From the NCBI RefSeq assembly GCF_013402815.2, contig NZ_CP058601.1, positions 2,418,001-2,482,000 on the forward strand: DNA of 64,000 nucleotides, in the 5' to 3' direction. The stretch's first letter is position 1. Every line of letters starts with the position of its first letter. The notes beneath the pieces are model-generated. The model did no database searches. It was not told the DNA's origin and saw only the letters and a list, made by a program, of their open reading frames with translations. Positions 1 through 64,000 of this stretch are shown here, piece after piece. This DNA comes from Natrinema halophilum (lineage in GTDB: Archaea; Halobacteriota; Halobacteria; Halobacteriales; Natrialbaceae). Made by a program: the position numbers and the translations under genes.

Positions 1-58
1 GAATTCGTTCGGGTCGTCCGGAACGTCGTCGGCGATCCTGGTACGTTTCGTCCCCATC

Positions 59-586
59 TTGTCTCGCGATACTCGCTCTCAGCTTTTAGCCGTTGTCGAG
101 CCAGCATTCGCTGAAAACACTACCTTTTATTTTCGAAAACTCTTCCAGAACGAAGACGCGATAGACGAAGCGAAAGCGCTACTCAGGCGTGTTCAAGGCC
201 ATCTTCGGACAGATCCGGGAGTGAACGCGTTTCTCGCAGTCGACGTCGATGTCGACACGGAGCAGGTCGATGCCGTGACGCAAAGGATCAAATACGCTCG
301 TCACTCGAATGCGACGGTATTCGTCGTTCCGTTCCTCGGACACAATTTCGGGGTCGGTGAAGAAGCGGGGAGTATCCTCGAGAACGTGGCTGACACACAC
401 GGCGAGAGGATCGTCTTCGTACACGAAGCGAACGTCACCAGCGAGATGATCCGGTCAGCGCGAACCAGATGAGACCTCCGAATCGAAACGTACGAGACGG
501 CAGACGAATTGGTCGACACGGTGAGACGGTTCGTCGTAACTACAATGAATCGCGAACAGTTCGGTACGCTCGACTCTCGCGAGTAA
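59..586 (+). pseudogene. DUF7509-like protein, interrupted by in-frame TGA
   Basis: The frame runs from a TTG at 59 to a TGA at 470-472 and continues in the same frame to a TAA at 584-586. Both halves read as one conserved haloarchaeal protein of the DUF7509 type: a central block with NAFLAVDVDVD and VFVVPFLGHNFGVGEEAG, then FVHE, and after the stop DLRIETYETADEL. In family members as I recall them the residue before the DLR-like segment is Trp, so TGA probably replaced TGG. The N-terminal part is also unlike the family, and the frame is open to the window edge, so the true start may lie upstream or may have decayed. It is convergent with the fau-1 gene. Function of the family is unknown. Sequencing error is the main alternative to a pseudogene. 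Confidence 0.65.
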
Positions 587-650
587 CCGGTTCGAGTCAG
601 ATTCGTCGAGAACGTTCCGAGAGCGGACGGCCTGCTGAACGGACATGACG

Positions 651-2090
651 TCACTTCGAGAGGGCGCGTTCGACAGCCTCCGCAACGCTGGTCGCTTTCT
701 CGGCTAGCTCCTCGGAAACGAGGCCATCATCGACGGCGTCATCGAGATCGTCCCTATCGACGACGTCCACTGCCCCATCGGCGCCACGAATAACGTCGAC
801 ATAGAGATCGACGTATCGTACGGCGTCCGGAAACAGTTCGACCGGCGTACAGACGTTGACGTAGGTTCCTTTCGACGTCCCGTCAGCCGCCTTGTACGTC
901 GTCGGGTACCACCATCGGCCTTCGCGGAACTTCGTTACGGCGACGTCACCCGCCTCCTTGGGGACGCCGAGCGCGTCGTACTGGCCGCCACCGCGCATCG
1001 AGCGCTCGAGGGTCACGTTCCCCGCTGGATTCCAGTCGGTTACGGTGCCGCGTCCGAGGGAGACGAGCCGTCCGTCGGGTTTGCCGTGACCGATCTCGAG
1101 CCGATCGCCGCCCGTCGGGCCGAACTGGCGAGCCACCGTCCCAAACGGGAATTCTGAGTCGACATCGCCGCCGTTCGTTCCGAACGACCCGCAAACGGTT
1201 TCGGCGAAGTCGACCGCCGCGCTCGCCGCTCGATCCGCAGCTTTCGTCCGGTGATGTCCCGGCATCGTCGTTTCGACCCGCCGTCGAACGCCGTCCAGTG
1301 CGAATCGTGACTCCCGGCCGAACCAGCACCACGCTGTCGTCTCCGGTGCAGCGAGCAGAGCCGGTCCGCTCGGTTCGGCCGATGCATCGGCGAGCGCGTC
1401 CTCGAGCGATTGCGCCCGATCCGCAGCATCCTCGAGGGCAGTTTCCATCGCTCCGAGGTCCGCGTCGGCCGCCGCGTGCTGCCAGCGTATTCCCCAGTCG
1501 TCCGGAACGTCGACCGAGAGGAGATCCGTCATACCGACGAGTTCCTCGGCTCGGTCACCGCGAAGCGCCGCCGTAACGCCGCTCCGACCGCGCGAAAGGG
1601 TACACAGACCGCCATGGATCTCGAGGGTCGGTCGGACGAGCGGCCGGTCGTCATCCCACGGCGGCGCGGGCTCGTGGACCTGGACTCGATATCGGTTCCC
1701 ATCGTCCACGTAGCCGTCGACGTCGTCGTAGTTCAGGAATCCGCGGCGGCCCTCGCCGAGGTCGACGACGGCACCGCCGCCGCCCCCAGCCTCGAGCACT
1801 TCCGCGTCAAACACCGCCCCGCGAGCGACGTCGGTCGGCCAACGGAACGAGTCGATCGCGAGCGCCTCGAGTTCGGTCGCAACTACCTCGACCGCATCGG
1901 CTGCGCCCGAAACCGCGACGCCCTGTCGGTCGCGGGTCGTCTCGACCGAAACGTCGGCCGGCGCGGCGTCGAACGATCGGTCGAACCGGTCGCGGATCGG
2001 CTCGGACGCCTGCACGACCTCGCAATCGTTCTCCGCCAGCAGCTGGGTGACGGCCGTCGTGTATATGCCTCGGACTCGTGCCCTCGTCAT
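651..2090 (-). CDS. fau-1: Probable ribonuclease FAU-1 (AU-rich RNA-binding, RNase E/G-like)
   Basis: A 479-residue protein of the archaeal FAU-1 family. The N-terminus (MTRARVRGIYTTAVTQLL) and the EASEPI-like segment are typical. Residues about 90-140 form an S1-like RNA-binding region (GGAVVDLGEGRRGFLNYDDV), and residues about 350-440 form the DUF402 domain (GGGQYDALGVPKEAGDV, then WWYPTTYK and a VRYVDLYVDVI segment). Family members bind A/U-rich RNA and have RNase E/G-like activity implicated in 5S rRNA processing. Length matches haloarchaeal homologues. ATG at 2090 fits the conserved start. The 3' end faces the broken DUF7509 gene. Confidence 0.9.
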   Translation of the reverse strand: MTRARVRGIYTTAVTQLLAENDCEVVQASEPIRDRFDRSFDAAPADVSVETTRDRQGVAVSGAADAVEVVATELEALAIDSFRWPTDVARGAVFDAEVLEAGGGGGAVVDLGEGRRGFLNYDDVDGYVDDGNRYRVQVHEPAPPWDDDRPLVRPTLEIHGGLCTLSRGRSGVTAALRGDRAEELVGMTDLLSVDVPDDWGIRWQHAAADADLGAMETALEDAADRAQSLEDALADASAEPSGPALLAAPETTAWCWFGRESRFALDGVRRRVETTMPGHHRTKAADRAASAAVDFAETVCGSFGTNGGDVDSEFPFGTVARQFGPTGGDRLEIGHGKPDGRLVSLGRGTVTDWNPAGNVTLERSMRGGGQYDALGVPKEAGDVAVTKFREGRWWYPTTYKAADGTSKGTYVNVCTPVELFPDAVRYVDLYVDVIRGADGAVDVVDRDDLDDAVDDGLVSEELAEKATSVAEAVERALSK

Positions 2091-2175
2091 CGCCGGGCCT
2101 CCCCCTGCTGCGATCCCTCTCTATCCTGTCGTGGACCCCGCTCGATCGACCCGAGCCTCGTCTCGACCGCGGTGA

Positions 2176-2553
2176 TCATTGCATCGTGTCCCGGTCGGCG
2201 GCGAACCGAATCCGGTCGTTGATCGTCGGCCCGAGGGAGAGTTCGACGTATTCGTCGTCCAGAATCCGGCCGTCCTCGACGTAGACCCCCCACGTATCGA
2301 ACCGGAGCCAGCCGCGCATCTCGTCGCCGTGGGTCGTGATGTCGGCGTAGTCGACGGCGTGTTCCGGATACTCGGCGCTCGAATGGGCCATATCCATATC
2401 GGAGTAGACGGTGTCGTGTTCGTCGAAGAACGCCTCGAGCGCTGCCGCATCCGCCTGAACGGCCTCGACGACGGCCTCGGAGGCGGCCCGGAGATCGTCG
2501 GTCTCGAGGCCGACATCGCGAAGCGCCTGCTGCGTTCGCTGATCGAAGTGCAT
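2176..2553 (-). CDS. Conserved haloarchaeal protein, DUF7532-like
   Basis: A soluble, very acidic 125-residue protein starting MHFDQRTQQALRDVGL, a start I associate with the haloarchaeal DUF7532 family. No membrane segment, signal or metal motif is visible. The C-terminal half has a WLRFDTWGVYVEDGRILDD segment that looks like a small beta domain. It lies 85 bases upstream of fau-1 on the same strand, so cotranscription is possible. A TATA-like CTATAGTA (about 2605-2612 read on the minus strand) sits upstream. Function unknown. Confidence 0.75.
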   Translation of the reverse strand: MHFDQRTQQALRDVGLETDDLRAASEAVVEAVQADAAALEAFFDEHDTVYSDMDMAHSSAEYPEHAVDYADITTHGDEMRGWLRFDTWGVYVEDGRILDDEYVELSLGPTINDRIRFAADRDTMQ

Positions 2554-2765
2554 ACGCGCCGATTGGGTCGGCAGGCCTTTGACGATTCCGTGTTCGAGCC
2601 ACCACTACTATAGATACACCTCGACTGACAGCCGTCGCAAACGGTGTAAGCGGCGCGGTCGACGACCGTCGACCGCCCGCAAGAGCGGAATCGACCGGCC
2701 GAACCGTTTCCAGTCGCCGTCACTGTAGGCGAAACGTTTGATACCGAGAGCCGCCAACATGGCTC

Positions 2766-3191
2766 ATGATAGACGAACCGTACAGGACGGAAATCATCGA
2801 AGAGTTGGCCACTGGTATCGCAAGTGCCGCACGGACCAGTCTCGGGGACACTCTTCGGAGCACGATCTACTTCACACCGTCGGACTTCGACATCCTGTAC
2901 CTCCGACAGGACCTCTACGACTCGGTGGACGATGCTCGGCGAGCCAAAGCACAGTTGGTCGAGTTAGAACAGGTCGGGTTCGCGGAGGGACCGGTCCGGA
3001 CGGCGCTCGGTCACGGAGACGCCGGGTCGAACATCGGCGAGTATGAGTTTACCGTCCGGTTCCACGACGACGGCTTCGTCCTTCGAGTGCTCCAGGGCGG
3101 GTCCGGTGTCCTGCTGACGATCGACAGTATGGACGCAAACGCATTCGAAGACGCAGCCATCGCTGTTCAAGAACTGTTACGTGGCGAGTAG
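2766..3191 (+). CDS. Conserved haloarchaeal protein, DUF7522-like
   Basis: A 141-residue acidic soluble protein. The pattern SLGDTLRSTIYFTPSDFDIL, then a GEYEFTVRFHDDGFVLRV strand-rich segment, resembles the haloarchaeal DUF7522 family, whose function is unknown. These short proteins look like a single alpha/beta domain and have no catalytic motif I can point to. The start at 2766 (ATGATAGACGAA) is the first in-frame ATG of the conserved part. It is divergent from the DUF7532-like gene across 212 bases that must carry both promoters. Codon use is like its neighbours. Confidence 0.75.
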   Translation: MIDEPYRTEIIEELATGIASAARTSLGDTLRSTIYFTPSDFDILYLRQDLYDSVDDARRAKAQLVELEQVGFAEGPVRTALGHGDAGSNIGEYEFTVRFHDDGFVLRVLQGGSGVLLTIDSMDANAFEDAAIAVQELLRGE

Positions 3192-3405
3192 CGACGAACC
3201 GCGACGAAGAACTTTCGGATGTGCGATCCGATGACCGAAGCGCTCCAGTATCGGAATTTCCGTCCGTTCGGCATCGCGCGGATGGGCAGTACATCTGTCT
3301 GCAGACCGGAACGGCCGCCCCTCGAGACGCGACAGCCCGTCTTGAAGCAGCGCTCGAGTCGTCAGTGGCCGAACCTATACCGGGCAGGAAATCGTACGGA
3401 CGACC

Positions 3406-4434
3406 ATGCAGCGCAGGCACGACCCGATCGAACGAGCAGAGGAGCGAAACGGCGACGGGTCGACCGATCTTTACGACGTCTCGACGTGGGAACCGAGATC
3501 GATCCTGGATCGACTCGCATACGCACTCTACAAGGTCGGTAGATACGGATTTCGGGCGGCTATCTTGCTTTTCGCGCTCGGAATTACCCTCGTTTTACTG
3601 GTCTCACCTGCCGCAGTCGTCCTCGAAGATCCGTTCGTCGCTTTCTTTTTCGGCCTCTCGATCGTCCCCGCAGCTTTGCTCGCGGCCTACATCTGGTATG
3701 CGGATATAACGACGAGCGAACCGCTCTCGTTGCTCGTCGTCACCTTTCTGCTTGCGGTGCTGTTCGCGACGTTTGCGGCCCTCGTTAACTCGTCTACGCA
3801 GACGCTGTTCGGTGTCAGCATCGGCGGCAGCATTCTGTACTTCTACCTGATAGTCGGCCCCATCGAAGAGACGGTCAAGTTACTCGCCGTCCAGTCGTTC
3901 GCCTATCGAAGCGACAGTTTCAACGCCGTCATCGACGGTGCAGTGTACGGCGCCGTCGCAGGGCTGGGATTCGCGGCCATCGAAAACGTACTCTACATCA
4001 GCCGAGACATTGGACAAGCACCCCCCGAGGGGAATCTGTTCCTCGCCGCGAGCGGGATCGCGACGGTTCGGGCGCTTGCCGGACCCGGTCACGTCATTTA
4101 TTCCGCGATCGCAGGCTACTATCTCGGGTTGGCGAAGTTCAATCGCAACTACGCGGGCCCGATCATTCTCAAGGGGCTGCTCGTTGCGGCGTTCGTCCAC
4201 GGAACGTACAACGTGACGGTCGGCTTCGTCCCGACCATCCTCGCCGATCTCCTTCCCCTCGGCTTCGGTGTCGCGTTCGTCGTCTACGTGGTCGTCTACG
4301 ACCTGACGATCGGCTACTATCTCTACCGGAAGATCTCCCGCTACCGCGACACGTATCGCGCCGTCAGGGGCGACGAAGAGGTCTCGCAGTCGGAGGTGAC
4401 AGAGTTCGACCCACCGAACCGCCGCCGGGACTAG
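3406..4434 (+). CDS. PrsW-type intramembrane metalloprotease
   Basis: A 342-residue membrane protein with a soluble acidic N-terminus of about 50 residues followed by about eight hydrophobic segments. The PrsW signatures are present: the paired glutamates in GPIEETVKLLAV (E154, E155), AAIENVLY (E193), PGHVIYSAIAGYYLG (H229) and AFVHGTYN (H265), the set thought to hold the zinc inside the membrane. PrsW of Bacillus starts regulated proteolysis of an anti-sigma factor; archaea lack sigma factors, so the substrate here is unknown. ATG at 3406 gives the full soluble tail. It stands alone, convergent with riboflavin synthase. Confidence 0.9.
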   Translation: MQRRHDPIERAEERNGDGSTDLYDVSTWEPRSILDRLAYALYKVGRYGFRAAILLFALGITLVLLVSPAAVVLEDPFVAFFFGLSIVPAALLAAYIWYADITTSEPLSLLVVTFLLAVLFATFAALVNSSTQTLFGVSIGGSILYFYLIVGPIEETVKLLAVQSFAYRSDSFNAVIDGAVYGAVAGLGFAAIENVLYISRDIGQAPPEGNLFLAASGIATVRALAGPGHVIYSAIAGYYLGLAKFNRNYAGPIILKGLLVAAFVHGTYNVTVGFVPTILADLLPLGFGVAFVVYVVVYDLTIGYYLYRKISRYRDTYRAVRGDEEVSQSEVTEFDPPNRRRD

Positions 4435-4601
4435 GGAACTGCAATCGATTCATCACGGTCGCGTCAGTTCGGTCGTCTTCGTGCCCGTCACCGGTATCGA
4501 TCGGCTGACTTTCGTAGACCTGCGCTTCGATCGGGTTCGTCGGCTCACGAGCGGCCCGCGACCCGACGCCCGATGACGACTTCGGCGGTTCGGATTCAAC
4601 C

Positions 4602-5207
4602 TCAGTCGAAACGCGCCTCGAGCAGTCGTTCGACGTACTTTGCCAGAACATCGACCTCGAGGTGGACGGGATCGCCGGGTGATTTCTCCGAGAGCGTCGT
4701 TAACTGATAGGTCGTCGGGATGATTGCCACGGTCACCCGACCGCGGTCCGGATCACGGTCGGCGACGGTCAAGCTGATGCCGTCGAGCGTGATCGATCCC
4801 TTCTCGACGACGTAGCGCTCGTACCCTTCCGGAAGGTCGAACTCGAAAACCCAGTCCTCGTCGACCGACTCGACGTCGGTGACTGTGGCAACCGCGTCGA
4901 CGTGACCCTGGACGACGTGGCCGTCGAACCGGCCGTCGGCCGGCATCGCCCGCTCGACGTTGACCGTGGCACCCGTCTGGAGATCGCCCAGGTAGGTCCG
5001 CTCGACCGTTTCGGTTGCCAGAAAGACGTCGAACCACTCGCCGTCCGCATACTGTTCGACCGTCAGACACACGCCGCTAACGCTGATGCTCTGTCCGTGT
5101 TCGAGCCCTCGTGCAACGTCGTCGGCCCCGATTCGCAGTCGAAGCCCGTCCTCGGTCTGCTCTCGAGCGACGATTTCGCCGGTCTCTTCGACGATTCCAG
5201 TGAACAT
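4602..5207 (-). CDS. ribE: Riboflavin synthase, alpha-type (two lumazine-binding domains)
   Basis: A 201-residue protein with the hallmark start MFTGIVEETG and two repeated beta-barrel halves: the first with SVSGVCLTVEQ, the second with GHVVQGHVDAVATV and GSITLDGISLTVAD. It converts two 6,7-dimethyl-8-ribityllumazine into riboflavin plus the pyrimidine precursor in the cytoplasm. Length and motifs fit bacterial-type alpha riboflavin synthase, which haloarchaea use instead of the RibC type found in methanogens. No other rib gene lies nearby. It is downstream of the histidine kinase on the same strand with a 122-base gap. Confidence 0.95.
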   Translation of the reverse strand: MFTGIVEETGEIVAREQTEDGLRLRIGADDVARGLEHGQSISVSGVCLTVEQYADGEWFDVFLATETVERTYLGDLQTGATVNVERAMPADGRFDGHVVQGHVDAVATVTDVESVDEDWVFEFDLPEGYERYVVEKGSITLDGISLTVADRDPDRGRVTVAIIPTTYQLTTLSEKSPGDPVHLEVDVLAKYVERLLEARFD

Positions 5208-5329
5208 AGGTCCAGGTGACGGCCGACGAAGGAAAGCGGTTCCGGGTTCAGACGCGCCCGCCGGTCACGGTACCGACAGAGAGGGTGCCATGGGGGACCC
5301 ACGGAGTCGGAACCGACACCGCTTGGAGA

Positions 5330-7210
5330 CTACGTCTCGATGTCGAAAGACCCGTCGTAGACGGCGGTTCGAACTCCGGTAAAGTCGAATCGAGCACCGC
5401 CGGCTTCGCTTTCTGAGACGGAGACATCCCAGCCGTGGGCCTGTGCGATTTCGAGGACGATGTTTAGCCCGAGTCCCGTTCCGTCTTCGGTCGTGGTCCA
5501 GCCCGGTTCCAGCACCCGATCGCGCTCTGCTTCGGGGATCCCGGGCCCGTCGTCGGCGACGTAAAAGCCGTCTTCGACGACCCCGACGGAGACGGAGACA
5601 TCCGTGCCACCGTGTTCGATTGCATTGCGAAACAGGTTCTCGAACACGTTTCGGATCCGGCTCGAATCCGCGTAGATGACGCCATCAAAATCGACTCGGA
5701 GCGTCGCATCCGCGGTTGCCACGGTCTCCCAGCACTCCGTGACGAGAGTACTGAGCACCAGCGGTTCGACGGCGTCGACGTCGTAGCCGCCTCGAACCAT
5801 CGTCAGCACGTCGTCGATGATCCCCGTCATCCGATCGAGAACGGTCTCCATCTCGTCGAGTTCCGCGACCGTGTGGCCTGCTCGAGCGTCTTCTAACAAC
5901 GCGTAGGCCACGTTGAGGGGGTTTCGAAGGTCGTGTGCCAGGATGCTCGCGAAGTCGTCGAGTCGGTCGTTCTGCCGCTCGAGGGAACGTTCGTATGCGA
6001 GCCTGTTCAGGGCGATTTCCGCGTTCAGCGACAGAATCGACGCGAGTTCGTCGTCTGACCGATCGAACGCGCCGGCTTTGGGATCGACGATGCTGATTAC
6101 CCCGTGGTCCCCCATCGGGAGATAGAGTGCGGAACGGACGTTGCCACGGTCGTAGCCGTCCTCGATCTCGCGGACGTCATCGTACCGGTGAAGTTCACCG
6201 CTCTCGTACGCACGGCTCACGGGATTCTCACCGTTGGTCGGATAGTCCGGGCGGTCCCCCATGTCCGCTTTCGCCTGATCGGTCACGGCGACCGGATGCA
6301 GGTGCATTTCATCGTTCACGAGCCGGACGACGTTGCTACTATATCCGAGTATGGTCTTCGCCGAGTCGGCGACGAGACGTGCGATTTCTTCCCGGTCGTC
6401 CGCTCGCATCAGTCGACGCGTCGCCTCGTGAAGCGCGTGGAGTTGTCGTTCGTACTCCTTTCGGGCCGTCACTTCGCGGAAGACGCCCGCGATCAACTGG
6501 CGCTCCTGTAACTCGAATACGTGTGCGTTGATTTCGACCGGAATTCGCCCACCGTCTTTGGTTTCGACGTAGATATCTGAGCCGTCCGGGAACTGCGTGA
6601 GTATCGACTGCTCGGCTGTGATGTATTGCTCGAAGAGGCGCCGATACCGGTCATCTTCCGTCGTCGGGTGAAGGACCGACTGGCGCTCTCCAACGAGTTC
6701 TTCCGTCTCGTATCCCAGAAGGTCGGTGACCTGTTCGTTTATCTCGACGATCTCGCCGGTCGTCGCGTCCGCTACGACGACCGCATCCGGAACCGCCTCG
6801 AGGATCGTCTGATATTTCATCCGGAGCGCGTACTGCTTGCTGATGTCTCGAACCGCGGCCATAACCTCGAGACCGCTATCGCTTTCGATCGGACTGAGAC
6901 TTATATCGATCGGAATCAGTGACCCGTCCTTCCGGCGGCCGAATAGATCGAGATTCGCCCCCATCGGGCGAGTTTCGGGATCGTCGATGTATCGATTCCG
7001 CTTGTCGACGTGCATGGCGCTGGACGATTCCGGCACGAGAATCTCGATTGGGTCTCCGAGGAGTTCATCCGGTTCGTACCCAAACAGATCCGTGACTCGT
7101 CCGTTCGCGTAGGTGATCCGGCCCTCGGTATCGACAAGGACGATCGCATCGGGCGATGCTTCACAGATCGCTTCGTATCGATGTCGAGATTGTCGGGATT
7201 GTCGAGACAT
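5330..7210 (-). CDS. Orphan PAS-PAS-GAF sensor histidine kinase
   Basis: A 626-residue soluble kinase. Two PAS domains come first (about residues 10-125 and 133-255; GRITYANGRVTDLFGYEPDEL and the matching EIVEINEQVTDLLGYETEEL), then a GAF domain (about 262-395), a dimerisation/phospho-acceptor domain with His426 in LAHDLRNPLN, and a HATPase domain with an N box (ENLFRNAIEH), G1 (DDGPGIP) and G2 (GTGLGLNIV). No membrane segment is present, so it should sense an intracellular signal such as redox or a small ligand; no heme or FMN ligand can be assigned. No response regulator is adjacent, as is common in haloarchaea. Confidence 0.92.
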   Translation of the reverse strand: MSRQSRQSRHRYEAICEASPDAIVLVDTEGRITYANGRVTDLFGYEPDELLGDPIEILVPESSSAMHVDKRNRYIDDPETRPMGANLDLFGRRKDGSLIPIDISLSPIESDSGLEVMAAVRDISKQYALRMKYQTILEAVPDAVVVADATTGEIVEINEQVTDLLGYETEELVGERQSVLHPTTEDDRYRRLFEQYITAEQSILTQFPDGSDIYVETKDGGRIPVEINAHVFELQERQLIAGVFREVTARKEYERQLHALHEATRRLMRADDREEIARLVADSAKTILGYSSNVVRLVNDEMHLHPVAVTDQAKADMGDRPDYPTNGENPVSRAYESGELHRYDDVREIEDGYDRGNVRSALYLPMGDHGVISIVDPKAGAFDRSDDELASILSLNAEIALNRLAYERSLERQNDRLDDFASILAHDLRNPLNVAYALLEDARAGHTVAELDEMETVLDRMTGIIDDVLTMVRGGYDVDAVEPLVLSTLVTECWETVATADATLRVDFDGVIYADSSRIRNVFENLFRNAIEHGGTDVSVSVGVVEDGFYVADDGPGIPEAERDRVLEPGWTTTEDGTGLGLNIVLEIAQAHGWDVSVSESEAGGARFDFTGVRTAVYDGSFDIET

Positions 7211-7491
7211 ATCGTGGGTTCGCCGCGCTCAGGTCGGTATCGAATTACGGTGTGCAATCCCGTTTAAACTTTTAGTAATCGATCCGCCATGTCCGACGAA
7301 AACGAAAGATTGGCGAGTTATTCTGATGGGAATATAACAGTTTAGATCGAATATCCAAAACGAATTATCAAAAGTGTCATCCGTCAAATATTGAGGTGGA
7401 TGGTAACTCGAGTTCATCTCAGGCCACGAACCGACGACTGCGACGCCGCCCGTCGTCGGCCTTTTGGCGGTGCCGAAACTATCCCCTTGCA

Positions 7492-7746
7492 ATGGCCGGA
7501 ATTATCGACACGATCAAGCTCGGGGGGACTCTCGTCTTGGCGCTCCCCGCAGCGATCGCGGGGCTCGAATTAGTGATGAGCGGGCAGACGAATTATGGCG
7601 TTGCGCTCATCGCCCTGGCGATTGGACTCGTCGTGGTTCAACACTGGCTCACGCTCCCGTCGGACATCCCCGAACTACTCGCAAAGCGGGTCGTTGGAAC
7701 GGTCACAAAAGAGTCGGAGCCAGATCGGGAAGACGACCGACCGTAG
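7492..7746 (+). CDS. Small two-helix membrane protein, DUF7533-like
   Basis: An 84-residue protein starting MAGIIDTIKLGGTLVLALP with two hydrophobic segments (about residues 8-27 and 33-50) and a charged cytosolic tail ending in EPDREDDRP. The start at 7492 was chosen over the upstream frame because the upstream codons encode an Arg/Ser-rich stretch unlike the rest and the conserved haloarchaeal family (DUF7533, from memory) starts at MAGI. It may act with an unidentified membrane partner; nothing in the neighbourhood says what. Convergent with the M24-like gene. Confidence 0.75.
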   Translation: MAGIIDTIKLGGTLVLALPAAIAGLELVMSGQTNYGVALIALAIGLVVVQHWLTLPSDIPELLAKRVVGTVTKESEPDREDDRP

Positions 7747-7844
7747 CGGAGATCGCGTCGTTACGACAGCTGCCAGCAACGAGGCACCGCCAGATCCGAT
7801 CACACAGGGTTCCAACCGATAATTATCGGCTGCCATCGAAGGGA

Positions 7845-9050
7845 TCACTCGAGTATCGCAGACGGATCGAGCGACTGCGACGGGGCCACGAGCCAGGTGG
7901 GACGCTCGCCGTCGTCCGTACATTCCAGCAGATCAGCTATCCGGAGCCAATCGTTTCTGTCGACTCTCGCGGCGACGTCGAGACGTACAACGGTCCCAAG
8001 ATCGAGCGTGTCGCCACCGTCGACGGGCCGTTCGCGGGGTTCGAGTCCCACACCCGAAACCTGCGTCTCGATCGCGTCGCTGTCGCCGATACCAAACGAA
8101 CGAACCTCCGCTTCGAGGTCAGCCTCGACGGCGGTGACCGACTCCGGACCGGCTGTCAGCATCGACCGCGCCGAGCGAAACGACTGGGTGACCGCGACGT
8201 GGACCCGTCGCTCTCGCCCGCCGTCGCTGTCGACGACGAACGTTCGGACGAGTCCGCCGTAGTAGCCGGCCGGGCCTCGGGGCGCTGTCTCGAGTACGAT
8301 CGGGTCACCCGGTCGGAGCGCAGTGTCGATGGTCCCGGTATCGGATGCGGGATTGACAGCGGTGTTACCAGCCGGAAGCGCACCGGCCCTGACGATAGCC
8401 TCGTCGATGGCGATCCGTACTCGTGCCGGCGTCAGAAACTCGGGATCGGTATCGAGGTCAGCGTCGGTATCGGGGGCGGTTTCGCTCCCGTCTCCGACGG
8501 TATCGCCGACCGCGAGTCGTCCATCGACGACCACTGCGTCGGCCAGAATCGATGCCGCTCGCCGAATGCCAGCGCTCGCCGCTCGCTGGGTGGCCGTAAT
8601 ACGCTCGCACTCGCCGGCCGTCTTGACCGCCCGCGCTCGTTCGAGCGCGTCCGTCGAAACCAGTTCGAACCCCGCATTTTCGAGGTGGAGCGCGGCGTCG
8701 TGTGGCACTCCAGCTGGAGTCACTATTGTCCCCTCGCGGCCGCGGTCGGCGAGAACGGATGCGACCCGTTCGGCTGGATGAGTGCCGGGCTCGTCGGCAG
8801 TCGAGCGGATGAGCCACTCCCGCTCGATGCTGTCGTAGGCAATCGCTGTGAGTCCCTGCTGGGATATCTGGGACGCGTATCGGATCCCCGGATCGCAGTC
8901 GGTACCGACGTGAACGAACGCCGCCGCATCGTGCCCCGTGAGGGGGTCTGAAAGGGCTGCGACCACACGGTCGCGTCGCTGGGTGCCGATATCGACGTCG
9001 AGGGCTGCGTGAACGTCGTCCCCGGAACTGCGGTTGGTCCGCTCGGTCAC
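7845..9050 (-). CDS. M24-fold (aminopeptidase P-like) protein with degenerate metal site
   Basis: A 401-residue protein with an N-terminal creatinase-like domain (about 1-135) and a C-terminal pita-bread domain. The fold is recognisable from EARAVKTAGECERI, the PGDPIVLETAPRGP segment, GGLVRTFVV and VSGVGLEPRERP. In active M24 enzymes these places carry two Asp, one His and two Glu metal ligands (as in YADxTRT and GHGVGLE); here the Asp before LVRT is Gly and the His of GHG is not present, so hydrolysis by the usual di-metal mechanism is doubtful. The GTG start at 9050 overlaps the helicase stop in GTGA, implying translational coupling with that gene. Confidence 0.8.
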   Translation of the reverse strand: MTERTNRSSGDDVHAALDVDIGTQRRDRVVAALSDPLTGHDAAAFVHVGTDCDPGIRYASQISQQGLTAIAYDSIEREWLIRSTADEPGTHPAERVASVLADRGREGTIVTPAGVPHDAALHLENAGFELVSTDALERARAVKTAGECERITATQRAASAGIRRAASILADAVVVDGRLAVGDTVGDGSETAPDTDADLDTDPEFLTPARVRIAIDEAIVRAGALPAGNTAVNPASDTGTIDTALRPGDPIVLETAPRGPAGYYGGLVRTFVVDSDGGRERRVHVAVTQSFRSARSMLTAGPESVTAVEADLEAEVRSFGIGDSDAIETQVSGVGLEPRERPVDGGDTLDLGTVVRLDVAARVDRNDWLRIADLLECTDDGERPTWLVAPSQSLDPSAILE

Positions 9051-10924
9051 GGCGCTTCGGCTTCGGCTTCGACTTCGTCGGCGTCCGGGTCGGCGTCGGG
9101 TTCCTGAGCCAGCTCGATCAGTTCATCGATCGACGAGTCGGTGAGACGGTTCCTGAGCAGCACGTCGATCGGCAACGTCGGTGCACCGTCTACGAGGTTC
9201 TCGAGCAGGAAGAGACGTTCCCTGGCGCGGGACATCCCGACGTAGAAGACGCGGCGTTCGTTGTCGGTAAGGACAGGGACGGGCGAGGTCGTCTTGGTGA
9301 ATTTCTCGCATTCGGGAATGTCCGTGGGATCGTCAACACTGGCGACCATCTGCTCGACGACCTTCTCGGTGAGGTCGGTCCCGACGAAGACGTGGTCGGC
9401 CTCTCGCCCCTTTGCTGAGTGGATGGTGCCGACGCGGACGCGGTCGGTGTCCATTCCCTGATACTCGCCGATTGCGAAGTACGACCGGACGCTCTTTTTC
9501 TGGAAGTTCGTGACTTTTCGGAGCATGTCCGACGCCGAAGCGGGGCCGGGCATGAACGGGGCATGGTCCTCGATTACGGACGCCGGAATCATGAGGTCTT
9601 CGAGATCGTCGATACCAGCGTTCTCCTGGCGGTCGTCTATTTCGTCGAAGAGAGCGTCGCGCTCGTTGGTGCCGAACGCGGACTCCTGAAGCATGTCGGC
9701 CAGCCGTCGGGCCTGCAGACCCGTTACGTCCTCCCCCTGGTCGACGGCCTCGACTGCCCGGACGTACTGGGTGAGCCGGTCAGTCCACATTCGCTGGTCC
9801 GTAAGAGAGGTGAACGGAACGCCCTCAGTGATGAACTCGTCGATGAACTGGAACATCTGATAGCGGGCTCTGAACAGCACCATGATCGTGCCGTCGCCTT
9901 CGACGAGCGTCCGCCGAACCATACGAACGACGTCGAGCATCGACGCGTTCGCGCGAGCCTCGACAGCGCCGCCTTCTTTGCGCGGCTTGAGGTCTTTGTC
10001 CTGGCGCTTCTCGATGTGGCGGATTTCCTTGTTGACCGCGTTGAGGACGTTCGACGGAAGTCGGTAGGAGTTCGGGAGAATAATGTCGTCGTCGACCTCC
10101 TCTTCGAGCAGGAGTGCAGGATCTGCACCCTGCCAGGAATAGACGACCTGGTCGTCATCACCGGCTATCAGGACCTTTTCCATGTGGGGTTTCCACTCTT
10201 CGTAGACGTCGTACTGGAGGGTGGTGATGTCCTGAAACTCGTCGATCACCAGGTAATCGACGTTCGGCAGGAGAGAGCGCTGTTTGACTCGCTCGAGCAT
10301 GTCGGCGAAGCCGATCTTGCCCTGCTCACCCTTATACGAGCGCCAGGCACGGATGGCCTCGGGAACGTCGATGCGATCGTCGTCGCTTGGCCAGGTCGGT
10401 GTGTACTTGTTGCCTTCCTGCGCGTTTGCATCGATCTCCGGGGGGAGACGCACTTCCTCGTCGTTCCACTGAAACGGGACGTCGTACCAGTCAGAGACGT
10501 CGCGACTGGTTCGCTGGAGCCACTGGCTGGTCGCGATGATCTTGTTTCCGATCGTCGTCGACCGTGCAGTCCGGCGACCGGCACCGCTGTACTCGTCTTC
10601 GTACTCGAGACCGTAGTCCTCACAGAATTCCTCCTTGTCCGATTCACCGATAACGTCGCTTCGAGAAAGATCGAGTAGTTCGTACGCTTTGGCGTGCATC
10701 GTACAGACGTTGCCTTGCAGCGCACGTGGACTTTCGTCGAGGCGGTCAGCGAGTCGTTCTCGAACTTCTTGTGCTGCCGCTCGCGTGTATGAGACAACGA
10801 GAATATCCCGAAAGGTGACGCCATCCTGGTCGAGGATATCCTCGACATGGTCGAGAAGGGCGGTCGTCTTCCCACTTCCCGGACCACCAAACAGGCGGAT
10901 GACCTTCGTGTCCGTCGTAGCCAT
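9047..10924 (-). CDS. UvrD/Rep-type superfamily 1 DNA helicase
   Basis: A 625-residue ATP-dependent DNA helicase. Walker A is LFGGPGSGKTTALL near the N-terminus, motif II is YLVIDEFQDIT, motif III is AGDDDQVVYSWQGADP, motif V is VGTIHSAKGREADHVFV and motif VI is FYVGMSRARERLFLL. These are the UvrD/PcrA/Rep signatures of 3'-5' translocases used in repair and restart. ATG at 10924 (MATTDTKVIRLFG) is preferred to the GTG at 10948 because the conserved part begins there. The C-terminal tail is a low-complexity acidic run. It overlaps the downstream M24-like gene by four bases, suggesting a conserved pair. Confidence 0.92.
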   Translation of the reverse strand: MATTDTKVIRLFGGPGSGKTTALLDHVEDILDQDGVTFRDILVVSYTRAAAQEVRERLADRLDESPRALQGNVCTMHAKAYELLDLSRSDVIGESDKEEFCEDYGLEYEDEYSGAGRRTARSTTIGNKIIATSQWLQRTSRDVSDWYDVPFQWNDEEVRLPPEIDANAQEGNKYTPTWPSDDDRIDVPEAIRAWRSYKGEQGKIGFADMLERVKQRSLLPNVDYLVIDEFQDITTLQYDVYEEWKPHMEKVLIAGDDDQVVYSWQGADPALLLEEEVDDDIILPNSYRLPSNVLNAVNKEIRHIEKRQDKDLKPRKEGGAVEARANASMLDVVRMVRRTLVEGDGTIMVLFRARYQMFQFIDEFITEGVPFTSLTDQRMWTDRLTQYVRAVEAVDQGEDVTGLQARRLADMLQESAFGTNERDALFDEIDDRQENAGIDDLEDLMIPASVIEDHAPFMPGPASASDMLRKVTNFQKKSVRSYFAIGEYQGMDTDRVRVGTIHSAKGREADHVFVGTDLTEKVVEQMVASVDDPTDIPECEKFTKTTSPVPVLTDNERRVFYVGMSRARERLFLLENLVDGAPTLPIDVLLRNRLTDSSIDELIELAQEPDADPDADEVEAEAEAP

Positions 10925-10987
10925 TGTAGCTATACAAGAGCGCGACACCCATAAGTGACGTGGGTTTTCTTCGACAAGAAAACGCGG

Positions 10988-11146
10988 TTAGGGATCCCGG
11001 GGGGAGCGGGCATCTCTCACATCGGCACCGTCGCGAATTTTGTCCTGGCAGTCCGGACAAACACGCGGGTCGTCGATGTCGCGTGGGGTGAATACCCTGG
11101 CATACGCGTCCGTAACGAATCCGCCACAATTCTGACATTCCGGCAT
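10988..11146 (-). CDS. Tiny zinc-finger protein, DUF7563-like
   Basis: A 52-residue protein reading MPECQNCGGFVTDAYARVF onward, with two CxxC pairs (residues 4/7 and 30/33: CQNC and CPDC) separated by 22 residues, a treble-clef-like zinc site, and a basic-acidic tail ending RSPRDP. This is the haloarchaeal DUF7563 type as I recall it. It is too short for most ORF callers but is fully conserved in frame from ATG 11146 to TAA 10988. It sits between the helicase and another small zinc protein. The role is unknown; nucleic-acid or protein binding is likely. Confidence 0.85.
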   Translation of the reverse strand: MPECQNCGGFVTDAYARVFTPRDIDDPRVCPDCQDKIRDGADVRDARSPRDP

Positions 11147-11308
11147 AGTTCTTCTCGATACGCGATACTCAGTAATAGATTATAATTGTGTCGAATTGCC
11201 AGTGATAAAAACGCCTCGTGAGTGCATCGGCTGGTTGGGTTACTCGACGCAATTGCCGAAAGAAAACGCGGGTATCGCTCCGTGAATCGACCTCCTGTGA
11301 CACAGTCG

Positions 11309-11494
11309 CTACGTCGCTGGTTCCCACCCGCAGACTGAACAGGAGGTTGCCGACGTATCGTGGAGTCCACCACAATCGGGGCACTGCTTCTTGTTATACT
11401 CCTGTTCCCACCCTACTTTCTCGACCGAATGACCGCGATCGGATAGGAATTGATCGATGACGTCGTCACCGGCATCCGTGGGTGAGGTTGCCAT
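11309..11494 (-). CDS. Small zinc finger protein of the HVO_0416 type
   Basis: A 61-residue protein. The first half is an acidic helix-like segment (DDVIDQFLSDRGHSVEKVGW) and the second a four-cysteine zinc ribbon with CPDCGGLH and CSVCGW. The YNKKQCPDCGGLH block is what I associate with the HVO_0416 family of haloarchaeal micro-proteins. A T-free leader and ATG at 11494 fit the family start MATSPTD. Zinc binding is confidently inferred; the biological role is not known. The 277 bases upstream carry a MITE. Confidence 0.85.
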   Translation of the reverse strand: MATSPTDAGDDVIDQFLSDRGHSVEKVGWEQEYNKKQCPDCGGLHDTSATSCSVCGWEPAT

Positions 11495-11615
11495 AAGTGT
11501 GTGAACTCATGCCACACTATTAAATCGTTGGGTCGATGAAGATGCTGCCTCCACCGGAGGCTGCGACGAGAGATGTCGATGAAGTCACATACGGGTGGTC
11601 GGAAACTGGTGACGA

Positions 11616-11729
11616 TATAGTAGCCGTTGAAACGATTTACCCACCGCTTGCATTGTTGCGACCAGCGAATACTCGCTGGTCGCGAATTCGCGAGCGGGGT
11701 GTGCAATGACGTTCCACGACTACTATAGC
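11616..11729 (+). mobile_element. MITE copy 1, upstream of ubaA
   Basis: A 114-base non-coding element bounded by terminal inverted repeats (TATAGTAGCCGTTGAA at the left; the right end reads back as TATAGTAGTCGTGGAA). It contains a perfect 11-bp hairpin at 11658-11683 (GCGACCAGCGA, loop ATAC, TCGCTGGTCGC) next to the palindrome CGCGAATTCGCG. Two further copies are at 12626 (opposite orientation, roughly 90 percent alike by eye) and 61292 (decayed). It has no coding capacity and no parent transposase is in the window. Its right end lies 43 bases before the ubaA start. Confidence 0.9.
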
Positions 11730-11771
11730 CCAACCCGCGGACTTTTCTCGGTCTCGAACCAACTGGAACCC

Positions 11772-12608
11772 ATGAGCGACTTACGCCTCGATGCGACCCA
11801 GCTTGACCGCTACTCGAGACACGTAATTATGGACGAGATCGGACCCGAGGGGCAGAAACGACTGCTCGATGGATCGGTCCTGACCGTCGGTGCGGGTGGG
11901 CTCGGCTCGCCGGCGATTCAGTACCTCGCAGCAGCCGGGATCGGCCGACTGGGGATCGTCGACGACGACGTCGTCGAGCGTTCGAACCTGCAGCGCCAGA
12001 TCGTCCACGGCGACGCCGACGTCGGCCGGCCGAAAGTCGACAGCGCAGCCGATCACGTCGCCCAGTTGAATCCGGATATCGAGGTCGAGACCTACGAGAC
12101 TCGTGTCACGCCCGACACTGTGGCGGATCTCGTGGCGGATTACGACGTGGTTCTCGATGCAAGCGACAACTTCGCGACCCGGTACCTGCTCAACGATCAC
12201 TGCGTCCTGACGGAGACGCCGCTGTCCCACGGCGCAATCTACCGGTTCGAGGGGCAGATCACGACGTTCACGAACGAACGCAGCGGAAACGAGTCGCCGC
12301 CGTGCTACCGGTGTATCTTTCCGGAAGCGCCCGAACCCGGTACTGTCCCCGACTGTGCTACCACAGGCGTTCTCGGCGTCCTCCCCGGCACCGTCGGCTG
12401 CATTCAGGCCACGGAGGTCGTCAAGTTCTTCCTCGAGAAGGGTGACCTGCTCGAGGGGCGACTTCTGATGTACGACGCGATGGACATGAGCTTCGAGGAG
12501 GTCCCGGTGCAGTCGAATCCGTCGTGCCCGGTCTGTGGCGACGACCCCGAAATCGAGTCGGTCGGGGACGTCGCCTACGAGGGGACCTGCGAGATTTCGG
12601 CGGACTGA
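11772..12608 (+). CDS. ubaA: HesA/MoeB/ThiF-family E1-like enzyme UbaA (SAMP/sulfur-carrier activation)
   Basis: A 278-residue adenylyltransferase. The ATP site is GAGGLGSPAIQYLAAAGIG, followed by DDDVVERSNLQRQ and the arginine-containing contact of the Rossmann fold; the catalytic Cys lies in PDCATTGVLGVLPG, and two CxxC pairs (CYRC and CPVC) form the structural zinc site. In Haloferax UbaA activates the ubiquitin-like SAMPs for protein conjugation and also supplies sulfur for tRNA thiolation and molybdopterin; this protein matches in length and motifs. ATG 11772 (MSDLRLDATQLDRYSRH) is used rather than the in-frame ATG at 11706, which lies inside the MITE. The gene is enclosed by two inverted MITEs. 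Confidence 0.92.
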   Translation: MSDLRLDATQLDRYSRHVIMDEIGPEGQKRLLDGSVLTVGAGGLGSPAIQYLAAAGIGRLGIVDDDVVERSNLQRQIVHGDADVGRPKVDSAADHVAQLNPDIEVETYETRVTPDTVADLVADYDVVLDASDNFATRYLLNDHCVLTETPLSHGAIYRFEGQITTFTNERSGNESPPCYRCIFPEAPEPGTVPDCATTGVLGVLPGTVGCIQATEVVKFFLEKGDLLEGRLLMYDAMDMSFEEVPVQSNPSCPVCGDDPEIESVGDVAYEGTCEISAD

Positions 12609-12625
12609 CCCCGGGGTGAGAGGAC

Positions 12626-12737
12626 TATAGTAGTCGTTGAACGTCATTGCACACCCCGCTCGCGAATTCGCGGCCAGCGAACACTCGCTGGCCGCAGTAG
12701 GTCGAGCGGTGGGTAAATCGTTTCAACGACTACTATA
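12626..12737 (-). mobile_element. MITE copy 2, downstream of ubaA, inverted to copy 1
   Basis: A 112-base element with terminal repeats TATAGTAGTCGTTGAACG and CGTTTCAACGACTACTATA. Its hairpin (12670-12695; GCGGCCAGCGA, loop ACAC, TCGCTGGCCGC) differs from copy 1 at both sides of the same base pair, so pairing is kept. Orientation is opposite to copy 1, giving a 1.1-kb unit with ubaA inside. Confidence 0.9.
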
Positions 12738-12799
12738 GCATCTCATTTTGACCGACTACTTTCGATCGGACCAGCGCGTACAGCCGTTCGATTCGCCCG

Positions 12800-13780
12800 T
12801 TAGCGGCTCGGATAGAGCCGACGGACGGTCGAGTCGACGACGGCTTTCAGTTCGAGCGCACCTGCCAGCGCGAGACAGGAGACGAACGCGGTCGTACCGA
12901 GTTTGCCGCCCGCGCCGGTCAGTGCGGGGGCGACGGCGAGAAAGACGAGACCGCACAGGAGGCCAGCACCCGCGACGTGGGCTGTCGTTTCTAATCGTTC
13001 GCCGCTCGACATGCCGACGAACGAGGCACAGAAGGCGACGGCGGCAAGGGTCGAACCCTGTCCCGTCAGGAAACCGAACAAGACCGGGAGCAGAACGACG
13101 GCACTCACCCCCACCGCAGCCGAGGCAACGACAGAACTCATCCCGCCGCGAGTGCGGAGTCCGACGGTCGCGAGCGCGGCGAGGATGGCGACGACGACGA
13201 TCGACGGAGCGAGCGATGGGGCGAGTGGACTTCCGGTAGCGTAGTCGGCACCCGTTAGAGACACCGTCACGATGCAGCCAAAGAGGGCGATCGTCCCGTA
13301 CTTACCACCGAACCCGCCGAACGATTTCGCCGTCGAGACGAACGCGAGGCCGGCGACAGTGCCCGCTATCGCAACTCCCTCAAGCGAGGGAAACACCGCC
13401 GGAGAAACCATCCCGACGAACGAACCGCAGTAGGCCGGCCCGTCGATCTGCGGGAAGCTGAGGCCGACGACCAGTCCGACGAGCGCAGAGGCAAGTATCG
13501 GACCGAAACCGAGGTTCGTGCTCAGAAGATACGTACTGACAGCCCCAATCCCGACCGTCCCGACGTCGACGACGTCGGTTCGATCGAATCCGGCCGCATC
13601 GAGGCTCGAGAGACGTCGGCGCTCCGATGCCGCAATGACGGTTCCCGTCAGAACGATGCCGAACTGAAGGGGTGCAAGCTCGGTCGGGACTGCGGGCGGT
13701 GAGCGAACTGCAGCGAGGAGCAACGTGGCGGGTGTCAACAGCAATGCGACGTACCCAGCGAACTGAACCGGACCGTACAC
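12800..13780 (-). CDS. Haloarchaeal polytopic membrane protein with internal duplication
   Basis: A 326-residue, highly hydrophobic protein with about ten membrane segments. Two related blocks are visible: YCGSFVGMVSP with AKSFGGFGGKYGTIALFGC downstream, and FCASFVGMSSG with ALTGAGGKLGTTAFVSC downstream. Each block has a SFVGM loop and a GG-K-GT loop about 50-60 residues later, suggesting a repeated half that could line a pathway. I do not recognise a named family, and no transporter signature is present. It ends close to the downstream MITE and has an SDR gene just upstream on the same strand in the opposite order (the SDR is transcribed towards higher-to-lower coordinates after it). Confidence 0.75.
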   Translation of the reverse strand: MYGPVQFAGYVALLLTPATLLLAAVRSPPAVPTELAPLQFGIVLTGTVIAASERRRLSSLDAAGFDRTDVVDVGTVGIGAVSTYLLSTNLGFGPILASALVGLVVGLSFPQIDGPAYCGSFVGMVSPAVFPSLEGVAIAGTVAGLAFVSTAKSFGGFGGKYGTIALFGCIVTVSLTGADYATGSPLAPSLAPSIVVVAILAALATVGLRTRGGMSSVVASAAVGVSAVVLLPVLFGFLTGQGSTLAAVAFCASFVGMSSGERLETTAHVAGAGLLCGLVFLAVAPALTGAGGKLGTTAFVSCLALAGALELKAVVDSTVRRLYPSR

Positions 13781-13829
13781 ACGACCGACTCTTCCGAGCG
13801 GTGCCGAGAGAGTTACGATTCGACGCTCG

Positions 13830-14615
13830 TTAGCTCCGCATGAGTCCGCCGTCGATCGGTACCTCGATCCCGTTGACGAAGCTCGAGCGTGGACTCGAGA
13901 GGAAAGCGACGACGTCGCCGAGTTCGCGGGGTTCGCCGATGCGCTTCATTGGGATGTCACTTGCTAGCGCTTCCAGTCCCGCCTCGTAGTCGGCGTAGGT
14001 ACCGCGCTCGATGCCGGCTTCGACCAGTTCCTCGATTCGAGCGGTCTCGATGGTACCCGGCAGAACCGCGTTCGCTCGGATTTCCGGCGCGAATTCCCGC
14101 GATATCGTTTTGACGAGGCCGATCACGCCTCGGCGGACGGAATTCGAGAGCAGGAGCCCGTCTACGACCTCCCGGACGGTTCGTGACGTGATACAGGTGA
14201 TCGTCCCGTTTTCGGAGGAAAGCAGCTGTTCGTACGCCTCCTCGATCGTCCAGACCACACTCATCACTAACATGTCGTAGGCCCGGTACCAGTCCTGCTC
14301 GTCCGTCTCCAGAAAGGTCGTACTTGGCGGCCCACCCGACGACGTGACGAGGTGGTCAAGCCCGCCGAAGGCAGTGACCGTTTCCCGGACGAGATGCGAG
14401 ACGTCATCCGGATCGGTCAGATCCGCTTGCACGGCGAGAACGTCGCCAGTCGCCATCTCAGCGAGGTCCTCCCGGGCCGACTCGAGTCGATCGCCGTCAC
14501 GGCCACAGATCGCAACGTTTGCGCCTTCTTCCGCCAGCGCCTGTGCGCTCGCGAAGCCGAGGCCACTCGAGGCTGCGGTTACCAGTGCACTGTTTCCGTG
14601 TAGGTCGAAGTCCAT
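13830..14615 (-). CDS. Short-chain dehydrogenase/reductase, variant lacking YxxxK
   Basis: A 261-residue Rossmann protein. The cofactor motif is present (TAASSGLGFASAQALAEEG), as are the NAG-position equivalent (VTSSGG) and the C-terminal GIEVPIDGG. Where classical SDRs have the Tyr-x-x-x-Lys pair this protein reads LSNSVRRGVIGLVKT, so both residues are replaced. A subgroup of SDRs with SN-x-VR in this place is known, but its chemistry is not established as far as I know. ATG 14615 (MDFDLHGNSALV) was chosen over an upstream ATG at 14642 because the fold starts here. Substrate unknown. Confidence 0.85.
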   Translation of the reverse strand: MDFDLHGNSALVTAASSGLGFASAQALAEEGANVAICGRDGDRLESAREDLAEMATGDVLAVQADLTDPDDVSHLVRETVTAFGGLDHLVTSSGGPPSTTFLETDEQDWYRAYDMLVMSVVWTIEEAYEQLLSSENGTITCITSRTVREVVDGLLLSNSVRRGVIGLVKTISREFAPEIRANAVLPGTIETARIEELVEAGIERGTYADYEAGLEALASDIPMKRIGEPRELGDVVAFLSSPRSSFVNGIEVPIDGGLMRS

Positions 14616-14756
14616 ACCGAAGCCGACGCAGGCAGCGTACAAATCTCTCGGGGAGTCGACAGCAGGCCGGACGCCACCGGATACCGGTCGGAGGACGCGT
14701 CGGATGGAGCCGAGAAAGCCGAAACCGGACCCGACACAGCGGTCCCCGCAACGACG

Positions 14757-15557
14757 TCAGAAGCCGCCGCCGAAAATCGTCTCGAGAACGTCCTGCAGCG
14801 AGAGGACGGCCAGAACCACCGACAGGCCGACGAGGACAATGTTGGCGACGTTCTGGCGCAGATCGCTGACGCGATTACCCATCGTCTCCTCGTCGTTAAC
14901 CGCCCAGAATAGCAGGCTGGCCGCGATCGGCAGCCCGAACACGCCGTTCCAGGCGGGGAACAGAATGATCATCTCGACGACGCTCAGGTTCAGGACAACG
15001 TGGACCAGCGGCGAGAGGCCGCTGACCAGACAGAGGGCGACAAAGACGCAGAGGGCGACAAAGACGCAGAGGGCGACAAAGACGATACGGAACGACCGAC
15101 GGGCTCGCTTGGGGTCAGGCGATCGAATCGCTTTCCCGCGGGCCTCGTGGAGGATATACGCGGGACACCACAGAATCGGACTGATGCTATTGGACGCCGC
15201 GGTCAACTCGAATCCCCAGAGGACACAGCCGATCGAGATAAACGATAGCAGCACCGTCGCACCGCGTTCACCGAGCTAGCGCCGCGTGAACTGACCGAGC
15301 GAATCGCCGAAAATGCTCACGCGAGCGCTCATGTCCTGGGCCATGATCCCGAGGAGGACCGCAAGGCCGATCAGCCACGCCATCGCGTCGCCAAACTGCA
15401 CCCCAGCGGAGCTTATGATGAAGACCGATCCGGAGCCGAAGTAGCTGGCGACCATCACGAACGCCAGCCCGAACCGCTCGAAAACGTCCGATATCGACAC
15501 GGCGAAACCGTCGAACAGTCGCCCGTAAACCGCCGATCCGGATTGAGAGTTACTCAC
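14757..15557 (-). pseudogene. Nramp-family divalent-metal transporter, decayed
   Basis: Read from 15557 the frame encodes an Nramp-like start (SYFGSGSVFIISSAGVQFG and MAQDMSARV) for 93 codons, meets TAG at 15276-15278, and continues in the same frame into LSFISIGCVLWGFELTAA. It then jumps to C-terminal Nramp-like segments (FPAWNGVFGLPIAA and AVNDEETMGN). The total is about 265 codons against roughly 400 for a working transporter, so central membrane segments appear deleted. An 18-bp unit is repeated three times in frame (VALCVF repeated). The gene is therefore non-functional or at most a fragment. It would have imported Mn, Fe or similar cations. Confidence 0.8.
15031..15084. repeat. 18-bp tandem repeat, three perfect copies
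   Basis: The unit CAGAGGGCGACAAAGACG is repeated exactly three times inside the Nramp remnant, adding VALCVF-type hexapeptides to a membrane segment. Perfect identity of the copies suggests recent slippage. Confidence 0.97.
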
Positions 15558-16018
15558 GTACGCTCACCTCCGATGGCGAGTACACGACGGGATCGACGGG
15601 AACCCAGTTTCGGGACGATACACCGATCGAACCGCAGTTCGCATCGATAGTGTCAGGTTTTCGATTCATGTATTCGATCACCGTAACACCGCGTCCGATC
15701 GTTGCTTACTCGGCGCGAAATCGTGTACCGCATCGACTATCGTTCCCGGAAAAAGCGAAAATTGTGGGATATTCTGTCCCACAGACTGGAGCGCGTGTTG
15801 AAAGGATGATTCGAGTGGGGTGCGCCCGGTTGCGAAAACCGGATTCGAAGGTCGGGCACGCGGTTGTGGAAGCGGCCAGCGGTCGGCCGTCCGTTCGCCG
15901 ACTCGAATCACGCGAGACGCTCGCCCTCTCGGTTGGACGTCAGAGAAACAGGGAACGGAACGGAGGCTGGTGGACGCAATAATCGACGTTTGACGGGTGC
16001 AGGCCGACGAAGTACCGC
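15558..16018. other. Intergenic region without a supported gene
   Basis: This 461-base stretch separates the Nramp remnant from the Tfx gene. I see no conserved frame; the short frames present are Arg/Ser-rich shadows. It holds one clear palindrome (listed separately) next to an A-rich tract at 15750-15763. Confidence 0.6.
15763..15783. promoter_or_regulatory. Palindrome TGTGGGA-N7-TCCCACA, possible operator
   Basis: Two perfect 7-base arms are separated by a 7-base spacer, right after an A/T-rich run. It lies about 205 bases upstream of the Nramp remnant start. The 7-7-7 geometry is the same as in the palindrome before the ABC exporter operon, although the sequence differs. A dimeric repressor site is a reasonable guess, no more. 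Confidence 0.45.
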
Positions 16019-16477
16019 TCACTCCTGATGGCGAACCCGAACCATCCCCTCGGATGTGACGCCGACGATCAGCGGTGATGACACTTGCCGGCCCGAGACC
16101 GCGTTTCCGGCGGCGTCGCTGATGACCTTCATCAAGTCAGGTGCGGTATGATCGACCTTGACACCGGCCTCGTCACAGGCATCGTAGACCAGTTGGGGCA
16201 CGTCGTAGAGGTCGGTCCCAGCGGGAACACGAACGCGAACCGGTGCGCGAAGTGCCTCCGCAAATGCGACCGTTTCCCGGGCTTTCGCTACGTTTTCGCG
16301 ACCGCTGGACTCGATCGACGAGACGTTCGCTCGCGAGGTTCCCAACTTGTCTGCGATATCGGCCTGAGAAACGCCGCGTTCTCGCAGCACGAGTACCTGA
16401 GCCTGTCGGTGGGTCAACACGCTGGTCTCGGCCTCGAAGCCGATCTCCTCGAGAAGTTCCTCTACCTCGTCGATCAT
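16019..16477 (-). CDS. Tfx-family DNA-binding transcriptional regulator
   Basis: A 152-residue protein. Residues about 18-60 form a helix-turn-helix of the Tfx type (LTHRQAQVLVLRERGVSQ, then DIADKLGTSRANVSSIE), followed by a linker and the Tfx C-terminal domain (about 75-150), with PVRVRVPAGTDLYDVP and a closing VGVTSEGMVRVRHQE. Tfx of Methanothermobacter binds the promoter of the molybdenum formylmethanofuran dehydrogenase operon; haloarchaea keep the family but not that pathway, so the target here is unknown. The start at ATG 16477 is the only good choice. No co-directional partner is close. Confidence 0.9.
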   Translation of the reverse strand: MIDEVEELLEEIGFEAETSVLTHRQAQVLVLRERGVSQADIADKLGTSRANVSSIESSGRENVAKARETVAFAEALRAPVRVRVPAGTDLYDVPQLVYDACDEAGVKVDHTAPDLMKVISDAAGNAVSGRQVSSPLIVGVTSEGMVRVRHQE

Positions 16478-16650
16478 AGTTCCCCCCTCCAGCCCGATAC
16501 GCAGTCTCGCGTGCGCATAGTAGTAATAGCTGCCGGTGGGATCAAAGCTTCCCCGGTCCCGGCACTGAGCGAACCCGGTATCGAGACCATCGCTGGGTCA
16601 CGCTACGGTCGCTTCGGGCGACTCGACCGCCGCCAGGAAGAGGCTTGTGC

Positions 16651-16740
16651 GGACGTTGGGAGCGATCACAACAGAACTTCGGACGTTGGGAGCGATCACA
16701 ACAGAACTTCCGACGTTGGGAGCGATCAGAACGGGGTCGT
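16651..16740. repeat. 30-bp tandem repeat, about 2.6 copies
   Basis: The unit begins GGACGTTGGGAGCGATCACA. Copies at 16651-16680 and 16681-16710 are identical; the third at 16711-16740 keeps the first 17-19 bases (one change) and then diverges. It is in the 306-base space between the Tfx gene and a small membrane-protein gene, both on the minus strand. Nothing else is recognisable there. Confidence 0.95.
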
Positions 16741-16783
16741 ACAGTCGAAACCAAGCCGAGAAAGCAGACGAGAGACGTGTCGA

Positions 16784-17137
16784 TTAGTCAGCCGAGTGGC
16801 CGGTCGCACCGCGATCGGTTTCGGTCGCCGTTCCGGTCACTGACTGGCGCGTCCGCCGGATCAAGGAGCCAACGAACCGAGCAACGTTCGCGGGGCCGTC
16901 GTGTGGACCGGGCGAGCGGTAGCAGACGATTAGCGACCACATGGTCGCGACGCCGAACGAACCGACCGCCGAGAACGACATGTCCATCGTCCCGTACGTC
17001 AGCGCATAGATCGCACCGATCGTCATCGACGGTACACTCGAGCCGAGCGGGATTCGGGCCGTTGAGTCGCGTACCGTTGGTGCGAGGAAGACGATCGAGA
17101 GGGTGCTACCGGCCAGGAATACGAGATCTTGCCACAT
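16784..17137 (-). CDS. Conserved haloarchaeal small membrane protein
   Basis: A 117-residue protein starting MWQDLVFLAGSTLSIVFLAP, with three hydrophobic segments and a basic C-terminal tail. The block ARIPLGSSVPSMTIGAIYAL followed by TMDMSFSAVGSFG is a pattern I have seen in a haloarchaeal protein of unknown function. ATG 17137 is chosen over an in-frame TTG at 17146. A T/A-rich stretch at 17165-17172 is well placed for its promoter. It is divergent from the moxR gene across 104 bases. Confidence 0.75.
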   Translation of the reverse strand: MWQDLVFLAGSTLSIVFLAPTVRDSTARIPLGSSVPSMTIGAIYALTYGTMDMSFSAVGSFGVATMWSLIVCYRSPGPHDGPANVARFVGSLIRRTRQSVTGTATETDRGATGHSAD

Positions 17138-17212
17138 CACAGTCAACTCTTACTCGGCATAGAGTAAATACTTCTCGGTGCCGGGCGGCTCGCCGATCGG
17201 TTGGCCGAACTG

Positions 17213-17218
17213 TATATA
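17213..17218 (+). promoter_or_regulatory. TATA box for moxR, leaderless layout
   Basis: TATATA lies 24-29 bases before the moxR ATG at 17242. In haloarchaea transcription starts about 25 bases after this box, so the message would be leaderless or nearly so. Confidence 0.6.
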
Positions 17219-17241
17219 TCGGTCGGAGACTGACGCCGTGC

Positions 17242-18195
17242 ATGAACGTATCCGCAGCAGCCGAGACTAGTCAGGACGTCCTTGCGGAGATTCAGACGGC
17301 AGTTATCGGTGACCGAACACGATTCGAGACGATCCTCACCGCCATCGTCGGTCAGGGACACGTCCTCCTCGAGGACGTCCCCGGGACCGGGAAAACGCTC
17401 ACAGCACGGAGCCTCGCGACGACACTCGACCTCGAGTTCAAACGAATCCAGTTTACGCCCGATCTGTTGCCGGCCGACATCACTGGCACGCACGTCTACG
17501 ACGAGCAGGCAGGCGAGTTCGAGTTCGATGAAGGTCCGATCTTCGCGAACGTCGTTCTTGCGGACGAAATCAACCGTGCGCCGCCAAAAACGCAGGCCGC
17601 GCTGCTCGAGGCGATGGGCGAAAAGCAGGTTTCGATCGGCGGCGAGACCCGCGAGCTGCCGGACCCGTTCTTCGTCATCGCGACGCAAAATCCAGTCGAG
17701 CAGGAGGGGACCTTTCCGTTGCCGGAAGCCCAGATCGACCGCTTCATGATCAAGACGACGATGGGCTACCCCGACCGGGACGGCGAACTCGAGCTCGTCG
17801 ACCGGCGGGCGGACCGCCAGTCCCGAACGCCTGACGTCAGCAGCGTCGTTACTCGTGATGCAGTACTCGAGTTGCAGGACGTTCCCGAGTCGATCACCGT
17901 CGATCCCGCGATCCAGGAGTATCTGGTCGACGTCTGTCGAGCAACTCGAGAGGACGAGCGCGTCGAGGTCGGAATCTCGCCGCGTGGCCTCCAGCGGCTG
18001 TTCGAGGCGAGTCGGGCCCGCGCGACGATCGCAGGTCGAGACTACGTGTCCCCGGAAGACGTCCACGCTGTCGTCCATCCGGTGCTGGACCACCGAATCG
18101 TCCTGACGACGGAGGCGGACGTCCGCGACGTCGATCCGCACTCGATCGTCGACGGGGCGCTAAACAGTACCCCCGTGCCGTCGATGGACGAGTAA
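17242..18195 (+). CDS. MoxR-family AAA+ ATPase
   Basis: A 317-residue AAA+ ATPase with Walker A EDVPGTGKTLTA, Walker B VVLADEINRAPPKTQ, the sensor 1 region ATQNPVEQEGTFPLPEAQ and a C-terminal lid (ISPRGLQRL). MoxR proteins act as chaperones that help assemble or insert metal into VWA-domain partners, usually encoded next to DUF58 and transglutaminase or DUF4129 genes. Here the DUF58-DUF4129 cluster is 3 kb away on the opposite strand, with a metallo-hydrolase between. ATG 17242 (MNVSAAAETSQDV) fits the family length; the long upstream frame is non-conserved. Confidence 0.93.
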   Translation: MNVSAAAETSQDVLAEIQTAVIGDRTRFETILTAIVGQGHVLLEDVPGTGKTLTARSLATTLDLEFKRIQFTPDLLPADITGTHVYDEQAGEFEFDEGPIFANVVLADEINRAPPKTQAALLEAMGEKQVSIGGETRELPDPFFVIATQNPVEQEGTFPLPEAQIDRFMIKTTMGYPDRDGELELVDRRADRQSRTPDVSSVVTRDAVLELQDVPESITVDPAIQEYLVDVCRATREDERVEVGISPRGLQRLFEASRARATIAGRDYVSPEDVHAVVHPVLDHRIVLTTEADVRDVDPHSIVDGALNSTPVPSMDE

Positions 18196-18261
18196 GAGTG
18201 CAGCGGTCGGGGCTCGGTCGCCGACGCGTCGATCATTCGTTACCCCACCACGGTCGGGTCG

Positions 18262-19254
18262 TCAATACTCGAGTTCCCAGCGCTCCGCTTCAGTCCGTGC
18301 GAGTTCGTCTGCGACGCCATCGGCGAGCCGATAGTCGGTCCCCTCGCGAACGACGGTCCCCTCGCGTTCCAGATGCTCGAGATGGGCGTAGGATTCGCCC
18401 GGTCCGTGGAGGATGTGAATGCCCTCGAGTTCACCGAACAGGTCGGCGCTGACCGTCCAGGTATCGCAGGGACCGAGTCGGTCCAGCGCGTCGAGGACGC
18501 GCCAGGACCGCTCCTCGTGGTGATCGATAATGTACTGGGCGCGGTCGGCGGGATCGGCGATCGGATCGCGGTGGCCCGGCCACGCACGGTCGTAGCCGGC
18601 GTCGACGATCCCCTGAAGCGCGCGGAGGTACTTCTCGAGCGGCCGATCGACGCGGACGTCCGCACCGCCGACGTTGGGCGTATAGACGGGCAGTAGCACG
18701 TCGCCGGAAAAGACCTGCCGTTCACCCTCGAGATCCGCCTCGAACATGCTGAGGCCGGCCGCGTGTCCGGACGTGTGGACGACCTCGAGTTCGACGCCGT
18801 CGAACGAGAACGTCTCGCCGTGTTCGAACGGGGTGACGGACGGCGTTTCGACGGTCGTCTCGCCGTCGGCCATCCGCTCGAGAAGCGCCGCCTGGTTCTC
18901 CTCGGGCATCCCCCACTCCTCGAAGTACTCTTTCTGGCGGTCGTACATCGCTTCCCAGGCGTCGTCGCTACCTTCGACGAGTGCCGCATCATCGGCGTGG
19001 ACGTGGACCTCGGCCCCGCTTTCGGCCTGAATTTCGCCGGCTAACCCGCAGTGATCGTGGTGCCAGTGCGTAAGAAAGATCCGGTCGACGTCGGCGAATT
19101 CGAGCCCCCGTTCGTCGAACGCCGACTCGAGTTGCTCGCGGGTCGTCGCCATCCAGTCTCCGGTATCGATCAGTACCGTCTCCGGTCCATCCGAAAAGAG
19201 GTACGTATTGTTGTCACCTTCGAACGCAGAATTCGACAGCGATATTCGTTCCAT
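18262..19254 (-). CDS. MBL-fold metallo-hydrolase
   Basis: A 330-residue metallo-beta-lactamase fold protein. The metal motif is LTHWHHDHCG (HxHxDH), with a further His in HTSGHAAGLSMF and in WPGHRDPI, and the Asp ligand in the VFSGDVLLPVYT strand. Such proteins hydrolyse thioesters, lactones, phosphodiesters or similar; the C-terminal winged-helix-like region (about 250-310, HILHGPGESYAHLEHLE) resembles LACTB2-like enzymes. ATG 19254 gives MERISLSNSAFEGDNNTYLF, where the fold begins. It interrupts the space between moxR and its usual partners. Confidence 0.9.
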   Translation of the reverse strand: MERISLSNSAFEGDNNTYLFSDGPETVLIDTGDWMATTREQLESAFDERGLEFADVDRIFLTHWHHDHCGLAGEIQAESGAEVHVHADDAALVEGSDDAWEAMYDRQKEYFEEWGMPEENQAALLERMADGETTVETPSVTPFEHGETFSFDGVELEVVHTSGHAAGLSMFEADLEGERQVFSGDVLLPVYTPNVGGADVRVDRPLEKYLRALQGIVDAGYDRAWPGHRDPIADPADRAQYIIDHHEERSWRVLDALDRLGPCDTWTVSADLFGELEGIHILHGPGESYAHLEHLEREGTVVREGTDYRLADGVADELARTEAERWELEY

Positions 19255-19336
19255 GCACCCACATCTCAGAGGACCCAAGAAAACGTTATCTGAATCGGCA
19301 CGTTACGAACGGAGGTTCGGATCGGTGCTCACGGCG

Positions 19337-21043
19337 TCAGCCGCGAAGCGCCCAAGCTACGAGAACGACCACGAACAGCCCCGACCCGACGGCAACGGCG
19401 GCGATCACCGGATCGGTGATCATGGGGATGCCTGCACGCCACCGGTAGAGAGCAACGGTTCCGCCGGCGACGACGCCGCCCGAAAGGAGCGTCCCGCCAA
19501 CGTGGACGAGCTCCGCCCGCATCGTCGACGCACCGCGGCCGAGTTCCGTTCGAATTACGTCCGAGTACTCGCCGATGTCCCACAGGACGAACGCCGCCGC
19601 CGTCGTCCATATGGCCGGCTCGACTCGGCCGACGATCGCGAGTGCAACTGCCAGCACGAACACCGCGCCCGCAGCGAGCGCGGCGCCGATCGCTCGCTCA
19701 GGAAGCAGTCGAATCACTCGTAACGTGGTCACCGTCCACAGCAGCGACGACAGTGCGACCAGCGCGAAGACCAGCACGATCGCCACTAGCGTAAACGGCG
19801 GAATTGAAGTGAGAAACTCGAGTACCGACGGTGGGGCTGGTCCCTCGAGAGTTGCCCGTAGAAATCCTTCGATATCCGCCGCGAGCGCCGAATCCGCAGT
19901 CGCTTGGACGAGCACGATCGCGACGAGCGCGCCGCCGATCATCGGTGCGACCAGTCGGGCTACCACGACCGCGGGACCGCGACCGAGGATGCGACGCGAC
20001 CACTCGAGAAAGAGGAGCGCGAACGCGATCCCCGCGAGCGCGACCAGCGCCAGTCGGACGCCAGCAATCACGACGAGCGACGCCAGCGCGTCACCGGCCG
20101 GAGCCGGCAGTTCCGTTCTGAGCGCGACCGGCGTCACCACGGGTCCGTCGAGTCGATCGACGGCGATCGGTGCGATGACGGCTCCGGCCCCGAGCGCGAG
20201 TGCCCCGCGAATCGAAAGCGAACATCCCCGGCGAAGGCCCGATACAGCCGTCGTAACCGCGTCGCGGCGGTCCGGAGGGACGAGCCGCTCGAACGGGAGC
20301 GTCGCGAGCGCACGGCTCGAGAGCATCGCGGCGACGGCCACGAGTCCGGCAAACGAGACGACCGCCAGCATTCCGGTGGGCGTAACGAGGACGTCCTCGA
20401 TCACGCCGAGCGTGTCCGTTGCGGCCGCGACAGCGTGTGCACGGAGGTCAGCCCTGGGGAGAATCGGCAGCACCGCGACGGCGACGACGCCGAGCGCGGC
20501 GAGTATCGTCCCAGTCGAACCGTGACGGACGCCACCGCGTCCGAACCGCGGCCAGGAGAGTAGCCCGGCCGCGAAGGCAGCGACGACGAGCGCCCAGACG
20601 GTTACGCCGGCGATCAGCCCCACCCCCGACGAGGTCAACGCGAGTACGCTCGCGAGGAGGAGTGGCGACGACACCAGGACGGAAACCGGGGCCGCAACGA
20701 CGCCGCCGAGACCCCGCAAGAGCGGCCGCTCGCTCGCCAGCAATACCGTGGTCAGCGCGGCTGCTAGCCCGGCCCCGGTCGCCAGCACGGCCAGCCTGCG
20801 GCCGACGAGCGTCGAACCGATCGCGATCCCAACTCCCAGGGTCCAGCAGATCATCGCGACGTCACTCGCCGTCGGTCTACGGAGTGCCGTCCGTACACCA
20901 CGTATCGCTGACTCGAGGACGTATCGTCCGGTCTCCCGGGCGACCGCTCGCCGCGATACCGCCCCTCCCGCAACCGAGTCGTTTCCGTCGCGGCCGCGAC
21001 GATTCGTTCGTCCGGCGGAGCCAGTGACAGCGTCGCCCCTCAC
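19337..21043 (-). CDS. Large polytopic membrane protein, DUF7519-like, last gene of MoxR-partner operon
   Basis: A 568-residue protein with about a dozen hydrophobic segments and a basic N-terminal tail. I associate it with DUF7519, which in haloarchaea follows a DUF58 gene in MoxR clusters. No catalytic motif is visible. The GTG start at 21043 overlaps the DUF58 stop in GTGA, so translation is coupled. It is likely a membrane partner of the complex; the function is unknown. Confidence 0.8.
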   Translation of the reverse strand: MRGDAVTGSAGRTNRRGRDGNDSVAGGAVSRRAVARETGRYVLESAIRGVRTALRRPTASDVAMICWTLGVGIAIGSTLVGRRLAVLATGAGLAAALTTVLLASERPLLRGLGGVVAAPVSVLVSSPLLLASVLALTSSGVGLIAGVTVWALVVAAFAAGLLSWPRFGRGGVRHGSTGTILAALGVVAVAVLPILPRADLRAHAVAAATDTLGVIEDVLVTPTGMLAVVSFAGLVAVAAMLSSRALATLPFERLVPPDRRDAVTTAVSGLRRGCSLSIRGALALGAGAVIAPIAVDRLDGPVVTPVALRTELPAPAGDALASLVVIAGVRLALVALAGIAFALLFLEWSRRILGRGPAVVVARLVAPMIGGALVAIVLVQATADSALAADIEGFLRATLEGPAPPSVLEFLTSIPPFTLVAIVLVFALVALSSLLWTVTTLRVIRLLPERAIGAALAAGAVFVLAVALAIVGRVEPAIWTTAAAFVLWDIGEYSDVIRTELGRGASTMRAELVHVGGTLLSGGVVAGGTVALYRWRAGIPMITDPVIAAVAVGSGLFVVVLVAWALRG

Positions 21044-22491
21044 GCGGGCCCACCTCCGCGACCGCCGGGGCCTGCACGGAACGCCCTGGCCAGTTCGACC
21101 GAGAGCGGATCTTTGCGCTGCCAGTCGACGACGGTCGCACCGAGTCCGCGGAGCGCATCGATCCTATTCGCCCGCTGCAGGCCGGCGATCCTGGCCCCCG
21201 TCGTAGCCGACGACGACTCGATATCGGCCGTCACGTCGGGGGAGACGACCGTCACCGCCCGCCCGCGTGTCCGCAGCGTTTCGACGATATCGACCGCCGC
21301 CCGGTCGAACAACGGCGTACACAGAACGACCTGCGCGCGCTGGGGCAACCGCCGCTCGAGGTCGACCGCGAGCGTGCCGCCATCGGACCGGTCACCGCCG
21401 TCCGCAACGGGACGACCAGCCGTAGATTCTGAAAACGTACCCGACTCCGATTTCGATCCGGTCTGTGGCTCTCTCCCCGACCCGCCGGCCGCGTCGCTGA
21501 TCGCGTCCGCGACCTGACTCCGAACGGCATCGCCCGCCCCCGGCTCGATCCACGTCTCGCCCGTGAGCATCGCCAGGCCGGTTCGGTTGCCGTCCTCGAT
21601 CGAGGCGACGACGCCGCGGGAGGCGGCGTATAGCGTGAGGTCGTACGAATCCGGGCCGCCGTCGCTCGTTCTGCGATGGACGTTCGCGCGGTCGTCGATC
21701 ACGAAGACGATCGTCACCGCCCGTTCTTCGCGGTACTCGACGGTTGCCAGGTCGCCCGTTCGGGCGAACCGGTGCCAGTCGATCCGGTTCATCGGATCGC
21801 CGCGGCGGTACTCTCGAGTTGCGAAGAACTCGACGCCGCTTCCGCCGTCATCGGTCGGCGTCTGACCCACGAACTGGATCGTCCGATCCTGTAACGGGAA
21901 CGAATCCAGCAGCGTCTCGCAGGTGAAACTGTCGTCGCCACCGAGATCGTACTCGGCAGTCGCGACCGCCGTCGCCGACAGCGAACGACAGCGGACCGTC
22001 GCCGTCCCGAACTCGTGTTCCCCGCGCGGCGGCTCGAGGTCGTACTCGTGGGAAACCGTCTCGCCCGGCCGGACAGCGGTCGCGAACGCGGGCGAACCGC
22101 CGGTCACCGGTACCTCTTCGGGCGGTTCGTCGACGACGCGGACGTCCGACGCGACAGTCGACCCTTCGTTCGTCACCGACAGCGTCACCGTCACCGACTG
22201 GCCGGGTCTAACCCGCGAGTCCTCGACCGCGCGTTCGAGTCGCAAGTCGGAGTCGACGTCGGTTTCAGGGGGAGAATCAGCGTCGGCAGTCGTATCTGCA
22301 TCCAGGCGGCCGGTTTCGTTTTCGGCGCCGAGGTCGGGGACTGAACTCGCCTGTCCGACGAGTACGAACCCCAGCGCGACGACCGCGAGGAAGAACAGAG
22401 CCGGGATGCCGAGCGTGACCGCGAGCAAGGCAGTGAACAGAGCGACGACGAGCGCGCCGTGCCAGCGAGCGCGGCGGGTGAATTCGGTCAC
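21040..22491 (-). CDS. DUF58 domain-containing membrane-anchored protein
   Basis: A 483-residue protein: two N-terminal hydrophobic segments (about residues 12-55), an extracytosolic-type beta domain (about 110-230, with VRPGQSVTVTLSVTNEGSTV), then the DUF58 core with REYRRGDPMNRIDWHRFART and a VWA-like region starting TIVFVIDDRANV. DUF58 proteins are the common partners of MoxR ATPases. GTG 22491 (MTEFTRRARWHG) is the start because it overlaps the upstream stop as GTGA and the fold begins there; the longer upstream frame is Arg-rich shadow. Confidence 0.9.
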   Translation of the reverse strand: MTEFTRRARWHGALVVALFTALLAVTLGIPALFFLAVVALGFVLVGQASSVPDLGAENETGRLDADTTADADSPPETDVDSDLRLERAVEDSRVRPGQSVTVTLSVTNEGSTVASDVRVVDEPPEEVPVTGGSPAFATAVRPGETVSHEYDLEPPRGEHEFGTATVRCRSLSATAVATAEYDLGGDDSFTCETLLDSFPLQDRTIQFVGQTPTDDGGSGVEFFATREYRRGDPMNRIDWHRFARTGDLATVEYREERAVTIVFVIDDRANVHRRTSDGGPDSYDLTLYAASRGVVASIEDGNRTGLAMLTGETWIEPGAGDAVRSQVADAISDAAGGSGREPQTGSKSESGTFSESTAGRPVADGGDRSDGGTLAVDLERRLPQRAQVVLCTPLFDRAAVDIVETLRTRGRAVTVVSPDVTADIESSSATTGARIAGLQRANRIDALRGLGATVVDWQRKDPLSVELARAFRAGPGGRGGGPA

Positions 22492-23222
22492 GACGTCACC
22501 TCCGCATCCGTGCCAGGCTCTGCGTTCGCGGTCACCGTCGATGTCGTCTCGGTTGCAACCGCCGGCGTCGATTGGATGCGGTCGATTTCGTCGATCGTAC
22601 GCTCGAGGCTCCGGACGAACGGGTCTGCGGTGCTGACGAGGTCCACGAGCCAGAGCCACAGCGGGGTCGACGGTCCCTCGTCGCCTCCGAGGAACGCGGC
22701 GGCTCGCGGGTCGTCGGTCCACGTTCCGGCCTCGATCGCGGCCATCGCGCTGGGTTCGGTCAGTCCGGCCCGGTTCGCGTAGGCGGTCGCAGCGATCGGA
22801 CGGAGCGACTCGACGAGCCGCTCACGGGCTTCTTCGCGCGTCGAACGCGGCCGGTCGTCGTAGGCCCTCGCGAGTTCGATCCGGCGATCGAACGGATCGC
22901 CGACGATCGGATAGTCGGCCGTCGCTTCGGTGTCGAGCCGAGGACGTCCAGTAGCCGACTCGTCTGCCTCGCCGATCAGCGACGTCGTCGACGACGAGCG
23001 AAGCCGGCCGGTGATACCGAGCGTCGGCGCGAGCAGAACGAGGACGAGGATGAGCGCCAGCACGACCGCGCTCGGGTCGAGCGCGATCAATAGCGCTTCG
23101 AGTACGGGAACCGCATCGAGAAGCACCGTCGGCTGGAGAGTCAGAGTTGTACCGACAGCGAGCAACGCCGCCGCGAGGAACGTGACGATCGCGAGTCCGG
23201 CCGTCGACGGCGTCCTACTCAT
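22488..23222 (-). CDS. DUF7269-like membrane protein of MoxR-partner operon
   Basis: A 244-residue protein starting MSRTPSTAGLAIVTFLAAAL, with two N-terminal hydrophobic segments (about 9-30 and 45-70) and a soluble acidic C-terminal domain with SLRPIAATAYANRAGL. This order and its place between DUF4129 and DUF58 genes match DUF7269 of haloarchaea. The start at 23222 overlaps the end of the DUF4129 gene by eight bases, and its stop overlaps the DUF58 start, so the operon is tightly coupled. Confidence 0.82.
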   Translation of the reverse strand: MSRTPSTAGLAIVTFLAAALLAVGTTLTLQPTVLLDAVPVLEALLIALDPSAVVLALILVLVLLAPTLGITGRLRSSSTTSLIGEADESATGRPRLDTEATADYPIVGDPFDRRIELARAYDDRPRSTREEARERLVESLRPIAATAYANRAGLTEPSAMAAIEAGTWTDDPRAAAFLGGDEGPSTPLWLWLVDLVSTADPFVRSLERTIDEIDRIQSTPAVATETTSTVTANAEPGTDAEVTS

Positions 23223-24498
23223 CGGTCCCGTCCTCCGTCTCCGGCACCGTGCCCAGTTCGTCGTCCCCACCCTCGGATGTCGCGTCGAGTGCGTCACGCA
23301 GTCGGTCGTGAGCGGCTTTCGTTCGCTCGAGATAGGAGTCCGGATCCCGATCGCCGTACTCTACGTCGCGAAAGGAGTCGGTGATCGTCTCGACCGGATC
23401 GGCGGGTGCACCGGCGTTCGTGGCGCTCCGAGCGACATCTTTCGGCGTCGTAGTCGCGACGCGCCGCCGATACATCGGCGAGGCGTTGATCACGCTCTCG
23501 AAGGCCTGCCGGATTCGCTCGCGAGGGGCGGCCCGTTCCTCGAGGGCAGCAGCGGCGTCGCCATCGTCCTCGCCGTTACCGAGCAACACCAGCGCCGCCG
23601 ACGAGCCGGCGTCTCGAACGCGCTCGCCGATCGAACGAATTACGTTCGTTATCGCGGTTAACACGAGCCCCGGAAGTTCAGCGATCGAAGTCACTCTGCG
23701 AAGTGCAACGAGCCCTCGTTCAATCGCCCGCGAGCAGGCGACGACACCCGCAAGCGAGAACGAAACGAGTCGAGCCAGGATCGAAAGCAGGGTACTGATC
23801 GGCTCGTCTCGAATGAAGAAGAGATAGCCGACGAGCAAGAGGGAGATCACGGCGAGGACAGCCACCACTGGGTAGCCGGAGAGCTCCGAGACCGAGTCCG
23901 TGAGCGACGAACCGCTCTCGGCTGCGTTCGTGGTAGTCTGCCCGTTGCTTCCCGCCGAGTCGGGGCCGCTCTCGCTTCGAGGCGCATCGGATTGGCCGTC
24001 GTTTCCGCCGGTTCGATCCCGCTCGAGGGACGACTTCTCGGCTTCGCCACCCCCGTCCGTTGCGTCGCTATCGGGTCCATTCCCCTCGCCATTCGACGCC
24101 GTTTCGCTGTCGCCGCCAGCCAGCTCACCGCCGAATCCACCGCCCCCGTTCGACAGCGCCATCAATTCGCCGAAGAGACTACCGAAAAGCGGACTTCCCG
24201 ACACGTCGGCTTCGTCGAGGAGGCTCGAGCCGAGTAACGAACCACCTGTACCAGCGCTGCCACCACTGCCCCCACCGCTTTCACCGATACCACCAGATCC
24301 GCTTATTCCGGCGGCAGGTGATAGCTCCGTCGAGCCGCCGGAAATTCGATCTCCGGAAAGGTCTTCGAAAACGTCACTCGCTGGCGACGCTGCGGTGAGT
24401 GGCGCCATCCCACTCGCCGCCAAGATCAACCCACAGATCGCACATACTACCGCACCGATTGCGAGTGCTCGCCGTCCAGCACTCGGCCCACCATTCAT
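23215..24498 (-). CDS. DUF4129 domain-containing exported membrane protein
   Basis: A 427-residue protein. An N-terminal signal-like segment (about 10-35) is followed by a long Gly/Ser/Asp-rich stretch (about 60-200), one membrane segment near residue 215 (GYPVVAVLAVISLLLVGYLF), a possible second hydrophobic stretch, and a cytosolic DUF4129 domain at the C-terminus (TTTPKDVARSATNAG then SFRDVEYGDRD). DUF4129 domains often accompany transglutaminase domains in MoxR clusters; no transglutaminase is here. ATG 24498 (MNGGPSAGRRALAIGAV) is chosen for its signal. It is the first gene of the operon. Confidence 0.85.
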   Translation of the reverse strand: MNGGPSAGRRALAIGAVVCAICGLILAASGMAPLTAASPASDVFEDLSGDRISGGSTELSPAAGISGSGGIGESGGGSGGSAGTGGSLLGSSLLDEADVSGSPLFGSLFGELMALSNGGGGFGGELAGGDSETASNGEGNGPDSDATDGGGEAEKSSLERDRTGGNDGQSDAPRSESGPDSAGSNGQTTTNAAESGSSLTDSVSELSGYPVVAVLAVISLLLVGYLFFIRDEPISTLLSILARLVSFSLAGVVACSRAIERGLVALRRVTSIAELPGLVLTAITNVIRSIGERVRDAGSSAALVLLGNGEDDGDAAAALEERAAPRERIRQAFESVINASPMYRRRVATTTPKDVARSATNAGAPADPVETITDSFRDVEYGDRDPDSYLERTKAAHDRLRDALDATSEGGDDELGTVPETEDGTDE

Positions 24499-24656
24499 AG
24501 TACCGTACAGTAGACGCAATCGGTATTTACGCTTTATTGCCACGAACGGGAAGAAACCGGTATCACTCCAAACCGAGTGCTAGCGTATCGAAAGAAATCA
24601 CACTCGAAACATGGCATCACCAATACGACGACCGACTGTCCACTCGTGGGGGCGGA

Positions 24657-25130
24657 TCAGGAGCCCCAGAAGTTCTCGCGGCTGCCAAGGCGCTCGCGTG
24701 ACGGATCGTCGCCATCGGTACCAGCATCCGACTCACCATCGCTCTCTGCGGCGACGTCGTCAGTCGTTTCAGCATCCGTCGATTCGTCTCCGGGATCCAT
24801 CGGGAGCATTTCCAGCTCTTCTGCGCGTGCGTGATTGCTGTGAACACGTGTGATTTCGACTCGGGCGCGAGCCTTGGGGAGGATGCCGTCGACCATGACG
24901 ATGAACCCGTCCTCGGTTCGTCCGACTCCGGCACCGCTTTCGTGCATGTCGACGATGTCGATGACGACTTCCTCGCCAGGTTTGACTGGCTGCGTTTTGA
25001 GGTCATCGATGGGTTGATTGTAGTGATTGCACCACTCTTTGCCACCCCGATCACCGTAATGTTGACACCCCATACCCGAGATTCGTTCGGAAAAGCTCGG
25101 GCAGTCGTCGGCAAGTGGACAGTCTGCCAT
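24657..25130 (-). CDS. TRAM domain RNA-binding protein with N-terminal cysteine cluster
   Basis: A 157-residue protein. The N-terminus (MADCPLADDCPSFSERISGM) has Cys at about 4, 10, 22 and 34, a probable metal site. Residues about 45-110 are a TRAM domain (KPGEEVVIDIVDMHESGAGV, then ILPKARARVEI), an OB-like fold that binds RNA. The C-terminus is an acidic, disordered tail. TRAM proteins in archaea act as RNA chaperones. ATG 25130 was preferred because the upstream frame shows no conserved residues. Confidence 0.88.
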   Translation of the reverse strand: MADCPLADDCPSFSERISGMGCQHYGDRGGKEWCNHYNQPIDDLKTQPVKPGEEVVIDIVDMHESGAGVGRTEDGFIVMVDGILPKARARVEITRVHSNHARAEELEMLPMDPGDESTDAETTDDVAAESDGESDAGTDGDDPSRERLGSRENFWGS

Positions 25131-25330
25131 GTTCTGTACTATCAGCGGTGGCGTTAAACCGTTTCCGTCTTTCGGATAGTTACGAGGTTCAAACAATCGG
25201 GGGAATTCCTCGCCACGAGAATGGAATGGAAATAACACCGATCGAATGACGGTTATAGGGTACGGAAACGGATTGCGGGAGACGTTGCGTTTCGAAAAGG
25301 TTTACGGGTTGGACGCCCCAGTGATGGCTG

Positions 25331-26122
25331 ATGAAAATTCTCGTAACGGTCAAAGAGGTGGCGACCGTCGAAGACGAGTTCGAAATCGACGGCACCGAGA
25401 TTGCAGATCAGTACCTCGGTGCTGATCTCAACGAGTGGGACGACTACGCGATCGAAGAAGCCGTCCAGCTCCAGGAAGCCGGGATCGCCGACGAAGTCGT
25501 AACCGTCACCATCGGGCCGGAAGACTGTGAACAGACCATCCGCCAGGCGCTTGCCAAAGGCGCCGACCGCGCCGTCCGCGTCTGGGACGACTCCCTCGAG
25601 GGCGTCGACCTGCTCGACGTCAACGCGAAGACGGAGATCTTGAGCGCCGTCGTCGAGGAAGAAGAGCCCGATCTCGTCTTGAGCGGCGTCCAGGCCGGGG
25701 ACGACAGTTTCGCCGCGACCGGCGTGTCCGTCGCCGAAAACGTCGGCTTCCAGTGGGGCGCCGTCGTCAATCACCTCGAGCACGACTTCAGCGGCGACAC
25801 CGTATCGGTGCGCCGCGAACTCGAGGGCGGCGTCGAAGAACTGAACGAAATCGAGCTGCCGGCCGTGCTGACGATCCAGACCGGGATCAACGAGCCCCGC
25901 TACGCCAGCCTCCGCGGTATCCGCCAGGCCCAGCGCAAGGAACTCGACGTCCAGAACCTGGCCGACCTCGGCGTCGACGAGAGCGCCATCGATGCCGACC
26001 TCGAACTGACGGACATGTACGAACCCGAAAGCGAAAGCGACGTCACCGTCTGGGAGGGCGGCCCGGACGATACCGCCGCAGAACTCGGTGAACTGCTCCG
26101 CGACAAGGGGGTGGCACAATGA
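25331..26122 (+). CDS. etfB: Electron transfer flavoprotein, beta subunit
   Basis: A 263-residue EtfB. The start MKILVTVKEVATVEDEFEI, the AMP-binding region (VLSGVQAGDDSFAATG) and the signature LPAVLTIQTGINEPRYASL with a following Arg/Lys-rich GIRQAQRKE are typical. With EtfA it carries FAD and shuttles electrons from acyl-CoA or other dehydrogenases to the quinone pool. Its stop overlaps the etfA start (ATGA). A T-rich GGTTTACGG about 30 bases before the ATG is a candidate TATA box for a leaderless message. Confidence 0.96.
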   Translation: MKILVTVKEVATVEDEFEIDGTEIADQYLGADLNEWDDYAIEEAVQLQEAGIADEVVTVTIGPEDCEQTIRQALAKGADRAVRVWDDSLEGVDLLDVNAKTEILSAVVEEEEPDLVLSGVQAGDDSFAATGVSVAENVGFQWGAVVNHLEHDFSGDTVSVRRELEGGVEELNEIELPAVLTIQTGINEPRYASLRGIRQAQRKELDVQNLADLGVDESAIDADLELTDMYEPESESDVTVWEGGPDDTAAELGELLRDKGVAQ

Positions 26123-27072
26123 CCGACGTGCTCGCGGTCACCGACCACCGCCGCGGCGAACTCCGCGACGTCAGCTACGAACTCATCACCGCCGGCCGCA
26201 GCCTCGCCGACGAAACCGGCGGCGACCTCCACCTCGCGGTCATCAGCGGCACCGTCGACGACTTCGCCGACAAACTCAACCGCGAGGGCGTCGACGCCAT
26301 CCACACCGTCCCCTACGGCGAAGAGTTCAACCACGACGTCTACACGCAGGCGATCACGCAACTCTACGACGAACTCGCCCCCCAGTACGTCCTTACGCCC
26401 AACAGCGTCAACGGACTCGACTACGCCCCCGCCGTCGCCAACGCACTCGACCTCCCGGTCGTCACCGACACCATCGGCCTCGAAACCGACGGCGAAACCC
26501 TGATCGCAACCCGTGAAATGTACGGCAGCAAAGTCGAGACGACGAACGAACTCGAAAATAACGCCGTCGTCACGATCCGCAGCGCAGAGTGGCCGGCCGC
26601 CGAAGGGACCGGCGACGCCACGATCGACGCCTTCGACGCCGACATCGACGAAGCCGCCATCGGCTCGACCGTCAGCGGCTTCGAGGAAGTCGGCGGCGGC
26701 GACGTCGACATCAGCGAGGCCGAACTGCTGGTCTCGATCGGGCGCGGAATCGAAGAAGAGGAGAACCTCGACCTGATCCGGGATCTGGCCGACGCCCTCG
26801 GCGCGACGCTGTCATCCTCGCGTCCGATCGTCGACAACGGCTGGCTGCCCAAAAACCGCCAGGTCGGCCAGTCCGGCAAAGTCGTCACGCCCGACGTCTA
26901 CATCGCGATCGGCATCTCCGGTGCCGTCCAGCACGTCGCCGGCATGAAGGGGTCGGATACGATCGTTGCGATCAACACCGATCCCAACGCACCGATCATG
27001 GACATCGCCGATTACGCGATCCACGACGACCTCTTCGACGTCGTCCCGGCGCTTATCGACGAGTTCCAGTAG
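26119..27072 (+). CDS. etfA: Electron transfer flavoprotein, alpha subunit
   Basis: A 317-residue EtfA. The C-terminal FAD domain is clear: [20 protein letters not shown], then [16 protein letters not shown] and [17 protein letters not shown]. It overlaps etfB by four bases and forms the ETF heterodimer. The last 44 bases before the final stop base recur as a perfect direct repeat 89 bases downstream (see repeat). No fix-type quinone reductase genes are adjacent. Confidence 0.96.
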
Positions 27073-27204
27073 CCCGATCGCGAACGAAGTGAGCGGCTTT
27101 TTGGTCGAGGTTTTTGCACGAGGGTGAGCGGTGCGAACCCGAGTGGAAAAAGGTCGGACTGACCTCTTCGACGTCGTCCCGGCGCTTATCGACGAGTTCC
27201 AGTA
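27028..27204 (+). repeat. Duplicated etfA 3' end around a T5/A5 element
   Basis: The 44 bases at 27028-27071 (end of etfA up to the second base of its stop triplet plus A) are repeated exactly at 27161-27204, and the second copy also runs into a stop (TAA). Between them lie 89 bases containing CTTTTTGGTCGAGGTTTTTG, then GCGAACCCGAG and GGAAAAAGGT. The two T5 tracts just after the stop would also work as an archaeal terminator. TTTTTGCACGAGGG and CCCGAGTGGAAAAA are imperfect inverted repeats. Confidence 0.95.
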
Positions 27205-27344
27205 ATCGAACCGCGACCGACGCCCGGTTCGGAGGCCGAAGGCCGAGAACCACGTTATTCTGACGGACGCAGCCGGAAGGAAGTGAGGAGTCTTTCTCGT
27301 GAACGTAGTGAACGAGGGCTCGAAAGAGTGCAGCTCTTCCGGTG
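27205..27344. other. Hairpin-rich intergenic spacer after etfA
   Basis: No gene is supported. The stretch has an imperfect palindrome around AGGCCGAAGGCC (27232-27245) flanked by GGTTC and GAACC, and a second hairpin at about 27322-27340 with arms AAGAG and CTCTT. Such stems are frequent between haloarchaeal genes. Confidence 0.6.
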
Positions 27345-27430
27345 TTTTTGGTCGAGATCTTTGCACGAGGGTGAGCGGAACGAACCCGAGTGGAAAAGGG
27401 TGGACTGGCCGCTTCGACGTCGTCCCAGCA
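27345..27430 (+). repeat. Second, decayed copy of the etfA-tail element
   Basis: Starting GTTTTTGGTCGAGATCTTTG, this repeats the 27097-27183 element with scattered changes. It is followed by GGACTGGCCGCTTCGACGTC and a degraded piece of the etfA tail. It lies about 130 bases before the polyprenyl synthase start. The remaining bases to 27558 hold that gene's promoter and nothing else I can name. Confidence 0.88.
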
Positions 27431-27558
27431 CGAGAACTGGGAGCCGTGAGCCGCCCGAGCAGGCGATACGTATCCGACAACGGAGTGAAAGCGTCACTGA
27501 GGGAAACACTTGGTATGGATTCGTTAGCTACTTTTCTACCCCATCCTAAGCCCGGGTG

Positions 27559-28401
27559 ATGGAACTGCTGGAGCGCCGACGGGCGCTAATCGAGGAGCGT
27601 CTCGTCGAGGTGGTCGAAGGGGTCGAACCCGAGACGCTCACCGAAGAAGTTCGCCACGTTGCGCTCTCCGGGGGGAAGCGCGTCCGGCCGATAGTAACGT
27701 TGCTGGCCTGCGAAACCGTCGGCGGTCGGGCCGAGGAGGCGGTCGAATTCGGCGTCGGAATCGAACTCGTTCACACGGCATCGCTGGTCGTCGACGACAT
27801 CATCGATCGATCTGACCTCCGCCGGGGGACGACCAGCGCCTGGGCCGAGTTCGGTCACGGTCCAGCGATCATCACCAGCGACGGACTGCTGGGCGAGGCG
27901 TTCTCGCTCTTTTCGGCCGACCCGGACGCAACTCGAGTCGTCGCCGACGCGATGGTCGAACTCGGCGTCGGCGAGGCGACCGAGCTCTCAGCCGAACCCG
28001 CGAACGAGGCGGAGTACATGACGCTGGCGCGGCGCAAAACCGGCGCGCTATTCCGGGCTGCGGCCGAACTGGGCGCGATTGCCGCCGACTCCGACTCCGT
28101 CACCGTCGACGCGCTGGGCGAGTACGCCGAACGCGTCGGCGTCGCGTTCCAGATCCGGGACGACGTCCTGGACGCAGTCGCCGACCCGACCGACCTCGGC
28201 AAACCCACCGGTCACGACGCCGCTCTCGAACGCCCATCGGTCGTTCAGGTGACCGACCTCACGCCCGAAGAGGCCAATGCGACCGCTCGGGCGGAGGCCG
28301 ACCGGGCGATCGATGCCCTCGAACGGGTGGACGTCGCCGATCCCGAGGCACGGAACTACTTACTCGAGCTGGCGGAGTTCGTCGTCGAGCGCGAACGGTG
28401 A
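27559..28401 (+). CDS. Polyprenyl (geranylgeranyl/farnesyl) diphosphate synthase
   Basis: A 280-residue trans-isoprenyl diphosphate synthase. Motifs are the GGKRVRP substrate loop, the first aspartate-rich motif VVDDIIDRSDLRRG (DDxxD), a K in RKTGALF, and the second motif QIRDDVLDAVAD. It would condense isopentenyl diphosphate with an allylic diphosphate for membrane lipids, quinones or carotenoids; chain length cannot be told from the sequence here. It is about 50-70 residues shorter than IdsA-type synthases and may be one of several paralogues. ATG 27559 is preferred to GTG 27556. Confidence 0.92.
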   Translation: MELLERRRALIEERLVEVVEGVEPETLTEEVRHVALSGGKRVRPIVTLLACETVGGRAEEAVEFGVGIELVHTASLVVDDIIDRSDLRRGTTSAWAEFGHGPAIITSDGLLGEAFSLFSADPDATRVVADAMVELGVGEATELSAEPANEAEYMTLARRKTGALFRAAAELGAIAADSDSVTVDALGEYAERVGVAFQIRDDVLDAVADPTDLGKPTGHDAALERPSVVQVTDLTPEEANATARAEADRAIDALERVDVADPEARNYLLELAEFVVERER

Positions 28402-28417
28402 TGGATGGGAGAAGGAC

Positions 28418-29533
28418 TCAGGCTCGCTCGGCACCGCGCGTCCCGTCTTCTCGGTCGACATCTGAAAAGCGCGATTCCGCGACCGCAAAGGCGAGCGTAC
28501 TCACGATACCTAACAGCGTCCCGGCTGTGAGAGCCGCCGCGAGGTAGGTGATCCCGACTTCGTCCAGGAAGAACGCGCTCACAGCGTGGAGGACGATTGC
28601 GATCGAAAGAACGTAAAACGGCGCGTTGAGGTAGCGCCATTCGAGCGCGCCAGCGATGTACTCGTCGGTGATCTGACCCAGACTGGTCGTGAGCCCGGCA
28701 GCGGCAAACCAGAGGATCGAACCGTTCACGAGCGCAGCGAGCATGACCGGGACCTCGAGGTCAGCCTCGGTCGACCCTTGCACCGCTTCGAGGGTGTCGA
28801 TACCGCTGACGCCGCCGAGAACGAACAGCGCCGCGGCGACCACGTAGGCGAGCAGCGTCGTTCGGCCGGCGTACAGCGAGCGGCGACCACGCTCGACGGC
28901 CGAATCGAGCCGATCGCCCAGTCCCAACCCCCGCGAGATCAGGTAGAACCCGAGCAGCGCCGACGTCGTTCCCAGGACGATACCGGGCATGTTCAATACG
29001 GTCCCGATCAGCGCGAGTGGGTAGATCAACAGGAGGATCCCCAGCGGAATGAGAACCGTCCCCCGCGTTTCGGGGTCGTCGAGTACCTGTTTGATCGTGT
29101 AGTACATCGACTCGAGGTTCTGGGCCTGTCGGACGACGACGCGTCTGACACCGTCGATGGGGACGCGCGAGCGAATAATCGGGATGACGGATTCGTCTTG
29201 GGCACCGTCAGTGACGACGAGTGCGGTGACGTCTTCTCCGGTCGAGAGACTCGCGAGGACGGTATCGACCTCGTCGCCGACCTCGCGGTTTGCGCTGACG
29301 TCTCCGTCATCGTTACCGGTGACGACGGCGACCTCGACGCTCTCGCCGCGGTCAGCGAGGTTGTCGTAGATATGCAAGCCCTGAAAGATGACGTTGAGGT
29401 CCGAATCCTCCGGGTCCGCGGTCGCGAGAGCGACGGCCGCCTCCTCGACAGGAGCACGACCGATGACCGGCGTCGAAAAGCCGGTCTTTCGGCCGAGGTC
29501 GTCGTCGAGGTCGACACAGAGGACCAACAGCAT
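28418..29533 (-). CDS. DUF373 family membrane protein
   Basis: A 371-residue protein of the archaeal DUF373 family. The soluble N-terminal half (about 1-150) starts MLLVLCVDLDDDLGRKTG and includes TALVVTDGAQDESVIPII, a nucleotide-fold-like arrangement. The C-terminal half has about six hydrophobic segments. The function is unknown. ATG 29533 is taken as start because the family begins with this LCVDLDDD block. It is convergent with the isoprenoid synthase (16 bases between stops) and divergent from the radical SAM gene. Confidence 0.9.
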   Translation of the reverse strand: MLLVLCVDLDDDLGRKTGFSTPVIGRAPVEEAAVALATADPEDSDLNVIFQGLHIYDNLADRGESVEVAVVTGNDDGDVSANREVGDEVDTVLASLSTGEDVTALVVTDGAQDESVIPIIRSRVPIDGVRRVVVRQAQNLESMYYTIKQVLDDPETRGTVLIPLGILLLIYPLALIGTVLNMPGIVLGTTSALLGFYLISRGLGLGDRLDSAVERGRRSLYAGRTTLLAYVVAAALFVLGGVSGIDTLEAVQGSTEADLEVPVMLAALVNGSILWFAAAGLTTSLGQITDEYIAGALEWRYLNAPFYVLSIAIVLHAVSAFFLDEVGITYLAAALTAGTLLGIVSTLAFAVAESRFSDVDREDGTRGAERA

Positions 29534-29723
29534 TGCGTCGTGCTTGCACGCCGCGGTATTTCCCTCTTCTGGACAACGAAACTGTTCACGATCGACGGTC
29601 AGCGGCGGAAATGGCGTCCCCGAGCCGGTTTCCGTCGACGGGTCTGCGTGGGCGTATCTGTGAAACCACGGCGCAGGTCTGTTTCGTACAGCTTTTGGGT
29701 CTCGACCGGTTACGTTTCGTCGA

Positions 29724-30719
29724 ATGATCTCGAAGGGCTGTGAGCAGTGCGCGAAAGGCGGCAAGATGGTGATGTTCGTCTACGGCTACTGCGACCAGCG
29801 CGACTGCTTTTACTGCCCCCTCGGTGAGAATCGCAAAAACGTGACCGACGTCTACGCAAACGAACGACTCGTCGAAACCGACGACGACGTCCTCACCGAA
29901 GCCCGTCGGATGGACGCGCTCGGAACGTCTATCACCGGTGGTGAGCCCCAGGAGGCGCTCGGTCGGACCTGCCACTATCTCGAGCTACTCAAAGACGAGT
30001 TCGGCGAGGACCACCACACGCACCTCTACACCGGCATCACCGGCGGTCGCGAGAACATGCGCCGCCTCTCGGAAGCCGGCCTCGACGAAATTCGCTTCCA
30101 CCCGCCCTACGAACAGTGGGGCGACCTCCACGGAACCGAGTGGGAGGACATCCTCTACATCGCCCGTGACGAAGGACTGACACCCGCATTCGAAATTCCA
30201 GGAATCCGGGCCGAAACGGAATTTCTCGAATTCATCGACGAGGGGGCCGCCGAGTTCTGTAACGTCAACGAGTTCGAGATGTCCCAGGGGAACTACCGCC
30301 GCATGCAAGAGCAAGGGTTCGAACTCAAAGAAGGCCACATGAGCGCCGTCGACGGCTCCAGAGAGGACATCCTCGAAAAGATGGGCGATCACGAGCGAGT
30401 CTACTTCTGTACCTCCGTCTTCAAGGACGCCGCCCAACACCGCCGCCGCCTGAAGCGCATGGCCCGTAACGTTCGACGCGAGTTCGACGATATTACCGAC
30501 GACGGGACCCTCGTCTACGGCAAAACGGACACCGAGCCAGCGCGCCTCGAGGCGCTTGGCGTCCCCGAAGAATTCTACACCGTCAAGTCGAACCACGTCG
30601 AAGTCGCCTGGTGGCTCTTAGAAGAGATGATCGAGGAAGGCGACCTCGAGGGCGGCGAGATCGTCGAGCAGTATCCAACGTACGACGGTCAGGTCGTCGA
30701 ACGGACGCCGCTCGCGTAG
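29724..30719 (+). CDS. Radical SAM protein with CX4CX2C cluster
   Basis: A 331-residue cytosolic radical SAM protein. The cluster motif is YGYCDQRDCFYCPLGENRK, spaced C-x4-C-x2-C instead of the usual x3. An earlier pair CEQCAKGGK lies at residues 6-9. The SAM-binding GGEP equivalent is SITGGEPQEAL, and the barrel continues through TPAFEIPGIRAE. The family occurs in many archaea and I know of no assigned reaction. No carrier or maturation gene is adjacent. Its last 32 bases are duplicated downstream of a short element, as in etfA. Confidence 0.88.
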   Translation: MISKGCEQCAKGGKMVMFVYGYCDQRDCFYCPLGENRKNVTDVYANERLVETDDDVLTEARRMDALGTSITGGEPQEALGRTCHYLELLKDEFGEDHHTHLYTGITGGRENMRRLSEAGLDEIRFHPPYEQWGDLHGTEWEDILYIARDEGLTPAFEIPGIRAETEFLEFIDEGAAEFCNVNEFEMSQGNYRRMQEQGFELKEGHMSAVDGSREDILEKMGDHERVYFCTSVFKDAAQHRRRLKRMARNVRREFDDITDDGTLVYGKTDTEPARLEALGVPEEFYTVKSNHVEVAWWLLEEMIEEGDLEGGEIVEQYPTYDGQVVERTPLA

Positions 30720-30827
30720 TCCCGTTTTTGGTGCAGATTTTTCGAGGAGGGGACGCGAACGAAGTGAGCGAACCCGACGAGAAAAAGGTGCATGCGTCAG
30801 GTCGTCGAACGGACACCGCTCGCGTAG
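30688..30827 (+). repeat. Duplicated radical-SAM 3' end around a T5/A5 element
   Basis: Bases 30688-30719 (gene end with TAG) recur at 30796-30827 with one mismatch, again including TAG. The 76 bases between contain GTTTTTGGTGCAGATTTTTC, then GCGAACCCGA and GAGAAAAAGGTG, the same layout as the element after etfA. The T5 tracts directly after the stop should terminate transcription. Confidence 0.95.
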
Positions 30828-31231
30828 CGCCCGAAGACGACTGCCGAAACAGGGCGGTAAAGCCGGCCTCGGTAACCCGGCCGGGAAGACCGTGAGGCGG
30901 AGAACGATGCGGCTTTCGCCAGCACGAATACTCAAGCGCTGCTCTTGTGCTGTATTGGGGCAGATTAAACATGGCCAGGTAGATTAGCCATGACTAAAAC
31001 GCCTTACAATAGCGGATGAGGGGACAGTGGCGACGAATTGTATCAGTAGCGGCTTGAAGCCGACGTGTTCGATTTCGAACGGTTTTTGCCACAGTATAGC
31101 GACCGTTTCACACCGGAAAACAGTTCGAAAGTGGCCGATACAAGGATGGATACCGGTATTTTCTGACGAACAAGGTGAGTCGGTTTATCGAGGTTGTAAT
31201 AATGGGCTAGGTTCCGGAACGAAGGGGTACG
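30828..31231. other. Intergenic region before the lipoprotein gene
   Basis: No coding frame is supported in these 404 bases. The first part is GC-rich with a stem CCGGCCTCGG/CCCGGCCGGG-like region near 30863-30890; the second part is A/T-richer and must carry the lipoprotein promoter. Confidence 0.55.
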
Positions 31232-32008
31232 ATGGAATTTCGAAAAGTTGCTGTCATCGCAGTTGCGCTGCTTATGATCCTTTCAGGGTGCAGCGCATTT
31301 GGGGGATCGCAAACTGACGGGCCCGCGAACGACACGAACGATACAGATGAGCCAACCGAACCAGTCTCCGACGATCAGAACGAGTCCACCAACGATTCGA
31401 ATTCTTCCGATAACACGGAACCGAGCGACGGGGACGACGAGAACGAAGACGACACGGCAAACGCTGAGTGGAGCCCACCACAGGAACCGAACCGGCCGCT
31501 CGAACGCAAAGACCTGAACGGTGAGGCGATCGACCGCATCGAGTCCGTCGAGTTCGTCGACAAAGTGCCCGCCGAAGACGGACAGGGTTACTCGAACTTC
31601 AATCTCGAAGTCACCGCCAACACGAGTATGCCGAACATCGATCCACCGAGCCACGGGACCGTCAGAGGCGAGCCGTACTTCTTCGTCAAGATCAATCAGG
31701 GGCCAGATGATCGAAAACTCATCGAGCGCACGTCACAGGTTCCCCAGAGAGAAAACGGACGATACCACATCGACGTTCGTCCAGCCGGGATCGAAGAGTT
31801 CGGCGAGGACGACCTCAACGTCGAGGTTTTCCTGGTGGATAGGGACAAAGACTGGGACGACGTTTTAGACGCGACCACACAGAGCATCCACTTTAACCCC
31901 GATTCCGGCGGTGAAACGGGGACGGACGAACCAGAAGTGGACGACGACAGCGATACAAACGAGACGGAGTCGACAGAGGGCAACGAATCCGAAACGAGTG
32001 AGACGTAG
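31232..32008 (+). CDS. Secreted lipoprotein, haloarchaeal, unknown function
   Basis: A 258-residue protein with a signal peptide and lipobox (AVALLMILSGCSAFGG, Cys20), a Asn/Asp/Thr/Glu-rich linker to about residue 85, a globular domain (about 90-225; SVEFVDKVPAEDGQGYSNF and SHGTVRGEPYFFVKINQG) and a second acidic low-complexity tail. It should be anchored to the outer face of the membrane. I do not recognise the domain. Convergent with the winged-helix membrane protein (37 bases). Confidence 0.85.
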   Translation: MEFRKVAVIAVALLMILSGCSAFGGSQTDGPANDTNDTDEPTEPVSDDQNESTNDSNSSDNTEPSDGDDENEDDTANAEWSPPQEPNRPLERKDLNGEAIDRIESVEFVDKVPAEDGQGYSNFNLEVTANTSMPNIDPPSHGTVRGEPYFFVKINQGPDDRKLIERTSQVPQRENGRYHIDVRPAGIEEFGEDDLNVEVFLVDRDKDWDDVLDATTQSIHFNPDSGGETGTDEPEVDDDSDTNETESTEGNESETSET

Positions 32009-32045
32009 GCGGAAACGACGAGCCGAGCGGAACGCGCCGTACTGG

Positions 32046-33341
32046 TCAATCGAGTGCGGTCGGGTCGACACCCGGAAGCGTGATGAGATTTTCCCGGCCG
32101 ATCCGGAGCTTCTCGATTTCACCCTCGTCGTCCATCTTCGAGAGAAGCTGTGACACCTTGGCGTTCGACCAGCCAGTTTCTGACACGATAGAGGCTTGCT
32201 TCATTCGGCCACCGTTCTTGTTGAGGAGACGAAGGACGCGTTCTTCGTCGCTCAACAGTTCCGGGTCGATTCCGTCTTCAACAGGTTCCTCGAATTCGAG
32301 TTCCGTTCCTGACATCGGTCCAGTGCCGTGAGCTGGGAGGGAATCGGCAGACTGCGGGTCGATCGATTCGGATCCGCCATCACCTTCGGCAGTCGGTTCT
32401 GGTAGCCCCTCATCACCGCTGTCGCGACGTCGTAGCACCGGGAGGCGATCGAGAGAAACGGACACATCAACGTCTTCCTGCCGCGCGAGGAGATAGCTAC
32501 CAACACCGACGACGATGGCAAGACCGACGAATCCGATAGCTAGCAGGGCCGAACCGGAAAACAGACCACCCCCTGCTCCGCGAATGATGGTGATCTCGAG
32601 TGCGTTCATACCGAACTCGTGGGGACCGTTCCAGACGAGTGCCCCGTTTTCGGTGCCCGTCGGCGCGTCGACGAACCCGTAATTGTCGTCGGGCGGTTCG
32701 ACGACGAGACGCTGGCCGTCGCTCAGCGTCCGCAAGAGCGGACCGTCGTCCGTTTGCAAGGCATCACCGGCGTGGATTCGGTCGTCGTCGACGGTTGCGA
32801 AGTTGGTCCAGGTAAACGAGTAGGAGATGATGCCGACCCGGACGTTCGAATCGTCGGCCGACTGACCGTCTTCAGATTGGAGCTGTTCGATTCTGGGTTC
32901 GTTCCATCCTGCATCTCGAATCGACATCTCTCGGCCGGTCGATTCGGACGCGTAGTTCACGTACTCGCGGAACGTTTCTGGTTTGTAGGGCCCACTCGGT
33001 TGTCCTGACACAACTGTCTTGGCGTATTGATCGAACGTTTCTGCGTCGGAATCGTTCGTTACGAGGAACCGACTTTCGATCGTCCACGTCGCAGTACCGT
33101 CGGCAGAGACGTGAATACGGATCACCTGCCAGGTATCCGGACGTTCGAGTGGCGGTGGTGCAGTCGATGAAGACGAAACGGAGGGGGATTGCTCGAACGC
33201 TGGGGAAAGAGAGGGCGCCGCTGACGGCGACTGATCGACAGCCGTCGGCTCGTATGCCGATGGTGTAGCGGCCACTGCCCCCAGCGTAGTTGTAGCAAGG
33301 AGGACCGTGAGGGCGAGTGTGGCGGCAGTGGTAATCCGCAT
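32046..33341 (-). CDS. Membrane-anchored winged-helix protein (DUF7343/DUF7345-like)
   Basis: A 431-residue protein: signal peptide (about 1-25), an extracellular beta domain (about 65-245; TWQVIRIHVSADGTATWTIE), one membrane helix near 255-278 (LLAIGFVGLAIVVGVGSYLL), a cytosolic acidic linker and a C-terminal winged helix (about 370-431; ERVLRLLNKNGGRMKQASIV, then GWSNAKVSQLLSKMDDEGEI). This layout, with a DNA-binding domain on the inside and a sensor outside, suggests a one-component membrane regulator. It is divergent from the DUF7096-pilin pair, which are natural candidate targets. ATG 33341 is chosen for the signal peptide. Confidence 0.87.
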   Translation of the reverse strand: MRITTAATLALTVLLATTTLGAVAATPSAYEPTAVDQSPSAAPSLSPAFEQSPSVSSSSTAPPPLERPDTWQVIRIHVSADGTATWTIESRFLVTNDSDAETFDQYAKTVVSGQPSGPYKPETFREYVNYASESTGREMSIRDAGWNEPRIEQLQSEDGQSADDSNVRVGIISYSFTWTNFATVDDDRIHAGDALQTDDGPLLRTLSDGQRLVVEPPDDNYGFVDAPTGTENGALVWNGPHEFGMNALEITIIRGAGGGLFSGSALLAIGFVGLAIVVGVGSYLLARQEDVDVSVSLDRLPVLRRRDSGDEGLPEPTAEGDGGSESIDPQSADSLPAHGTGPMSGTELEFEEPVEDGIDPELLSDEERVLRLLNKNGGRMKQASIVSETGWSNAKVSQLLSKMDDEGEIEKLRIGRENLITLPGVDPTALD

Positions 33342-33512
33342 GCGTACCAACGGGTGGTTTCCCGGGGGAAAAAACACTTTCCATCGAAAAATAAAACGTA
33401 ACCGACGGCTGTGTGCCGTCTCAGAAACCGTGAACATGCCTAAAATGAAGGGGCTCACGGATATCATCGTCAGACGACCAGTTTTTGTATCAGGAGTACA
33501 AACGGTGGTTCG

Positions 33513-34736
33513 ATGAACAACGCGGCCCCCGCCCTCCTCGCGTTACTTCTCGTCCTCTCTGTGCCCGCAGCGACCGTCGGTGCAGCGGCGCCAACCAGGG
33601 GAACGGACGAACAGTCAGTCGAGACTTCCCGAAACCAGATCCCGCCTCGACTGACGCAGACTGACGTCGCCAACACGACGAACCGACTCCACCTCAACGG
33701 AGACATCCGAAGCGAGTATACCGAGTATCGGCCTGATCTCGGAATGGTACTCGCAAGCGCAGACGACGAACTCCGAATCGACCACGGACAGTACGCCCTC
33801 GTCGAGGAGGAATTCACCCGCGCGACTCCGGAGGAACGAGCAGCGATGGTTCAGGCAGCGTATGAACGACTCAAACAACAAGCAGACCGGCTCGAGCGCC
33901 GCGAACGAAACGCGGTCACGGAACACGCAGACGGCGACCGGTCGACAGCACAACTGCTTCAGACGCTACTTCGGAATCACAACGAAGCTGCGGTGCTTTC
34001 GGAACGACTCGACGAACTGGATGCCAAAGCGGACCGAATCCCCGGCTATTCACTCCCCTCCCGACAAACTCGAGTCGACAAGAACATTTTTAGCTTCCAC
34101 CGAACGTCCCTTCGGACGCAACTCGATTGGCTATCGAAGACGCCAAACAGCGGGCGGAATCAAAACGTGATCGTCTCGACATCACAGTCGGGATACAGTA
34201 TCTCGATGATGAAGGGGAGTAATTACATCGTCGAGACGACTCGGTTCGATAATCGGAACGAAACGGCGTCCGACCAGTTCGAGGATCTCGAAGCGTTCGA
34301 GCGAACGATAGAACTCTATCCGTGGGCAGACGAACACGGGTCTCCGCATTTCCAGGACAACAGCCCCGATCACTACTGGACCGAAATCGGTCACAGTCAG
34401 GGCCGGCTCGAAATTTACCTCGACGCCGGGTCGGGTGAGGTCCACCGCGAGGTCCAGGAACTCATCGCGCCGTCGCTCCCGAGTGAGTACCTCGGACCGT
34501 GGACGGGTGACGGACTCAACATGACGATGAACCGGACACCAGCGAACGGGCCGGTCGAAGTAACCGTGACCGATCAGGAAACTGGCGAGCCCGTTAGCGC
34601 AACCATCACCTTCGACGGCGTCGAGGTCGGCAACACCGGCGAAGACGGAACGCTGTGGGTCGCTCCGCTGATCGGGAAACACAAACTCGAGGCGAAAACG
34701 GCAAACGGTGTGGTTAACGCAACGGTGTCGCGCTAG
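33513..34736 (+). CDS. Secreted haloarchaeal protein, DUF7096-like
   Basis: A 407-residue exported protein. An N-terminal signal (ALLALLLVLSVPAATVGAAA) is followed by a helical, charged middle (about 60-170, including ERLKQQADRLERRERNAV) and a C-terminal beta domain with GPVEVTVTDQETGEPVSATI and a carboxypeptidase-regulatory-like repeat. It resembles DUF7096 proteins, which are seen next to pilin or archaellin-like genes. No membrane anchor is present at the C-terminus. It may assist surface-filament assembly, which is inference from context. Confidence 0.8.
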   Translation: MNNAAPALLALLLVLSVPAATVGAAAPTRGTDEQSVETSRNQIPPRLTQTDVANTTNRLHLNGDIRSEYTEYRPDLGMVLASADDELRIDHGQYALVEEEFTRATPEERAAMVQAAYERLKQQADRLERRERNAVTEHADGDRSTAQLLQTLLRNHNEAAVLSERLDELDAKADRIPGYSLPSRQTRVDKNIFSFHRTSLRTQLDWLSKTPNSGRNQNVIVSTSQSGYSISMMKGSNYIVETTRFDNRNETASDQFEDLEAFERTIELYPWADEHGSPHFQDNSPDHYWTEIGHSQGRLEIYLDAGSGEVHREVQELIAPSLPSEYLGPWTGDGLNMTMNRTPANGPVEVTVTDQETGEPVSATITFDGVEVGNTGEDGTLWVAPLIGKHKLEAKTANGVVNATVSR

Positions 34737-34849
34737 TCGCAGTCCGGTAGGGGTTCAGGCGGGACACTGTCGACACGTGCCGACGAGCGACCGCTCGCTG
34801 TGGGGAAGGTAACAAACGTTTATACGGGAGAGCGCAGCCAGACCGGGTC

Positions 34850-35356
34850 GTGAAACCGGGACGAATACGCGACAGGTGTCGATCACGAGCGAACGAAACC
34901 CGTGGGGTCAGTCACGTCGTCGGCGTACTCGTGCTGGTCGCGCTCACAGTCTGTCTGGCAGTCGTCATCGCCGTTGGACTCGACGCGTGGTCGCTTGCGT
35001 CGTCGGATCCAACCGCAGCTTTTCAGCTCTCGGTCGATGCGAATCGGTCGGCAATTGTGATCGAACACGTTGCTGGCGATCCCATCGATGTCGAGAGATT
35101 GTCGATGACGATATCAGTCAACAACACGGCACTGACGCGACAACCGCCGGTTCCGTTCGTCGGCGCGACCGGATTCGATGGGGCGCCGGACGGCCCGTTC
35201 AACGCAAAAGCAGATTCCGAGTGGACGGCGGGTGAGCACGCTGGCGTTTCCATCGCAAAGACGAACAGTCCGGAACTTACGGCCGGCGATTCGGTCACTG
35301 TCTCGCTTGTCGTCGATGATCGACAACTAGCAAAGCTCGAGACGACGGCGACCTGA
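34850..35356 (+). CDS. Type IV pilin-like protein
   Basis: A 168-residue pilin. The class III signal is clear: a basic N-terminus, then RGVSHVVGVLVLVALTVCLA, the archaeal pilin N-terminal domain (formerly DUF1628), with processing expected just before the hydrophobic helix by the prepilin peptidase PibD. The globular part is rich in Thr, Asp and Val. The start is GTG 34850. It follows the DUF7096 gene by 113 bases; no pilB or pilC is in the window. Confidence 0.88.
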   Translation: MKPGRIRDRCRSRANETRGVSHVVGVLVLVALTVCLAVVIAVGLDAWSLASSDPTAAFQLSVDANRSAIVIEHVAGDPIDVERLSMTISVNNTALTRQPPVPFVGATGFDGAPDGPFNAKADSEWTAGEHAGVSIAKTNSPELTAGDSVTVSLVVDDRQLAKLETTAT

Positions 35357-35401
35357 TACCACGAACGCGACGATCATTTCGCTGATACGCCAGCGCTTAG
35401 C

Positions 35402-36025
35402 CTATGCAGGCGCGCGGCCGATCGTCGTGATGGCGACGTCGGGGTCGTACGAGGGGCCCATAAACGCGTGTTTCACGTCCTCGAACCCAGCTGTTTTGAA
35501 CATTCGATCGGCCTCGTACTCGTCGTAAAAGAGCATGATCGCATCGGCGAGGCGCTGGGAAATCGGGTTATCTGGATAGTTCGGCCCGACGACGAGTACC
35601 TGACCACCCGGTTTGAGGACGCGGCGGATTTCTCGGAGTGCCAGAATCGGGGTTGGCCAGTACTCGATCGAGCCCGACGACCAGACGACGTCGAAAGTAT
35701 CGGTCGCGAACGGGAGCCGTTCGGCGTCGCCGCGATGGAAGTGGACCGGCGGGGCGCGTTTGCCGAACTTCTCGTACGCCTGTGCGAGTTGGTGTTTACT
35801 TTGATCGAGCGCGTAGACCTCGTCGACGTGATCGAGCAATCCTTCGGTCGCAAAGCCAGTGCCACAGCCGAGGTCAAGGATGGTCATCTCGTCTTCGAAC
35901 TCGAGCAAAGAGAGCGCCTCAGTGCGCATCTCTTCAGTCCAGACGAAGGGGTTTACCCGGTCGTAGACTCGCGAGAGGTACTTGTAGAACAGTCGGGCCC
36001 GCGCCTTGTTCTCGAGAAGTCCCAT
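35402..36025 (-). CDS. Class I SAM-dependent methyltransferase (possible quinone methylase)
   Basis: A 207-residue enzyme with motif I ILDLGCGTGFATEGLL, motif II/post I YALDQSKHQL, FDVVWSSGSIEYWP at motif IV and LKPGGQVLVVGP at motif VI. The N-terminal segment KARARLFYKYLSRVYDRVNP resembles UbiE/MPBQ-type quinone methyltransferases, so a menaquinone methylation role is possible but unproven. ATG 36025 (MGLLENKARARL) is preferred over the TTG at 36031. It is divergent from the ATP synthase operon. Confidence 0.88.
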   Translation of the reverse strand: MGLLENKARARLFYKYLSRVYDRVNPFVWTEEMRTEALSLLEFEDEMTILDLGCGTGFATEGLLDHVDEVYALDQSKHQLAQAYEKFGKRAPPVHFHRGDAERLPFATDTFDVVWSSGSIEYWPTPILALREIRRVLKPGGQVLVVGPNYPDNPISQRLADAIMLFYDEYEADRMFKTAGFEDVKHAFMGPSYDPDVAITTIGRAPA

Positions 36026-36182
36026 TGACAAGGAGTTTCGGTCGGATCAGCATATGTCTGCTGTTCTCGGTGCTGTACGGGAGGAGTAAGTCGGTATTAC
36101 TGCAGGCGTGGCACCGGTTCGTGCCGAGTCACTTTCGCAACTACCATATACGCGCTCTGGCAAACATCCGACTGCTTAGAGT

Positions 36183-36515
36183 ATGCCGAGGCCAGAGGTT
36201 CTCGAACGAATTAAGTCGGCGGAGGACGAGGCCGACGAGATCGTCGCACAGGCAGAAAACGACCGCGACGAGCGGATAGCCGAGGCCCGGGAACGTGCCG
36301 AGGAGATTCGCACGGAAGCGGAACAGGAGGCCAGAGAGTTGAAGGAGCGCCGCCTGGAGGAGGCTCGCGAGGAGATCGACCGGGAATGTGAGCAGGTCCT
36401 CGAAGATGGCGAACGGGAGCGCGAAGCACTCGCCGAGCGCGCCCGGAGTCGGGTCGACGAGGTGACCGACCACGTCGTCGAACTGTTCCAGGAGGACGTT
36501 CATGCTCAGACCTGA
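36183..36515 (+). CDS. atpH: A-type ATP synthase subunit H (peripheral stalk)
   Basis: A 110-residue, almost entirely helical coiled-coil protein (AENDRDERIAEAREREAEEI-like heptads throughout), matching AhaH. It pairs with subunit E to form the stator stalk. It opens the operon; CATATACG at about 36147 is a candidate TATA box. A GGAGG lies inside its 3' end for the next gene. Confidence 0.92.
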   Translation: MPRPEVLERIKSAEDEADEIVAQAENDRDERIAEARERAEEIRTEAEQEARELKERRLEEAREEIDRECEQVLEDGEREREALAERARSRVDEVTDHVVELFQEDVHAQT

Positions 36516-38766
36516 GCGAATGAGCAAGGTCTCGGTGACCGGCTCCAAGGGCGTGATGCCCACGGTCATCGAGACGATTCACGAACTGGGTCTGGTCCAC
36601 CTCTCGGACTACGACGGGTCCTGGGACGCGTTCGACAACGGGAACCCGATCGGAAGAGCTGACGAATCCTCCGAGAAGCTGGTGACCGTCCGCGCCCTCG
36701 AAAGCACCCTCGATCTATCGGCTGATGAAGCCGAACCGAAGGCGCTCGAAGAAGGGTGGGAACAGCGACTCGAGGAGATCCGCACGCGAATAAACGAGCT
36801 CGACGACAGACGGACGGAGATCAACGACGAGCTGCGTCAGATCAACGAGAAGATCGATGGCATCGCTCCCTTCGCGGAACTGGGCATCGATCTGGATCTG
36901 CTGTCGGGATACGAGACGGTCGACGTTCTCGTCGGTGAGGGCTCGCTCGATGAGGTAGAGACAGCCCTGGACACGTCCGACGACGTTCGGGCGTACGAGA
37001 CGTTCACCGGCGGCGATGTCGTGGCTATCGTGGCCGCACCCGCCGAAGACGGCGACGAAAACTCGATCGACGAGGCGCTGGTCGGCGTCGAATTTACGCG
37101 CCATGAGATACCCGAGACGGACCAGAGCCCGACCGACTACGTATCGGACCTCGAGAGTCGAAAGCGTGACCTCGAGTCCCAGCTCGACGACATCGACGCG
37201 GAACTCGAAGAGATCAGGCGAGCGGAGGGCCCGTTCCTCCTGGGAGCCGAACAAGAGCTGACGGTCGAGGTCCAGCAGGCGGAAGCCCCGCTGCAGTTCG
37301 CGACGACCGATCACGCGTTCGTCGCGGAGGGATGGCTCCCAACCGAAGAGTACGACCGCCTCGTCGCGGCCCTGAACGACGCCGTCGGCGACAGCCTCGA
37401 GATCGAGGAACTCGTCCGGGCGGATTACAACGACGAGGGATATCCGACGCGCACGGAAGAGGTCGACCACGGCGGTCCCGGCGGGCCGGACGAGGCGACC
37501 GACGAGGAAGAGCGGGAAGTCGCCACGCAGGAAGTTGCCGCCGACGGCGGCACGACCGCCGGCAGCACCGGCGTCGTGACGATGGTGGACGAACCGCCGG
37601 TCATTCAGGACAACGTCGGCCCCGCCAAGCCGTTCGAGTTTCTGCTGCGGTTGATCGACCGACCCAGATATAGCGAACTCGACCCAACAGTCGTCCTGCT
37701 GTTGACGTTTCCGGCGTTCTACGGGTTCATGCTGGGTGACCTCGGCTACGGAATATTGTACACGATCGCCGGATACACGCTGTACAGCCGCTTCGACGAG
37801 GACATCGTTCGGAGCCTGGGTGCGATCGGCATCTGGGCCGGCGGATTCACGATGCTGTTTGGCATCCTGTACGGCGAAATCTTCGGATTGCACGTGCTGG
37901 GAGAGATTCTCTTCGACGGCAGTCCGCCGCTGCACAAGGGACTCCAGCCCGTGTACGCAAAGTACGGTCAGACGTGGCTACTGGTGAGTGTCCTCCTTGG
38001 ACTGGCTCATCTTACCGTCGGGTACATCTTCGGATTCATCAACGATCTCGATCACGGCGTCACCGATGCGTACCTCGAGAACGGTTCGTGGGCGCTGCTC
38101 ATGATCGGCGTCTGGGTCTGGATCCTCAGCCGCCACGCTGAGGGCGTCAAGCCTGACTTCCTGTTTACCTCATTCGGCACCGGTTCGGAAGCCGCGTACG
38201 AATTCGGCTTTACCGGCTTCGCCACGGAGGTCGGCATCATGGTCGGACTCCCGCTTGCGGGCATCGGGCTCGTGACGATGATCTACGGAGAAGTCAAACA
38301 CTACGGTGTGCTCGGGATAATCATCGGGGGCCTCGAGAGCTTCAACGTCCTCGGTGACGTCCTCTCGTACCTCCGGATCGCAGCGGTGATCCTCGCGAAG
38401 GCGGGCATGGCGTTCGTCGTCAACATGCTGTTCTTCGGGGTGTACGTCGTCGGCGAAGGCGAACACGCGGAGTGGCACTTCGGAACCAGCCACGCCCCGC
38501 AGGAAATGCTCGAGAAGGGCACCTACCACGGTCACGAAGTGACCGAGGTCATGTTCGGCGGCTTGCTCCACGGCGGCATCGGGATGGCCATCCTGGGCGT
38601 ATTCATCCTCGTTCTCGGCCACATCGTCGTCCTCCTGCTGGGGATTACAAGCGCCGGTCTACAGGGAATCCGTCTCGAGTACGTCGAGTTCTTCAACAAG
38701 TTCTACGAAGGCGGCGGACGGGTATTCGAACCCTTCGGCGGAATTCGGTCCGACGACGAGAACTGA
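36502..38766 (+). CDS. atpI: A-type ATP synthase subunit I (membrane a-subunit)
   Basis: A 754-residue subunit a/I. The N-terminal half is soluble with coiled coils (residues about 85-125 and 210-245) and binds the stalk; the C-terminal half has about eight membrane segments, with YGFMLGDLGYGILY and the arginine-containing VLSYLRIAAVILAKAGMAF helix that faces the rotor ring. The ATG at 36502 overlaps atpH by 14 bases and has AGGAGG eight bases upstream, so this start is favoured over ATG 36520. Confidence 0.95.
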   Translation: MLRPERMSKVSVTGSKGVMPTVIETIHELGLVHLSDYDGSWDAFDNGNPIGRADESSEKLVTVRALESTLDLSADEAEPKALEEGWEQRLEEIRTRINELDDRRTEINDELRQINEKIDGIAPFAELGIDLDLLSGYETVDVLVGEGSLDEVETALDTSDDVRAYETFTGGDVVAIVAAPAEDGDENSIDEALVGVEFTRHEIPETDQSPTDYVSDLESRKRDLESQLDDIDAELEEIRRAEGPFLLGAEQELTVEVQQAEAPLQFATTDHAFVAEGWLPTEEYDRLVAALNDAVGDSLEIEELVRADYNDEGYPTRTEEVDHGGPGGPDEATDEEEREVATQEVAADGGTTAGSTGVVTMVDEPPVIQDNVGPAKPFEFLLRLIDRPRYSELDPTVVLLLTFPAFYGFMLGDLGYGILYTIAGYTLYSRFDEDIVRSLGAIGIWAGGFTMLFGILYGEIFGLHVLGEILFDGSPPLHKGLQPVYAKYGQTWLLVSVLLGLAHLTVGYIFGFINDLDHGVTDAYLENGSWALLMIGVWVWILSRHAEGVKPDFLFTSFGTGSEAAYEFGFTGFATEVGIMVGLPLAGIGLVTMIYGEVKHYGVLGIIIGGLESFNVLGDVLSYLRIAAVILAKAGMAFVVNMLFFGVYVVGEGEHAEWHFGTSHAPQEMLEKGTYHGHEVTEVMFGGLLHGGIGMAILGVFILVLGHIVVLLLGITSAGLQGIRLEYVEFFNKFYEGGGRVFEPFGGIRSDDEN

Positions 38767-38901
38767 CCTCGTCCGCCGATCCTGTTACTGCCACGATTGT
38801 TATCCTCCTGCATATTTTCTCGTTCGAATCGAAAGGATAATACCTTCGGACGCCACGTATCAACGGTTAGGCCGGCAAAATCGGCAATTTGGTTTGGGAA
38901 G

Positions 38902-38907
38902 TTTTAA
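38902..38907 (+). promoter_or_regulatory. Possible internal promoter before atpK
   Basis: The 201-base gap between atpI and atpK holds GGAAGTTTTAAGAAGA, a BRE/TATA-like element about 62 bases before the atpK ATG. It could boost the proteolipid gene, whose product is needed in many copies. Confidence 0.45.
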
Positions 38908-38967
38908 GAAGACGCTGGGGAGTAGTACCACCTGTCCGGTTGCAAAACCACAAAGGAAAACTCAATC

Positions 38968-39234
38968 ATGACAATCGAAACTCTACCCCAGATCGGACTC
39001 GCGCTGAACAGTCTCGCTGAAACCGCCGCACCGCTCGTGATCCTCGAACAGGGGCCGGCTGCAGCGATCGGCATCGGTCTCGCGGCAATCGGCGCGGGTT
39101 ATGCGGAGCGAGGGATCGGGGCCTCCGTCGTCGGCGCACTCGCCGAGGACTCCATCTCCCCGGGTATCGGGATTCTGCTGACGGTCCTGCCCGAGACGCT
39201 CGTGATCTTCGCACTGGTCGCGCTCTTCGTCTAA
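38968..39234 (+). CDS. atpK: A-type ATP synthase subunit K (proteolipid ring)
   Basis: An 88-residue proteolipid with two membrane helices after a short leader (MTIETLPQIG). The ion-binding carboxylate is the Glu in LTVLPETLVIFALVAL. AIGIGLAAIGAGYAERGIG forms the Gly/Ala-rich first helix. Multiple copies form the rotor ring. One hairpin per polypeptide, as in most haloarchaea. Confidence 0.95.
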   Translation: MTIETLPQIGLALNSLAETAAPLVILEQGPAAAIGIGLAAIGAGYAERGIGASVVGALAEDSISPGIGILLTVLPETLVIFALVALFV

Positions 39235-39258
39235 AGCGTCCTATCGAACTTTCCTACA

Positions 39259-39840
39259 ATGAGTCTGGATACAGTCGTTGAGGACATTCGAGAAGAGGCT
39301 CACGCGCGTGCGGAGAATATCCGTGCCGAGGGCGAAACGCGCGCCGAAGAGATCGAATCGGCCGCCCAGGAGGATGCAGAAGATATCGTCGCAGACGCCG
39401 AAGCGGCGGTCGATCGCGAAATCGAGCAACTGCGCGAACAGCGACTCTCCAGTGCGAAGCTGGAGGCGAAACAAAAGCGCCTGGAGGCACGCCGAGACGT
39501 ACTCGGGGAAGTCCACGAGGCGGTCGAAGACGAACTCGCAGCACTCGAGGGGGACACCCGCGAAGCGCTCACCCGCGACCTGCTTGAGGCGGCGACGGAG
39601 GAGTTCGATGAGGGCGACGACGTCAACGTCTACGGCCGCGGCGACGACGAGGAATTGATCGACTCGATCCTCGCCGACTACGACGGTTACGAGTACGCTG
39701 GTGAGTACGACTGTCTCGGCGGCATCGTCGCCGAAAGCGAACAGTCCCGCGTCCGTATCAACAACACGTTCGACACCGTACTCGAGGACGTGTGGGAAGA
39801 CAACCTCCGGGATATCAGCAATCGACTCTTCGAGCAATGA
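39259..39840 (+). CDS. atpE: A-type ATP synthase subunit E (peripheral stalk)
   Basis: A 193-residue subunit with a long N-terminal helix (ARAENIRAEGETRAEEIESA) and a C-terminal globular domain (about 110-193; GGIVAESEQSRVRINNTFD), the family signature. It forms the stalk with subunit H. Its stop overlaps the atpC start (ATGA). Confidence 0.94.
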   Translation: MSLDTVVEDIREEAHARAENIRAEGETRAEEIESAAQEDAEDIVADAEAAVDREIEQLREQRLSSAKLEAKQKRLEARRDVLGEVHEAVEDELAALEGDTREALTRDLLEAATEEFDEGDDVNVYGRGDDEELIDSILADYDGYEYAGEYDCLGGIVAESEQSRVRINNTFDTVLEDVWEDNLRDISNRLFEQ

Positions 39841-40889
39841 GTTCAGGTGCCTCGAATCCGGAATACGTGAACGCTCGCGTTCGCTCGCGTCAGGCGGCGA
39901 TGTTGGCGGACGAGGACTACCGCAAGCTGATCCGGATGGGGCCGAGCGAGATCGCGCGGTTCATGGAGGAAACGGAGTACGAACGCGAGATCAACGAACT
40001 CGGAACGCGGTTTTCGGGCGTCGACCTGATCGAGTACGCGCTGAACCGCAACCTCGCGAAGCACTTCGACGACCTGCTGGACTGGGCGGAGGGCCGTCTC
40101 TACGACCTCATCGCGCGCTACCTCCGCAAGTTCGACGTTTGGAACGTAAAGACGATCATCCGCGGGATCTACACGGATTCGGATTCCGAAGCGATCCGGA
40201 CGGACCTCATCCGAGCCGGCGAACTCGACGATCGGACGATCGACCGGCTGGTCGAAGTCGACTCGATCGAGGACGTGATCGAAATCCTCGGCGGCACGAT
40301 CTTCGAAGCGCCGCTCGCGGACGCCTACGAGGAGTTCGAAGCTGTCGGGACGCTCGTCCCACTCGAAAATGCGTTGGACCGAGCGTTCTACGAGAACTTG
40401 CTCGAGGACCTCGGCCGACCACAGGAGGGGCCGGAAGCCACGTACGTCGAGTTCCTGCAAACCGAGATCGACTTTCGAAACGCGCGAAATGCCTTGCGAC
40501 TCGCAAGAAGTGGTTCCGATCTCGACCCCGCAGCCTACTACATCGACGGTGGCGTCCTGTTCGACGAGTCCGAGTTGAATCGACTTGTCGGTCACTACGA
40601 CGAACTCGTCGACCACATCGCAGAAAACAAACGTTACGGCGACCGACTGTCGGAGGCACTGGAGCGCCTTCGTGATGCTGACAGCCTTATACAGTTCGAA
40701 CACGCACTAGACGCTGCGTTGCTCGAGTACGCGGACACGCTCTCGAGCATCTATCCGACTACCATTACCCCCGTTCTCTCGTACATCCTCGCGAAAGAGC
40801 GCGAGGTAGAGAACATCCGTGCAATCGCGCGGGGACGCGAGGTCGGACTCAGCGAAAGCGAGATCGAAGAGGAGCTGGTGATCCTATGA
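39837..40889 (+). CDS. atpC: A-type ATP synthase subunit C (d-type, rotor-coupling)
   Basis: A 350-residue AtpC starting MSSGASNPEYVNARVRSRQA. It is the funnel-shaped all-helical subunit that links the central shaft to the K ring; ILAKEREVENIRAIARGREV is the typical C-terminal segment. ATG 39837 overlaps the atpE stop by four bases, and its own stop overlaps the atpF start. Confidence 0.93.
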   Translation: MSSGASNPEYVNARVRSRQAAMLADEDYRKLIRMGPSEIARFMEETEYEREINELGTRFSGVDLIEYALNRNLAKHFDDLLDWAEGRLYDLIARYLRKFDVWNVKTIIRGIYTDSDSEAIRTDLIRAGELDDRTIDRLVEVDSIEDVIEILGGTIFEAPLADAYEEFEAVGTLVPLENALDRAFYENLLEDLGRPQEGPEATYVEFLQTEIDFRNARNALRLARSGSDLDPAAYYIDGGVLFDESELNRLVGHYDELVDHIAENKRYGDRLSEALERLRDADSLIQFEHALDAALLEYADTLSSIYPTTITPVLSYILAKEREVENIRAIARGREVGLSESEIEEELVIL

Positions 40890-41218
40890 GCCAGGAAATC
40901 GCAGTCGTCGGCAGCCCGGAGTTTACGACCGGCTTCCGCCTCGCGGGAGTGAGACGGTTCGAAAACGTCCCGGACGACGAGAAAGAAGAACAACTAGACG
41001 ACGCAGCGACAGCGGCCCTCGAAGACGAGGACGTCGGGATCGTCGTCATGCACGACGACGACCTCGAGTACCTGTCGCGCAACGTTCGCCAGGAGGTCGA
41101 AACGAGCGTCGAACCGGTCGTCGTCACCATCGGCAGCGGAACGGGTGGCGGCGGACTGCGCGACCAGATCAAACGTGCGATCGGTATCGACCTGATGGAC
41201 GAAGACGAAAGCGAGTAA
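40886..41218 (+). CDS. atpF: A-type ATP synthase subunit F (central shaft)
   Basis: A 110-residue small Rossmann-like subunit. It starts [38 protein letters not shown] and the C-terminal [10 protein letters not shown] are typical. It binds the shaft subunit D and stimulates ATP turnover. It overlaps atpC by four bases. Confidence 0.94.
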
Positions 41219-41222
41219 TACT

Positions 41223-42986
41223 ATGAGCCAGGCAGAAGACATCGAATCCGTCGACGAAGACGGTGTAATCGAAAGCGTGAGCGGTCCCGTCGTGACCGCC
41301 ACGGACCTCGACGCCCGGATGAACGACGTCGTCTACGTCGGCGACGAAGGACTGATGGGCGAGGTCATCGAGATCGAAGGGAACCTGACCACGATTCAGG
41401 TCTACGAAGAAACGTCCGGCGTCGGCCCGGGCGAACCCGTCCAGAACACGGGCGAGCCCCTGAGCGTCGACCTCGGACCGGGCATGCTGGACTCCATCTA
41501 CGACGGCGTCCAGCGGCCGCTCGACGTCTTAGAAGAGAAGATGGGGACGGCGTTTCTCGACCGCGGGGTCGACGCCCCCGGGATCGACCTCGAGAAGCTG
41601 TGGGAGTTTACCCCCGAGGTCGAGGAAGGCGACACCGTCGAACCCGGCGATGTCGTCGGGACGGTCGAGGAAACCATCACCATCGACCACAAGGTCATGG
41701 TGCCGCCGGACTACGAGGGCGGCGAGGTGACCAGCGTCGAGAGCGGCGAGTTCACGGTCGAGGAGACCGTCGTCGAACTCTCGAACGGCGAAGAAATCCA
41801 GATGCACCAGGAGTGGCCGGTCCGCGAGGCCCGACCCGCTGGCGATAAGGAGACGCCGACCGAGCCGCTGGTGACGGGTCAGCGAATTCAGGACGGTCTG
41901 TTCCCGCTTGCGAAAGGCGGGACGGCGGCGATTCCCGGCCCGTTCGGCTCGGGGAAGACCGTCACCCAGCAGCAACTCGCCAAGTGGTCCGACGCGGACA
42001 TCGTCGTCTACATCGGCTGTGGCGAGCGCGGTAACGAGATGACCGAGGTCATCGAGGACTTCCCGGAACTGCCCGACCCGCAGACCGGGAACCCGCTGAT
42101 GGCCCGGACGTGCCTCATCGCAAACACGTCGAACATGCCCGTTGCCGCCCGCGAATCCTGTATTTACACGGGAATCACGATCGCGGAGTACTACCGTGAC
42201 ATGGGCTACGACGTCGCACTGATGGCCGACTCAACCTCGCGATGGGCGGAGGCCATGCGGGAGATTTCGAGCCGACTCGAGGAGATGCCCGGCGAAGAAG
42301 GATACCCCGCATATCTGGCAGCCGCGCTTTCGGAGTTCTACGAGCGCGCCGGCAAGTTCCAGCTGATCAACGGCGGCGAAGGATCGATTTCGGTCGTCGG
42401 CGCTGTGTCGCCGCCGGGCGGTGACTTCTCCGAACCCGTCACCCAGAACACGCTGCGCATCGTCAAGACCTTCTGGGCGCTGGACGCCGACCTTGCGGAG
42501 CGTCGGCACTTCCCGGCGATCAACTGGAACGAGTCCTACTCGCTGTACAAGGACCAGCTCGATCCGTGGTGGGAGGAAAACGTCGAGAGTGACTGGCCAG
42601 AGGTTCGCCAGTGGGCCGTCGACGTCTTGGACGAGGAAGACGAACTACAGGAGATCGTCCAACTCGTCGGCAAGGACGCGCTGCCGGAAGACCAGCAGCT
42701 CACGCTCGAGGTCGCACGCTACCTGCGTGAAGCCTGGCTCCAGCAAAACGCACTCCACGACGTCGACACCTACTGCGAACCCGAAAAGACCTACCGGATG
42801 CTCCAGGCGATCCAGACGTTCAACGACGAGGCGTTCGAAGCGCTCGACGCCGGCGTCCCGGTCGAAGAGATTCAGGACGTCGACGCGGCGCCGCGGCTCA
42901 ACCGGATGGGCACCGCCGAGGAGTGGAACGAGTTCATCGACGAGATCGAAAGCGACCTCGAAACGCAACTGCGCGCACTGTACTAA
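41223..42986 (+). CDS. atpA: A-type ATP synthase catalytic subunit A
   Basis: A 587-residue catalytic subunit. Walker A is [16 protein letters not shown] (about residue 237 on), Walker B lies in [20 protein letters not shown], and the A-type-specific non-homologous region is present between the beta-barrel and the nucleotide domain (about 110-190). The length shows there is no intein, which some archaeal atpA genes carry. It starts four bases after atpF. Confidence 0.96.
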
Positions 42987-42988
42987 CA

Positions 42989-44407
42989 ATGAAAGAGTAC
43001 CAGACTATCACGGAAATCAGCGGTCCGCTGGTGTTCGCCGAGGTCGACGAACCTGTCGGATACGACGAGATCGTCGAGATCGAGACACCACAGGGCGACA
43101 CCCTGCGCGGACAGGTACTGGAATCGAGCGAGGGAATCGTCTCGATCCAGGTGTTCGAAGGCACTGGCGGGATCGACCGCAACGCCTCCGTTCGCTTCCT
43201 GGGCGAGACGATGAAGATGCCCGTCACCGAGGACCTGCTCGGACGGGTGCTTGACGGGTCCGGGAATCCAATCGACGGCGGCCCGGAAATCGTTCCCGAC
43301 GAACGCCGCGACATCGTCGGCGAAGCGATCAACCCCTTCTCGCGTGAATACCCCGAGGAGTTCATCCAGACCGGCGTCTCCGCCATCGACGGCATGAACA
43401 CGCTGGTCCGGGGCCAGAAGCTGCCGATCTTCTCCGGATCGGGGCTTCCCCACAACGAACTCGCACTACAGATCGCCCGACAGGCGACCGTTCCCGAAGA
43501 GGAAGAGGGCGAAGGCGAAGGCTCCGAGTTCGCAGTTATCTTCGGCGCGATGGGCATCACCGCAGAGGAGGCAAACGAGTTCATGGACGACTTCGAGCGC
43601 ACCGGCGCACTCGAGCGCTCGGTCGTCTTCATGAACCTCGCGGACGACCCCGCAGTCGAGCGACAGGTCACCCCGCGACTCGCCCTGACCACGGCCGAGT
43701 ATCTGGCCTTCGAGGAGGACTACCACGTGCTGGTCATCCTGACGGACATGACCAACTACTGTGAGGCGCTGCGAGAGATCGGTGCCGCACGCGAGGAGGT
43801 CCCGGGCCGCCGTGGCTACCCCGGATACATGTACACCGACCTGGCGCAGCTCTACGAGCGCGCGGGTCGAATCGAGGGCAAGGAGGGATCGGTCACGCAG
43901 ATTCCGATCCTGACGATGCCCGGCGACGACGACACCCACCCGATTCCGGACCTGACCGGGTACATCACCGAAGGCCAGATCATGATGGACCGGGACCTGA
44001 ACAGTCAGGGGATCGAACCCCCGATCAACGTCCTGCCCAGCCTCTCCCGGCTGATGGACGACGGGATCGGCGAGGGCCTGACTCGCGAAGACCACGGCGA
44101 CGTCTCCGACCAGATGTACGCCGCCTACGCCGAGGGTGAGGACCTGCGCGACCTCGTGAACATCGTCGGCCGCGAGGCGCTGTCCGAACGCGACAACAAG
44201 TTCCTCGACTTCGCCGACCGCTTCGAGACCGAGTTCGTCCAGCAGGGCTACGACACCAACCGCTCGATCGACGAAACGCTCGAGGTCGGCTGGGATCTGC
44301 TGTCGGCGCTGCCGAAGACGGAGCTCAACCGGATCGACGAGGACCTCATCGAAGAGCACTACCGCGAAGAAGAAGGCGAGGCGGTCGAAGCGACTGCCGA
44401 CGACTGA
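42989..44407 (+). CDS. atpB: A-type ATP synthase regulatory subunit B
   Basis: A 472-residue subunit. It begins [20 protein letters not shown]; the nucleotide fold has a degenerate P-loop ([14 protein letters not shown]), as expected for the non-catalytic subunit, and [20 protein letters not shown] is conserved. ATG 42989 follows atpA by two bases and replaces an upstream in-frame ATG that would lie inside atpA. After it the operon is interrupted before atpD; CTTTTCTTG at about 44418 may terminate. Confidence 0.95.
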
Positions 44408-44670
44408 AGAAGGCGATCTTTTCTTGCCCGTATTTCGTTAGATGACCCGATCAGATGGGGAGTAACAGATGCGCTACCTACCATCTTCGTCGAAGGACGA
44501 AATACGATTCCGATACCGACGCTTCTGCGAGAAGAAGACACTCAGCCACGAGACTGGAACTCATATTCTCGCCTCCGAACTCAGGTGCGATGAAGTCCAT
44601 ACTATCTGAATTCGTTCCAAATTATCAGTTTCGGAGACATTCTCTGCGTGGGACTGATGAAAACCATCGT

Positions 44671-46311
44671 ATGTCCCGCCCGCCAAGTGTGGTACGCATG
44701 CACAAACCACTGCTCGTGCCGGAGTTCTTGGACCGGGCGCGGACCCACTACGGCGACGACGAGGCGGTCGTGGCAACGACAGGCGAACGGTTCACCTACG
44801 AGGAACTCGGCGAACGCGCCGATCGGTTCTCGGCGGCGCTTCAGCAACGCGGCATCGAGAAAGGCGACCGCGTCGCCGTCCTCGACCCGAACACCCACTA
44901 CCACCTCGAGGCGGCGTACGGAATCATGCAACTCGGTGCGATTCACACGCCGCTGAACTACCGATTGACTCCCGACGACTTCGAGTACATCCTGTCTGAC
45001 GCGGGCGTGGATGCGATCTACGCGGACTACGAGTACGCCGAGAAGATCGAGGCGATCCGTGACGAGGTGCCGACGGAGACATTCGTCACGAATGATACTA
45101 CCGAAGTAGACGGAGAATGGGAGAGTTTCGACGCCGTCCTCGAGGATGCGGGGACCGAGTACGACCGGCCGGTGATGAGCGAAGATGAGATCATCACGAT
45201 CAACTACACCTCGGGGACGACGGGCGATCCGAAGGGGGTCTGTCGCACCCACCGGTGTGAAACGATCCACGCGTACCTGCTGGTCGGCCATCAGGAGATC
45301 ACCGACGACGACGTCTACCTGTGGACGCTTCCGATGTTCCACGCGAACGGCTGGGGACACATCTTCGCGGTGACCGGAATCGGCGCGAAACACGTCTGCA
45401 CGCGCGGGATCGATGCCGGAGAAATATTCGACGCAGTGCGATCGGAGGACGTCTCGTACATGTGCGGCGCACCGACGGTGTTGAACATGCTGGTCAATTA
45501 CTACGAGGAGAACGAACCGGAGACGACCGGCGATAGGAGCGTTCGGCTCGCGACTGCCGGCAGCGCACCGCCGGAAGCGACCATCCGCACCGTCGAAGAC
45601 GAATTCGGCTGGTACCTGAAACACGTCTACGGCGCGACCGAAACGGGGCCGCTGATCACCACCTCCGACGCTCGCCGACATTTCAACGACGACAGCGACG
45701 ACCGATTCCGAATCAAAAAACGGCAGGGGCTTTCCTATCTTGGAACCGAAATCCGTGTCGTCGACGAAGATGGCACCGACGTTCCCCGCGACGACGAGAC
45801 GCTCGGCGAGGTCGTCGTCCGCGGCAACCAGATCATGGAAAAGTACTGGGAGAAGCCCGAGGAGACCGAGGAAGCGTTTTCCGACCGCATCGAGGGCTAC
45901 TACCACACGGGCGACCTCGCGACGATCGACGAACGCGGCATGATCGCCATCCAGGACCGAAAGAAAGACATCATCATCTCGGGCGGCGAAAACATCTCGA
46001 GCATCGAACTCGAGGACGCGCTGTTCGATCACCCGGAGGTGTCAGACGTGGCGGTGATCCCGGCCCCGAGCGACGAGTGGGGGGAAACGCCGAAGGCGTT
46101 CGTCGTCCCGGCAAGCGGCAATCCCGACGACCCGGGCGTGGCCGAAGGTGACCTCGAGGCGTTTACGCGAGAGAAGTTGGCGGGCTACAAGGTCGTCCAC
46201 CGGGTCGAGTTCGTCGAGGAACTGCCGACGACCGCGACGGGAAAAGTCCAGAAGTACGAACTCCGTCAGGACGAGTGGGAAGACGAAGAGCGAATGGTCG
46301 GACAGGGGTAA
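44671..46311 (+). CDS. AMP-dependent acyl-CoA synthetase (fatty-acid-CoA ligase type)
   Basis: A 546-residue ANL-superfamily enzyme. The P-loop-like motif is INYTSGTTGDPKGV; further motifs are YGATETGP, YHTGDLATIDERG and the hinge DRKKDIIISGGENISS, with the catalytic Lys in TATGKVQKYELR. It adenylates a carboxylic acid and transfers it to CoA; the exact chain length is not determinable. ATG 44671 (MSRPPSVVRMHKPLLVPEFL) is chosen; the 216 bases upstream in frame are non-conserved. It sits between atpB and atpD. Confidence 0.92.
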   Translation: MSRPPSVVRMHKPLLVPEFLDRARTHYGDDEAVVATTGERFTYEELGERADRFSAALQQRGIEKGDRVAVLDPNTHYHLEAAYGIMQLGAIHTPLNYRLTPDDFEYILSDAGVDAIYADYEYAEKIEAIRDEVPTETFVTNDTTEVDGEWESFDAVLEDAGTEYDRPVMSEDEIITINYTSGTTGDPKGVCRTHRCETIHAYLLVGHQEITDDDVYLWTLPMFHANGWGHIFAVTGIGAKHVCTRGIDAGEIFDAVRSEDVSYMCGAPTVLNMLVNYYEENEPETTGDRSVRLATAGSAPPEATIRTVEDEFGWYLKHVYGATETGPLITTSDARRHFNDDSDDRFRIKKRQGLSYLGTEIRVVDEDGTDVPRDDETLGEVVVRGNQIMEKYWEKPEETEEAFSDRIEGYYHTGDLATIDERGMIAIQDRKKDIIISGGENISSIELEDALFDHPEVSDVAVIPAPSDEWGETPKAFVVPASGNPDDPGVAEGDLEAFTREKLAGYKVVHRVEFVEELPTTATGKVQKYELRQDEWEDEERMVGQG

Positions 46312-46510
46312 GGACACCCCGAGCACGACGGGGCGAACTCGGTAGGGGGTCGTCGATTCAGAATCCCCCACCGGCCTTCCCCGCCACGGATCTCGGTAGT
46401 TTGAGACTGCGGGCTATCCCCGTCGAATCCGCGTCACCCACCGCAGACACGCGAGCGATCACCATTGAAATCGAGCGGGTGCGGCTTTATCCACCGCCCT
46501 CTTCGGCGAA

Positions 46511-46659
46511 TTATTCGGCTACCGCACAATCGGGTTCCGTCGTATTCGACGTGTCCCGGCCGATCGCCAGCCAGAGGTCGTACGGGACAGGAGCGATACG
46601 AGCGCCACGACGACGAGCACGCTGGCCATCGCTTGTCGATCACCCGAGAGACGACGCAT
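46511..46659 (-). pseudogene. Remnant of a small membrane protein (frameshifted)
   Basis: From ATG 46659 the frame gives MRRLSGDRQAMASVLVVVAL, a basic start and a hydrophobic helix, then drifts into Arg/Ser-rich residues. In the next frame the sequence continues naturally as PVPYDLWLAIGRDTSNTTEP and ends in TAA at 46511-46513. One indel near 46590 would join them into about 49 residues. I do not recognise the family. Confidence 0.35.
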
Positions 46660-46692
46660 ACGTATCTTGCTTTCCGTCGATGACGATATGAT

Positions 46693-46961
46693 ATGAGCAG
46701 AAGTGATCCCGGCTGACCGAAGTGCGACCACACGGAAACGGAAATCGACGAAATTTCGACGAGAGGAACGGTCTGTCGAAGGAGTTCGACGTTCAGAACC
46801 GGAATTTCATGGTCGTGAGATGTGCGAATTGCGGCTACTCGGAACTCTATAAAGGCCAGTTGTCGGGCAACATGGTCGATCTGTACTTGGGCCAGGGACG
46901 ACCGCTCGAGCGAGCGTCGAACGCCAGCGATGGCCGAGTACGTCCACGGCAGCATCACTGA
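46693..46961 (+). pseudogene. Zinc-ribbon protein remnant: stop at first Cys plus frameshift
   Basis: ATG 46693 gives MSRSDPG, then TGA at 46714-46716, then PKCDHTETEIDEISTRGT in the same frame. One base is missing at about 46770, after which the next frame reads GLSKEFDVQNRNFMVVRCAN and CGYSELYKGQLSGNMVDLYL. This is the DUF2082-type zinc ribbon (two CxxC pairs, SK-FDVQN-F-VV-C--CGY-E-YKG). The TGA takes the place of the first zinc-ligand Cys (TGT or TGC). Two lesions make it a clear pseudogene. Confidence 0.78.
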
Positions 46962-47127
46962 CGTTGACAGGTAATCTGGGGATCGACGCAAACTGCAAAT
47001 TCGATACCGAAGTCTCGGACGATCGACTGACGTTCGTATATAGACGACTGTATCTATCCAGTATATATGGTAGTTGAATTTTGTACAAATATAATAAATC
47101 TTTGCTGTGTCTTCCGAGTGCTGTCGT

Positions 47128-48876
47128 ATGTCCGACCAGGGCACGACACGACGCGGAACGAACAGACGCGATGTCCTCGAGAAACTCAGCATCGGTTCCG
47201 TTACGGGCGGACTCGCCGCGGTACTCGGTCAACGCGACATCGTTCACCCGGTCGAAGCGCGGAGCGTCTCGGACCGGAGCGTCTTCGAATTCGACGAGAC
47301 GGTCGATCCGAACGAGACGTTTCCACAGTCAGTAGCGAGCGGCGGACCGACGGAGAGCGGCGTTATTCTCTGGACTCGTCTCTCCACCGAAGCGGCAGAT
47401 AGCGACCGTCCGATGGGCGTTCAGGTCGCGGCGGACGACGAATTCGAAGCCATCGTCTACGAGGGAACCGTTCCGGCCGAGCGGATCTCGAGCGCTCACG
47501 ACAACACGGTCTCGGTCGACCTCGACGGACGGCTCGAGTCGAATCGATTCTACTTTTATCGGTTCATCTACGACGGAGTCGCGACGCGAACCGGCCGCTG
47601 CCGAACGCTCCCAGCTCCGGACGAAAGCCCAGACTCCCTGTCCGTTGCGGTACTGACCTGTCAGGACTATCAGAACGGGTACTACGGAGCGTACCACCAC
47701 GTCGCGGCGGAAGACGTCGATTTCGTCGTGCACCTCGGCGATTTCGTGTACGAATCCGCCGACGGATCCTACACCGCGCCGAACGCGGGTATCGCGGATG
47801 GGCGTGACTTCGATCTCCCCAGCGGTGAACCGCTGGCGGAGTCGCTGGCCGATTTCCGGACGCTCTATCGAACCTATAAGCGGGACGAACTGCTGCAAGA
47901 CGGGCTGGAACGACATACGTTCGTATACGGCTGGGACGATCACGAGGTCGGCAACAACCGATACTGGAACTACGAGACGGGTGCCCCCGTCCTCCCGGAC
48001 AAAAACGGTGGTGGGCAGCCGAGCGTCGCGACGGAGTTTACCGCGAACGGCATTCAGGCCTGGATCGAATACACGCCGGTCCGCGTCGAATTCGACGGAA
48101 GTGAATCGACACTCCACGATCAACTCGAGTTATGGCGAACTGTCCGATTCGGAGACCTCCTGGATCTGGCGGTTACCGACGAACGTCTCTATCGCGACGG
48201 CCCACCCTGCGAAGACGGACGGCGGATCTTCTGCACGGACGAGGAGGCGCAGGGACGGACGATGCTCGGGAGCGAGCAGAAACGAGACTTCAAACGCTGG
48301 GTCAGCGAGTCGGACGCGATCTGGACGGTCTGGGCAAACGAGGTGCTGACGATGCCGCTGACGATCGGCGACGGATCGAATCAGGTCGAATTGTTCCTCG
48401 ACTCCTGGGACGGGTTCCAACATGAGCGGAAGGAGCTCATGCAACACGTCGCCGATGCGGATCCGCAGAACTTCGTCGCGCTGACCGGCGACCTCCACGC
48501 CTCGCTGGCCGGATACGTGAAAAGCGGGTACGGCGAAATCGACCGGAACCAGACCGACGAACGCGTCGGTATCGAACTCATGACCCCCTCGGTGACGAGC
48601 GTCAACGCTGCCGACGTCGTCGACTTCCCCGGCGACTGGGACGAGGAAGCGCTCGCACACCTCGCTGAAAAAGAAAACGAGCAGCTGGAGTTCAGTAACT
48701 TCCACCGACACGGCTACGCCGTCGTCGAGTTTTCCCGAGACGAGTGCACCTTCACCGTGTACGAAGTCGACAAAGAGACGAACTCTCGAGATGCAGAACG
48801 GACGAAGCTCGTTCAGTATAGCAGCCCAGACGGCAGTACCGCACTCTACGAACGCGACACGCGATCGGACCGATAG
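47128..48876 (+). CDS. PhoD-type alkaline phosphatase/phosphodiesterase, Tat-exported
   Basis: A 582-residue protein of the PhoD family. The N-terminus has a twin-arginine-like signal (TNRRDVLEKLSIGSVTGGLA). Metal-site motifs include VVHLGDFVYE, YGWDDHEVGNN and VALTGDLHASLAG. An N-terminal fibronectin-like domain (about 45-165) precedes the phosphatase core. It would release phosphate from organic esters outside the cell. The 90 bases upstream are very A/T-rich (GTATATATGG, AAATATAATAAATC), a strong promoter region. It sits between atpB and atpD, which has no known functional link. Confidence 0.92.
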   Translation: MSDQGTTRRGTNRRDVLEKLSIGSVTGGLAAVLGQRDIVHPVEARSVSDRSVFEFDETVDPNETFPQSVASGGPTESGVILWTRLSTEAADSDRPMGVQVAADDEFEAIVYEGTVPAERISSAHDNTVSVDLDGRLESNRFYFYRFIYDGVATRTGRCRTLPAPDESPDSLSVAVLTCQDYQNGYYGAYHHVAAEDVDFVVHLGDFVYESADGSYTAPNAGIADGRDFDLPSGEPLAESLADFRTLYRTYKRDELLQDGLERHTFVYGWDDHEVGNNRYWNYETGAPVLPDKNGGGQPSVATEFTANGIQAWIEYTPVRVEFDGSESTLHDQLELWRTVRFGDLLDLAVTDERLYRDGPPCEDGRRIFCTDEEAQGRTMLGSEQKRDFKRWVSESDAIWTVWANEVLTMPLTIGDGSNQVELFLDSWDGFQHERKELMQHVADADPQNFVALTGDLHASLAGYVKSGYGEIDRNQTDERVGIELMTPSVTSVNAADVVDFPGDWDEEALAHLAEKENEQLEFSNFHRHGYAVVEFSRDECTFTVYEVDKETNSRDAERTKLVQYSSPDGSTALYERDTRSDR

Positions 48877-49035
48877 GGACGGCTAAATTCGGTTCCGACC
48901 TCCGTGTTCGGTACCGGACCGTCTCCGAGAGTCTGACGGAACACGGATCGAACGCCTGCGAGCGAGGATGAAACGTGGAGCGGCCAACGAAAACTGTAAA
49001 CAGTTATCCGACTGCGGCCGCTATCCCCCCACAAG

Positions 49036-49752
49036 ATGGCCAACGACGTCAAGCCCACCCGCAAGAACTTGATGGCGATCGAAGATCGCATCGAGCTCTC
49101 CGAGCGGGGACACGGCACGCTCGAGAAGAAACGTGACGGGCTGATCATGGAGTTCATGGACATTCTGGACAAAGCCCAGGACGTCCGTGGCAACCTCGCT
49201 GACGACTACGAAGCGGCCCAGCAGAAGATCAACATGGCCCGGGCGATGGAGGGCGACGTCGCGGTCCGCGGTGCCGCGGCCGCACTCGAAGAACACCCCG
49301 AAATCACGACCGAATCGAAGAACATCATGGGCGTCGTCGTCCCGCAGATCGAATCCTCGCGGGTCACCAAGAGCCTCGACCAGCGCGGGTACGGGATTAT
49401 GGGCACCTCTGCCCGAATCGACGAGGCCGCGGAGGCCTACGAAGATCTGCTGCAGAGCATCATCCTCGCCGCCGAGGTCGAAACGGCGATGAAGAAGATG
49501 CTCCGAGAGATCGAGACGACCAAACGTCGGGTCAACGCCCTCGAATTCAAGCTCCTGCCGGAACTCTACGAGAACCAGGAGTACATCGAGCAGAAACTCG
49601 AGGAACAGGAGCGCGAGGAGACGTTCCGACTGAAGAAGATCAAGGAGAAAAAGGAAGCTGAGGAGAAGGAAGCGCGAGAAACCGCGGACGAAACGGAGCC
49701 CGAGTCCGAAGACGAAACGGAACTGGAGCAAGCGACTGCGGACGACGACTGA
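49036..49752 (+). CDS. atpD: A-type ATP synthase subunit D (central shaft)
   Basis: A 238-residue subunit D. It starts [20 protein letters not shown], and has two long antiparallel helices and the conserved [20 protein letters not shown] near residue 160-180, with a C-terminal acidic tail. It forms the rotating shaft inside the A3B3 head. It lies 4.6 kb after atpB and so needs its own promoter, presumably in the 159-base gap after the phosphatase gene. Confidence 0.95.
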
Positions 49753-49774
49753 GCCGACCGTCCGTCGAGGACTA

Positions 49775-49860
49775 TCGCGGCCACAGCCGAGAACTGTCGC
49801 GGCCACAGCCGAGAACTGTCGCGGCCACAGCCGAGAATTGTCGCATCCACAGCTGAGGAC
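49775..49860. repeat. 22-bp tandem repeat, about 3.9 copies
   Basis: The unit TCGCGGCCACAGCCGAGAAC plus TG is repeated at 49775, 49797 and 49819 (last with one change), with a degenerate fourth at 49841. It fills most of the space between atpD and the DUF6276 gene. Confidence 0.95.
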
Positions 49861-49864
49861 ACGT

Positions 49865-50305
49865 ATGAACTGTTCCGAATGCGGTACGTCGACGATTTTG
49901 TTCTCCCTTCCCGACGAGTACCGCAAGTACTCGCCATCGGAGGCAGCGTTCGCTACGGTCTGCCCGCATTGTCTGTCCCTCGAACCTGCCCCGAATCCGG
50001 ACTCGGTCTCGGAGAAAGGCATCGCTGCGAGTGAGGACGCGACCACGGGAAATTCGCCCGACTTCACACGGATCAGCGATGCGTTTCCGGCACACCCAGA
50101 GCGTGCGATACCGATGATACTCGCAATCGGACTGTGTTCGTCACTTGCGACGAACCGTACCGCAATCGAGTTGTTGCTCAAGGAGGTCGAACGCACCGGA
50201 ACGGACCCGTTGCTCGTCTTTGATCGCCTCAGCGACGATCCGTCGGTCGATCCGGTGATCGATCTCGATCGACGGCAACATCAGCTCGAGCAACTGTTGT
50301 ACTGA
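49865..50305 (+). CDS. Conserved haloarchaeal protein, DUF6276-like
   Basis: A 146-residue protein. An N-terminal zinc ribbon with MNCSECGTSTILFSLPDEYR and CPHCLSLEP is followed by an all-helical domain (AHPERAIPMILAIGLCSSLA and a closing HQLEQLLY). This is DUF6276 as I recall. ATG 49865 starts right at the zinc ribbon, directly after the tandem repeat. Function unknown. Confidence 0.8.
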   Translation: MNCSECGTSTILFSLPDEYRKYSPSEAAFATVCPHCLSLEPAPNPDSVSEKGIAASEDATTGNSPDFTRISDAFPAHPERAIPMILAIGLCSSLATNRTAIELLLKEVERTGTDPLLVFDRLSDDPSVDPVIDLDRRQHQLEQLLY

Positions 50306-50433
50306 CCCCTCGCACTATCGTCGGACTATGGGCCAGTCTCAACTGCAATCATGACGAAGACGAGTCGGTATCGAGGTACTGAGAGTTGATCGCTCGAAGG
50401 GGACGACGGATCAAGTGGAGAAAACGACGGTAG

Positions 50434-50829
50434 CTATTTTCCGGTCGGCCGAACGTTATCACTGACGGCCTGTTTGACTTGCAAAGCGGCGCTTGCGGCC
50501 AGGCCTCGGGCGACCTCATCGCGTTCGTCCGCGGTGATGACCTCTTCCGCCGCCGCTTCGTCCAGGTCTGGTGTGAAGCCGGCACTGACCGGGTGGCCGA
50601 CCGGCGGGCGAACTGCAACGGTGACTTGCGGGCCGGTCAAACTGGTCGAGACGTCGGCGTCGACGATATATTCGTTCGGGAGGTACTCTCTCGTACGGGC
50701 GGCGATCCGCGAGACGTCGCGGTGAAGCAGTCGCCTCTGCGCACTCGAGAGGTCCGGAACGTCCGCCGCGGCACGCTGTCCTGCCCCAGTTTCGCCCGGT
50801 AGACCTGCGTACGGCGTATTTCCGTTCAT
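50434..50829 (-). CDS. Conserved haloarchaeal protein, DUF5811-like
   Basis: A 131-residue soluble protein starting MNGNTPYAGLPGETGAGQRA. The core has LLHRDVSRIAARTREYLPNE and PQVTVAVRPPVGHPVSAGF, a small alpha/beta domain. The family (DUF5811) is restricted to haloarchaea and uncharacterised. It follows the arginine decarboxylase gene on the same strand by 59 bases, so the two may be cotranscribed. Confidence 0.82.
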   Translation of the reverse strand: MNGNTPYAGLPGETGAGQRAAADVPDLSSAQRRLLHRDVSRIAARTREYLPNEYIVDADVSTSLTGPQVTVAVRPPVGHPVSAGFTPDLDEAAAEEVITADERDEVARGLAASAALQVKQAVSDNVRPTGK

Positions 50830-50888
50830 GAGAAGTGTGTGCCCGTATCAATGGGCCGCCGGGTGAAAAGGGTTCGCCTTCGGACAAT

Positions 50889-51368
50889 CTACAGGATCGG
50901 GTCGCTGTCGCCGTACACTGCCAGGACGACGGCCGTCGTGTACCGACCCGAATCGGCCTGTCGACTCTCGACGGCGACTCGCGGGTCCCCAAAGGTCCAG
51001 TCGCGAAGTTCCTGTCCGGCGGCCAGTCCCTCGCGAACTCGCCGTTCGACGTCGGCGCGATCCATCTCGCCGGCGGTCTCGTAGAACAACCCCGGCCCCC
51101 CGTCGGCGGACTGGGACCAGGCAAGCGCAGCGCTCACTCGGCCTGGACCGGCAGTGGTCGCTCGCGCCTCGACGACCGTCAATCGCTCACCGGCGGGACC
51201 GAGGTCCGGTGCGGTGCCGACGGCCTCGACAGCGGCCGCCGCCGGGATCACCGAGGAGACCGGGACGAGGTTATAGTTCTCGACACCGGCTTCGGCGAGG
51301 GCGGCGTCGTAGGAAGCCATCGCCGTGGGACCCGACGACGACCCCCAGACGACTCGAATCGTGCTCAT
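50889..51368 (-). CDS. pdaD: Pyruvoyl-dependent arginine decarboxylase
   Basis: A 159-residue proenzyme. Self-cleavage occurs at the Ser-Ser of YNLVPVSSVIPAAAAV, giving a small beta chain and an alpha chain whose new N-terminus is the pyruvoyl cofactor. The remaining fold matches archaeal PdaD. It makes agmatine from arginine, needed for polyamine-type compounds and for agmatidine modification of tRNA-Ile2. Length is typical. Confidence 0.92.
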   Translation of the reverse strand: MSTIRVVWGSSSGPTAMASYDAALAEAGVENYNLVPVSSVIPAAAAVEAVGTAPDLGPAGERLTVVEARATTAGPGRVSAALAWSQSADGGPGLFYETAGEMDRADVERRVREGLAAGQELRDWTFGDPRVAVESRQADSGRYTTAVVLAVYGDSDPIL

Positions 51369-51473
51369 ACTCGTACTGGGGGATGGGCAGCGTAAGGCGT
51401 TGCGATCCGAAGCGAACCTAAAAGAGGGAGACCAAGAGACATCTCCGGTGGCTCAAACGACGGAGGAACGTAG

Positions 51474-52706
51474 TTATTGATAGAAGTAACCCGCAGACGA
51501 GATTACGTCGCTCGAGTCGTCGTTTTCGATCTTCTCTAACGCTTCGGCGAAGTCGCTATGTGTGACCGTATCGCGGTCGTTGCGGATGGCAAACATGCCG
51601 GCTTCGGTAGCGAGGCTCTCGATATCTGCGCCGGAGTAACCGTCGGTATCGGCGGCCAGCTCGGCGAAGTCGACATCGTCGGAAACGCTCATTCCGCGGG
51701 TGTGGATCTCGAGGATCTGTTCGCGGCCGTCGCAGTCGGGTTCGGGGACGTCGATGAGACGGTCGAACCGGCCGGGACGGAGGATCGCACGGTCGAGCAT
51801 GTCGAATCGGTTGGTCGCGGCGATGATACGAATCTCGCCGCGGGCTTCGAAGCCGTCCATCTCGGAGAGTAGTTGCATCATCGTCCGCTGAACCTCGGCA
51901 TCGCCGGAGGTCTTCGACTCGGTCCGGCGTGTGGCGATGGCGTCGATCTCGTCGATGAAGATGATAGCGGGTTCGCGTTCACGGGCCATCTCGAAGAGAT
52001 CGCGAACGAGGCGAGATCCCTCGCCGATGAATTTGCGGACGAGTTCGGACCCGGCCATTTTGATGAACGTCGCATCGGTCTCGTTGGCGACGGCTTTCGC
52101 GAGCATCGTCTTGCCCGTCCCCGGCGGCCCGTAGAGGAGGACACCGCTGGGCGGGTCGATTCCAACTTCGTCGAACAGTTCGGGTTCGGCGAGCGGTTGC
52201 TCGACGGCCTCGCGAACTTCGCGAACTTGCTCGTCGATACCGCCGATGTCCGCGTAGGTAACTCCCGGCTTCTCGGTGATTTCCATTGACTGCGCGCGCG
52301 CGTCGGTCTCAGCGTTCAGCACCGTCTGAATCGCAAAGGAATCGTTGACGGCGACGCGGTCACCAGGTTCGACGCGGTCGACCATCCGGGAGGAGACTTC
52401 GGTCAGCACCTCCTGGTTGTTACCGTGTTGCTTGACGATGACCTCGTCGTCGTCGAGGACGTCCTCGACGGTGGCGATGTAAAGCGAGGAACTCTTCAGC
52501 GATTCGTTTTCTCGTTCGACGCGATCGACTTTCTCCCGAAGGCGCTGGCGGCGTTTCTCTGCGTCATCGAGCTGGGCAGTCAACTGCTCGTTGACCTCGA
52601 CGAGGTCTTCGTAGTGCCCGCGAAGCGCCTCGAGCCGCTCGTCGTCGGGGAGATCTGAGTCTATATCGCGGTGAGGTCGGTCGGGAATAGACGGGCTTCG
52701 AGACAT
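51474..52706 (-). CDS. pan: Proteasome-activating nucleotidase (PAN)
   Basis: A 410-residue AAA+ unfoldase. An N-terminal coiled coil (about 20-75) and OB domain (about 80-140) precede the ATPase with YGPPGTGKTMLAKA (Walker A), IIFIDEIDAIATRR (Walker B) and the arginine fingers after LRPGRFDR. The C-terminus SAGYFYQ is an HbYX motif that docks into the 20S proteasome to open its gate. ATG 52706 starts MSRSPSIPDRPHRD; the upstream frame is not conserved. Confidence 0.95.
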   Translation of the reverse strand: MSRSPSIPDRPHRDIDSDLPDDERLEALRGHYEDLVEVNEQLTAQLDDAEKRRQRLREKVDRVERENESLKSSSLYIATVEDVLDDDEVIVKQHGNNQEVLTEVSSRMVDRVEPGDRVAVNDSFAIQTVLNAETDARAQSMEITEKPGVTYADIGGIDEQVREVREAVEQPLAEPELFDEVGIDPPSGVLLYGPPGTGKTMLAKAVANETDATFIKMAGSELVRKFIGEGSRLVRDLFEMAREREPAIIFIDEIDAIATRRTESKTSGDAEVQRTMMQLLSEMDGFEARGEIRIIAATNRFDMLDRAILRPGRFDRLIDVPEPDCDGREQILEIHTRGMSVSDDVDFAELAADTDGYSGADIESLATEAGMFAIRNDRDTVTHSDFAEALEKIENDDSSDVISSAGYFYQ

Positions 52707-52819
52707 CCTGATATACGCCGTTAAGATATCGATAGTAAATGTGCCTTTGGGTCCCGGATGGTTTTTGATTGTCACGTTCGTACTCTGGCGTCTTGGACGA
52801 GTCGATATCGACTGCGCGC

Positions 52820-53371
52820 TCAGTCGACAGTGTGACGGTCGAATCGGGCGATAGCGTGACGGTACGATACTGTCGGGATGAGCGCACCACCAAGCAACAA
52901 CGCACTACAGCCGAGGAGTTGGAGGTGGATGAGATCGACCGCCGCCAATCGTTCCGCGAGAGCCATTGACCACTCGGCGAGCGTCGCGAACGCGCCGCCG
53001 GTCACCGTTGCGAGTGATCGGAGCAACAGTGCCGGGAGGAGCACGAACGACCCGACGAGCACCGCGTGAGTCGATTCCGGGGCAACGACGAGCCCGGCGA
53101 GAGCCGCTCCGGGACCGATCGTGAGGACCCCCTGGAGTAAGACGGCACTCATCCGCGGTGGAATCACGTCCCGGCGCTGTTCGACCGAGTTACCACTAAA
53201 TCGCGGAAACGCCATTCCGATCGCCGGCGTGATCGTCACGGCGACACAGGTGAGATAGCCAGCAACGACGATCAGGCCGAGCCGTTCGAAGAGCGTGGAC
53301 GGAGAGATCAGCGTCGCGAGTCCGGTCACGAGTGTCACGATCGGGAGCCCAGTCGTCTCGATTGCGCTCAT
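52820..53371 (-). CDS. Haloarchaeal multi-pass membrane protein, unknown
   Basis: A 183-residue protein with four or five hydrophobic segments and a charged loop (RFSGNSVEQRRDVIPPRM). I do not recognise a family. It lies upstream of pan on the same strand, 113 bases away. ATG 53371 (MSAIETTGLPIVTLVTGLA) is the first start. The composition is ordinary for the neighbourhood. Confidence 0.65.
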   Translation of the reverse strand: MSAIETTGLPIVTLVTGLATLISPSTLFERLGLIVVAGYLTCVAVTITPAIGMAFPRFSGNSVEQRRDVIPPRMSAVLLQGVLTIGPGAALAGLVVAPESTHAVLVGSFVLLPALLLRSLATVTGGAFATLAEWSMALAERLAAVDLIHLQLLGCSALLLGGALIPTVSYRHAIARFDRHTVD

Positions 53372-53499
53372 AGACCGCGATGGAGTCTGTCGGCTTCGAT
53401 CGCCGAACTCTCGAGTGGGATGTGAATTTGTACGCCCCCAATATACACATAGTTGTTATAGGATATATTAACCGCGTTCGTCTGCGGTCAGATGGTGAG

Positions 53500-55293
53500 T
53501 TACGTCAACAACGACTCGAACTCGTCGAGGCGCTCACCGTAGGTCTCGAGCGCGCGGTCGATCGGGTCCGAGGTGCTCATGTCGACACCGGCGATTTGGA
53601 GGAGTTCCAGCGGGTACTCCCGGGACCCCCGCTGGAGGAAATCGAGGTAGTCATCGGCGGCCGGTTGACCGCGCTCGAGGACGTCGTCGACGATAGCAAG
53701 CGCCGCGGAGATACCGGTCGCGTACTGGTAGACGTAAAAGGCCCGGTAGAAGTGGGGGATGCGCATCCACTCGCGGGCGATCCGATCGTCGATCACGGCG
53801 GGTTCGTAATAGTCCTCCTTGAGGCCGCGATAGATGTCGTCCAGTCGGTCGGCCGTCAGCGGTTCGCCGTCTTCTTCGAGCCGGTGGGTTTCGTGTTCGA
53901 ACTCGGCGAACAGCGTCTGTCGGTACAGCGTCGAGCGTACGCGCTCTAGGAATTCGTTGAGGACGTGTTTCCGGAACTCGGGGTCGTCGACGGTTTCGAG
54001 CAGTTGGTTGGTAAGCAACGCCTCGTTGACCGTGCTTGCAACCTCTGCGACGAAGATTTCGTAGCTCGAGTAGATGAACGGCTGTTCGTCTTTGGTGAGT
54101 TCGGAGTGCATCGAGTGGCCGAGTTCGTGGGACAGGGTATACATCGAGGAGATGTCGTGTTGGTAGTTCAGCAGAATGAACGGCTGGGTGTCGTAGGTGC
54201 CGCCTGAGTACGCACCCGACTGCTTTCCCGCGTTCTCGTAGACGTCGACCCACTGTGAATCGAGTCCGTCGGCGACTCGAGACTGGTACTCGTCACCCAG
54301 CGGTGCGAGCGCGTCGACGACGTATTCGGTCGCCTGATCGTACTCGAGATCTGGGCCTTCGTCGCCGGTCAGCGGCATGTAGAGGTCCCACATTCGGAGT
54401 TCGTCGACGTCTAACGCCTGGCGTTTGAGTTCGGCGTGATGATGAAGTTTTCCGAGATTGTCGTGGACGGTGTCGACGAGGGTGTCGTAAACTTCAGTGG
54501 GGACGTTCGGGCCATCGAGAGCGGCTTCGCGTGCAGTCTCGTAGTTTCGCGCTCGGGCAGTTTTGACGTCGGCTTTGACGCTGTTCTTGTAGGCCGATGC
54601 GACGGCGTTTCGGACGGATTCCCACTCGTCGAAGTAGGCCGCGTAGACGCGCTCGCGGAACTCGCGGTCGGGCCGTTTGAGCAAGTTGGTGAAGTTGCTC
54701 TGTGAGATTTCGACGGCTTCGCCCGATGAATCCTCGACGGTCGGGAACGCCATATCAGCGTTCGAGAGCATATTGTACACTTCTCCCGTCGCGCCCGTCA
54801 CCTCGCTCAAGTCAGCAAGCAGCGCCTCGACCTCGGCCGACCGGGTGTGGGGTTTCATCCGGAGAACATCGTCGACGTAATGATCGTACGTCTCGAGCTG
54901 TGGCTCGGCGTCGATCATGGAGTCGAAGTCCTCACGGGACAGCTCCTGAATCTCCGGGTCGATGAAGGAGGCCGCAGACTGAGCGTCGGCTGCAAGCGAC
55001 TGGGCGCGGGCAGTCAGCGCCTGATACTGCTGGTTCGTCGTATCCTCGTCGCGGCGCATGCGAGCGTACGCCGCGACCGTCGAGACTTCGCGCATGATTT
55101 CGTCGCGCAGTTCGAGCACGGTACGAAACGTCTCGGCATCGTCGGTGACCTGGCCCTCGTAGGCCTCGAGTTCGTCGACGCGCTCGGCGATGGCCTCGTA
55201 AGCGGACTCCCAGTCGTCGTCCGTCGCGTAGATGCTCTCGAGGTTCCAAGTATATTCCTCATCGACCTCGGAGCGGTCAGGAACGGAACTCAT
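53500..55293 (-). CDS. pepF: Oligoendopeptidase F (M3 family zinc peptidase)
   Basis: A 597-residue cytosolic peptidase. The zinc motif is LSHELGHSMHSEL (HExxH), with the third ligand Glu in SYEIFVAEVASTVNEAL about 27 residues later. The N-terminal helical domain (about 1-200) and the RTLYRQTLFAEFE-type segment are typical of PepF. It degrades peptides of about 7-17 residues released by proteasomes and other proteases. No operon partner is close. Confidence 0.94.
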   Translation of the reverse strand: MSSVPDRSEVDEEYTWNLESIYATDDDWESAYEAIAERVDELEAYEGQVTDDAETFRTVLELRDEIMREVSTVAAYARMRRDEDTTNQQYQALTARAQSLAADAQSAASFIDPEIQELSREDFDSMIDAEPQLETYDHYVDDVLRMKPHTRSAEVEALLADLSEVTGATGEVYNMLSNADMAFPTVEDSSGEAVEISQSNFTNLLKRPDREFRERVYAAYFDEWESVRNAVASAYKNSVKADVKTARARNYETAREAALDGPNVPTEVYDTLVDTVHDNLGKLHHHAELKRQALDVDELRMWDLYMPLTGDEGPDLEYDQATEYVVDALAPLGDEYQSRVADGLDSQWVDVYENAGKQSGAYSGGTYDTQPFILLNYQHDISSMYTLSHELGHSMHSELTKDEQPFIYSSYEIFVAEVASTVNEALLTNQLLETVDDPEFRKHVLNEFLERVRSTLYRQTLFAEFEHETHRLEEDGEPLTADRLDDIYRGLKEDYYEPAVIDDRIAREWMRIPHFYRAFYVYQYATGISAALAIVDDVLERGQPAADDYLDFLQRGSREYPLELLQIAGVDMSTSDPIDRALETYGERLDEFESLLT

Positions 55294-55693
55294 AGCGGCT
55301 GTTTAGAATTACACGAGGTAAAGCTTGCCGGACCAGACCAGCATACGACAGCGAGCGAAACCCCCGATCGAGCGAGATGGTGGTTCTAGCGTACTGGCTT
55401 TCCTGCCGAATCGCATCAGTTCCGACCACTGGTCGCTCCCTTGTGCGTACTGTCGGCCGGATATCCACTCGGATCGGCGGTTCAGATCGAAAACGGCGTG
55501 AGATCGGTCTCGAGAGCGGCACCTGCGCTACTTATTTTTAAATCTGCAACATAGTAAATTATTTCTAATCGGATGGTGATATATAACACGTGCCATAGTG
55601 TCCACGTTCCAGAGGGGACTGACTGACCGCGGTGGAGACGGATACCGCGAAAGGCTGTCGTCATGGAATCAGGCACGGTGTACGTAACGACTC
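55294..55693. other. Promoter-rich intergenic region between pepF and GH81
   Basis: These 400 bases between divergent genes hold no supported frame. The part at 55530-55590 is strikingly A/T-rich for this genome (TTATTTTTAAATCTG, AGTAAATTATTTC, GATATATAAC) and probably bears the GH81 promoter. Confidence 0.6.
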
Positions 55694-58339
55694 ATGTCAG
55701 AGGATTTCGCTAACCGATTTTCACGACGGAAGTACTGTCAGTCTCTCGGCATCGCAGGGGCGGCCGGGTTGATCGACCTAGCTGGGGTAGCAAGCGCAAG
55801 CAGTCACGAACAACGTGGGAACGGCGGCTATCGGACGTCACTCCCACCTGACGCGAGCGAACCGCAGGAAACAATCTGGACGACGAGCAACTTTGGGGAC
55901 GACCCCGTCCCCACCAACGACTGGTGGTCGAGCCTCGTCTGGAACGCGTTCTCGGAGCGCGTATTCGCACAACCGCTGCTGGTTCGGGCACAGGAGACCG
56001 GTCTCGGAGTCGGCTATCCCACCGAGTGGGTCGACGGTTCGACGACGGTGATGGCCGCCGAGGAAGACCTGACGATCAGCCACGCTGAGACCAGCGGCTT
56101 CCAGGACGCCAGACTCGACGATCACGGCGACTGGTCGGTTGCGGCCCTGTTCGGCGACGGGACAGCGACGTCGCTCCGAACGCGGTTCGCACAGGGATCG
56201 CCGTTCGTCTTCTGTGAGTACGCCGGCGGGGGCACCGAAATCGCCTTCGAGTCAGTTCCAGAGATCTTCGCCGACGACGGAAACGTCCTCGGCGTAACCG
56301 TCAACGGGAACCACTACGGTCTCTTCGCGCCCGAGGGAACGACGTGGGTGGACGTCGAGTCGGCGACGATTTCCAACGACCTCGGAAACGGCGGCTACTG
56401 TACGGTCGCCCTGTTGCCACGCCCCGAATCCCTCGAGAGATACGAGAGGTACGCCTACAACGTCGTGACGGAAACGCGCGTCGAGTGGGAGTACGACCGC
56501 ACGAACGCAACCGTCTCCACGACGTACCGCTTCGAAACTGACGAATTCCCGGAGAGCAACGCGACGGGAACGATCGCGGCGTTGCACCCGCACCAGTGGA
56601 AGTACAGCGAGGACCCTACGTTGAACGAGACCTACACCTCCCAGCGCGGCGAAATGCGACTCGTAACGGGGACGTCGTTCTCGACGACGTACGATTACGG
56701 GGGCATGCTGCCGTTCCTCCCCGACGAGGGGGAGTATACCCCCGACGAACTTCGAGGATACGTCGACGAGATCGAGGCGACGTTCCCGGCCGGGAACGAT
56801 ACCTACAACGCGGGCAAGGAGTTCGGTCGCCTAGTCGAGAGTCGTGCGCTCGCCGAGCAGGTCGGTATGGACGCGGCCGCTGACGAGTTGATTGGGGCGA
56901 TACGAGATGGACTCGAGCGGTGGCTCCAGCCGGATTCGGACGAAGAGGTCTTTTACTACAACGACAACTGGAAGACCCTGCTCGGCTACCCCGAGAGTCA
57001 CGGTTCGGCGAGTTCGCTCTCGGACCATCACTTCCACTACGGGTACTTCGTTCGCGCGGCCGCCGAGATCGCTCGGACGAACCCTGACTGGGCCGTCCCA
57101 GACGAGTGGGGAGAGATGATCGAGCACCTGATTCGCGACTACGCTAATCCGAGTCGGGAGGACTCGATGTACCCGTTCGCCAGGAACTTCAGCCCCTACT
57201 GCGGCCACTCGTGGGCCGAAGGTGGGGGCGCGGAATTCGCCGACGGAAACAATCAGGAGTCCTCCTCAGAGGCGTTAAACGCCTACTCGGCGATGATCCA
57301 GTGGGGCGAGTACACCGGCAACGATGAACTCCGCGATTTCGGGATTTACCTCTACACCACCGAGTTACACGCCGTCCACGAGTACTGGTTCGACGTCGAC
57401 GACGAGAACCACCCGGACTCGTGGGATCACGACACCGCGGGGATGGTCTGGGGGAACGGATACGCCTACGCCACCTGGTGGACCGACGACGAAGAGGCGA
57501 TCCACGGCATCAACTGGTTGCCGTTGAGCGGCTATTCGCTTCATCTCGGCTGGGACGCCGCCGGTCCAGCGACGAACTACGACGAACTCGTCGAGACCAG
57601 GGGGACCGATCAGTTCGACTACTGGCCGGATCTGATGTGGATGTATCGAGCGTTCTCCGATGCCGAGGACGCAGCCGAAAAGTTCGAGGCCAGAAAGAAC
57701 TCCTACCAGGTGGAAGCGGGCGAAACGCGCGCACACACCTATCACTGGATTCACAACCTCCGCGCAATGGGGTCTCCGGACGGCACTGTGACGGCCGATA
57801 CGCCGTTCTATCAGGTGTTCAGCGATGGAAGCGAACGAACCTACGTCGCGTACAACGCGAGCGATTCGTCGACGACGGTGACTTTCTCCGACGAAACAAC
57901 CCTCACGGTTCCAGCGAACTCGATGGCAACCTCGTCGGGGGTCGATAACGGAGATGGCGATAGCAATAGCGGAGATGGTGCCGATACCGGAAACAGCGGC
58001 GACGGCGACCGCAACAACAGCGGTGACGGCAGGAACGATAGAGGCACCAACGGCAGGAATGGCAGCAACCACGACGACGGCACCGGCAGTGGAGGCAGTG
58101 ACAACAGTGGAAATAGCAGTGAGAAAATCACAGTCGGAGAGCACGTCGCACAGGACTCCACCGGTGACGGCCGCTACAACGACATCACCGGCGACGGTGA
58201 AACCACTCACGAGGACGTCAACGCCTTCTTCGAGCACCTCGAATCGGACGACGTTCAGAGCAACCCCGAAAAGTTCGACTTCGACGGAGACGGTCAGGTC
58301 GGCTCCATGGACGTTCTCGAGTTGCTTCGACAGATCTGA
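55694..58339 (+). CDS. GH81 endo-beta-1,3-glucanase with dockerin-like C-terminus, Tat-exported
   Basis: An 881-residue exported enzyme. The N-terminus has a Tat signal (RFSRRKYCQSLGIAGAAGL). The GH81 core includes the front domain (NDWWSSLVWNAFSERVFAQP) and the catalytic region: SDHHFHYGYF, with Asp444 as expected acid, and NNQESSSEALNAY, with Glu522/Glu526 as expected base. A linker of about 60 residues rich in Asn, Gly, Ser and Asp follows. The last 60 residues carry two calcium-loop-like repeats (DSTGDGRYNDITGDGETT and DFDGDGQVGSMDVLELL), a dockerin-like module. It would hydrolyse laminarin- or callose-type glucans outside the cell. Confidence 0.92.
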   Translation: MSEDFANRFSRRKYCQSLGIAGAAGLIDLAGVASASSHEQRGNGGYRTSLPPDASEPQETIWTTSNFGDDPVPTNDWWSSLVWNAFSERVFAQPLLVRAQETGLGVGYPTEWVDGSTTVMAAEEDLTISHAETSGFQDARLDDHGDWSVAALFGDGTATSLRTRFAQGSPFVFCEYAGGGTEIAFESVPEIFADDGNVLGVTVNGNHYGLFAPEGTTWVDVESATISNDLGNGGYCTVALLPRPESLERYERYAYNVVTETRVEWEYDRTNATVSTTYRFETDEFPESNATGTIAALHPHQWKYSEDPTLNETYTSQRGEMRLVTGTSFSTTYDYGGMLPFLPDEGEYTPDELRGYVDEIEATFPAGNDTYNAGKEFGRLVESRALAEQVGMDAAADELIGAIRDGLERWLQPDSDEEVFYYNDNWKTLLGYPESHGSASSLSDHHFHYGYFVRAAAEIARTNPDWAVPDEWGEMIEHLIRDYANPSREDSMYPFARNFSPYCGHSWAEGGGAEFADGNNQESSSEALNAYSAMIQWGEYTGNDELRDFGIYLYTTELHAVHEYWFDVDDENHPDSWDHDTAGMVWGNGYAYATWWTDDEEAIHGINWLPLSGYSLHLGWDAAGPATNYDELVETRGTDQFDYWPDLMWMYRAFSDAEDAAEKFEARKNSYQVEAGETRAHTYHWIHNLRAMGSPDGTVTADTPFYQVFSDGSERTYVAYNASDSSTTVTFSDETTLTVPANSMATSSGVDNGDGDSNSGDGADTGNSGDGDRNNSGDGRNDRGTNGRNGSNHDDGTGSGGSDNSGNSSEKITVGEHVAQDSTGDGRYNDITGDGETTHEDVNAFFEHLESDDVQSNPEKFDFDGDGQVGSMDVLELLRQI

Positions 58340-58500
58340 TCGGATGGGAACGATACCGAAAAACACCGCACACGAACCGAACGTTTTCGAAGAAGTGTGA
58401 GCCACGGCGGGGTGAAAATCGTTCGTCTGCGACTCGAGACCAGGGGCAACTGGTGTTGGAACTCGATCGTTCTAGGGCGGACTCGTTGCCGTACTCGCTG

Positions 58501-58767
58501 CTAGACGACGTGCGGTGCTCGCACGATGGTCACGACGGGGGTACTCCGTGAACTGGACACTGGTTCGGCGCTGATCCCGACGATGGGAGCGGCGATTCCG
58601 ATAGTATATTCCGGAGCCACACCCGAACGCATCGACTCGATGTCGATCCCGCCTGTATCGAGTTGGGTTGCTCGGACGTTCGCCGGGGACGTGGTCGTCG
58701 GCGGTTGTAGCAGGCCTTCGGGTTCGCCGCGGCCTCGGTCACGAAGTTTACGATCGGTATGAGACAC
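58501..58767 (-). CDS. Possible short gene or fragment downstream of RnfC-like gene
   Basis: A GTG-started frame of 88 codons begins nine bases after the RnfC-like gene ends, with the same direction. The C-terminal half is coherent (TGGIDIESMRSGVAPEYTIG and IAAPIVGISAEPV), while the N-terminal part is Arg/Gly-rich. I do not recognise it; it may be the end of a truncated larger protein. A cotranscribed partner is plausible from spacing alone. Confidence 0.35.
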   Translation of the reverse strand: MSHTDRKLRDRGRGEPEGLLQPPTTTSPANVRATQLDTGGIDIESMRSGVAPEYTIGIAAPIVGISAEPVSSSRSTPVVTIVRAPHVV

Positions 58768-58775
58768 GCTGATCG

Positions 58776-59930
58776 CTACGTAGAACGGTTGGATCTGCCG
58801 ATTTCGCTGGTAGCATCCACAGCGATCTCGATACTCGAGTCGGTGACCCCGGTCACTTCGCCGTCGATCGATGCGTGATGCGGGATGCCGATTCCGGTCG
58901 ATGAGGCAGTCGCGACGACGTCACCGGCTTCGACGCGTTCGCCGGGAGCGACGGTGGGAGTCCCTGGCGCAACCGTCCCTTCGAGGTCCGAGTTCGTGAT
59001 GAGGGGGATGCGAACGCGATCGGGTTCGACCGTCTCCGTCGGCTCGGTTTCCATCGGTCGAGCCGTCCAGTCAGTCGACTCGATGACGTCGATGCGGCCA
59101 TCTCCGAGCGTGTTTTCCTCGACGGTCGCTTCGTCCAGCACCAGGAGACCGTTCGTGGCCTTGCGAACCCCGAATTCTTCCGCTGATCGCTCGATCTCGA
59201 AACACCAACCGGGGCCGCCGGTCGCGAGCATGGCATCCGACGGAAGTGTCTCTGGCGGGCGGCCAGCGGCCGACAAAAGCGCGCTCGCGGGCGTCCCGAT
59301 CGGGACCTCGAGAAAGCGGTGTCGCGGGACGCCACCGTCGACGTGGACGTACGTATGCGTGACCGGCGTTTCCTCCGTCAGCGCTCGATAGATGTGTGTC
59401 ATCGTTTCGGTATTCTGGACGAGCCAGCCGTGGTCCGTCGGAATGTCGCTGCCAATCACGGTGTCGGCGACGACGTTCAGGAGGACGGATTCCATCCCGT
59501 ACTGATATCTGGGCTCGGTGTAGGCGAACACGACGCCGGATTCGGTCTCGATATCGACGGGAAGTTCGTCCGGCCGTACCACCGTCCCGCCGGTCGCGGC
59601 CTCGAGTTCGATCATGTACTCGTCTCGGTCGGTCCATTTGGCGCTTATGACTACGGCCTCGAAGACGTCCTCGAGCAGGGCGTCGAAGAGGGATGCGAGC
59701 TCGGCCGCACGCGTTTTGCCGAGCCACTTGTCGATGAAGTAGTTCGGCTCGCTCTCCTGGTGGTTTACCAGCAAATAATCCGTCGACCGCATCCGCTCCC
59801 ACTTCGCGTAGGCCGGAAATCCGGCGCCGCCTGCACCTGCAACACCCGCGTTTCGAATTCGTTCGACGGCGTTTTCCCCGATCAATTGCCGATTTGACGG
59901 CCGCTCGGACAGAAGTGTCCCTCGTGCCAT
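58776..59930 (-). CDS. RnfC/Nqo1/PduS-like FMN-fold protein without Fe-S cysteines
   Basis: A 384-residue protein. The N-terminal FMN/NAD-binding fold has RIRNAGVAGAGGAGFPAYAK, then LVNHQESEPNYFIDKWLG. A SLBB-type ubiquitin-like segment follows (about 205-260), and the C-terminus is an RnfC-type barrel-sandwich domain (PGERVEAGDVVATASSTGIG, PHHASIDGEVTGV). The [4Fe-4S] cysteine clusters of RnfC and PduS are absent. It could be a flavin-dependent NAD(P)H-oxidising subunit using another protein for electron exit. No rnf or pdu genes are near. Confidence 0.82.
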   Translation of the reverse strand: MARGTLLSERPSNRQLIGENAVERIRNAGVAGAGGAGFPAYAKWERMRSTDYLLVNHQESEPNYFIDKWLGKTRAAELASLFDALLEDVFEAVVISAKWTDRDEYMIELEAATGGTVVRPDELPVDIETESGVVFAYTEPRYQYGMESVLLNVVADTVIGSDIPTDHGWLVQNTETMTHIYRALTEETPVTHTYVHVDGGVPRHRFLEVPIGTPASALLSAAGRPPETLPSDAMLATGGPGWCFEIERSAEEFGVRKATNGLLVLDEATVEENTLGDGRIDVIESTDWTARPMETEPTETVEPDRVRIPLITNSDLEGTVAPGTPTVAPGERVEAGDVVATASSTGIGIPHHASIDGEVTGVTDSSIEIAVDATSEIGRSNRST

Positions 59931-60171
59931 GACGGTTACAGCTACGAATCGGCGGCGATTACGAATTCTGCCGCACGCATGAGGCCATTTTTATACCATT
60001 GGGTGGAGATATGTGATAATATACCGAAAGAAGTCGACGTATTTCCCATTCCTTGCGAATTTTCGTACGAAACTGGTACCGAGTCGTCAGAGTGAGATCG
60101 AACGGAGCAAGGCGACTCAGCGTACACTGCACGATTCGAGCAGATCGGCGTCACGCGTGCTCCCAGCCGCC

Positions 60172-61017
60172 TCACCGCATGCCGTCTGATACCTGTCCGG
60201 CCACCCGGGCACCGGTTCGACGATCGATTCGACGACGTTCGAAGACGGCACGGGCGCCCGCGGCCGCCGCTTCGTCGACGGCGAACGTGAGATTCGGATA
60301 GTACACGTCGGTCAGCACGAGCGGTTCCGGCGGGGCGGGTTCGACCCCTTCGTGGCCCGGTACCGGATCGACTGCGAGGACGCGGTCGATTTTCTCGAGC
60401 GGTTCCTCGCCGATGGCGACGTCACGGGCCAGAGAAACGAGGCGACGGACGAGTTCTCGAGCGAACCCGCCCGCGCTGACGGTCACGGCGAGGTAGTCGT
60501 CGTCACGGGTCGCCTCGATCGAAGGCGAGCGTTCTGTATTGTGATCATCCGGCGTCAGGTTGTGGAAATCGTGGGACCCCGAAAGTGCATCGCAGGCCGT
60601 CCGAAACCGTTCGTCGTCGAACGGAGAATCGGCCGGTTCGGAAGCGGTCGGCACCCCCGTCGGGGCGTAGAGGTGATAGGTGTACTCCCGCCGGTCGGCG
60701 TGGTGAGTCGCGTGGAACCCCTGGGGCGCGTCGGCAGCCGCCCACGCCCGAACGTCGGCGGGGAGTTCAGCGTTGAGCGCCCGCGGTGTGAGCCAGGCGG
60801 GAGCCTCGAGGGCAATCGTCTGTGCGAGCGCGGAGACGCCCGCGTCGGTTCGGCCGGCGGCCGCGTAGCCGTCGGGTTTGTCGGCGTCGAGAGCACAGAC
60901 CTCGAGCGCGCGAAGGGCGTCGAATATCGCGTCCTCGACGGTCGGGACATCGGGCTGGCGCTGGTACCCGTAGTAGTCAGTTCCGTCGTAGGCGACCCGG
61001 AACGCGCGAAGAGACAT
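60172..61017 (-). CDS. truA: tRNA pseudouridine synthase A
   Basis: A 281-residue TruA. It starts MSLRAFRVAYDGTDYYGYQR; the catalytic Asp is in AAGRTDAGVSALAQ, and FHATHHADRREYTYHLY and GFARELVRRLVSLARDV are conserved. It isomerises uridines 38-40 of the anticodon arm. Length is normal. It is transcribed away from the ABC exporter operon. Confidence 0.95.
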   Translation of the reverse strand: MSLRAFRVAYDGTDYYGYQRQPDVPTVEDAIFDALRALEVCALDADKPDGYAAAGRTDAGVSALAQTIALEAPAWLTPRALNAELPADVRAWAAADAPQGFHATHHADRREYTYHLYAPTGVPTASEPADSPFDDERFRTACDALSGSHDFHNLTPDDHNTERSPSIEATRDDDYLAVTVSAGGFARELVRRLVSLARDVAIGEEPLEKIDRVLAVDPVPGHEGVEPAPPEPLVLTDVYYPNLTFAVDEAAAAGARAVFERRRIDRRTGARVAGQVSDGMR

Positions 61018-61291
61018 CGAATATCGGTTCTCAAATCGTTCCAGCGGGGCCAGCGGGTTATACTGTTCGCTGTGCTGGTGAGGATGGACCGGCGTTTCTT
61101 CGTCGTCCGACAGTTCTGGTCGACGATTATACAGGTGCGCTCGTGCGGTTATACTGCGAAAACGGGGCAGAGAACGGACTGTCGTGTGGAATCACCCAGC
61201 ATCGGTCACGCAAAACCACCCATAGGTTCGCGCTTCGCGGTACCGATTCGGGCTTTGGCAGACAGCGAACGAAACGCGCGGGCCGGCAACC
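61018..61291. other. Intergenic region upstream of truA
   Basis: No gene or clear repeat is seen in these 274 bases. The truA promoter should be at its left edge, and a MITE remnant follows on the right. Confidence 0.5.
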
Positions 61292-61404
61292 AATACTAGC
61301 TGTTGAAACGAGTTACGTACCGCTCGCACTGCTGCGACCGCCGAAGATTCGCTGGCCGCGAATCCGGGAGCGAGGCGTGCATTGACGTTCAATGACTACT
61401 CCAT
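61292..61404 (+). mobile_element. MITE copy 3, degraded
   Basis: About 113 bases align with the ubaA-flanking MITEs: ATACTAGCTGTTGAAACGAG at the left, GCGAGGCGTGCATTGACGTT near the right, ending GACTACTCCAT. The terminal repeats are mismatched and the internal hairpin (61334-61359) has lost pairing (GCGACCGCCGA against TCGCTGGCCGC). From 61405 to about 61610 nothing else is recognisable. Confidence 0.82.
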
Positions 61405-61625
61405 CAGGAATCGATCGAACTACCGGCAGGTGGGCTACAGGTCGTACTGAGCATGACAGCCGCCGACTCCCCTCGAAGGCCTCCTCGCAAACGGGATTCG
61501 GGGACTCGAAACGGATGAGAAACGGATGGCTGTCGACTGTACACGAAAGTGTATGCGGGTGACCGAGAGCGATAGCGAACTATTTCGAGACGCAACGGCA
61601 CGCTCCCATCATATATCAACAGACC

Positions 61626-61646
61626 GTAAGGTATTACACACCTTAC
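61626..61646. promoter_or_regulatory. Palindromic operator before the ABC exporter operon
   Basis: GTAAGGT-ATTACAC-ACCTTAC has perfect 7-base arms around a 7-base spacer and ends 21 bases before the ATG of the ATPase gene. A TATA-like CATATATC at about 61611 puts the transcription start inside or beside the palindrome, a good place for a repressor such as a PadR- or TrmB-like dimer. No regulator gene is adjacent in the window. Confidence 0.75.
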
Positions 61647-61667
61647 AAGGAACGTAGAGGTCGACGC

Positions 61668-62624
61668 ATGCCCTCTATTCGGACGAATGGATTGACGAAA
61701 CAATTCGGTGATGACACTATCGCGGTTGATAGTCTCGACCTGACGGTGGAATCCGGTGAAATATTTGGGTTCCTCGGTCCAAACGGAGCCGGGAAATCGA
61801 CGACGATCAACATGTTGCTCGATTTCATCAGGCCGACGGACGGGTCCGCCCAGGTCCTCGGAATGGACGTCCAGAAGGACACCGCCGCGATCCGCGATCG
61901 CATCGGCGTCCTCCCGGAAGGGTACGAGTTCGACGAGTACCTGACCGGGCGCGAATACGTCGAATGGACTATCGAGACCAAAGCCGCTGAGGACGACCCC
62001 GACGAGATACTCGAGACTGTCGGCATCCGAGACGACGCAGCTCGGAAAGCTGCCAGCTATTCCACGGGGATGCAACAGCGTCTCGCCTTCGGGATGGCGC
62101 TGGTCGACGACCCCGACGTCCTCATCCTCGACGAACCCTCGGCGGGACTTGACCCGAACGGTATCCAACGGATGCGGTCGATAATTCGTGACCGAGCCGA
62201 TGACGGAACGACCGTTTTCTTCTCGAGTCACCTCCTCTCGGAGGTAGAAGCGGTCTGTGATCGCGTCGGCGTCATGAACGACGGACAACTCGTCGCGATG
62301 GATACGATAGACGGTCTTCGAAAGAAGGCGGGTGGCCGTGCGAGCATCGAACTCAAGTGTGAGATGCAACCGGCAGCAGAAGAAATCGAGGCGTTAGACG
62401 CTGTCACAGAGGTGATCGTTGAAGAGACGACGCTGACAGCGTACTGTACGGACCCTTCGGTGAAGGCCGATGTGGTGAGGCGCGTCGATGAGCAGGCCAA
62501 CGTCGTCGATATTCTCGTCGACGAGACATCACTCGAGGAACTTTTCAACCGGTATACAGGCGGTGGACGCGATGGAACGAGCACGGAGGGGTCGGACAGC
62601 ACGTCCCGAGAGGCCTCCGTATGA
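61668..62624 (+). CDS. ABC transporter ATP-binding protein (ABC-2 exporter type)
   Basis: A 318-residue ATPase. Walker A is GFLGPNGAGKSTTINMLL, the Q-loop follows at VLPEGYEF, the signature is YSTGMQQRLAFG, Walker B is VLILDEPSAGLDPNG and the H-loop is SSHLLSEVEAV. The C-terminal extension (about 225-318) is typical of exporters of the DrrA/CcmA kind. It overlaps the permease gene by four bases. Substrate unknown. Confidence 0.93.
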   Translation: MPSIRTNGLTKQFGDDTIAVDSLDLTVESGEIFGFLGPNGAGKSTTINMLLDFIRPTDGSAQVLGMDVQKDTAAIRDRIGVLPEGYEFDEYLTGREYVEWTIETKAAEDDPDEILETVGIRDDAARKAASYSTGMQQRLAFGMALVDDPDVLILDEPSAGLDPNGIQRMRSIIRDRADDGTTVFFSSHLLSEVEAVCDRVGVMNDGQLVAMDTIDGLRKKAGGRASIELKCEMQPAAEEIEALDAVTEVIVEETTLTAYCTDPSVKADVVRRVDEQANVVDILVDETSLEELFNRYTGGGRDGTSTEGSDSTSREASV

Positions 62625-63511
62625 GTGTGCTCGCCGTCACGAAGAAAGACTTCAAGGGAGCGCGACGGTCCCAGACGCTCTGGGCTGCGACCATCCTCCT
62701 CGGATTGATCGCCGTCTTACTCGGACACACGAGCAGCGGTCACAGACTAAGCGGGACGGAAATCGTTCAGAGCCAGTTCCAGACCATGACGCAGATTCTG
62801 GCTGTATTGCTGCCTATCGTCGCGCTGGCTGCGACGTACATGGCTATCGCTGGGGAACGCGAGGGTGGCGGGATCAAGTTCCTGCTATCCATGCCGAATA
62901 CCCGACGGGACGTCTTCGCCGGAAAGCTCCTGAGTCGGTTCGCCATCGTCACATCGGGTGTGGTATTCATGTATATCGCTGCCGTGAGTGTTTCGCTGAC
63001 AAAACACGGTGCGTTTCCCGTCGGTCTGATTCTCGGAACCCTGCTGATGACGATTATCTACGGGTCGGTGTTCGTTAGCATCGCCATCGCTATATCGGCG
63101 GCAGCAGCAACGCGTAGCCGCGCGATCGCCAATTCGCTTGTATCGTACTTCGTCCTCGTTATCCTCTACGTATTCCCCCTGATTCAGGTCAAAAATCTGG
63201 TTCGGGTGGTTCATACGGGCATACTCGGAATGGAGAGCAATCCCGACCTCTACAACGCCGTCCAGTACACGAGCCCGTACCTCGCGTATCGGAAATCGAT
63301 AAACCTCGTGGTGCCCGACGGATTGGAACAACAACTGTTCCGGGATAGCGCCGCGAACGTCGATCAAAGCGCGACTGTACAGGCAGCTACCGCCGATCTC
63401 GATCTGCCGATATACCTGACCGACGAGTTCTCCATAGTCGTTCTGGCGTTCTGGCTCGTCGTCCCGCTGTTCGTCGGCTACTGGGCGTTTAATCGAGCTG
63501 ATCTGGAGTGA
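62621..63511 (+). CDS. ABC-2 type permease
   Basis: A 296-residue membrane protein with six hydrophobic segments. It starts MSVLAVTKKDFKGARRSQTL; the cytoplasmic loop GEREGGGIKFLLSMPNTRRD is typical of ABC-2 permeases (NosY-like), where the elbow and first helices precede it. A long extracellular loop (about 195-265) comes before the final helix. It pairs with the upstream ATPase, and its stop overlaps the next gene (GTGA). Confidence 0.9.
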   Translation: MSVLAVTKKDFKGARRSQTLWAATILLGLIAVLLGHTSSGHRLSGTEIVQSQFQTMTQILAVLLPIVALAATYMAIAGEREGGGIKFLLSMPNTRRDVFAGKLLSRFAIVTSGVVFMYIAAVSVSLTKHGAFPVGLILGTLLMTIIYGSVFVSIAIAISAAAATRSRAIANSLVSYFVLVILYVFPLIQVKNLVRVVHTGILGMESNPDLYNAVQYTSPYLAYRKSINLVVPDGLEQQLFRDSAANVDQSATVQAATADLDLPIYLTDEFSIVVLAFWLVVPLFVGYWAFNRADLE

Positions 63512-64000
63512 TACCAACGGATCGACGCACCCGGTTCGGGACGGTGCTCGTCGCCATCGCTATCCTCTTCTTTACAGTACCTGCTCTGTTCCCGGTCCAG
63601 GCGGTACTCACGCACGATACGACGGCCATCACCTTCGACGGCCGAGAAAAACTCGAGGAACAGGGCGTCACGATCGTCGAATACGAAAACCTCTCAGATC
63701 GAGGGCAGGAGCTGTACATACAGACCCTCGAGAACGGTGGGATGTACCGCGTCCCGACGGGAGAGGGTGCACCCGCCTTCGACTACATGACCGGTTCGGA
63801 ACGGGCCGAGTTTCGGAAGGGGAATCCGGATACGCGGCCCGGCTACGTCGCTATCGAACGGCCCGAGAACGCCACCATTCCGACGGCAGATGAACCGTTC
63901 GATCGGGAGCCTCCCGCGCGAGACGAAGAGGCTGACAGGCACCGCGAGAAGGTGATGCGGTACGATATGATGGAGATCTCGAAGGGGCCACCACCGCTCG
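63508..64000 (+). CDS. Membrane-anchored extracytosolic protein of the ABC operon, partial
   Basis: GTG 63508 overlaps the permease stop, and the frame stays open for 164 codons to the window end. It begins MIPTDRRTRFGTVLVAIAIL with one membrane helix (about residues 12-35), then a soluble extracytosolic part with GQELYIQTLENGGMYRVPTG. I do not recognise the domain. It is presumably a third component of the exporter or an immunity-like accessory; its C-terminus is outside the window. Confidence 0.75.
   Translation, partial: MIPTDRRTRFGTVLVAIAILFFTVPALFPVQAVLTHDTTAITFDGREKLEEQGVTIVEYENLSDRGQELYIQTLENGGMYRVPTGEGAPAFDYMTGSERAEFRKGNPDTRPGYVAIERPENATIPTADEPFDREPPARDEEADRHREKVMRYDMMEISKGPPPL

Follow-up and report, generated by a model that had tools for sequence, protein, structure and literature searches.

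Two hairpin elements follow etfA in the analysed window (64,000 nt of Natrinema halophilum contig NZ_CP058601.1), and each is succeeded by sequence resembling the end of the gene itself. This arrangement raised the question of what the segment at 27345-27430 represents and how it arose. A preliminary description had taken it for a decaying second copy of a unit made of element and etfA tail, produced by repeated duplication at the same place. The parts of the locus are as follows:

26119..27072, + strand: etfA (FixB), the host gene (ETF_alpha match, E=4e-36)
27028-27072, + strand: current end of etfA, its last 45 nt, with stop codon TAG
27073..27097, + strand: spacer of unit 1, 25 nt
27098..27158, + strand: element 1, of the form TTTTTGG-TCGA-GG-TTTTT-hairpin-AAAAAGG-TCG (73.1 bits with covariance model R1)
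27161..27205, + strand: tail copy 1, 44/45 identical to 27028-27072, with stop codon TAA, not TAG
27206..27344, + strand: spacer of the older etfA unit, 139 nt, homologous to the sequence 3' of etfA in congener G017
27345..27405, + strand: element 2, decayed (54.1 bits with R1)
27407..27429, + strand: tail fragment 2, GGCCGCTTCGACGTCGTCCCAGC, 20/23 identical to the etfA tail at 27028-27050, without a stop codon

Comparison of the two elements confirmed that the element recurs after the first unit: positions 27345-27401 are 91% identical to 27098-27154 over 57 nt, and the alignment runs in register into the tail (27098-27183 against 27345-27429; 86 columns, 89.5%, 102 bits). The fragment behind the second element does resemble the etfA tail, as had been proposed; it comprises just 23 nt, lacks a stop codon and begins behind an element end near 27405. 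Tail fragment 2 was also placed along 400 kb of the same genome. A score of at least 20/23 was reached at one of 799,120 placements, a 23/23 match that we interpret as the etfA copy of contig C2, whose region lies in the sample; the next best placement scored 19, and no unrelated one reached 20. Furthermore, the 21-mer GGACTGGCCGCTTCGACGTCG at the second etfA junction (27402-27422) recurs unchanged at the junction 3' of etfA in congener G007. Because 20/23 exceeds all unrelated placements and the junction 21-mer is shared with G007, the similarity is not what chance would give in GC-rich DNA; the in-register placement test and the empty matched control described below refute this explanation, the probability of which we regard as negligible.

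The second unit also proved to be the older, decaying one. The base of its stem is now unpaired (GGTCGA as compared to GGGTGGA) and its T run is interrupted (TCTTT). Four relatives (G016, G019, G002 and G024) carry an even more decayed remnant at the position of element 2 with a newer unit ahead of it, and in G011 the remnant of the old element is found alone behind etfA. The etfA locus in the window has the same layering as its relatives, with two recognisable layers, and tail copy 1 is read as an earlier gene end that was displaced.

A second etfBA copy is present on contig C2 of this genome (locus L001, G000 C2:200442-203812) and is 99.94% identical to the window copy (window 25331-27070). 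The similarity begins at the etfB start codon and breaks off 2 nt short of the end of the etfA stop; the flanks are unrelated to those of the window copy and contain no element. The near-identity of both copies looks like the result of a recent gene conversion restricted to the coding region. In Haloterrigena sp. KLK7, a plasmid carries etfBA as well, followed by a gene for an Fe-S binding protein. In G004, the left half of the element 3' of etfA continues into unrelated sequence (L013), which looks like an insertion sequence.

The unit is not peculiar to etfA but belongs to a family found throughout the haloarchaea. The window itself contains a second host gene:

29724..30719, + strand: gene of a radical SAM-like protein (Radical_SAM E=7e-5; 23.4 bits, below the Pfam cut-off of 29.5)
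30688-30719, + strand: its tail, the last 32 nt
30725..30793, + strand: element 3' of the gene, with stem TGCA/TGCA (80.4 bits with R1)
30796..30827, + strand: tail copy, 31/32 identical, the one change being synonymous (ACG/ACA)

Covariance model R1 revealed nine clear copies in the genome, three of them in the window; the remaining ones form a perfect 3 x 205 bp array 3' of another gene (L187), lie singly 3' of Dph6-like and thiolase-like genes, or, in one case, lack a tail copy. Searching DNA with the etfA element by itself had returned only the two etfA copies, and an exact pattern only two in the genome; both were too strict. In 400 kb sampled elsewhere in the genome, R1 found no element, and no gene-end copies were found apart from tandem repeats. 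Names of host genes other than etfA and the radical SAM gene were assigned by recognition from sequence. A tandem repeat of 44 bp is located at 49766-49860 of the window.

The elements constitute a covarying hairpin family of about 60 nt across haloarchaea. Their general form is TTTTTGG-TXYA-GA-TTTTT-hairpin-AAAAAGG-TY'X', and X and Y covary with their partners (CC/GG, CG/CG, GC/GC and GG/CC). Among 33 sequences, 99.1% of pair cells were paired, and covariation was 0.304 as compared to 0.099 after shuffling and ≤0.08 with the partners slid. No match above the gathering score was obtained in Rfam 15; sub-threshold matches were to one miRNA family, none of them on the element. A pattern built from the etfA and radical SAM elements matched in 28 of 61 related genomes, the reversed pattern in none. 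Strong R1 matches were confined to the window's own order among 247 genomes of the phylum, and when 84,980 species were scanned, all matches listed for the strict pattern were haloarchaeal. R1 also picks up other hairpin types (TTTTTCGCCCACGT, TTTTTAGCGTAG and TTTTCCCTCCAGG), so that counts based on R1 alone are not counts of the gene-end unit. Such types, at L210, L211, L221, L240, L202, L214 and L218-L220, mostly lack tail copies and are perhaps separate haloarchaeal repeat families. Variants of the element itself were observed too: long forms (L159, L146, L141) have two extra hairpins between GGTC and GATTTTT (TCTTCGCGAA..GCGAAGG and GGCGA..TCGCC), and in hairpin-deleted forms (L158, L160) TTTTTGATCGA or TTTTCGGTCGA is fused straight to the A run and GG, while the tail copy or its start persists.

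Copying of the adjacent gene end is a regular property of the family. A copy of the sequence just upstream follows 60 of 82 distinct strict-pattern elements from named species and none in the matched control; the copied sequence mostly consists of the last codons of a gene with its stop codon, and every tail-bearing copy is oriented away from the upstream gene. Host genes include etfA, the radical SAM gene, purH-like, Dph6-like and thiolase-like genes and others, several of which recur in many species at an identical junction: purH has one junction (-42) in many species, the radical SAM gene at least three (-32, -49 and -60). In most cases the tail copy begins 5-9 nt past GAAAAAGGT. The junction filler closes with the 3 nt standing immediately ahead of the tail in the gene, followed by an insertion of 1-2 nt, in 14 of 31 hand-collected and 15 of 39 script-collected cases, two sets that overlap in host genes and are not independent; permutation gave means of 2.0 and 2.2 and maxima of 7 and 8 in 5000. 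A bulge motif of the tRNA-splicing type at the junction is speculation.

These features bear on the main rival explanation, in which a non-autonomous, site-specific mobile element is moved by an integrase- or endonuclease-like enzyme acting in trans, gene tail and copy being the halves of its attachment site. The anatomy is that of attL and attR at a gene 3' end; the right end is sharp, 5-9 nt past GGT, and is combined with a recurring junction rule; and one gene can show the same junction in many species, as purH does at -42. However, the etfA, SAM and purH sets include no ORF-bearing form, and the copies lie at most about 310 nt from the stop codon. Several junctions occur within one gene (SAM), no viral carrier was found in IMG/VR, where the pattern scan of viral contigs gave no match, and there is no enzyme candidate. 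We consider this explanation possible, if rather unlikely.

Differences between gene and copy fall on codon positions 37/30/133, with 110 silent and 50 changed codons. A diversity-generating retroelement, with the tail as variable repeat and the copy as template, was rejected, as the differences are mostly silent third positions and the copy does not have A at all of them in the loci examined. Selection on the copy as coding sequence in its present place is not claimed: the third-position bias is equally expected if the gene alone is constrained, and several copies have lost the stop codon. Strong concerted evolution was expected but not found, the distance between gene and own copy being 5.1 for purH as compared to 5.6 between species. 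In the Dph6-like gene of L114 (G030 C162), an internal tandem duplication of the tail shifts the frame, and both copies have an N at the corresponding position; this duplication may be an assembly error.

The origin of the tail copies was analyzed by comparing them with gene ends of relatives. In G013, purH ends in CACGATTAG and is followed by a short spacer, a hairpin-deleted element and a tail ending in CACGACTGA with its flank. purH of G008 has no element; it ends in CACGACTGA, with the flank that stands behind the tail copy in G013. The G013 tail copy is 97.6% identical to the G008 tail and its flank 90%, whereas the flank 3' of the G013 gene stop reaches just 45%. Such comparisons on the etfA, SAM and purH-like genes, made against relatives without a detected copy, yielded seven clean cases on our reading of the scores: the relatives' native gene end is found again in the tail copy with its flank, and the gene has another tip, stop and spacer. 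G018 has G007 as its sister (95% over three genes, as compared to 88% for G022), yet purH of G018 has a tip and spacer resembling G022 and carries the native end of the G007 type behind the element. Spacers of the same type, although noncoding, are often at least as similar between species as the gene bodies (G002/G019 99% vs 84%; G018/G019 89% vs 80%; G018/G022 91% vs 88%), and different types are unrelated. The gene end has thus been exchanged as one unit, with the old end left behind; we hold this replacement with displacement to be highly probable.

The same observations bear on two further explanations. In a transposon-like insertion, the direct repeats flanking the element would be a long target-site duplication of 30-180 bp that survives only if it spans the stop codon. 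Some elements of the IS4 group are reported to generate long target duplications. Against this explanation, the element has one orientation behind all of the host genes examined, identity of the repeats often ends at the stop codon even though a spacer separates the stop from the element, stop codons often differ between copies, as do the 3' ends, and the insertion of 1-2 nt is found on one side only. We rate it as very improbable.

Local tandem duplication alone, the view of the preliminary description, would have tail and terminator duplicated by hairpin-triggered slippage or break repair, with decay of the distal unit. Whole units do amplify in tandem. Arrays with periods of 92-215 bp occur in many genomes, perfect or near-perfect ones being L187 (3 x 205 bp) and L095 (3 x 145 bp), where the last of the three 145-bp units is followed by a different, native tail. 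L192 of the window's genome is one extra unit that ends in a half element, and a short match to the gene is found close to each junction. Natrarchaeobius chitinivorans AArcht7 has five tandem elements spaced 124 bp (L287). At etfA, however, the spacers of the two units are unrelated, and since they differ (139 nt as compared to 25 nt), unit 2 did not arise by simple copying of unit 1. Native ends are displaced in seven cases, and gene tip and spacer can be closer to other species than to the sister. Hence, the view that the two etfA units are local copies of each other is not supported; repeated events at one place and tandem copying of whole units elsewhere in the genome hold, but the basic event is replacement of the gene end with displacement. 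Local duplication as the sole cause is weakened and appears improbable.

We favor, with moderate confidence, the reading that the segment at 27345-27430 belongs to a recurrent gene-end cassette of haloarchaea and represents its older, decaying layer, the cassette being horizontally replaced by recombination and subsequently expanded, lost or left to decay. The cassette comprises the 3' tip of the gene including the stop codon, then a spacer and the hairpin element of about 60 nt preceded by T tracts. Recombination between species is frequent in haloarchaea, and cassettes would pass between species by this route. Shared coding sequence would serve as the first recombination arm; the second would be the right end of the hairpin, either joined to the recipient's own tail or, once a tail copy is present, recombining through that copy. 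The first junction is stereotyped, with 3 nt of the gene, an insertion of 1-2 nt and a position 5-9 nt past GGT. The element probably acts as a transcription terminator, as suggested by the T tract 3' of the stop codon, which is also a feature of haloarchaeal terminators; a conservative terminator scan yielded one weak site, near the shuffle expectation. A terminator at this position would render the displaced end silent and free to decay, and recombination between tail and copy could expand units or remove them precisely.

Several observations weigh against exchange by recombination. For many filled loci, a search for close relatives free of the element found none, and empty sites could also result from precise loss between tail and copy, so that gain and loss are not always separable. 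Distances between a gene and its own copy are barely below the distances between genes of different species. At 30-60 nt, the tail-copy arms offer little length for homologous recombination, and the first junction requires a joining step, for which no enzyme was identified. Finally, spacers hold modules common in haloarchaea and belong to unrelated types, which weakens the argument from spacer identity. More generally, and only tentatively, we propose that noncoding, hairpin-ended cassettes swap the final codons of specific genes, along with stop and terminator, between species throughout the haloarchaea by a dedicated joining reaction, and that the earlier ends remain as a dated series.

If this is true, C-terminal codons, stops and terminators of housekeeping genes can be exchanged between species as a small unit, independently of the gene body and without an enzyme encoded in the unit, and the displaced ends document successive exchanges at one locus in readable form. 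The proposal bears on the remodelling of haloarchaeal gene ends and offers a concrete junction with testable biochemistry. No earlier description was found in the open-access literature. REP, BOX and MITE repeats are likewise short, palindromic, intergenic and clade-specific; the haloarchaeal unit differs from them in carrying a copy of the particular gene's tail, with a fixed junction, and in its fixed orientation to the upstream gene. Integron attC sites resemble it as imperfect, bulged hairpins 3' of a gene end in arrayed units, but in the haloarchaeal units the tail of one and the same gene recurs instead of different genes being carried, and no attC core motifs were seen by eye. Ordinary haloarchaeal T-stretch terminators share T5 runs 3' of genes, and in Haloferax volcanii termination reached 95% with a T5C stretch (PMC7237163); as far as we found, no tail copies are reported 3' of ordinary ones, and none was present in the 400 kb sample of the window's genome.

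Integrase attachment sites (attL/attR) at gene 3' ends have in common with the haloarchaeal unit that the end is rebuilt by the element and the native end lies on the far side; here, too, gene-end direct repeats flank the insert. The haloarchaeal inserts differ in their size of about 90-300 bp and in having several junctions per gene, and at the etfA, SAM and purH loci no integrase gene was found in the insert and no long form was present. Closest in outcome are the mobile-ORF hybrids of fungal mitochondria, described for atp6 of Allomyces macrogynus and for atp6, atp9, cox2 and nad3 of Glomus (PMC3630166). There, the insert provides a foreign C-terminal tip with its stop, and the native C-terminal end stands behind the insert; the two tips are more alike in protein than in DNA, a horizontal origin was inferred, and the unit encodes an endonuclease (PMC3630166). 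The order of inserted tip, insert and displaced native tip recurs in the haloarchaeal unit, together with the greater likeness of the tips in protein and a presumed horizontal origin. In contrast, no endonuclease ORF was found in the haloarchaeal inserts of all orthologous sets (about 60-300 bp), and the unit is a noncoding hairpin of about 60 nt that occurs at many genes and in tandem arrays in archaea. The haloarchaeal unit is thus like the mobile-ORF hybrids in outcome without being a member of them.
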